Shown piece by piece: positions 1 through 24,271 of a stretch of 24,271 bases of DNA. The DNA comes from a virus. The notes under the pieces were generated by a model, which was not told the DNA's origin, did no database searches, and saw only the letters and a program-made list of their open reading frames with translations. A program made the position numbers and the translations under genes. Position 1 is the stretch's first letter. Each line of letters begins with the position of its first letter. The stretch is taken from positions 1 to 24,271 of IMG/VR virus record IMGVR_UViG_3300027763_000237; one strand, written 5' to 3'.

Positions 1-21
1 TACGGGGGAAGCGGTAGTATC

Positions 22-264
22 GTGATGACACCTATACGCCCTATAGTAACTAGTCGCAGACTAGGCTCTACGGGGTGGCGACTACACGACACGCCAAATG
101 GTCGCGCCTTCAAGCGCACCCGTAATGGCAAGGTGACAAGTAATCGCCCCAAGGTGGAACGCGTACTGCCTACCCTAGATGAAGCAACCGCATTAGCACT
201 AGTGGCTAAGTTGGCTACCGCCGACACCGCGCCACACCTTAACCTTAATATCCACAATAAGTAG
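22..264 (+). CDS. Small basic hypothetical protein
   Basis: An 80-residue basic protein that I do not recognise. It starts at GTG 22 or at the adjacent ATG 25, which gives Met-Met in the longer reading. The first half is rich in Arg, Thr and Gly, and the C-terminal half (about residues 50-70) looks like an Ala/Leu helix. No catalytic motif, signal peptide or membrane segment is visible. It ends just before a folded intergenic element at 270-314 and the promoter at 320-348, so it belongs to a different transcription unit from the genes downstream. CTAG tetramers and CTA leucine codons are frequent here, as in the next 3 kb. A small DNA-binding role is possible, but nothing in the sequence proves it. 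Confidence 0.5.
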   Translation: MMTPIRPIVTSRRLGSTGWRLHDTPNGRAFKRTRNGKVTSNRPKVERVLPTLDEATALALVAKLATADTAPHLNLNIHNK

Positions 265-269
265 GATAC

Positions 270-314
270 GCCACGCCTAGTGATAGGCTACATAGGTTCA
301 CGACCTAGCGTGGC
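270..314. other. Intergenic three-stem palindromic element
   Basis: The 7-bp arms 270-276 and 308-314 (GCCACGC / GCGTGGC) are perfectly complementary. They enclose two smaller hairpins: CTA-GTGA-TAG at 277-286 and TAGGT-TCACG-ACCTA at 293-307. The element lies between the stop at 264 and the -35 box at 320. It has no following T-tract on the plus strand, so it is not a classical rho-independent terminator. It could be a transcript-end structure, an operator region or a processing site. It is not a tRNA. Confidence 0.5.
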
Positions 315-319
315 ACGAT

Positions 320-348
320 TTGACAAGGTGTCGAATCTATGCTATACT
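320..348 (+). promoter_or_regulatory. Sigma70-type promoter with extended -10
   Basis: TTGACA at 320-325 and TATACT at 343-348 are separated by exactly 17 bp, and a TG at 340-341 makes an extended -10. The only mismatch to consensus is one base in the -10. It would drive the three coupled small genes starting at 376. The core TGCTATACTA recurs at the promoter at 765-793 and, through TGCTATACT, at the leftward promoter near 11163. Confidence 0.85.
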
Positions 349-375
349 ATGGCATAACGCACGAAAGGTAAGAGC

Positions 376-477
376 ATGGATAAGCCAAGGTTCTATACCT
401 GCCCAAATTGTGGCAGACTATTACTAGGTGCATATCCACCCTGCCCCTGCCTATCAACGAAAGGTGATGAAGCATGA
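376..477 (+). CDS. 33-residue zinc-ribbon mini-protein
   Basis: This short frame begins at ATG 376 behind a GAAAGGTAAG ribosome-binding sequence. It encodes 33 residues with a CPNC knuckle (Cys9, Cys12) and a CPC pair (Cys23, Cys25), which looks like a minimal zinc ribbon. It is the first gene after the promoter at 320-348. Its TGA stop overlaps the next ATG (474) in an ATGA junction, which supports translational coupling and reality despite the short length. The function is unknown. Small treble-clef or ribbon proteins in phages often bind nucleic acid or a host protein, but nothing here identifies the partner. Confidence 0.55.
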   Translation: MDKPRFYTCPNCGRLLLGAYPPCPCLSTKGDEA

Positions 478-629
478 CCGCAACCCAACGCCTTACGGCG
501 GAATTGCGGGCTAGTGAGTGGCTCGAATCTAGGGAAGGTGCTAAGGCACTATTCCAAGCGAACCTACTCGCAACCCCATGGCAACCTGCTACCAAGCAGA
601 CACGCCTTAAAGGATTACAGGAAGCATGA
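474..629 (+). CDS. Small helical hypothetical protein
   Basis: A 51-residue frame that overlaps the previous gene and the next gene by ATGA junctions (474-477 and 626-629). It is predicted to be mostly helical (the stretch TAELRASEWLESREGAKALF). No known motif was seen. It is the middle member of a three-gene coupled cassette from the promoter at 320-348. A minus-strand frame across the same region is a shadow. Confidence 0.5.
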   Translation: MTATQRLTAELRASEWLESREGAKALFQANLLATPWQPATKQTRLKGLQEA

Positions 630-775
630 CCAACATGGATATGCTCGCCGTAATCATAGCACTATCGGTCTCCATGACCCTAGTGATTACAACTGCACTA
701 GCCAACGCTAGACTCACTCGCAAGATTGAGTACCTCAAGTTGCAACTGCGCAAGCATGGGCAATTTGACAACTAA
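626..775 (+). CDS. Small single-pass membrane protein
   Basis: A 49-residue frame that starts at the ATGA overlap at 626. Residues about 6-26 form one hydrophobic membrane segment (LAVIIALSVSMTLVITTALA). A positively charged tail rich in Arg and Lys follows, which predicts the C terminus in the cytoplasm by the positive-inside rule. The -35 box of the next promoter (765-770) lies inside the last codons. The function is unknown. Candidates include a superinfection-exclusion or membrane-targeting protein, but this is speculation. Confidence 0.5.
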   Translation: MTNMDMLAVIIALSVSMTLVITTALANARLTRKIEYLKLQLRKHGQFDN

Positions 776-793
776 ATAAGATTATGCTATACT
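765..793 (+). promoter_or_regulatory. Sigma70-type promoter with extended -10
   Basis: TTGACA at 765-770 and TATACT at 788-793 with a 17-bp spacer and TG at 785-786. It overlaps the end of the preceding small gene and would drive the amidoligase/amidotransferase genes. The bases TGCTATACTACACC at 785-798 also occur, on the other strand, at the leftward replication promoter (minus strand near 11158-11171). This suggests a common promoter class. Confidence 0.85.
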
Positions 794-827
794 ACACCTA
801 CAACATACAGGAAGGGAGTGAGTAGAT

Positions 828-2153
828 ATGGCAGAAGAAGTAGAAGATATTATATGTAGTCTATGCGACCAAATCATAGATGATGAGACGGAACGCCGAT
901 TCGGTGACGGCTCTATTGCTTGTGAGAATTGTACCGTATGGTGCGAGTCTTGCGAGGAATTGACCAGCACAGACGACTCGATTAGTGACGGCAGTAGTTA
1001 CTATTGTCAATCTTGCGGTAAGTATTGTGAGCGTTGCAATAGTGCCTTCTCAGGTGACGATTACTTCGTTGAAGATGAGTCATGGTGTGAGTATTGCTAC
1101 GAGAATAACACATTCTATTGTGAGCCTTGTGGCACTAGTTACAGCGACAGAAGTGACTACTATCATATAAATAATGATACATGGTGTGATGACTGCACTA
1201 GCCGACACGCATGGTACTGTAACGATTGTGACCAGTATAATCGTGAAGGTGATGAGTGTAGCAACTGTGAGAATACACAGAGTGGCAACCCATCTATCGT
1301 TGGTCGTGAGTGTAATTGCCGTAAGGTTATACACGACTACAACTGCAAGCCACCGCTAGTATTCCATGGCGAGTCCAAGAGTGGGCTTTATATGGGGCTA
1401 GAGTTGGAGACACAGATTCAAGGCGGTAGCCTAGACGGTGCATCCGAATACGCGACCAACGCTCTACTAGAAAATAAAATCGGTATCATCAAGCATGACG
1501 GCAGTATCAGTCGTGACGGGTATGACGGGTTCGAGATAGTGACACAACCACATACTCACTTGCAATATCGAGAACATAGTGATACACTATGGAATATTAT
1601 CAACACGCTACGCCTAGACTATGGTGCTAGGTCATGGGATACCAAATCCTGTGGCATACATATCCATGTCTCTCGCGCTGGCTTCTCAAGTGGTGCGCAC
1701 ATGCACCGCTTCATATCATTCGTGTATTCTAATGCAGAATACATGATGAAGTTCGGTGGTCGCAAGTCCGATTATGCTAGGTTCAATGATGTCTATACCT
1801 TCAACCAGTATGACCAACCAGTCAAGTCGTTCAAGCACAAGTTAGCAGACCCACGCCGTAGCAATACGGAAAGATATTCTGCGGTCAATACGCAGAATCA
1901 AGGCACGCTAGAACTTAGGTTCTTTCGTGGTACTATGAATGTCAGCACTATTCTATCGGCACTTGACTTAGCGCAAGCCATGGTAGAATACACTAGAGAC
2001 CTACGACTTGACGAGGTCAAGTTAGGTGCGCTAGACTGGACATGGTTCGTTGATTATGTACGAGATAACAACGGACTATATCCCGACCTATACTCCCGAA
2101 TCTATAAGGTATCGGGCGTAGATATAACCAACCCAACACTAGAGAATGCATGA
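828..2153 (+). CDS. Cys-rich amidoligase-like protein
   Basis: A 441-residue, two-part protein. Residues 10-174 hold a long series of CxxC pairs with intervening Trp, Tyr and acidic residues, like tandem LIM/zinc-ribbon units. Residues about 186-395 match the glutamine-synthetase-fold amidoligase family (Pfam Amidoligase_2 type). Visible motifs are GLELE with Glu192 and Glu194, HDGSI at 213-217, GFEIV with Glu226, CGIHIHVSR with His268 and His270, and TLELRFFRG with Glu352 and Arg354. These are typical nucleotide/metal-binding positions of that fold. Family members are predicted to form amide bonds between a carboxylate and an amine, with ATP. AGGAAGGGAG precedes ATG 828. The next gene, 8 bp downstream, is a glutamine amidotransferase that could supply ammonia. 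The substrate is unknown. Confidence 0.8.
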   Translation: MAEEVEDIICSLCDQIIDDETERRFGDGSIACENCTVWCESCEELTSTDDSISDGSSYYCQSCGKYCERCNSAFSGDDYFVEDESWCEYCYENNTFYCEPCGTSYSDRSDYYHINNDTWCDDCTSRHAWYCNDCDQYNREGDECSNCENTQSGNPSIVGRECNCRKVIHDYNCKPPLVFHGESKSGLYMGLELETQIQGGSLDGASEYATNALLENKIGIIKHDGSISRDGYDGFEIVTQPHTHLQYREHSDTLWNIINTLRLDYGARSWDTKSCGIHIHVSRAGFSSGAHMHRFISFVYSNAEYMMKFGGRKSDYARFNDVYTFNQYDQPVKSFKHKLADPRRSNTERYSAVNTQNQGTLELRFFRGTMNVSTILSALDLAQAMVEYTRDLRLDEVKLGALDWTWFVDYVRDNNGLYPDLYSRIYKVSGVDITNPTLENA

Positions 2154-2161
2154 GGTGATGT

Positions 2162-3016
2162 ATGTGTATCCTTGTGGTGTGTGAACCCAATAGCACACCA
2201 ACCAAGACAGACCTACACAATGGTGCGTGTAGTAATCCTCACGGTTATGGCTTTGCCATTATCGCTGGAGATACTATCATATCAGAGCGTAGTATGTCTG
2301 CTAAAAAATCTATTGCACGATTCTTGGAATTGCGTAAGCAATATCCTAACGGCTACGCCATGTGGCACGCACGATACGCCACGCATGGTGTTAAGAACGA
2401 GGCTAACTGCCACCCATTCAAGGTTGGCAATTCAGACTTGACATACCTAGCACACAATGGTATACTAGATGTAACGATTGAGAAATCAGATAAGCGTAGC
2501 GACACTAGAGTATTCGCAGAGGATACCTTGCCACTTATGGGTGGCGTGTCGGTACTTGACAATGACACAGTATGGACTATGGTTAGCAAGTGGGCTAGTG
2601 GTAGCAAGATATGTATCCTAACCTTAGACCCTAGTGCCAAGCACCAAATCTACCTAGTCAATGAGAACTTAGGTACATGGGACAATGCTGGTATATGGTG
2701 GAGTAATCAGTCGCATAAGCGCACCACATATACCACCCCCTCTACAGTATGGCAAGCACCAGCAAGGGACTTAGACAAGGCAGAGCAACTAGCCTATGAC
2801 TATGCACTCAAGCACTACTATCAAGAAGAAGGGGAAGAAGTAATAGACCTCTGCCCTAACTGCGAGACACTCGTAGATATGCATGAGAATCCATACTACT
2901 GCAACATGTGTGAGATATGCTTCGACTGTGATACCAGTATCATAGACTGCCTATGCTACACACCCGATAGACAATGGTCAAGCAAGAAGGACTATGACCT
3001 GTTCAGCTCACTATAA
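2162..3016 (+). CDS. Class II glutamine amidotransferase with Cys-rich tail
   Basis: A 284-residue Ntn-hydrolase of the GATase type II family. The start at ATG 2162 puts Cys at position 2, the expected N-terminal nucleophile after Met removal, behind the ribosome-binding sequence GAGGTGAT. Family motifs follow in order: HARYATHG (69-76), NCHPF (82-86), LAHNG (96-100) and SDTR (113-116). Together they indicate hydrolysis of glutamine to glutamate and ammonia. The C-terminal 55 residues carry four Cys pairs (231/234, 247/250, 253/256, 263/265), which the catalytic family normally lacks. No synthetase domain is fused, so the upstream amidoligase-like protein is the natural acceptor partner. The Cys-rich parts of both proteins may mediate their pairing or recruit a target. 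Confidence 0.85.
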   Translation: MCILVVCEPNSTPTKTDLHNGACSNPHGYGFAIIAGDTIISERSMSAKKSIARFLELRKQYPNGYAMWHARYATHGVKNEANCHPFKVGNSDLTYLAHNGILDVTIEKSDKRSDTRVFAEDTLPLMGGVSVLDNDTVWTMVSKWASGSKICILTLDPSAKHQIYLVNENLGTWDNAGIWWSNQSHKRTTYTTPSTVWQAPARDLDKAEQLAYDYALKHYYQEEGEEVIDLCPNCETLVDMHENPYYCNMCEICFDCDTSIIDCLCYTPDRQWSSKKDYDLFSSL

Positions 3017-3018
3017 TT

Positions 3019-3039
3019 CCACATGGATAGTCTATGTGG
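3019..3039 (+). other. Intergenic hairpin after the amidotransferase gene
   Basis: A 9-bp stem with one G-T pair (3019-3027 with 3031-3039) and a TAG loop, starting 3 bp after the stop codon. No T-run follows, so it is more likely an mRNA-stabilising or weak termination hairpin than a canonical terminator. Confidence 0.5.
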
Positions 3040-3071
3040 GGTAACACCAACTAACGAGAGGCAATACAATC

Positions 3072-3341
3072 ATGTCAGCAACAGCAATTCAGAATATCGC
3101 AGATGAAATCTCTGCACTAGCAAGCGAAGTAGCATACCTTGCTATGTCAGTAGACACATCATCAGATTACCCAACACGGGGTACTATTGTGAAGGCTCTG
3201 CCTACACAAAATCGTTACAAGGCTAAGTCAATGTGGGTATCATTGGGCGACGGTACATACAAGCACTTGACTGGTAGCAAGGGTCTCATCACAACCCATG
3301 CTCGCCTTGACGGGTATGTCTCGACTGTATTCGAGGCGTAA
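3072..3341 (+). CDS. Hypothetical protein
   Basis: An 89-residue protein starting at ATG 3072 after AACGAGAGG. The first 30 residues are helical and Ala/Ser-rich. The rest (about 35-89) looks like a beta-rich fold with a GDGTYKHLTGS loop. I do not recognise the family. It sits between two intergenic hairpins, and its leader element CAACGAGAGG is repeated before the next gene (3402), so the two genes probably share a translation signal. No membrane or catalytic feature was seen. Confidence 0.6.
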   Translation: MSATAIQNIADEISALASEVAYLAMSVDTSSDYPTRGTIVKALPTQNRYKAKSMWVSLGDGTYKHLTGSKGLITTHARLDGYVSTVFEA

Positions 3342-3351
3342 CCAACTGACC

Positions 3352-3374
3352 TGAGCATGTCATCAAACTGCTCA
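3352..3374 (+). other. Intergenic hairpin
   Basis: TGAGCA at 3352-3357 pairs with TGCTCA at 3369-3374 across an 11-nt loop. It lies between two short genes, has no T-tract, and its role is unclear. Confidence 0.3.
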
Positions 3375-3401
3375 CCATTATTACCAACGAGAGGATACAT
3401 A

Positions 3402-3545
3402 ATGACAGAACGCACCGTACTATGGCAGACTACAATCTATGATAAAGATGTAGCCAACATGAGTGAAGATAAGATTAAAGAATTCAGATTAGAACTAATC
3501 AAGGCAGTAACGGAAGTCTGCTGGAACTATGGGGTACACAACTGA
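3402..3545 (+). CDS. Small hypothetical protein
   Basis: A 47-residue protein. ATG 3402 is chosen over the upstream in-frame ATG 3357 because GAGAGG stands 7 bp before it, and because the upstream extension would run through the 3352-3374 hairpin. It is predicted to be mostly helical (MSEDKIKEFRLELIKAVTEV). Its TGA overlaps the ATG of the next gene (3545). The function is not recognised. Confidence 0.5.
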   Translation: MTERTVLWQTTIYDKDVANMSEDKIKEFRLELIKAVTEVCWNYGVHN

Positions 3546-3685
3546 TGAGTAAGTATGTAGTGATATGCCAAGTCGACGAGTGCGAGGCAGAAAACCTTGA
3601 CTGGGAAGATAACAATGGAACTTACTGGTTCACATGCTCAACATGTGGATACGATAACGAGGTGGTGCATTCACCATGGAAATGA
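3545..3685 (+). CDS. 46-residue zinc-ribbon protein
   Basis: This frame starts at ATG 3545, sharing its first base with the preceding stop (TGATG). It has a Cys8 and Cys13 pair and a CSTC knuckle (Cys31, Cys34) about 18 residues later, as in a compact zinc ribbon. The last 10 bases overlap the start of the WhiB-like gene, so the two are probably translated together. Partner and role are unknown. Confidence 0.5.
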   Translation: MSKYVVICQVDECEAENLDWEDNNGTYWFTCSTCGYDNEVVHSPWK

Positions 3686-4020
3686 GTAACATGCAAGGAT
3701 TATGTACGACACACGAGAACCCTGACCTATGGTTCGAGGACTCAGGCGACCTATTTGAGAGACGAAAGGGTAGCAAGAATCCACTCATCAAGTTTGCAAT
3801 ACGCAAGGCTAACATGATTAAAGCCATAGAACTGTGTAACAAATGTCCGATTCGTACCAATTGTCTGAATGAAGGACTTAAAGATGAGAACCTAGACTAT
3901 GGCATATGGGGTGGCTTGCTACCTGGCGAACGCATACTCATGGTTGATAAGATTGTTGGTGCAACCGACAGAAAGTATCGCGTAGTGACAGCGCTGAACA
4001 TTAGGAGTTCAATGAAATGA
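3676..4020 (+). CDS. WhiB-family Fe-S transcriptional regulator
   Basis: A 114-residue protein with the WhiB signature: Cys10 and then C-x2-C-x5-C at Cys54, Cys57 and Cys63 as ligands for a [4Fe-4S] cluster, followed by the turn GIWGG at 76-80 and a basic C terminus for DNA contact. WhiB proteins bind the primary sigma factor and act at host promoters. They are essentially confined to Actinobacteria and their phages, so this gene is the best host marker in the window. Phage WhiB proteins can interfere with host WhiB function and cell division. The spacing from the first to the second Cys (43 residues) is longer than in most family members. It may bias host or phage transcription early in infection. 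The stop overlaps the next start (ATGA at 4017). Confidence 0.88.
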   Translation: MEMSNMQGLCTTHENPDLWFEDSGDLFERRKGSKNPLIKFAIRKANMIKAIELCNKCPIRTNCLNEGLKDENLDYGIWGGLLPGERILMVDKIVGATDRKYRVVTALNIRSSMK

Positions 4021-4406
4021 AATCAATATTCTTCTTGCTATTCGTAATGGTTAGCATATTTCTGTTCACCCCTCCATCAGAAGCACCAACACAAACAAAC
4101 ACGGTGACATTGACATGGAGTAAAGCGGACAGCAAGGCATATGCAAGAGACCAGTTATCTGCATGGCAAGAAGAACAATGGTCATGCCTTAGTAATCTGT
4201 GGGGCAAGGAATCTGCATGGAATCCTAATGCTTACAATAGCGTCAGAGTTATGGGGAAGAACGCTGGCGGTATACCACAGTTACTGGGGCTTGACCCTGA
4301 CACACCTGCACCACGACAAATTGAACGAGGGCTATCCTATATCTACTACAGATATGATACACCATGCAACGCATGGGCATTCTTCAAGAGGAATGGGTGG
4401 CACTAA
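4017..4406 (+). CDS. Secreted lytic transglycosylase-like (lysozyme-fold) protein
   Basis: A 129-residue protein with an N-terminal hydrophobic signal segment (residues 3-18) and a C-terminal SLT/lysozyme-like domain. The domain shows WGKESAWNPNA with the likely catalytic Glu65, then AGGIPQLL at 83-90 and a closing RYDTPCNAWAFFKRNGWH. This is the small actinobacterial form seen in secreted peptidoglycan-cleaving proteins. Cys57 and Cys117 could make a disulfide outside the cell. It cleaves, or is related to enzymes that cleave, the glycan strand of murein. It is not beside the late endolysin but sits in the early-type operon with WhiB. That suggests local wall remodelling or exclusion of other phages rather than final lysis. 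A tail-associated murein hydrolase is less likely, given its location and signal sequence. Confidence 0.8.
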   Translation: MKSIFFLLFVMVSIFLFTPPSEAPTQTNTVTLTWSKADSKAYARDQLSAWQEEQWSCLSNLWGKESAWNPNAYNSVRVMGKNAGGIPQLLGLDPDTPAPRQIERGLSYIYYRYDTPCNAWAFFKRNGWH

Positions 4407-4621
4407 TGATAACCAAAGATAAGAAGGTTATGTGTGACTCATGTCACAAGGAGATAAAGGGTGAGGCAAATACAATCACTAATCATGGTAGAGGTTGGGC
4501 ACAGTACGCCAAGAAGTTCAACCACTTCCACCCCAACCCATTCGATTGCGCTAATGCAACCGAGACAGTAAAGATATACCATAAGAGGGCCATGACTAAA
4601 CGAGAGGACGACAATGGCTAA
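4406..4621 (+). CDS. Zinc-binding hypothetical protein
   Basis: A 71-residue protein. ATG 4406 overlaps the previous stop as TAATG and is preferred over the upstream in-frame ATG 4364, which lies inside the transglycosylase gene. It begins with a CDSCHKEI knuckle. A later Cys and His (HFHPNPFDC) could complete a zinc site of HNH or zinc-ribbon type, but no catalytic pattern is clear. It overlaps the next gene by 8 bp. Confidence 0.55.
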   Translation: MITKDKKVMCDSCHKEIKGEANTITNHGRGWAQYAKKFNHFHPNPFDCANATETVKIYHKRAMTKREDDNG

Positions 4622-4934
4622 ACATATTACAGAGATGAAGCCTGATTACACTCAGGCTATGGACATACGCGGTAAGCCAACCGCTGTGTGCCCATGTGGG
4701 TGTGAGATATGGAATGTTAAGTGTAAGTTCGACGACGACGGTGAGATTGACATGTACTTCTTAGACATGGAATGTGCCGAGTGTGGTACATTAGCTACTG
4801 CACCCACACCTATTGACTCAGAACCTGCCAAAGATATGTCGGCATGCACAAGGTGCGAGGCAATGTATGAGACAGAAACTCTAATGACAATGGGTGACTG
4901 GCTTGTATGTGAGATATGTTGGGGTGACTTATGA
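4614..4934 (+). CDS. Double zinc-ribbon hypothetical protein
   Basis: A 106-residue acidic protein with two pairs of Cys knuckles: CPCGC near residue 26 with CAEC near 54, and CTRC near 78 with CEIC near 99. These suggest two zinc ribbons in tandem. The overlaps at both ends (ATGA at 4931) place it in the same translational chain as its neighbours. I know no specific function. A protein-protein or nucleic-acid adaptor is the usual guess for this layout. Confidence 0.55.
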   Translation: MAKHITEMKPDYTQAMDIRGKPTAVCPCGCEIWNVKCKFDDDGEIDMYFLDMECAECGTLATAPTPIDSEPAKDMSACTRCEAMYETETLMTMGDWLVCEICWGDL

Positions 4935-5098
4935 CCGAGTTCTTACATGAACTAATCAAGAAACAAAACATGAACCAATTGATAAGTGAAATGGTTGATG
5001 AAGCCTCTGACCCATGGAGATATTCAGAACCACCACCACCATTCACTGGTAACATCAACATGCAAGAGCAACGAGACACGGGACAGGGGCCATACTAA
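4931..5098 (+). CDS. Small hypothetical protein
   Basis: A 55-residue frame coupled to both neighbours (ATGA at 4931 and TAATG at 5096-5100). It has a helical N-terminal half and a Pro-rich second half containing PPPP. No family was recognised. The coupling is the main evidence that it is a gene. Confidence 0.5.
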   Translation: MTEFLHELIKKQNMNQLISEMVDEASDPWRYSEPPPPFTGNINMQEQRDTGQGPY

Positions 5099-5274
5099 TG
5101 CCCAACTATGAGTACCGATGTGACGATTGCAATACATCAGAGGAACACTATCGCAAGATAGAAGAGAGGGATGAATGTCCTTCTTGTCAATACTGCTTAC
5201 GAATAATGCGCAGAATAATTAATCCAACGCCAGTTAAGTTCAATGCAACTGGCTTTTATTCAACGGGAGGATAG
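5098..5274 (+). CDS. FmdB-type zinc-ribbon protein
   Basis: A 58-residue protein with the standard FmdB layout: MPNYEYRCDDC at the start, CPSC at residues 27-30, then the closing pattern VKFNATGFYSTGG. FmdB-like zinc ribbons are widespread small proteins of unclear function. They are often called regulatory proteins and probably bind nucleic acid or a complex. The length is near that of short family members. ATG 5098 overlaps the preceding stop. The terminal GGAGG doubles as a ribosome-binding site for the following short membrane frame. Confidence 0.75.
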   Translation: MPNYEYRCDDCNTSEEHYRKIEERDECPSCQYCLRIMRRIINPTPVKFNATGFYSTGG

Positions 5275-5275
5275 C

Positions 5276-5389
5276 ATACGATTACTTAAGATTACATCAA
5301 CTGTTACACTCTTAGCACTCTTAGGAGGCGTGGTCACTATCGTGCCCGCCATCATACTAGTATCTCTAGCTATTTATTTATTATTTTGA
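5276..5389 (+). CDS. Possible membrane mini-protein with ATA start
   Basis: An open frame of 37 codons that is almost wholly hydrophobic after residue 8 (TVTLLALLGGVVTIVPAIIL and onward), enough for one long or two short membrane helices. It fills the space between two genes. A strong GGAGG (5266-5270) stands 5 bp before an ATA codon at 5276, and no ATG, GTG or TTG lies at a proper distance. A GTG about 60 bp further on is preceded by AGGAGG at too short a spacing. Either an unusual ATA start is used, a base was miscalled, or the gene is decayed. Confidence 0.35.
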   Translation: MRLLKITSTVTLLALLGGVVTIVPAIILVSLAIYLLF

Positions 5390-5399
5390 AAGGTTATAT

Positions 5400-5594
5400 A
5401 TGTACGGCGACTTGACATCAGACGAAGTTACTGCTATCGTTCGTGAGCATGTAGCAAATTGGCAAGAATATGAGACTGAAGATGACTGCATCTCAGATAA
5501 CATGGAAATTCTCTTTGAACACCTATGGGTAGACGAGGAAGATGATGAACCGTTTGAAGAGTATGAGTTCGACGAAGAACTAATCGACGAGTGA
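5400..5594 (+). CDS. Very acidic small protein
   Basis: A 64-residue protein starting at ATG 5400 after GAAAGG. I count 26 Asp/Glu residues against one Arg and no Lys, and the last 20 residues are nearly all acidic. It is the last plus-strand gene of the left arm and overlaps the end of the convergent sigma-like gene by 15 bp. Highly acidic phage proteins of this size sometimes mimic DNA and block restriction or other host nucleases, but other acidic mini-proteins have unrelated roles. No conserved fold was recognised. Confidence 0.6.
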   Translation: MYGDLTSDEVTAIVREHVANWQEYETEDDCISDNMEILFEHLWVDEEDDEPFEEYEFDEELIDE

Positions 5595-6251
5595 TTGCTC
5601 GTCGTCAGGTTCTTCATCCACTATATCTCTATCAACCCAAGGCTTCATCCCACCCATCAACCTAACAAGTTTGCGTATTACTCTCGTTGTACGCATGCGA
5701 GTAGCGTCAGGGCTAACGAGCTCAAGCTCCTTGGCTATGTCCGCATACTCCATAGACTCTGCATATCTTAAGAAGAGTAACTGTTTATCTTCAGTGCTTA
5801 ACTTATGGTATGCGGAGTCTACCTCTATCATCATAGCCTGTAGATTACCGCCCTCATTAGGAGCACTAGGCCTTCCTGGCCTACCAAGATTAAGTTTATG
5901 GGTTACACCCCACTCACTGCGCAACACAGCAGGAAGCAACGCCTCCACTATTACTGGGTCATAGTAATACAAATCAGATACATCATAGCCAAGGGACTTG
6001 GCCTTCTGATACTGACAATAATCTAGTGCATAGTTACGAAGGCTACGGTAGATAAGGTTCTTTGCATCCTTACCGCCCATCTCATTCCATTCAGTAAACT
6101 TATTTATATGGGCAGGGAACCACTCGTATAGTGTCTGACGAATATCCTCAAGTTCAATCATCTTAAACTTTCTATGATACTCACTAGCTACATTGGTTAC
6201 TGCATATTCCCAAGGCTCAATTAGCTTCCAGTCCATCATCAACTTTCTCAT
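5580..6251 (-). CDS. Sigma-factor-like protein
   Basis: A 223-residue protein. The C-terminal part (about 150-200) reads like sigma-70 region 4: an LSTEDKQLLFLRY start, then YADIAKELELVS and a second helix rich in Arg (RMRTTRVIRKLVRL), a helix-turn-helix for -35 binding. Residues 15-85 are helical with aromatic and charged residues, and could be a diverged region 2. The tail is acidic. It would redirect host RNA polymerase, perhaps to late promoters. It is the last gene of the leftward operon. ATG 6251 overlaps the upstream gene by 35 bp; ATG codons at 6239 and 6236 are alternatives. An HTH protein that is not a true sigma factor remains possible. Confidence 0.65.
   Translation of the reverse strand: MRKLMMDWKLIEPWEYAVTNVASEYHRKFKMIELEDIRQTLYEWFPAHINKFTEWNEMGGKDAKNLIYRSLRNYALDYCQYQKAKSLGYDVSDLYYYDPVIVEALLPAVLRSEWGVTHKLNLGRPGRPSAPNEGGNLQAMMIEVDSAYHKLSTEDKQLLFLRYAESMEYADIAKELELVSPDATRMRTTRVIRKLVRLMGGMKPWVDRDIVDEEPDDEQSLVD
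5585..5604. terminator. Hairpin shared by two convergent gene ends
   Basis: CGACGAG (5585-5591) and CTCGTCG (5598-5604) form a perfect 7-bp stem around a 6-nt loop. The hairpin contains the stop codon of the plus-strand acidic gene (5592-5594) and lies in the last codons of the minus-strand gene. No good T-tract follows on either side, so termination would be weak or depend on convergent transcription. Confidence 0.4.
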
Positions 6252-6630
6252 TCTTATACTTACGACTCATGGATAGTAAATCTTCTACAGTAATTAAATA
6301 GCCCTTGCTTTTGTTAGGTGGTATCTCGCATGAGATTTCTCTACCTAATTCAAGCACACCCTTCTTAAGGATATGCGTTGGTACAATAACAACTGTTTGT
6401 TCTAGTACGAACGCCCAGTATGCAGCCTCAGTAACCATCAAGCCTGATGGCTCCCATGATTTAGACTTCATGAACCAGCACTCAACCTCAATGTAAAGGT
6501 TGTTAGTAATCCACCACTTCCTGTCGCGCTTTACTTCGACAGTCTTGCCACCAGTAAGTAGTTCTTCTACTAGTTTCTCACCCTTACGGCCATAGCCGAA
6601 GTCCAAATCGAATGAAGACTTGTTAGTCAT
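6217..6630 (-). CDS. PD-(D/E)XK nuclease-like protein
   Basis: A 137-residue protein. An early helix contains Glu18 (GEKLVEELL). The strand pair VEVKRDRKW (Glu32, Lys34) and NLYIEVECW follows, then a helix and VVIVPT. This is the usual small PD-(D/E)XK core, with Glu-x-Lys as the metal-binding motif. Actinophages often carry such proteins near replication genes, where roles in recombination or DNA degradation are assumed. It overlaps both neighbours by a few bases. Exact activity and substrate are not shown by the sequence. Confidence 0.6.
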   Translation of the reverse strand: MTNKSSFDLDFGYGRKGEKLVEELLTGGKTVEVKRDRKWWITNNLYIEVECWFMKSKSWEPSGLMVTEAAYWAFVLEQTVVIVPTHILKKGVLELGREISCEIPPNKSKGYLITVEDLLSMSRKYKNEKVDDGLEAN

Positions 6631-6985
6631 TAGGCCACTTTCCTCTTAGTACTAGCAACCCTATGATTGCATAGTTTGCCATGTCCTTGAAGGAATCCTC
6701 AAGGCTTTCATGCTGTGGGTCTTTGTTATTATCTACTAGGTTATTGATGCGTGCAAACTTATCCCACATACGCACACGCAGGCCATTGACTGGCCCACCT
6801 GGGCTACGCGAGATGTTGGTTGGACCATAATCATTGTGCTTACTAAGCAATAGGTCAGCCAGTTCCTGGAAGGTAGAGGCTACGTCATATGCGAAATCCG
6901 AATCTCTAATACCAACTGCTGGTTCTCCATGCGTACTTGCGTCACCGTAAAACCTTGATTCGCCAGGTGCTGGGTAATCTGCCAT
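6623..6985 (-). CDS. DUF1599-type (nucleotide modification associated) protein
   Basis: A 120-residue protein. Residues 40-115 match the DUF1599 pattern: LLLSKHNDYGPTNI, NGLRVRMWDKFARINNLV, then a run of acidic residues and DMANYAIIGLLVLRGKW. This all-helical, MazG-like family is known from phages and was linked by genome context to base modification. It may act on nucleotides, but its reaction is not proven. It overlaps the next gene's start by 8 bp. The N-terminal 35 residues are variable and probably disordered. Confidence 0.75.
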   Translation of the reverse strand: MADYPAPGESRFYGDASTHGEPAVGIRDSDFAYDVASTFQELADLLLSKHNDYGPTNISRSPGGPVNGLRVRMWDKFARINNLVDNNKDPQHESLEDSFKDMANYAIIGLLVLRGKWPND

Positions 6986-6991
6986 ATCAAT

Positions 6992-7327
6992 TCACTCTCC
7001 ACCTTCGAGTAGTTGTTTAAGTTCATCATCTATTTCCGCCATGCTGGAACCTACAATCATGTCTTCGATGACTTCGACAACTGTTGATGGTTCCATCTCG
7101 ACAGTAAAGAGAGTCATGTACGTATCTTGTGCTACACTTTTAATCTTCTCGGGCTCATCAGCATAACGATAGAAGCAACGCAACAACGAACCAATCATCA
7201 GGCGATAGCCATTAGGTAGGATAAGTGCTGGGTCAAACTCTTCGTCTTCCTCGAGCAGGTGGTCAGTCGCTTCGAATACATTCTCGAACTGCTCACCACA
7301 TTCAGGACATGGTTTAATCGGCTTCAT
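6992..7327 (-). CDS. CPxCG-motif hypothetical protein
   Basis: A 111-residue acidic protein that starts MKPIKPCPECGEQF and has a His after FEATDH, so the N terminus may be a C2H2/C2HC zinc knuckle. The remainder is predicted to be helical, with a Tyr/Arg-rich stretch around 50-60. It lies between the Toprim and DUF1599 genes of the replication operon and overlaps the former by 14 bp. No enzyme motif was seen. Confidence 0.6.
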   Translation of the reverse strand: MKPIKPCPECGEQFENVFEATDHLLEEDEEFDPALILPNGYRLMIGSLLRCFYRYADEPEKIKSVAQDTYMTLFTVEMEPSTVVEVIEDMIVGSSMAEIDDELKQLLEGGE

Positions 7328-7955
7328 TGGTTAGCCCTGCTTTCTCTCTGATATAGTCCGCACCGAACTTGACGTAGATAGAATTGACATCTTCGCCGTC
7401 TGGCATGGAGACGATAGTAACTGGAAGTTCTCGGGCAAGCCCTGCTGCAAATTCTTTTCCAGGCTGGTCGCCATCAGCGAATACAAATACTCTTTCAAAA
7501 TCTGCGAGCAATCTTGTGTAGTGTTTCTTCCATGAGTTCGAACCTGGAACTCCAACACAAGGGATACCGACGCATCTACTGAGCGTGATTGTATCAAGCT
7601 CTCCTTCACATACGCCAATCCAATCACCTGCCCTTTCAATATCTAGTACGTTGTACATCTTAGTGTCACTACCAGTCATGCCCATATACTTAGGCTCAAC
7701 TGCTGGGTTCAAACTTCTAAATCTAATATCAACTACACCAGTCTTAGTTACATACGGTATGGCTAAGCGCCCGAGGTATGCTTCATGTCCTGTCTCAGGC
7801 TCCGCGACTACGCCTAATCGAGCCAGCCGTGCTACTTCGATTGGAATACCCCTGCTTGCTAGGTAATCTTCGGCCTGATAAATGCTTTCCTGGTACTTGC
7901 GTGTTGCTTGTCCCAGCAAATCCTTCTGCGATTCTAGCTGCCTCACGTATGTCAA
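7314..7955 (-). CDS. Primase, Toprim catalytic part
   Basis: Up to 213 residues forming the Toprim half of a DnaG-like primase. CEGELD (Glu117, Glu119, Asp121) and FVFADGDQPG (Asp161, Asp163) are the metal-binding motifs for RNA primer synthesis. The upstream linker YQESIYQAEDYLASRGI is typical of the region after the zinc domain. The frame has no ATG. TTG 7955 or GTG 7946 must serve, behind AGGAGGGAG. It lies +1 relative to the CHC2 gene and overlaps it by 161 bp. So it is either made by reinitiation or as a fusion through a frameshift. Its partner is the RecA-fold helicase-like ATPase encoded upstream. Confidence 0.8.
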   Translation of the reverse strand: MTYVRQLESQKDLLGQATRKYQESIYQAEDYLASRGIPIEVARLARLGVVAEPETGHEAYLGRLAIPYVTKTGVVDIRFRSLNPAVEPKYMGMTGSDTKMYNVLDIERAGDWIGVCEGELDTITLSRCVGIPCVGVPGSNSWKKHYTRLLADFERVFVFADGDQPGKEFAAGLARELPVTIVSMPDGEDVNSIYVKFGADYIREKAGLTNEAD

Positions 7956-8169
7956 CTCCCTCCTGCATAGCTACGATTTGTAAACTATTTCCTTGTACTC
8001 CACATGCAAAACATATAAAAATATTCTTATCTAGGTTAACTGTTCCTGATTGATGACTATCACCGTGGAACGGACACCTTAAGTTAGCTTGGCCATGGTC
8101 ACGCCGTAGCGTTGCACCGTAGTGCTCAAGCACAGCCTTGATTGAAGGCAAGTTACTCACCAAAGACAT
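7795..8169 (-). CDS. Primase, CHC2 zinc-binding part
   Basis: A 124-residue frame. Residues 1-82 are the zinc-binding domain of a DnaG-type primase: CPFH (Cys32, His35) and CFAC (Cys53, Cys56), followed by the family helix VAMQEGVDIREAARIAEGF. After about residue 84 the sequence becomes low-complexity and Ser/Arg/Gly-rich, while the family continues in the +1 frame as the Toprim gene. The last 40 residues are therefore probably not natural family sequence. A programmed frameshift, a deliberate gene split or a single-base assembly error would each explain it. The start overlaps the resolvase-like gene by 17 bp. Confidence 0.8.
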   Translation of the reverse strand: MSLVSNLPSIKAVLEHYGATLRRDHGQANLRCPFHGDSHQSGTVNLDKNIFICFACGVQGNSLQIVAMQEGVDIREAARIAEGFAGTSNTQVPGKHLSGRRLPSKQGYSNRSSTAGSIRRSRGA

Positions 8170-8524
8170 CTCCTAACCTCAGTACTAAATATGAATCTGC
8201 TATTGACTTACCTCTTGCCTTGATTACTATCGCTGGAAGAATGTTTTCCCTGTCAATGCCTCTAGCTTCTGCGTAATTGTCCGCTTCGACCTGTGCTTCT
8301 TTGCTCCAGCCACTAAGGCTGATTGCGTTACCTGCTCCTGGTGCTTTGCATTCAAGGATGCCAATGGTTCCTCCAATGAAATCCTTGCGGACAACAACAT
8401 CCCCTTCATCTTTGCTACCTCTCCTTGCAAGGCGTTCAGCGTCGTATCCAATTCCTCTAAAGTATTTCGTGATGTCTGTTTCATATGTTGCTCCCCTAGC
8501 CTTATGGCTTTTCCTAGTTGTCAT
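8153..8524 (-). CDS. Holliday junction resolvase-like (Hjc-type) nuclease
   Basis: A 123-residue PD-(D/E)XK protein with the layout of archaeal-type Hjc resolvases. A basic N terminus and Glu15 lie in the first helix. RLARRGSKDEGDVVV has Asp42 on the first strand, and ILECKA has Glu58 and Lys60 on the second. These acidic residues and the Lys form the metal-dependent active site that cuts branched DNA. The protein probably acts with the split RecB-like nuclease and helicase in replication or recombination. A related phage PD-(D/E)XK nuclease of other specificity is possible. Confidence 0.75.
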   Translation of the reverse strand: MTTRKSHKARGATYETDITKYFRGIGYDAERLARRGSKDEGDVVVRKDFIGGTIGILECKAPGAGNAISLSGWSKEAQVEADNYAEARGIDRENILPAIVIKARGKSIADSYLVLRLGDVFGE

Positions 8525-9086
8525 TCTTCTTTATCCAAACTTGGTAACTATCAACTAACTGAGTGTACTCACCAGTATGTGTCTGTAAAAAATTATCAAT
8601 TGCTGGCTTAGGCGTGGTATCAGGTGGTAAGTCTTTGCCCCATTGATAATCATCAAAGGCAAGGATACCTTTAGGCTTGAGTAGATTCCATGCACTGTAT
8701 GCATCACGCTCAACCTGAGCAGATGTATGACCGCCATCAATGTAGATGAAGTCAAAATGTGCAGCAATCTCTCCAGTGAAGTACTTATCACTAGTCATCT
8801 TAAGCCTTACAACTTTCTGATACTTAGTGATACGTGCTTCATAATACTTCAGTACTCTCTCGAAGTCGATAGCCTGATGCTCGCGTTCATCTGAACCAGC
8901 CCACGTATCAACATCAATTAGCACACACGTTGGATGCGTTAGAACATTCTCGCATAACCAAACACTTGCATCACCTGTGTATGCACCAATCTGCAGGAAC
9001 CTTAAGTCAGGCTTGCCACTAAGGTGAGCAAGCTGAGCCTCAAAGTTATACTGTTGACCAGCAAACCAATTAGGAAACTGTGTCAT
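8514..9086 (-). CDS. Class I SAM-dependent methyltransferase
   Basis: A 190-residue Rossmann-fold protein of the Methyltransferase_24 type. Motif I is LQIGAYTGDAS (31-41), LIDVD at 56-60 is the acidic motif II position, and FDFIYIDGGH (111-120) is the motif 4 region, followed by LLKPKGILAFDDY. It lacks the NPPY/DPPY-type motif of DNA amino-methylases. A small-molecule, sugar or protein substrate is therefore more likely than direct DNA methylation. It overlaps the helicase and resolvase genes by a few bases and is co-transcribed with them. The target is unknown. Confidence 0.75.
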   Translation of the reverse strand: MTQFPNWFAGQQYNFEAQLAHLSGKPDLRFLQIGAYTGDASVWLCENVLTHPTCVLIDVDTWAGSDEREHQAIDFERVLKYYEARITKYQKVVRLKMTSDKYFTGEIAAHFDFIYIDGGHTSAQVERDAYSAWNLLKPKGILAFDDYQWGKDLPPDTTPKPAIDNFLQTHTGEYTQLVDSYQVWIKKNDN

Positions 9087-9865
9087 GCGTTCTCTGGAAT
9101 ATCATCGATGAACATATACTCAGGGTTGAATGCAACCCAAGTCATTAGTCCTCCGCCTGCGTCGGCACGACCATATCTGTTCTTGACAGGCGCAACTCCC
9201 ATACTTGTCCCGACAACTCCAAGCGTACAGATGAGTGCGGGTAATTGCGCAACCTTTCCTTGGATAGCACTTCTAGGTTGGCATGGAGAGCCTTGGATAG
9301 CCTCCGATGTGTGATGTAAGACAACAACTGCTGCATTGGTCGCTCTAGCAAGGTATTTCAACTCCTTCATAATCGCACGCATAGATGCGAACTCTTCACC
9401 ACCATCGGTGGCTACGTCCATTAGGTTATCTACTACAATAAGAACTGGGGGACAACCCCATAGTTCTTCAAATGCTTGTACTTCTTCATCAATGTCTTGC
9501 AATGATGGTGCTGATTCAAATGACCACACAATGTGTGAACCTCGGGCAAGTGTAGCCTTAGTCCAGCCATGGTCAGTATTCATGAGTGACTCTACGTCAC
9601 CCTGTGACTTACCTGAAATCATTGAGGCTAATCGCATAGCCATAGTGTGTGCGTTGGTATCTGCTGAGATGTATAGAGTTGGAACTCTCATCTTCAAAGC
9701 TAATGCTAGTGCTAGGGTTGACTTACCTACACCTGGTGCTGCTGCAAACATTGAAACTTCAGAGCGACGTATGATAATCTTGTTTGACTCGAACGCTTTG
9801 AAGCAACTAGGGAGCGGTTCTCCACCGATACTGGCACGGCCAACGCTTCTGACAAGTGTACGCAT
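9083..9865 (-). CDS. RecA-fold replicative helicase-like ATPase
   Basis: A 260-residue P-loop ATPase of the DnaB/RepA-like AAA_25 group. Walker A is APGVGKST (43-50, Lys48), Walker B is VLIVVD ending at Asp146, HH at 184-185 resembles the sensor motif, and KNRYGR near 228-233 may carry the arginine finger. There is no DnaB N-terminal domain. The short length suggests the compact phage helicase form or a loader. It precedes the primase genes in the operon. AGAAGGGAA is a good ribosome-binding site before ATG 9865. A RadA/RecA-like recombination role cannot be excluded. Confidence 0.75.
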   Translation of the reverse strand: MRTLVRSVGRASIGGEPLPSCFKAFESNKIIIRRSEVSMFAAAPGVGKSTLALALALKMRVPTLYISADTNAHTMAMRLASMISGKSQGDVESLMNTDHGWTKATLARGSHIVWSFESAPSLQDIDEEVQAFEELWGCPPVLIVVDNLMDVATDGGEEFASMRAIMKELKYLARATNAAVVVLHHTSEAIQGSPCQPRSAIQGKVAQLPALICTLGVVGTSMGVAPVKNRYGRADAGGGLMTWVAFNPEYMFIDDIPENA

Positions 9866-9892
9866 GGTTCATTCCCTTCTGTAAGGATAGAA

Positions 9893-9927
9893 CGTAGCCA
9901 CCATTGCGGTGTGTAACGATGGCTACG
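9893..9927 (-). other. Intergenic hairpin in the replication operon
   Basis: CGTAGCCA (9893-9900) is complementary to TGGCTACG (9920-9927), an 8-bp stem with a 19-nt loop, in the only notable gap of the operon (9866-9939). No T-tract follows in the minus direction. It may attenuate or protect the transcript ahead of the helicase gene. Confidence 0.45.
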
Positions 9928-9939
9928 CTCAATCATATC

Positions 9940-10359
9940 TTAGTTAACTGGCTTGCATTGGTCAGGCGTGCCTTGTGGTGTTGGGCATGCCCAGAAAGCG
10001 TAAGGCTTCCCACTTGTCTTGCTCACTCCCTGTCGGAAGATTCGTGCCCCGTGAATGCACGTCGGACTTGCTGTCCCCGCTGGCGTTACCGCGGACGGTG
10101 GAGCTCCAACGGATGCTGCTGCCTGCTGGATTGGAGCGGAGAATTGCGATGGCGTTGTGCCTGCTGTTGAACCAGTGGTCCCCAAAGGGGCCGCGTTGTA
10201 TGCACCAACAACCAATCGTTGTACTGATGCAACTTGTGATGAGTAATCTCCAACACCTTCGAGCAACACGCTTAGTTCGTCGGCCGTATTGGCACGCACG
10301 TTAATCATGTCACCTGCTGGTGTCTTATAGGAGACTTGTAGTTTCCAGTCTTCGTTCAT
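9940..10359 (-). CDS. Zinc-ribbon protein with disordered linker
   Basis: A 139-residue protein in three parts: a beta-rich N-terminal domain (1-55), an Ala/Pro/Thr/Ser linker (55-100), and a C-terminal zinc ribbon (CIHGARIFRQG ... YAFWACPTPQGTPDQC, near residues 101-135). The terminal ribbon resembles those fused to topoisomerases and phage single-strand-binding proteins. It lies between the nuclease and the helicase, so a role in binding single-stranded DNA is plausible but unproven. AGGATAACAG precedes ATG 10359. Confidence 0.6.
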   Translation of the reverse strand: MNEDWKLQVSYKTPAGDMINVRANTADELSVLLEGVGDYSSQVASVQRLVVGAYNAAPLGTTGSTAGTTPSQFSAPIQQAAASVGAPPSAVTPAGTASPTCIHGARIFRQGVSKTSGKPYAFWACPTPQGTPDQCKPVN

Positions 10360-10362
10360 CTG

Positions 10363-10968
10363 TTATCCTATCTTAGTTGAGAACTGACAATGTGCGGTCA
10401 GTCCACACTTGTATTGGCAATTGTTTGTGTTCGGCAAGAATATACCTGCCTTACGTGCTTTGTCAAACCCTGATACCAGGTACTCCAGCTTCTCCTCTGT
10501 GTACTGTTCAAGACTGACCAACGGTGACACGCCGTGTTGACGTGACATGAAGTATGTTCCCCACTTGATATCTATGCCAAAGGTTTTCATCAAACCAATC
10601 TTATAGAAACCAAGCTGCAGTGTATTGGAAGGCGTAGCCTGGGATGTCTTAAGGTCAACAATGACTAACTCACCATTAACTTCGAACACCCTATCAAGAA
10701 TCATCTTGACTGGTACACCAGTAAACTCGGGAATCATTTCGAGTTCGATAGCTGGGACACCTTGCGGTGTCTTCCATATCTTCCAATCGGTATTGGCTTG
10801 TCGCCATTCAATGTAGGCCTGTACCCAACGAGGACCAGCTTCGTGCCAGAAAGCTTCGTTCTCTTTGTTAGGATTAGCTTTAGTAGCCCTACCACCAACA
10901 CGTGCATTGGTTAGGTCAGTAGTACCAAGCTCATCAGCCCATGCTCTAGCCCATAGTTCCTGTATCAT
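10363..10968 (-). CDS. RecB/Cas4-type nuclease, C-terminal part
   Basis: 201 residues from ATG 10968. This is the catalytic and cluster-binding part of a RecB-family PD-(D/E)XK exonuclease: ILDRVF with the motif II Asp, VIVDLKTS with Asp-x-Lys, LQLGFY as the Q-x3-Y motif, and a C-terminal C-x3-C-x5-C (CQYKCGLTAHC) for a [4Fe-4S] cluster. The N-terminal Cys and catalytic His of this family are absent here but present in the gene just upstream. The start overlaps that gene's stop in an ATGA junction with GGAG 6 bp before it. So the split looks like coupled translation of two polypeptides rather than a simple read error. The in-frame GTG 10986 is an alternative start. Confidence 0.75.
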   Translation of the reverse strand: MIQELWARAWADELGTTDLTNARVGGRATKANPNKENEAFWHEAGPRWVQAYIEWRQANTDWKIWKTPQGVPAIELEMIPEFTGVPVKMILDRVFEVNGELVIVDLKTSQATPSNTLQLGFYKIGLMKTFGIDIKWGTYFMSRQHGVSPLVSLEQYTEEKLEYLVSGFDKARKAGIFLPNTNNCQYKCGLTAHCQFSTKIG

Positions 10969-11153
10969 GCATTCTCCAAATCCCACAGTTCAGTTGCTCG
11001 GTGAAATGCCGAACCACCTACCGACCAAACCGAAGGTTCTTCTGGTACCATCATTAATCTACCGAGGTAGTACTGATAGCCACAGTCGATGTAGGTCGAG
11101 AATGCTGAGTATGAAACATGCTCGGGTAGTTTATATTCTCCAAGTTGTATCAT
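10965..11153 (-). CDS. RecB/Cas4-type nuclease, N-terminal part
   Basis: A 62-residue protein from ATG 11153. It carries the opening of a RecB-family nuclease: HVSYSAFSTYIDCGYQYYL, with the first cluster Cys at 24, and VGGSAFHRATELW, with the motif I His at 51. The rest of the family sequence is in the next gene. ATG 11153 is chosen over the upstream in-frame GTG 11213 because the protein family starts near here, and because the -10 box at 11163-11168 lies 9 bp upstream. The mRNA would have almost no leader, as is common in Actinobacteria. It is the first gene of the leftward replication operon. Confidence 0.75.
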   Translation of the reverse strand: MIQLGEYKLPEHVSYSAFSTYIDCGYQYYLGRLMMVPEEPSVWSVGGSAFHRATELWDLENA

Positions 11154-11162
11154 CGTGGGTGT

Positions 11163-11191
11163 AGTATAGCACAGGTCAGGTGTTGTGCAGG
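11163..11191 (-). promoter_or_regulatory. Leftward promoter of the replication operon
   Basis: Read on the minus strand, TATACT at 11168-11163 is preceded by TGTGC (extended -10) and followed by ACACCC. It shares TGCTATACTACACC with the plus-strand promoter at 785-798. The -35 position (11191-11186) is CCTGCA, a poor match, and it overlaps a perfect palindrome. This suggests an extended -10 promoter controlled by a bound protein. The expected start site is within about 4 bp of ATG 11153. Confidence 0.65.
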
Positions 11192-11205
11192 TAGGCTGCC
11201 TACCT
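11189..11205. promoter_or_regulatory. 17-bp perfect palindrome, candidate operator
   Basis: AGGTAGGC-T-GCCTACCT has 8-bp perfect arms about one central base. It overlaps the weak -35 region of the leftward promoter and lies in the divergent region between 11153 and 11306. Its symmetry fits a dimeric DNA-binding protein. It has no T-tract and sits upstream of the start site, so it is not a terminator of that operon. Confidence 0.6.
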
Positions 11206-11229
11206 ACACCCATCAGGGTTCAGTGTATA

Positions 11230-11300
11230 CTTGTATATAATATATAATATAAAGACCCTGAAAGGGTCTTATAGTATATATATAATATATATTATAGGAG
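11230..11300 (+). promoter_or_regulatory. AT-rich promoter region with an internal hairpin
   Basis: Nearly pure A/T DNA with TATAAT at 11236-11241, 11243-11248 and 11281-11286, interrupted by the hairpin AAGACCCT-GAA-AGGGTCTT (11252-11270). No convincing -35 box lines up with any TATAAT. AGGAG at 11296-11300 is the ribosome-binding site for the gene at 11306. On the minus strand the hairpin is followed by TTTATATTATATATT and could also act as a weak terminator. An easily melted origin region is another possibility. Confidence 0.5.
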
Positions 11301-11305
11301 ATAGA

Positions 11306-11455
11306 ATGACTGAAGTAATACTAGGTTCGCTAGCTGCGCTAGCAATTCGTGATATTGTATACGAGGCAGTTGCTCGATACAACCACTACCGACGACATAA
11401 AGACTTTGAAGTGTTCGTTGACCTGCTTGAAGACATTGACGCTGACGAAAATTAA
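11306..11455 (+). CDS. Small hydrophobic/acidic hypothetical protein
   Basis: A 49-residue protein. ATG 11306 has AGGAG 5 bp upstream; the longer in-frame reading would translate A/T-rich promoter DNA. Residues 4-20 form a moderately hydrophobic helix, residues 25-33 are basic, and the C terminus is acidic. It is the only plus-strand gene between the two leftward arms. It has its own promoter region and is followed by a folded RNA segment. It could be an early regulator or membrane mini-protein; the function is not recognised. Confidence 0.6.
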   Translation: MTEVILGSLAALAIRDIVYEAVARYNHYRRHKDFEVFVDLLEDIDADEN

Positions 11456-11458
11456 ATA

Positions 11459-11509
11459 ATATTTGCCTGGAATATAAGCCTGTGGTCGGCTGAACGGTGA
11501 GGCGAATAT
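11459..11509 (+). other. Candidate structured RNA segment
   Basis: The segment right after the stop at 11455 folds with a 10-bp closing stem (11459-11468 with 11500-11509, one G-T pair) and an inner hairpin AGCC-TGTGGTC-GGCT (11477-11491). The stretch 11456-11634 has no gene. Besides this fold it holds the late-operon terminator and a 5-bp hairpin GGCCC-AGCTAA-GGGCC near 11606-11621. It could be a 3' untranslated structure or a small RNA. It is not a tRNA. Confidence 0.35.
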
Positions 11510-11542
11510 ATCTCTGTAGAAGGCGTACGATTCCTATCGCTG

Positions 11543-11594
11543 AAAACACAAAAAGACCCCCTTCCATAGCAGTGATGCTAGGGTTGGGGGTCTT
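11543..11594 (-). terminator. Strong terminator of the late operon
   Basis: AAGACCCCC (11553-11561) pairs with GGGGGTCTT (11586-11594). An inner stem TAGCA-GTGA-TGCTA (11567-11580) extends the hairpin. On the minus strand it is followed by TTTTTGTGTTTT (11543-11554), a typical U-tract, so it mainly ends the leftward structural/lysis transcript. On the plus strand the following TCTTCTTGTCTCT gives weaker termination for the gene at 11306. Confidence 0.88.
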
Positions 11595-11634
11595 CTTGTC
11601 TCTATGGCCCAGCTAAGGGCCTATATGAGGTGGT

Positions 11635-11829
11635 TTACTTCTTGCTTCCGATGCCAAATTCCTTGGCCTTAGGGTCGAGAGCCTTCCAGATTGGCGCAAT
11701 GAACGCTGATAGGAAAGCATAAACCAAAGCTTTAGGGTCTGTCACGCCTGATGCGTAGAGCGCTACCACTGTTGGTACTGCTGCACGTGCATAGGTTGTT
11801 ACGATTGCTGCGATTTTTTCGGTATTCAT
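11635..11829 (-). CDS. Small holin-like membrane protein
   Basis: A 64-residue protein with two hydrophobic stretches (about 7-28 and 34-50) separated by a short polar turn (GVTDPKA) and a charged C terminus ending in KK. It is the last gene of the late operon, right after the endolysin gene and just before the terminator. AAGGAG is a strong ribosome-binding site. Size, topology and position fit a class II holin. At least three other membrane proteins in this region compete for that role. Confidence 0.6.
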   Translation of the reverse strand: MNTEKIAAIVTTYARAAVPTVVALYASGVTDPKALVYAFLSAFIAPIWKALDPKAKEFGIGSKK

Positions 11830-11837
11830 GTATCTCC

Positions 11838-12347
11838 TTAGGATTTAAAGACAGGCTTACCAAATCCCACGATGTACACAGGTAGTGACTTCTTGAGAGC
11901 TGGGCCGTTCTTTACTTTGTAAGCACGCTTCTTCAGGCAGACTTGCCCTCCGTTGCGTTGGTCGCCCTTTTTATCGGGCGCTGTGTTACCTTCGATAGTG
12001 ATTACAGTTCCGTCTCCGTTGTCTCGTACCACGATTCCAACGTGACTAATGCGGTCAATGCCGTCGTTAGGGAAGTCAAAGAAAACAATATCGCCAGGTA
12101 GCGGAGTTGCTTCATTTACTTTTTCCCAAGCATTCTTTTTAATGAACGCCTGAGCTCCCGCCAACGTGCCGACCACATTAGGAATCTTAAGTCCCACTTC
12201 ATTTGCACACCAATTCACGAATGAGCCACACCAAGGGAGAAAGTTAGCCTTGGTAAAGGCTCCATACTTTGTCTCGTTCTCTTTTGGTCCTTCGATAACA
12301 CCGACTTCCTCACGGGCTACCTTAATAAAATCATTACGTTGTCCCAT
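11838..12347 (-). CDS. CHAP-domain endolysin
   Basis: A 169-residue protein forming a single CHAP (NlpC/P60-like) cysteine amidase/peptidase. LPWCGSFVNWC contains the nucleophile Cys40, PLPGDIVFFDF is the family strand at 82-92, ISHVGIVV has catalytic His102, and ITIEGNT carries the third polar residue. It cleaves peptide or amide bonds of peptidoglycan. There is no separate wall-binding domain, though the Lys-rich C terminus (139-169) could bind the wall. There is no signal peptide, so it needs a holin. The start overlaps the stop of the previous membrane-protein gene (TAATG at 12345-12349). Confidence 0.88.
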   Translation of the reverse strand: MGQRNDFIKVAREEVGVIEGPKENETKYGAFTKANFLPWCGSFVNWCANEVGLKIPNVVGTLAGAQAFIKKNAWEKVNEATPLPGDIVFFDFPNDGIDRISHVGIVVRDNGDGTVITIEGNTAPDKKGDQRNGGQVCLKKRAYKVKNGPALKKSLPVYIVGFGKPVFKS

Positions 12348-12589
12348 TACTCGTTCGCTTTCTTATCGACCTTAGCAAAGGCTTCGTTGATTTCTTCTGC
12401 TGATAGGTGTCCATCTGCTAGGTAGAAGCGTGCTAGTGTCTCAAGCACACGCGCTGCACCCAGTGCACCAGCTAGTACTCCTGCTTGCCATACTTCAATC
12501 CCTACGAGGGAACCTGCTCCAATAACTCCAAGAGATTCAGCTGCGATAACAGCAAAAATCCTCATCATTACACTTTTGAATGTATCCAT
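12347..12589 (-). CDS. Membrane protein of the lysis region
   Basis: An 80-residue protein from ATG 12589, chosen because GAGGAC lies at the right distance and the ATG overlaps the upstream stop (TAATG). Residues 8-50 are Gly/Ala-rich and hydrophobic, enough for two membrane helices. The C-terminal 30 residues are soluble and acidic (SAEEINEAFAKVDKKANE). The position just before the endolysin gene suggests a holin or antiholin. No named family was recognised. Confidence 0.6.
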   Translation of the reverse strand: MDTFKSVMMRIFAVIAAESLGVIGAGSLVGIEVWQAGVLAGALGAARVLETLARFYLADGHLSAEEINEAFAKVDKKANE

Positions 12590-12759
12590 TAATCGTCCTC
12601 TGAGTTTCTTAGTTTGTATGTTACTCCCCAAATAATTGAGGAGATGCCAATAGCATACCCAACAACCGTTTTGGCAGAACCGTCAAGGACTACCCAGGCA
12701 ATGAACATGCCGAGGAGAGTCCACAATTGATTTACTACGTCTGAAAAGAACTTCTTCAT
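12589..12759 (-). CDS. Two-helix membrane mini-protein, holin candidate
   Basis: A 56-residue protein with a Lys N terminus (MKKFF), a first membrane helix at about 11-26 (QLWTLLGMFIAWVVL), a short charged turn, a second helix at 31-47 (TVVGYAIGISSIIWGVTY) and a charged tail. Both ends overlap neighbours: ATGA with the Pro-rich gene at 12756-12759 and TAATG at 12587-12591. This layout and tight coupling are typical of a lysis cassette. It could be a class II holin working with the next membrane protein. Confidence 0.6.
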   Translation of the reverse strand: MKKFFSDVVNQLWTLLGMFIAWVVLDGSAKTVVGYAIGISSIIWGVTYKLRNSEDD

Positions 12760-14192
12760 GGTTTCCTCCGATAAGCTGCAGCGCCAGCAGCAGCGGTTAC
12801 TGCAGCCTGTCCAGCAATTTGACCTACAATAACTGCAGCAACAATGGTCTTCTCAGACTCTGTTCTTTCTTCAGAGCTCATGTCCGCACCGATAGAGCCT
12901 AGTGCTAAGAGTGCTTGTGCTGGGTCAGTAAAGATTGCGTTGATTAATTCTGCTGGGTTCTCAAGGACTACCAGCGCAGCAGCAACTTCTGCTGTGATAA
13001 CAACTTCGTTTCCGTTCTCATCTTCACGAACTTCAACTGGTGTCTCAGGTGGCAAGTCAGCATAGGTAAGTCCAGCTTCCTGGATTGCTTGTGCTGTCAC
13101 GGGTTCCCCCTGTGCTTGCTCAATGATTGCTTGTGCTACTACCTGCTTCTCTTCTTTGGTAGCGTTCTCGCTTACCTTTATAGGTGGTTCTTCTGGTTGT
13201 ACAATTGGCTCAACCATAGGAGGTTCAGGTGCAATATCAACTACAGGTTTTATCTCAGGCTCTGGAGAAGGTTCTGGTTCAGGCTCGGGCGCTACTGCAG
13301 GCGGTTCCTCAGGAACAGGCGCAGGCTCAAGTACGGGTGGAGCTTCTTCTACGGGCTCTGGAGCGAGTTCAGCAACAGGCTCTGGCGGTAGAGTTTCTAC
13401 TGGAAGAGGAGGAAGAGGTTCTTCAGCGACAGGCACAGGAGCAGGCTCAGCGACGGGCACAGGCTGGGGAGCAGGCTCGGGCTGTGGAGCTGGTTGCACA
13501 GGAGCTGGAGTTGGTTGAGGTTCCACCGCAGGCGGGGCTGGAGGTACTACAGGTACGGGTTCAGGAATTGGAATAGGTGCAGGTTGCACAACTACGGTTG
13601 ATGTATCAGAAAGGACAGTAGATGTCTCTTGATTTACAACAGTTGGAGTATCTACTTGTTGAGTTGCAGTCTCGCTTGGAGAAGGACTCGGAACTGTGGT
13701 TGCAGTATTCGTATCTGCTAGAGCAGTCGGAGTTGGACTCGGAGAAGGAGTTGGCGATGGCGAAACGGATGGTGTTGCAGTCTCTGATGGGCTTGGTTGC
13801 GGACTCGCTGTTGCAGTTGGAGTCTCACTTGGGGATGGAGATGGAGTAGGAGTAGGTGCAATACCATTGTAGTATCGTCCTATACCTGTGTAGTTATCAC
13901 TTAGATAAGTTGTCCACTCACCAATAAATCCACCTTCGCAGAACAATCTTGCGATGTCACCCTTGCCATTGAAGAAAGGGTTGTCGGCATTCCAGCCAGT
14001 CATTGCAGTATGAGTTTCACCTGCAGGGTTGGCACAGATGATTGTTACATCTCTAACCATTAACTCTGGTGAAGTTGCGTTAGCAACTGGACTCCAGAAG
14101 AATGATGTGCCTAGAACTAAAAAGAATACTGCTAACTTACTTCCTGTGATTTTCGCAGAGGATGAGGTAAATCTGGTCAACGCGTTGTTCAA
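12756..14192 (-). CDS. Secreted Pro-rich, membrane-anchored surface protein
   Basis: About 478 residues. The N-terminal signal peptide is hydrophobic at 18-34 and is probably cleaved after ANA near 39. A small domain with Cys53 and Cys85 follows, which may form a disulfide. Residues 112-190 are Pro/Ser/Thr repeats (PTPSPSPSET type) and residues 200-330 are Pro/Ala/Val/Glu repeats. A helical segment (340-440) comes next, and a final hydrophobic Ala/Gly helix ends in RRKP. This is the build of a wall-spanning protein held in the host membrane. TTG 14192 or TTG 14180 must be the start, inside the upstream gene; no ATG is available. It lies in the lysis region. Wall penetration, spanin-like help in lysis or blocking of adsorption are all unproven options. 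Confidence 0.7.
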   Translation of the reverse strand: MNNALTRFTSSSAKITGSKLAVFFLVLGTSFFWSPVANATSPELMVRDVTIICANPAGETHTAMTGWNADNPFFNGKGDIARLFCEGGFIGEWTTYLSDNYTGIGRYYNGIAPTPTPSPSPSETPTATASPQPSPSETATPSVSPSPTPSPSPTPTALADTNTATTVPSPSPSETATQQVDTPTVVNQETSTVLSDTSTVVVQPAPIPIPEPVPVVPPAPPAVEPQPTPAPVQPAPQPEPAPQPVPVAEPAPVPVAEEPLPPLPVETLPPEPVAELAPEPVEEAPPVLEPAPVPEEPPAVAPEPEPEPSPEPEIKPVVDIAPEPPMVEPIVQPEEPPIKVSENATKEEKQVVAQAIIEQAQGEPVTAQAIQEAGLTYADLPPETPVEVREDENGNEVVITAEVAAALVVLENPAELINAIFTDPAQALLALGSIGADMSSEERTESEKTIVAAVIVGQIAGQAAVTAAAGAAAYRRKP

Positions 14193-14361
14193 CTCGGTCC
14201 AATCGTTCGGTGTTGATATTAACGGAGTCCCTCATACTGCTCCCTGAATTTGGTTTCAGTTCGCTTAAGTAGTGCTTAACTAACCATCTAATTGCTGCTG
14301 TAAAACCACCAAGCAAAGTCATTATGGCAACTGCAAAGCCAGCCCATTCTGTTGCTGTCAT
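14137..14361 (-). CDS. Single-pass membrane protein with coiled coil
   Basis: A 74-residue protein. Residues 4-28 form one membrane helix (WAGFAVAIMTLLGGFTAAIRWL). A linker and an amphipathic heptad-like helix follow at 48-70 (INTERLDRVEQRVDQIYLIL). The start is one base from the stop of the large tail-protein gene, and its end overlaps the Pro-rich gene by 56 bp. It resembles small holin-associated (XhlA-like) proteins in general build, but in reverse order. A holin or lysis regulator is plausible. Confidence 0.6.
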   Translation of the reverse strand: MTATEWAGFAVAIMTLLGGFTAAIRWLVKHYLSELKPNSGSSMRDSVNINTERLDRVEQRVDQIYLILCENHRK

Positions 14362-16341
14362 TTATACAGTCCTAATTGTTACGTTAATTACTCCACCGAA
14401 TCCGCTGAATCGCTTATCAGGTGGTGTCATACGGGAGAATGAAATCTGTTCGATAACTGCTTGACGAGATTCGCCAGTAGTTAAGTCCTGCCAGGTAAGA
14501 ACGTCACCTTCTTCTTCAATACCTTCTAGGGCTAGAATCTTCTCGAAGGCTTTGCCTTCATAGCCAATCATTGAGTTGTATCTATCTGTCTCTAGGTCGT
14601 AACAGTAGATAGGGAACTGGATGACACGCTGGCGTGGAGTAGCAATGGTTGCTTTAGCCTGGTATCCCTTGAAGATTGGACCAAGTGATGTTGTTGTTGC
14701 ATCACGATAAAGAATAAACTTATAGGCTACATACTCTTGCGCTGTAGCAGGAGATGAGGTTCCAACTTCAATAGATGGAACTGATGAGTCGTATGAGATG
14801 TGGTCATACTCAACACCATCTTTGTCTACGGTTTCAAGAGTCATAGAACCATAGGTAAAGTCACCGCGTCCAAGAAGACGCTTAAAGTTCTTAGGCTCAA
14901 GAGTTCCATAGCGGATGTTACCTGTAGTTACATATCCAGATGTACGAAGAGTTGATTCATCCTCGATATAGATGCCACCATTTTCAGATGATGCATATGC
15001 TGTAGTGAATACAAGTCGGTCAGTACCATTAGCAAAAGCACAGCCAGTAGTTACGTGCCCTGTAACACCATCCATATAAAGGTCGTTAGCCCACGCAAAG
15101 CGTAGAGTTTCTAGTTCATTAGATAGGTCAATGCGGATTACTCCAGCCTCACCTGCTACACCAGTTGCACACCACACATAATGGTCACGTGCTGCAAAGT
15201 CGTAGCAAGGCTGTGATGTTTCTACAATCAGTGGACCGTAGTTAAGTGAACCATCTTGGTCAGATACTGCTGCCACACGAACACCCTTATTAGTACCAAT
15301 CATCATATAACCTAGGTAGTAATAAATCTTGTGGACAATCTCACCGACTGGAAGTTCTGCTGCAACTACCGCTGATGTAAGAGTAGGCATTACTCCAGCA
15401 GTAGATAGTGTGAATTTTAGGATTGTTGACTGAATGCCATTGTAACCAGAAACATAAATTGCAGGACCCGATGCAGCAATAGATGTATATACGTGGCTTG
15501 ATGAAGGGTGAGTATATATAGGAGATGGTAAGGATGATGCAGATGAAGATAGTTCATAAATCTTATTATTTGCACATAGAACAATACGTTCTTTTACATA
15601 TTCCATTGTTGCATTTGTAAGCAAAGTTCCAGCATCAAAGAACATAGTTGTCTCAGCATCTGAACTAGATGCAGTTAATGCTTTCTTATACATATACATT
15701 CTTGCTGGAGTTCCAGGTCTATTGGTTACAAAATATGCGTATGTTCCATCATCACAAATTGCATATACTGGGTAATCTGAACCAGAATTATAGTCTTGGA
15801 AATGTGTCACAGTTCCATCTACTGCAATCTTATCTACATCATATTCATCGTGAAGTAGAACTCCAGATGTAGAACCCCATTTGATAGAACGTATGTGCTG
15901 CTGTGCTACGCCATTAGATGCAATTGGTCCAGTGGTAAGATGAGTAGATGTGCAAGATGAGAGCAGTGTTACCTGACCTTTAGTCCAGACATCTAGCCCC
16001 TTGCTGTCAGCAAAGCGGTAGTGTCCATTCTCATCAGTAGTTGCTGGGTCATAGAATTTAATTCCAGAACCAGAGTGGAACGATGCTTGGCTACGAATCC
16101 ACCAACCAGTCAGAGACTGCTCGCCAGGTTCAGTACCATTGTCGAACTGTTCCTTACGAAAGGGTGCAGTCTGACGGACATAAGGGCGTGAGTCATTGAT
16201 GGCATAGAAGAATGGGAGTCCACCAATGGCTACGTCATAAGACATATCGGTGTTCTGCCAGATTGCTGTAGATGAAACTACACCAACGTCAACTGCGATA
16301 GAGCGTTCGGCTCTACCGTCCGTGATGTCCCGACCCGCCAT
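14362..16341 (-). CDS. Large beta-rich tail protein
   Basis: A 659-residue protein with many short beta strands and repeated aromatic/Gly turns, especially in residues 130-430, which look like a beta-propeller (segments such as GTYAYFVTN, KIYELSS, AIYVSGYNGI and YMMIGTNKGV at regular spacing). The C-terminal 150 residues form another beta domain. Size and place after the fibre and paralogue cluster suggest a minor tail or tail-tip protein that touches the host surface. There are no enzyme motifs. GGAGG precedes ATG 16341. It is the last structural gene before the lysis region. Confidence 0.65.
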   Translation of the reverse strand: MAGRDITDGRAERSIAVDVGVVSSTAIWQNTDMSYDVAIGGLPFFYAINDSRPYVRQTAPFRKEQFDNGTEPGEQSLTGWWIRSQASFHSGSGIKFYDPATTDENGHYRFADSKGLDVWTKGQVTLLSSCTSTHLTTGPIASNGVAQQHIRSIKWGSTSGVLLHDEYDVDKIAVDGTVTHFQDYNSGSDYPVYAICDDGTYAYFVTNRPGTPARMYMYKKALTASSSDAETTMFFDAGTLLTNATMEYVKERIVLCANNKIYELSSSASSLPSPIYTHPSSSHVYTSIAASGPAIYVSGYNGIQSTILKFTLSTAGVMPTLTSAVVAAELPVGEIVHKIYYYLGYMMIGTNKGVRVAAVSDQDGSLNYGPLIVETSQPCYDFAARDHYVWCATGVAGEAGVIRIDLSNELETLRFAWANDLYMDGVTGHVTTGCAFANGTDRLVFTTAYASSENGGIYIEDESTLRTSGYVTTGNIRYGTLEPKNFKRLLGRGDFTYGSMTLETVDKDGVEYDHISYDSSVPSIEVGTSSPATAQEYVAYKFILYRDATTTSLGPIFKGYQAKATIATPRQRVIQFPIYCYDLETDRYNSMIGYEGKAFEKILALEGIEEEGDVLTWQDLTTGESRQAVIEQISFSRMTPPDKRFSGFGGVINVTIRTV

Positions 16342-16368
16342 AGCGTACCTCCAAGGTATTTACTTAAG

Positions 16369-16377
16369 TGATATAAT
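16369..16377 (+). promoter_or_regulatory. Extended -10 promoter for a leaderless gene
   Basis: TGATATAAT: a perfect TATAAT at 16372-16377 with an extended TG. The ATG at 16384 falls at the expected transcription start, 7 bp after the -10. No Shine-Dalgarno sequence fits in the space, so the message would be leaderless. No clear -35 box was seen. Confidence 0.65.
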
Positions 16378-16383
16378 TAATGT

Positions 16384-16815
16384 ATGAAAGTTTGCACAAA
16401 CTGCAGTGAACTTAAACCGCTATCTGAGTACCATAAAAACAGCAAACGTTCAGGTCAAGTGAAAGAAGATGCTCAGTGTAAAGAATGTACATCTAGTCGA
16501 AGAAAACAGTACAGACTAAATAATAAAGAAAAGATACGCGCTGAGAATAAACGTCGTAATCCTGGGTGGGATATAGATAGATATAATCAACAGTTGGAAC
16601 TTCAGAAAAATTGTTGTGCCATCTGTAAGACAAATGACCCAGGACTATCTGACTGGTGTTGTGACCATTGCCACGATAGCGATAGACCTAGAGGATTGCT
16701 CTGCGTTAGATGCAACGCTGGACTGGGGTACTTCAGAGATAACCCTGATTACCTTCAGTCAGCAATTGACTATCTGAATAAATGGCAGGAAGCGACCAGC
16801 CACGTTACTCCTTAG
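16384..16815 (+). CDS. Recombination endonuclease VII-type HNH nuclease
   Basis: A 143-residue protein. An N-terminal zinc ribbon (Cys4, Cys7, Cys32, Cys35) and a Lys/Arg-rich helix precede the endonuclease VII-like HNH core. The core has CCAIC, CDHCH (Asp94, His95, His97), RGLLCVRCN (Cys107, Cys110, Asn111), then LGYFRDNPDYLQSAIDYL. It cuts DNA, probably double-stranded or branched. It is the only plus-strand gene in the structural operon, wedged between two tail genes and driven by its own leaderless promoter. That position is typical of a free-standing homing endonuclease. It may have replaced or interrupted an older intergenic segment. A resolvase for packaging would be the alternative. 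Confidence 0.85.
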   Translation: MKVCTNCSELKPLSEYHKNSKRSGQVKEDAQCKECTSSRRKQYRLNNKEKIRAENKRRNPGWDIDRYNQQLELQKNCCAICKTNDPGLSDWCCDHCHDSDRPRGLLCVRCNAGLGYFRDNPDYLQSAIDYLNKWQEATSHVTP

Positions 16816-16829
16816 ATAGAAAGATTAAA

Positions 16830-17099
16830 TTAGATAACTAGTGTTGCTGCTTCGGCTTCGGTAAGTGGTGTTCCTGCTACCAACTTAGCCTTAGCTGATG
16901 TCTTAAGTGCAGCAAGTGCTTCTGCTGCTGCATCTTCTTCAGCCTTGCGTGCTGTTGCTGCTTGAGCGTCTGCTTCCATCTGTGCAATTTCAGCATCAGT
17001 AAGTTCGATGATGCTTTCAACGCCAGTCGAGCAATCAATCTCAATACGAGTTGGACGTGTCATTGTGGTTCTCCCTAGTAGTTTATTGAATAGTGCCAT
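16830..17099 (-). CDS. Tail-associated small helical protein
   Basis: An 89-residue protein whose ATG 17099 overlaps the upstream stop (TAATG). ATG 17063, with GGGAG before it, gives a 77-residue alternative that begins MTRPTRIEIDCSTG. The pattern RIEIDCSTGVESIIELTDAEIAQMEADAQ, followed by an Ala/Glu/Lys-rich helix, is common in small proteins next to phage tail fibres (tail-fibre assembly or virion accessory type). The helix may be a coiled coil. The function is not proven. Confidence 0.6.
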   Translation of the reverse strand: MALFNKLLGRTTMTRPTRIEIDCSTGVESIIELTDAEIAQMEADAQAATARKAEEDAAAEALAALKTSAKAKLVAGTPLTEAEAATLVI

Positions 17100-17617
17100 T
17101 AACTTGATTTAATTCCATATAGGTAGGCGGTTGAGTATTGATAAAAAATTGCGCTTGTAGTATTTGAACTTAAAGTTATTGAAGTTATTGCTGCGGTAGC
17201 CGTAAGTAAGCCTGCAAATAATTTTGAATAAGCGGTTGTTGCGTTGTTTTCTTCTACTCCATCACTTGAAAATGATTTAGCAGTTGAACCTGTATAATTT
17301 GGAATATAAATTTCGGCGTTGCCAAATGTGTTAGCAGTTCTTGAAGCATTTTGATTTACTGAATAACCAAAAACACCTTGCGATGTTGAACTATCTGTTG
17401 CGCTTTGAGCAAGTGCCCCAGTTCCTTGTAATCTAATTGCAGTATAACCCGTTGTGCTTGAATTGAATTTAAGAAATGCCTGATTATCATCGCCATCTCT
17501 AATACTTAATTTTAACAATAAATCTGTATAAGTTTGAGGAATACTAGAAAACGTGATACTAGAAACCCCACCAGAGCCAACTGTGCTAGACGATATAAGT
17601 TCATATGTGTTTGCCAT
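17099..17617 (-). CDS. Paralogous virion protein, copy 3
   Basis: A 172-residue beta-rich protein with many Ser, Thr and Asn residues. It shares with its two upstream neighbours the pattern SxxFSSIPxTYxDL near residues 20-35, then LKFNSSTTGYTAIRLQGTGALAQS and a C-terminal TAYLYGIKSS. The spacing of conserved blocks is the same in all three, so they are tandem paralogues. The fold may be a jelly-roll or lectin-like sandwich, placed beside the tail fibre. Receptor binding or fibre decoration is the likely role. The gene is visibly more AT-rich than the fibre gene. Its ATG overlaps the stop of copy 2. Confidence 0.65.
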   Translation of the reverse strand: MANTYELISSSTVGSGGVSSITFSSIPQTYTDLLLKLSIRDGDDNQAFLKFNSSTTGYTAIRLQGTGALAQSATDSSTSQGVFGYSVNQNASRTANTFGNAEIYIPNYTGSTAKSFSSDGVEENNATTAYSKLFAGLLTATAAITSITLSSNTTSAIFYQYSTAYLYGIKSS

Positions 17618-18120
17618 TATGCCGCCGCGATTCCGTAAAGGGTCATTGTTGTGCCAACTGCAAAATTTGCACTTGCATCATTACCAACTTGAATTGTAGT
17701 AATCGCAGCAGTTGAACGCCACAAGCCTACAATTGCTTCTGCTGCATCAGCAGGGGCATCGCCTCGCGTAATGACTGTTTTATATGTTGTTGAATTTGCG
17801 TAGTTCATAATGTTGGCTCTGTTCATTGTTCTATTTCCTGAACGCCAAGTAGCCTGTCGGTCTATTCGTAGAAATGTCACATTTGATTCTCTTTGACTTT
17901 GTGCAGCAGTTCCAGTTCCATAAACATTTGTTGAAGAATAATTGGAACCAGTATCACCATTCAAACGAATCCAGGCATCAAAACCAGTTGAATCAGCTCC
18001 ACCATTGACAATCAAAATGAGGTCTGTGTAAGTGCTAGGAATGGAAGAGAAAGTGTAAGAAGTTGCAACACTTGTAAAAGTAGTCGTTGCAATCGGCGTG
18101 TAAGTTGAACCTGCTGCCAT
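17617..18120 (-). CDS. Paralogous virion protein, copy 2
   Basis: A 167-residue protein. The shared pattern YTFSSIPSTYTDLIL at 22-36 is followed by WIRLNGDTGSNYSSTNVYGTGTAAQS and ends TMTLYGIAAA. About one half of the conserved positions match copy 3 by eye, and the inner loops differ strongly. It starts 6 bp after copy 1 with GGGG as a weak ribosome-binding site. The same role as copy 3 is expected. Separate copies may form different fibre subunits or alternative binding tips. Confidence 0.65.
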   Translation of the reverse strand: MAAGSTYTPIATTTFTSVATSYTFSSIPSTYTDLILIVNGGADSTGFDAWIRLNGDTGSNYSSTNVYGTGTAAQSQRESNVTFLRIDRQATWRSGNRTMNRANIMNYANSTTYKTVITRGDAPADAAEAIVGLWRSTAAITTIQVGNDASANFAVGTTMTLYGIAAA

Positions 18121-18126
18121 TGTCTG

Positions 18127-18714
18127 TTACCCCTTAATTCCGTATAGTGCAAATTTACTATTTGTTGCAAAATTTGAACCTAATGTTTTTCCATATCCGC
18201 CAGTTGCCGAATGAATTGTAACTGTATTTACGGCATTGGTTGATTTCCAAAGACCAGATGTTAAATAAACAAACTGTTGGGCAACAGCATTTGTATCTAT
18301 GCCAGACAAGGTTCTAGTAACTTTATATTTATTTGTGTTTTGATAATCTAAAATATCTATAATAAAACTTCCTGGAGTTGTTGAAGCCGTAGAATCTTGA
18401 GAGTATAAAAGTCTAATATTTGAATATGAACCTTGCGCTGCTACGTCATCAGAGCCCGCAACGCTTCCATTTCCATATAAGGTATGAGCATAATAGTTTG
18501 CTGCACTATCAGAGTTAAGTCTGAGTACTGCAGAAAAATCTGTAGCGGTAGGAATAAAAGTTCCTCTAATTTGCAAATGTTTGTATGTGCTAGGAATTGA
18601 TGAAAATGTAGCACTTGAAGCATTGGAACCTAAAGTTACAGTAGCAATAGATTCAAATGAACTTGATGCCGCTGCAGTAAGCGAGCCAATTAATCCGCCA
18701 AGAATACCCGACAT
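18127..18714 (-). CDS. Paralogous virion protein, copy 1
   Basis: 195 residues from ATG 18714, which overlaps the fibre gene stop (TAATG); an upstream in-frame start at 18744 is less likely. It has a hydrophobic Gly/Leu-rich start ([18 protein letters not shown]) not present in copies 2 and 3. The shared TFSSIPSTYKHLQIRG block follows, then LRLNSDSAANYYAHTLYGNGSVAGS and a closing KFALYGIKG. The extra N terminus might attach it to the fibre or to membrane. It is probably a fibre-tip or decoration protein. Confidence 0.65.
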   Translation of the reverse strand: MSGILGGLIGSLTAAASSSFESIATVTLGSNASSATFSSIPSTYKHLQIRGTFIPTATDFSAVLRLNSDSAANYYAHTLYGNGSVAGSDDVAAQGSYSNIRLLYSQDSTASTTPGSFIIDILDYQNTNKYKVTRTLSGIDTNAVAQQFVYLTSGLWKSTNAVNTVTIHSATGGYGKTLGSNFATNSKFALYGIKG

Positions 18715-20789
18715 TAAGTTAACCCATTTCCGCTGATAATCCAAGTAGTAGATGCAATTTTAACTGCAGTAGCCATACCAAATGCAGCAAGTGTACGAGA
18801 ACCTGTAGTTCCTGGTCCTGCTAGATACATAGTGTCAGTTGTAATTGCAATAGTTACTGTTGCACCAGAGCCAGCAATGAATGTAACTGTTGTTCCAACT
18901 GGTAGTGCTAAGTTGGCATTTGAATCAATGGTGATTGTACGAGTTGCAGTTGAGTAGATGTGCTTACCAGCATCTGCAGCAGCAACTGTAGCCGCGCCTG
19001 TTGTTGTAGCATTTTGAGGCAAGCCCATATAGCCAGCACCAACTGTAGCGGTAGATGTTGTACCAGCAGCAACTGTTGGAATAGTTACTGTACCTGTAAA
19101 CGTAGGTGAGGCTAGTGGAGCCTTAGTTGAATCACTTGGAACTGCAGTAGCGTTAGTTAAATTAATTGCAGAAGGAGTACCAAGGTTAGGTGTTACCAGC
19201 GTAGGGCTGGTAGCAAAGACCAATGAACCTGAGCCAGTCTCGTCAGAGATAACACCAGCAAGTTCTGCAGATGTAGTGGCAGAAAGTGTGGATAACTTAT
19301 CTGTTGTTACTACCAAAGTCTTAGTTGATGGAATGGTTGTTCCATTAATAGATGTAGCAGTGGCTACGCCAAGTACAGGGGTAACAAGTGTTGGGCTTGT
19401 ATCTACTACAAATTTAGTACCAGTACCTGTTTGAGAGGCTATAGAGGTTGCGGAACCAACAGATGTGATAGGACCAGTAAGGTTGCTAGGTGCAAGACTT
19501 ACACTATTAACATAAGCAGTAGTGGCAATTTTTGTACTATTGTCAGAAGATGATGGAGTAGGAGCAGTAGGAATTCCAGTTAGAGCAGGAGAAGCAAGAG
19601 GTGCCTTAGTCGCTAACGCTGTAGTAATTGTTGTTGAGTAACTTGCATCATTAGCAAGAGCAGCAGCCAACTCATTAAGAGTATCAAGTGCTCCTGGAGC
19701 ACCACCGATAAGGTCAGTTAATTCTGTTTGAACATACGCTGTTGTAGCAATTTGAGTTGTATTGGTGTTTGCTGCAGCGGTTGGTGCTGTAGGGGTTCCA
19801 GTAAGTGCTGGGCTAGCCAAAGGTGCATATGTACTAGATGCTGTGGCTGTAGCCAATTTAGAATCTAGTTGAGTCTGAATTGCTGAAGTTACGCCATCTA
19901 CATACCCAATCTCAGTTGATGAGACGGTTGATGAGATACCAAGTTTTGTCCAGTCAATTGCTGCTGCTGTATTAATCTTAGCATTAGTAATTGTATCGTT
20001 AGCAATATCAGTTGCAGTGATTGCACCAGTAAGGGCTAACTTAGTCTTAGCAATAGCAGCAGATGCGTTAATGTCAGCATCTACAATAGTGTCGCTGGCA
20101 ATCATTGTGCCAGTAACTGTGCCTGTATCGCTAGTCTTAATCAAAGTTGCGCTAGTTGGGATAGTTGTACCATTGATGCTTGTGGCTGTTGCTACTCCAA
20201 GGACTGGGGTTACAAGAGTAGGGCTAGTCGATAGGACTGTTGCACCTGAACCAGTTGATGTTGTTACACCAGTTCCGCCATTGGCTACTGGAAGAGTTCC
20301 AGTCACACCAGTTGTTAGTGGCAAACCAGTTACGTTTGTCATTACACCAGATGCTGGAGTGCCGAGTGCTGGGGTTGTAAGTGTTGGGCTAGTTAAAGTT
20401 TTGTTGGTCAAGGTCTGAGTGTTGGTTGTACCGACTACAGCGCCTGTTGCACCGTGCCCTGTTGTTGCTTCAATATGAGTGTTGGCTTCGCGGTAGTCTC
20501 TACCGATTGCCATATGTCGCACTACTGCGCCAGCAGAGTGAGCCTGTCCTGTTGAACCGTCAATGGCACGGGTGATGGTTAGTGTGTTAGTACTAACCGC
20601 CGTGACATCTACAATTTCTTCAAGCGCTGTATCTGGGTCGATGACAACTGTAAAGGTTTCTCCTGCGGAGATGGTTACACCACCAAGGAGTGCTGTACCT
20701 GATACGACAGTAGCAGATGTACCAGATGAGGATAGTGCGCCAGTCAGCGTTGTCTGCTGAGAGCGAGATGAATATTTTCTAGTTGTCAT
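18714..20789 (-). CDS. Repetitive tail fibre protein
   Basis: A 691-residue, extremely Thr/Ala/Ser-rich protein with classical fibre repeats. [20 protein letters not shown] occurs near residues 189 and 475, with shorter versions near 134 and 528. [15 protein letters not shown] occurs near 322 and 396, with a third related [10 protein letters not shown] near 557. An IATTAYV segment follows the first two. Residues 1-110 form the probable virion-attachment domain and the last 100 residues a distal domain ([20 protein letters not shown]). It is probably trimeric and binds the host surface together with the paralogous proteins encoded next. AAGGACCAGCA precedes ATG 20789. Confidence 0.85.
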
Positions 20790-20798
20790 TGCTGGTCC

Positions 20799-21737
20799 TT
20801 ATCGGCGGGAGTAGTGAATACGGGGAGGATAGTTCTGCTGTTGTGCCTTGGTCTCTTCGTTAAGGCGCTGTGTGTAAAGAGCATAGAGTTGCTTGGTCGC
20901 ACTCTGTGATGCACCGTATGGGCGCTTAGAGTCAGTCTCATCCGCCTGTGGGCTGACCTGTGCTGCACGTGCTGGGTCAAGGAATGAGAGCAGACGATAG
21001 GCTGTACCAAGAATCACTACGTCCCGCGTTGATTCTGGTAGACCTGTTACTGTTGTGTAAACTTGTGAATTACTTGTGAAAGGTTCTGGGTCAGTAGCGT
21101 AGACAACCTTGACTGTACGACCAGAGACAGGTGCTTCGCCTAGAGTAATTGTCTGAACCTGGTCAGTGCCAGATGTATAGCCAAATGCCTCAGGGTTTGC
21201 TGATGGGTCTAAATCCCACTTACGAATTGGAACCCACTCTTTGGTTGGTCCAATGCTTTGCCACGAAACTGTCAAGATATTCTTGATGTTCAAGTTAGCG
21301 AAAGCGTAGGTAGATACCGCAGCGTTGAAAGTAAATGTTGTTGACTTTACCGCAAAGATGTTTGCTCCAAGGGAGCGGATAGTGTCATTGATTGCACGCT
21401 TGACGCTGAAGCGTGGGAAGGTAGGAGAGATAGTTACCTTTGCATCAGCAGTGTGAGTTGCTGCAGTTGTACCAAGGTAGCCACGACCATAGGGAGATAC
21501 TGTCGCTGTGTTAGCAACACGGTCAAATGAATCTACCCAGAGCAACTCTTCATCAATCTCAAGGATACCCTTGCCTACTGAGTCAGTTGACCCAAGGCTG
21601 AGAACAAGTGGCGATGCACTTGTTGATGTAGTCGTAGTTACTGCAGATGTAATGTAAGTGCTACGGTCCTGCTGGAATGTATATCCTGCAAGATTGACAA
21701 GCACTTCATCAATCATATTAGTTAGAGTAGTAGTCAT
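20799..21737 (-). CDS. Neck/tail structural protein
   Basis: A 312-residue protein with alternating beta and alpha segments. RFSVKRAINDTIRSLG near 110-125 is a helix common in head-tail connector or tail-tube adaptor proteins. The C-terminal part (RDVVILGTAYRLLSFLDPARA, then a helical QLYALYTQRLNEETKAQQQ) is also typical of a neck protein. It comes directly before the tail fibre gene and overlaps the small gene upstream by TAATG. The family is not certain. Confidence 0.6.
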   Translation of the reverse strand: MTTTLTNMIDEVLVNLAGYTFQQDRSTYITSAVTTTTSTSASPLVLSLGSTDSVGKGILEIDEELLWVDSFDRVANTATVSPYGRGYLGTTAATHTADAKVTISPTFPRFSVKRAINDTIRSLGANIFAVKSTTFTFNAAVSTYAFANLNIKNILTVSWQSIGPTKEWVPIRKWDLDPSANPEAFGYTSGTDQVQTITLGEAPVSGRTVKVVYATDPEPFTSNSQVYTTVTGLPESTRDVVILGTAYRLLSFLDPARAAQVSPQADETDSKRPYGASQSATKQLYALYTQRLNEETKAQQQNYPPRIHYSRR

Positions 21738-22003
21738 TAGGCGTTGATGCTCCTTAACGCAGCAGGGGCTCCGAGCCCAGTTGTTCCAGCAAGTTCATTA
21801 CAGATTCCGTCAATGTCCTTGAACTTGTCACGCGTACGTGAAGCAGATGCCTTGATGTTCAAAGCGCCCACAGTTGCAAGACCAGTGGTACTAGCCCAAG
21901 CATTAGCAGCACCTTGTTCGTCAAGATATTTAGTAATATCAGTAATGCCTGCCAGCCTATTAAGTTCTGCTGTAAGGCTGCTACCTGCTTTGCCTAGTGC
22001 CAT
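21737..22003 (-). CDS. Small hypothetical virion-operon protein
   Basis: An 88-residue, mostly helical Ala/Gly/Leu protein (MALGKAGSSLTAELNRLAGI, later KASASRTRDKFKDIDGICNEL). It lies between the glycosyltransferase and the neck protein. AAGGAAGG is a good ribosome-binding site. It may be a minor structural or chaperone protein; I do not recognise it. Confidence 0.55.
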   Translation of the reverse strand: MALGKAGSSLTAELNRLAGITDITKYLDEQGAANAWASTTGLATVGALNIKASASRTRDKFKDIDGICNELAGTTGLGAPAALRSINA

Positions 22004-22015
22004 TGTTAACCTTCC

Positions 22016-22732
22016 TTAGCGTTTTGGTACAATTAAATTTGATTTCTTTTTCTCTTCTTTAACGCCACCAAAGAATGCATTGTAGTAGTGTTCGTCAAAA
22101 GAGAATCTCTTTATGTGTGGAGCAGTCGCTCCTGTGTGTGCATAGACTGGTACATCTGCTTTATCACATAGTGCGAAGAAGTAAATGTCTTCACCTAGGA
22201 AATTCTTGCCGTGCCCAATATCTGAAAACAATGGAGCATCTGGCATAACCTTGCGAATACTATCTACCACACTACGGTGCATTAGAACGAATCCCATTCC
22301 CGCTGCGCCAATCTTAATTAATTGATTGACTGGCATTGGGTGAATGCGAGTAACTCCTACTGTCTCATCACTTGCGATAAAGTTAAACAGGGTTGGTAGT
22401 GGTGTCATAAGAGGTTCTTCTGGTTGGTCTGTAGTGAAGTAAACACCACTGACAATCGGACGCTCTTTGGCATCCTTGCTTTCCCAGAGAAGGTTAAACG
22501 TATCTGGACTTACTACTACATCTGAGTCAACCCAGAATAGCCAGTCAGACTTGTTGTTCTCATACCAGTAATTGATTACCTTGTCGCGTTGACGGGCAAT
22601 CTGATTTCCTGCACTTCGGAGTGTTGTTGTAAACTCTACTCCAGATTTAAGCATAACGTCAGTGACGCCCTGCATAAATTTACCATCAACCATTCCATTA
22701 TCGCACCAGGCGATTGATACTGTCTCTTGCAT
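22016..22732 (-). CDS. GT-A fold glycosyltransferase-like protein
   Basis: A 238-residue protein. VTDVMLKSGVEFTTTLRS and the helix NQIARQRDKVINYWYENN precede WLFWVDSDVVVSPDTF, which holds the DxD metal-binding motif (Asp69, Asp71). GAAGMGFVLMHRSV, GEDIYFF and a His near 199 follow, as in nucleotide-sugar transferases. It should move a sugar from a nucleotide donor to an unknown acceptor: a virion protein, DNA or the host surface. The site among virion genes favours glycosylation of a structural protein. AGGGGACA precedes ATG 22732. Confidence 0.75.
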   Translation of the reverse strand: MQETVSIAWCDNGMVDGKFMQGVTDVMLKSGVEFTTTLRSAGNQIARQRDKVINYWYENNKSDWLFWVDSDVVVSPDTFNLLWESKDAKERPIVSGVYFTTDQPEEPLMTPLPTLFNFIASDETVGVTRIHPMPVNQLIKIGAAGMGFVLMHRSVVDSIRKVMPDAPLFSDIGHGKNFLGEDIYFFALCDKADVPVYAHTGATAPHIKRFSFDEHYYNAFFGGVKEEKKKSNLIVPKR

Positions 22733-22746
22733 TGTCCCCTGCTTTC

Positions 22747-22884
22747 TTACTTTGCTGCTCTTGGTTTTGCTACGTTTGCCTTTGCAACCTTTGGCTTTGC
22801 CGCTGGCTTGTGAATAGGTGCAACGCTCTTGTGGTCCTTAGACATCTTGCGTGTTGACTTTCCTGTGATTATTACTTTTGGCAT
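22747..22884 (-). CDS. 45-residue Lys/Ala-rich basic protein
   Basis: A very basic frame. The second half (KPAAKPKVAKANVAKPRAAK) resembles histone H1 or HU-like tails. GGAGAGAAA precedes ATG 22884. It sits in a chain of similar tiny basic genes upstream of the glycosyltransferase. DNA condensation or packaging is suggested by charge only. Confidence 0.55.
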   Translation of the reverse strand: MPKVIITGKSTRKMSKDHKSVAPIHKPAAKPKVAKANVAKPRAAK

Positions 22885-22894
22885 TTTCTCTCCG

Positions 22895-23044
22895 TTACTT
22901 TTTCTTGGCTCTTGTGTTGTCTACTAGATTTGGATAAGGTCTTCCAGCCTTCTTGGCCATAGCCTTAGCCTTTGTCTTCTGTGCTGGCGTAAGTGGTGTT
23001 GATTTCTTATTAGGGTTCTTCTTATCCCAGAATGCTTTCTTCAT
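22895..23044 (-). CDS. 49-residue basic protein
   Basis: A Lys-rich protein beginning MKKAFWDKKNPNKKST and ending PYPNLVDNTRAKKK. From memory, small late-operon proteins of this pattern are common in actinophages. ATG 23044 overlaps the upstream stop (TAATG). A virion or assembly role is possible. Confidence 0.6.
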   Translation of the reverse strand: MKKAFWDKKNPNKKSTPLTPAQKTKAKAMAKKAGRPYPNLVDNTRAKKK

Positions 23045-23301
23045 TACCACTTTACCTTATCTGCCCAGTATGCTGCGCTCATCTTACCCTTTGAGATATT
23101 CTTGGCGTGACGCGCTTTGAATGATTTGTTTCTAGCGGAGCCATCAGGTGAACCCTTTACGCCCTGCTGACCAAAACGAATTGTCTTAACCTTTTCTCCT
23201 TCTTTAGCCACAACAACATGTGACTTCTTAGGATGGTTAGGCGTAGCCTTTGGCTTGTTGAAGCCAGAGACACCTGCTCGCTTGAGTCTTGGGTCAATCA
23301 T
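23044..23301 (-). CDS. 85-residue basic protein
   Basis: Starts MIDPRLKRAGVSGFNKPKATP and ends HAKNISKGKMSAAYWADKVKW. This is a recognisable conserved small phage protein pattern of unknown function, often near capsid genes. It is strongly basic, with no membrane segment. Its start overlaps the upstream gene by ATGA at 23298-23301. It is probably virion-associated or DNA-binding. Confidence 0.65.
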   Translation of the reverse strand: MIDPRLKRAGVSGFNKPKATPNHPKKSHVVVAKEGEKVKTIRFGQQGVKGSPDGSARNKSFKARHAKNISKGKMSAAYWADKVKW

Positions 23302-23465
23302 TTCTTCTTTGCTTTCCCAGCCTGACTGAGAGCAATAGCAATTGCTTGTTTCTTGTTCTTAACAATCTTTGCTTTCTTAGGACCCTTTGGGTCTACTCCA
23401 GCGTGAAGAGTTCCACGCTTGAATTCACCCATAACTTTGGCAATCTTTTTATCTGGCTTCTTCAT
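23298..23465 (-). CDS. 55-residue basic protein
   Basis: A Lys-rich frame from ATG 23465 with the block VMGEFKRGTLHAGVDPKGPK and a helix KKQAIAIALSQAGKAKKK, a small conserved pattern seen in many phage and bacterial tiny proteins. Both ends overlap neighbours (ATGA at 23298-23301 and at 23462-23465), which strongly supports coupled translation. The function is unknown. Confidence 0.65.
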   Translation of the reverse strand: MKKPDKKIAKVMGEFKRGTLHAGVDPKGPKKAKIVKNKKQAIAIALSQAGKAKKK

Positions 23466-23635
23466 CCTGTAGTCCTAAACTTCATTAGTTCAGCATCTGA
23501 TGGTTGATGTCCGTATTTCTTCTCGAACACCTTGCGCTCTGCCTCAAGACGCTTCATGCCCATTTCCATTGACTTGGATTGAGCAGTGCGTGCTTGTGTT
23601 CCCATTGGGGATACGCGTGACTTAGGTGCTGGCAT
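23462..23635 (-). CDS. 57-residue hypothetical protein
   Basis: Starts MPAPKSRVSPMGTQ, then has a charged helix (KRLEAERKVFEKKYGHQPSD). It is linked to both neighbours: the ATG lies directly after the upstream TAA, and the end overlaps by ATGA. It was probably missed by length cut-offs. The role is unknown. Confidence 0.6.
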   Translation of the reverse strand: MPAPKSRVSPMGTQARTAQSKSMEMGMKRLEAERKVFEKKYGHQPSDAELMKFRTTG

Positions 23636-23779
23636 TTACTTCTTCTTGCCCATCTTCTTAACGACAGCCTTCTTCATAGACTTCTTGCCGTACTCCATCA
23701 TCATTTCTTTCTTGCCTTCAGTCTTTTCGTGCTTCTTCATAGACTTCTTAGATGTGTACTTCTCGCCTTTAACTGACAT
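23636..23779 (-). CDS. 47-residue Lys-rich protein
   Basis: Very basic, with two SMKK repeats and an MMMEYGKK segment, ending in KKMGKKK. ATG 23779 overlaps the upstream stop (TAATG). It belongs to the same chain of tiny basic late proteins. A role in DNA or RNA binding is inferred from charge alone. Confidence 0.6.
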   Translation of the reverse strand: MSVKGEKYTSKKSMKKHEKTEGKKEMMMEYGKKSMKKAVVKKMGKKK

Positions 23780-24093
23780 TATATTGCTCCTAGTTCTTTG
23801 AGTACTTCGGTTGATTTCTTATTTATATCTTTTGTCTTTGGCATTGTCTCGGAGTTATACGCCTTACCCAATGTTGCTGACGCTTCATATGCTGCCTCAA
23901 CGTGGGCACGTGTTGTGCCTGCTGGTTGAATTCCTTGGCTTCTTGCATCTCGGTAAGCTTGCAATTCAGAAGTCCATTTCTTATCAGAGATGTCTCTAGT
24001 TGCATCACCAGATCGGAGTTCAAGAGTTCCTATCTTGCAACCAAAGCATCCTTCAACATACTCTGGATGTGCTTGTATTTGATGTAGATTCAT
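23779..24093 (-). CDS. Conserved small phage protein, CFGCK motif
   Basis: A 104-residue protein beginning MNLHQIQAHPEYVEGCFGCKIGTLELRSG, a pattern I associate with small phage proteins encoded near capsid genes. The CFGC pair may bind metal. The middle (KKWTSELQAYRDARSQGIQPAGTT) and end are helical. It is co-transcribed with the basic mini-genes downstream. The function is not established. Confidence 0.65.
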   Translation of the reverse strand: MNLHQIQAHPEYVEGCFGCKIGTLELRSGDATRDISDKKWTSELQAYRDARSQGIQPAGTTRAHVEAAYEASATLGKAYNSETMPKTKDINKKSTEVLKELGAI

Positions 24094-24100
24094 TTGTCCC

Positions 24101-24271
24101 TTACTGTGCTGTGAAGTTTGCCTCTGTCACTCCGACTCCACCAGCAATTAACTCAGCTTTAGCTGTGTCACCTACTGTGTATTCGTAACCGCCACGATAA
24201 ACAATATCGTAGCTAGCAAGGTCAGAGTCTACTGCATACTGAATAGTTGAGTAGGTAGCACCAGACTTAAC
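24101..24271 (-). CDS. C-terminal end of an unidentified late protein (partial)
   Basis: An open frame of 56 codons that runs off the window end and stops at 24103-24101. The sequence is beta-rich (YSTIQYAVDSDLASYDIVYRGG is followed by YEYTVGDTAKAELIAGGVGVTEANF). The gene's start and true length lie outside the window. A virion structural protein is likely from its position in the operon. Confidence 0.5.
   Translation of the reverse strand, partial: VKSGATYSTIQYAVDSDLASYDIVYRGGYEYTVGDTAKAELIAGGVGVTEANFTAQ

Follow-up and report, generated by a model that had tools for sequence, protein, structure and literature searches.

We find that three adjacent genes next to a phage fibre gene probably specify one lectin-like fibre-tip adhesin, each gene contributing a different chain to a 1:1:1 heterotrimer that would be anchored through its first chain and diversified by recombination. 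Across related phages, these genes keep a fixed order, and each position in the array (slot) has an identity of its own. Only slot 1 carries an anchor peptide, and the arrays are linked to a domain at the fibre tip. Furthermore, the triplet replaces a glycine-rich adhesin as a whole, and single slots are swapped between phages. We infer a physical heterotrimer that would dock on the fibre and bind a receptor.

The window, by which we mean the whole stretch of DNA analysed here (an IMG/VR virus record of 24,271 bases), encodes a WhiB gene, which points to an actinobacterial host. On its minus strand, an adaptor-like protein (SU10_adaptor, phrog_7578; 20799..21737) is followed by the fibre gene (18714..20789), which has PHROG tail fibre matches down to E 2.5e-40, by copies 1, 2 and 3 of the family studied here, by an 89-aa gene (16830..17099) that lies directly 3' of slot 3 and is retained in several relatives, and by a tail protein (phrog_11667; 14362..16341). 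The adaptor-like protein and the tail protein are conserved and form the opposite borders of a variable cassette. Slot 1 (copy 1, 18127..18714, ATG at 18714) encodes a protein of 195 aa with an anchor peptide and a beta-sandwich domain, slot 2 (copy 2, 17617..18120) one of 167 aa and slot 3 (copy 3, 17099..17617) one of 172 aa, the latter two without anchor. Stop and start codons overlap as TAATG at three junctions, namely fibre to copy 1, copy 2 to copy 3 and copy 3 to the 89-aa gene. An Endonuclease VII/HNH-type gene (PF02945; 16384-16815) lies on the plus strand, opposite to the cassette direction. A 98% identical copy of it is found in locus L218, where the adjoining tail protein is only 67% identical, and this suggests that the endonuclease gene is mobile.

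The three copies have a pairwise identity of 31–39%. Copy 2 matches copy 1 at E 1.3e-16 and copy 3 at E 1.0e-12, and their likeness is therefore far above chance. An earlier note on this DNA had described three adjacent genes with common blocks at equal spacing; indeed, the blocks TFSSIPxTYxxL, N...Y...G.G..A.S and LYGI are in register across all three minus-strand ORFs. The alignment of the three copies also confirms its remark that only copy 1 has an N-terminal extension. The segment is AT-richer than the fibre gene, as had been noted as well, with a GC content of 36.2, 42.3 and 35.3% in copies 1 to 3 compared to 45.2% in the fibre gene and 45.0% in the whole window. Among the fetched loci, the triplet is AT-richer than the remaining locus in 108 of 115 three-gene arrays. 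At third codon positions in the window, GC is low in copies 1 and 3 (18%) and 26% in copy 2, near the 24% of the fibre gene. The fibre and all three copies recur, with proteins 100% identical, on another IMG/VR contig (L164, sample 3300009180). When the window copies were scanned, the best E-value was 0.04 against Pfam and 0.084 against PHROG; the Pfam scan detected neither PF21722 (glycine-rich gp38-like adhesin) nor the collar domain PF07484 or a gp37 tip in them. DUF2541 was considered as a family assignment and rejected, with no match of the Pfam model at E<=1 in the three window copies and the three copies of the isolate phage E7.

Copies 1 and 2 were modelled. The AF2 model of copy 2 is an 11-strand sandwich (pLDDT 91.2, pTM 0.87), and that of copy 1 has 12 strands and an unstructured anchor (pLDDT 84.5, pTM 0.81). 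Both are all-beta sandwiches that match the same PDB entries. We looked for three different folds, which the earlier note had named as the outcome contrary to its claim, and did not find them: copies 1 and 2 are alike, and copy 3 is clearly related to them by sequence. The PDB matches are weak and tied. For copy 2 they include a GH32 C-terminal domain (Z 8.1), galectin-9 (Z 7.2) and the Pgp3 CTD (Z 6.8), and for copy 1 the Pgp3 CTD (Z 7.4) and the BC2L-C N-terminal domain (Z 6.8, rmsd 2.8 over 108 residues). With Z no higher than 8.1, galectin-like, GH32-like and TNF-like sandwiches are not told apart. None of the structure matches listed is a clear TNF or C1q superfamily match above background, and Foldseek against the PDB gave no match at E<=0.001. 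The Pgp3 CTD and the BC2L-C N-terminal lectin have trimeric, TNF-like folds. Relatives of the domain in BFVD occur on proteins annotated as 'collagen triple helix' or Stf repeat, and collagen and Stf-repeat shafts are trimeric. From the fold relatives of the models, the BFVD relatives and the distant single-copy members described below, a trimer is likely. Some positions are near-invariant within a slot and differ between slots; for instance, at copy-2 position 37 arginine is present in 99% of slot 1 proteins. Such slot-specific invariant positions are expected of an asymmetric assembly.

The family is rare in isolate phages, where tblastn detected two records of phage ct2KA10 and a partial match in the tail fibre of Erythrobacter phage L02, and common in environmental viral contigs, with at least 527 matching stretches. 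Among the records searched by tblastn, none from a mycobacteriophage matched the copies. Of the two ct2KA10 records, OX376640 represents Planktophila phage LanE43AprE7 (E7, locus L320), which has a 1-2-3 triplet and a tail protein about 70% identical to that of the window; OX376641 is presumably its sister phage F5. A scan of bacterial genomes gave one locus, L322, on a contig in a Polynucleobacter MAG. This contig encodes a WhiB-like protein (by eye) and is thus probably a misbinned actinophage. Distant single-copy members of the family follow segments that look fibre-like by eye. Starting from a profile of the three copies, iteration over 319 loci and the window yielded 812 family ORFs. As most loci were fetched by similarity to the copies, they always contain at least one member each. 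A set fetched through the tail gene is free of this bias and comprises 38 distinct cassettes, from the 42 of 80 loci that have both adaptor and tail gene. Here, 24 cassettes have no member, six have three, four have six and four have one or two.

When analysing the arrays, we merged those sharing more than 30% of their 25-mers and counted an array as complete with at least 500 bases after it and at least 700 (slot order) or 900 (run size) bases before it. Delimited by gap length, 159 distinct complete runs contain one (13 runs), two (4), three (128), four (5) or six members (9). Most of the odd-sized runs are triplets with gaps or triplets with distant members, and the six-gene arrays are two triplets. 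Copy number grows by whole triplets, to three or six and hardly any other. Slot profiles assigned slots in 150 distinct clusters that are complete, and 149 of these have the order (123)n (139 single, 10 double), after members below 60 bits or with a slot margin below 15 had been set aside as distant; four complete clusters had distant members only. The exception is a lone member called slot 2 (L118). Since the slot profiles were trained on the same arrays, we fetched 80 further loci, and there the order was found in all 40 complete clusters. One ORF (L272:978-2354) is a natural fusion of slot 3, an Fn3-like stretch (by eye) and slot 1 of the next triplet; in its alignment, all invariant and near-invariant columns fall on the second domain.

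The three slots are also distinct in phylogeny. A tree was built from the 438 domains that 146 triplets provide, with members labelled by their position in the array only. On it, the slots form three pure clades of 146 domains each (support 0.995 for slot 1, with 0.963 and 0.929 for the other two). The slot label changes twice on this tree, compared to at least 190 times in each of 200 shuffles. Proteins of the same slot have a mean identity of 45% across arrays, whereas different slots within one array have 34%. We thus conclude that the triplication is older than the spread of the arrays. Inter-slot distances correlate at only 0.50–0.56.

This result changes how the neighbouring paralogues are to be read. 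The earlier note had seen duplicated, fast-diverging genes, and adjacent paralogues with unlike loops do suggest an ordinary, recent tandem duplication. However, the slot-pure clades, the fixed order in 146 triplets and the copy numbers of three or six show that the duplication is old. For the surveyed arrays, the slot-pure tree refutes a recent duplication, and we give this explanation next to no credence.

The slots also differ at the N-terminus. Slot 1 typically has an extension of 13–34 aa, compared to 0–5 aa in slots 2 and 3. In the window this anchor peptide comprises about 19 aa (18658..18714, minus strand) and has no counterpart in slots 2 and 3; in the monomer model of copy 1, residues 1–19 lack secondary structure, with pLDDT blocks of 52 and 64. 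At its C-terminus, the window fibre has a tip domain of 125 residues (18714..19091, minus strand), which we propose as the docking site of the slot-1 anchor. In 112 of 137 arrays, the gene immediately preceding slot 1 terminates in a homologue of this domain. The homologue stops 3–4 residues before the stop of that gene, and the overlap with the array is usually one base. The tip domain is missing upstream in 25 of the 137 arrays, including all nine six-gene arrays, and in the isolate E7. Anchors in arrays with the tip domain upstream are more hydrophobic (median best 9-residue hydropathy 1.97, compared to 1.23 without it; p 3.5e-9) and have fewer basic residues. A hydrophobic-anchor pattern matches 51 slot-1 proteins, one glycine-rich protein and three unrelated ORFs, and a polar-anchor model matches 24 slot-1 proteins, two glycine-rich proteins and one other protein; neither matches slots 2 or 3. 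All nine six-gene arrays (L093, L102, L106, L136 and others) carry polar anchors and are preceded by a gene of 110–122 aa, which is phrog_1276-like in L085. The product of this gene may hold the polar anchor.

The anchor is shared with another type of adhesin. Locus L085 is closely related to the window, with a DNA identity of 94% in the adaptor-fibre region (1,596 bases compared) and of 92% where the tail gene begins (341 bases). It has no copy of the family and encodes in its place three glycine-rich proteins, each with an anchor. These swapped-in proteins match PF21722, as do those of L148. We compared ten cassettes chosen for display, together with E7, and found all three anchors in nine of them, using a regular expression that missed four anchors differing by a residue or two and gave one false slot-2 match inside the domain and two matches to unrelated ORFs. 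Three of the nine carry three glycine-rich adhesins (L148, L085, L114). The other six carry two glycine-rich adhesins and one whole 1-2-3 set, with the triplet in third position in L147, L338, L339, L354 and E7 and in first position in L347. In all nine, every glycine-rich adhesin has its own anchor. The third anchor is on a glycine-rich protein in L148 (MAVISIKNKTKSGSLLVGN) and on slot 1 in L147 and L338 (MAVISIKNKTKSGSLLNGN). Because the third anchor carries either a glycine-rich protein or slot 1, the triplet counts as one unit. Each of the three anchors has its own consensus and carries a glycine-rich adhesin or a triplet (L148, L338, L320, L347 and others). The three ordered anchors may themselves be a heteromeric mount. 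Some arrays have about 270 extra C-terminal residues on slots 2 and 3 alike; in L095, the end of these long slots is a glycine-rich adhesin domain (PF21722 at E 5.4e-14 in slot 2, phrog_2295 in both).

Triplets differ from each other in single slots. We compared 258 distinct triplets, for which exact duplicates had been merged first, so that unchanged triplets are undercounted. Among 40 triplet pairs with some slot at 85% identity or above, 37 have another slot below 60%; of the remaining three, two have all slots at 85% or above and one has the other two slots intermediate. For instance, L058 and L063 share 96, 46 and 49% identity in their slots, with 85% DNA identity in the upstream flank and 97% in the downstream flank. 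Closest to the window is L165, whose slots are 40, 77 and 55% identical to copies 1, 2 and 3, respectively. Judged by these sequences, triplets diversify by slot-for-slot recombination, although a part of what looks like swapping could stem from chimeric metagenome assembly. The diversity comes from the swapping of single slots between phages and not from new tandem duplication. The survey of copy number and recombination that had been suggested earlier bears out recombination, in the form of slot swaps; the ordered triplets speak against recent duplication.

The preferred mechanism is as follows. Copies 1 to 3 would be three different chains of one fibre-tip adhesin, present 1:1:1, each with a beta-sandwich domain. 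With its N-terminal anchor peptide, slot 1 would attach the complex to the distal fibre end, and slots 2 and 3, lacking an anchor, would reach the virion through slot 1 only. The variable segments of the three slots would form the receptor-binding face, and recombination would exchange single slots for their counterparts in other phages, so that combinations arise. Several findings count against this mechanism, namely the inter-slot distance correlation of only 0.50–0.56, the weak fold matches, the arrays and the isolate E7 that lack the tip domain upstream, the lone member L118 and the possible chimeras among the swaps. A role of the triplet in host recognition is very probable. The proposal of receptor-binding diversification thus stands with respect to the fibre module and the unevenness of the cassette between close relatives, and falls with respect to duplication as the mechanism.

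Alternatively, each slot could form its own homo-oligomer, with three distinct adhesins kept for three receptors or positions. The slots do recombine independently, and free swapping would be equally expected if the three proteins never touch. Where single-copy relatives are fused to fibre segments, one gene makes the whole product, so that the domain can homo-oligomerise, and the glycine-rich adhesins of the same cassettes are encoded by separate genes, each with its own anchor. However, all these glycine-rich adhesins are anchored whereas slots 2 and 3 lack an anchor in every surveyed array, one adhesin is replaced by one triplet and not by one slot, and copy number increases by whole triplets only. 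We therefore consider separate homo-oligomers unlikely. That slots 2 and 3 are chaperones for the folding of slot 1 or of the fibre is less plausible still, to the point of being very improbable. Small genes 3' of phage fibres are often assembly factors, such as T4 gp38; yet slots 2 and 3 have the same domain as slot 1, vary and swap as much as slot 1 does, and can bear glycine-rich adhesin domains. The triplet could also be a heterotrimer with a structural role, as an accessory of the baseplate or fibre and not the receptor-binding part. A precedent is gp35/36/37 of mycobacteriophage Mysterious, described as a beta-sandwich heterotrimer and baseplate accessory in the available text of a preprint (PMC13252515). 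Against such a role, the triplet lies in the most variable segment between close relatives, its slots are swapped, and it replaces or carries glycine-rich adhesin domains; furthermore, the region of E7 and F5 is a variable island that its authors link to host recognition, according to the text available (PMC10202952). A purely structural accessory is thus rather improbable.

Three-gene heterotrimeric tail parts and anchored glycine-rich adhesins are both already known. As far as its text was available, Mysterious resembles the window in having three consecutively numbered beta-sandwich proteins in an actinobacterial phage, whereas its baseplate accessory differs from the fibre-tip role proposed here. 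The tripartite tail proteins of virophage DSLV2 are reported to form a 1:1:1 heterotrimer that binds host cells (PMC12724248). Both families have three consecutive genes and position-specific clades, the latter seen here in tree and gene order. In contrast to the window copies, which lack such a Pfam match, the DSLV2 proteins combine a collar domain (PF07484) with a needle tip that resembles T4 gp37; a one-chain anchor and swapping with glycine-rich adhesins, both present in the window family, are not mentioned in the available part of that paper. In S16/T2-type phages, gp38 caps the fibre end via a hydrophobic N-terminal attachment part and has variable distal loops (PMC6851490, as available). 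Similarly, slot 1 of the window has an anchor peptide and its gene adjoins the fibre, where attachment to the fibre end is putative, and in three-anchor cassettes the same anchors bear glycine-rich domains or triplets. However, gp38 consists of one chain only and has a polyglycine sandwich, as described in the part of the source available, whereas the window encodes three chains, for which a lectin-like sandwich is predicted. For E7 and F5, 'three proteins encoding DUF2541' have been reported in a variable island (PMC10202952). The E7 triplet belongs to the same family with the same 1-2-3 order as the window, also in a variable island; in the text available, that paper only names the three proteins and proposes no unit, anchor or trimer. 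The available text of PMC6802176 and PMC11945409 contains no fibre-tip heterotrimer. In the literature searched, which mostly excludes subscription papers, we did not find the family described as a unit, nor the single anchor, the one-for-one adhesin replacement or the slot-wise swapping.

Phage fibre tips are usually regarded as homotrimers or single chains. We see about even chances that the arrays encode a combinatorial tip, in which slot-locked chains assemble 1:1:1 on one anchor, are mutually compatible across many environmental phages and can each be exchanged alone, while the whole unit is exchangeable with glycine-rich adhesins on shared, ordered anchors. If true, host range would depend on how three interchangeable parts are combined. 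With a slot-locked three-gene tip and recombination chain by chain, abundant uncultured aquatic phages would have a combinatorial way of changing host specificity. This reading also proposes a function for a family that no Pfam or PHROG model matches here, and two isolates, the Planktophila phages E7 and F5, are available for testing it.

Lastly, two further regions of the window stand out. On the plus strand, an Amidoligase_2 gene is followed by a class-II glutamine amidotransferase-like gene (828-3016), possibly a pair for peptide or cell-wall modification. On the minus strand, near the endolysin gene, a long Pro/Ser/Thr-rich protein (12756-14192) has a signal-peptide-like start, a hydrophobic C-terminal segment and a basic tail, and its identity to relatives is very uneven.
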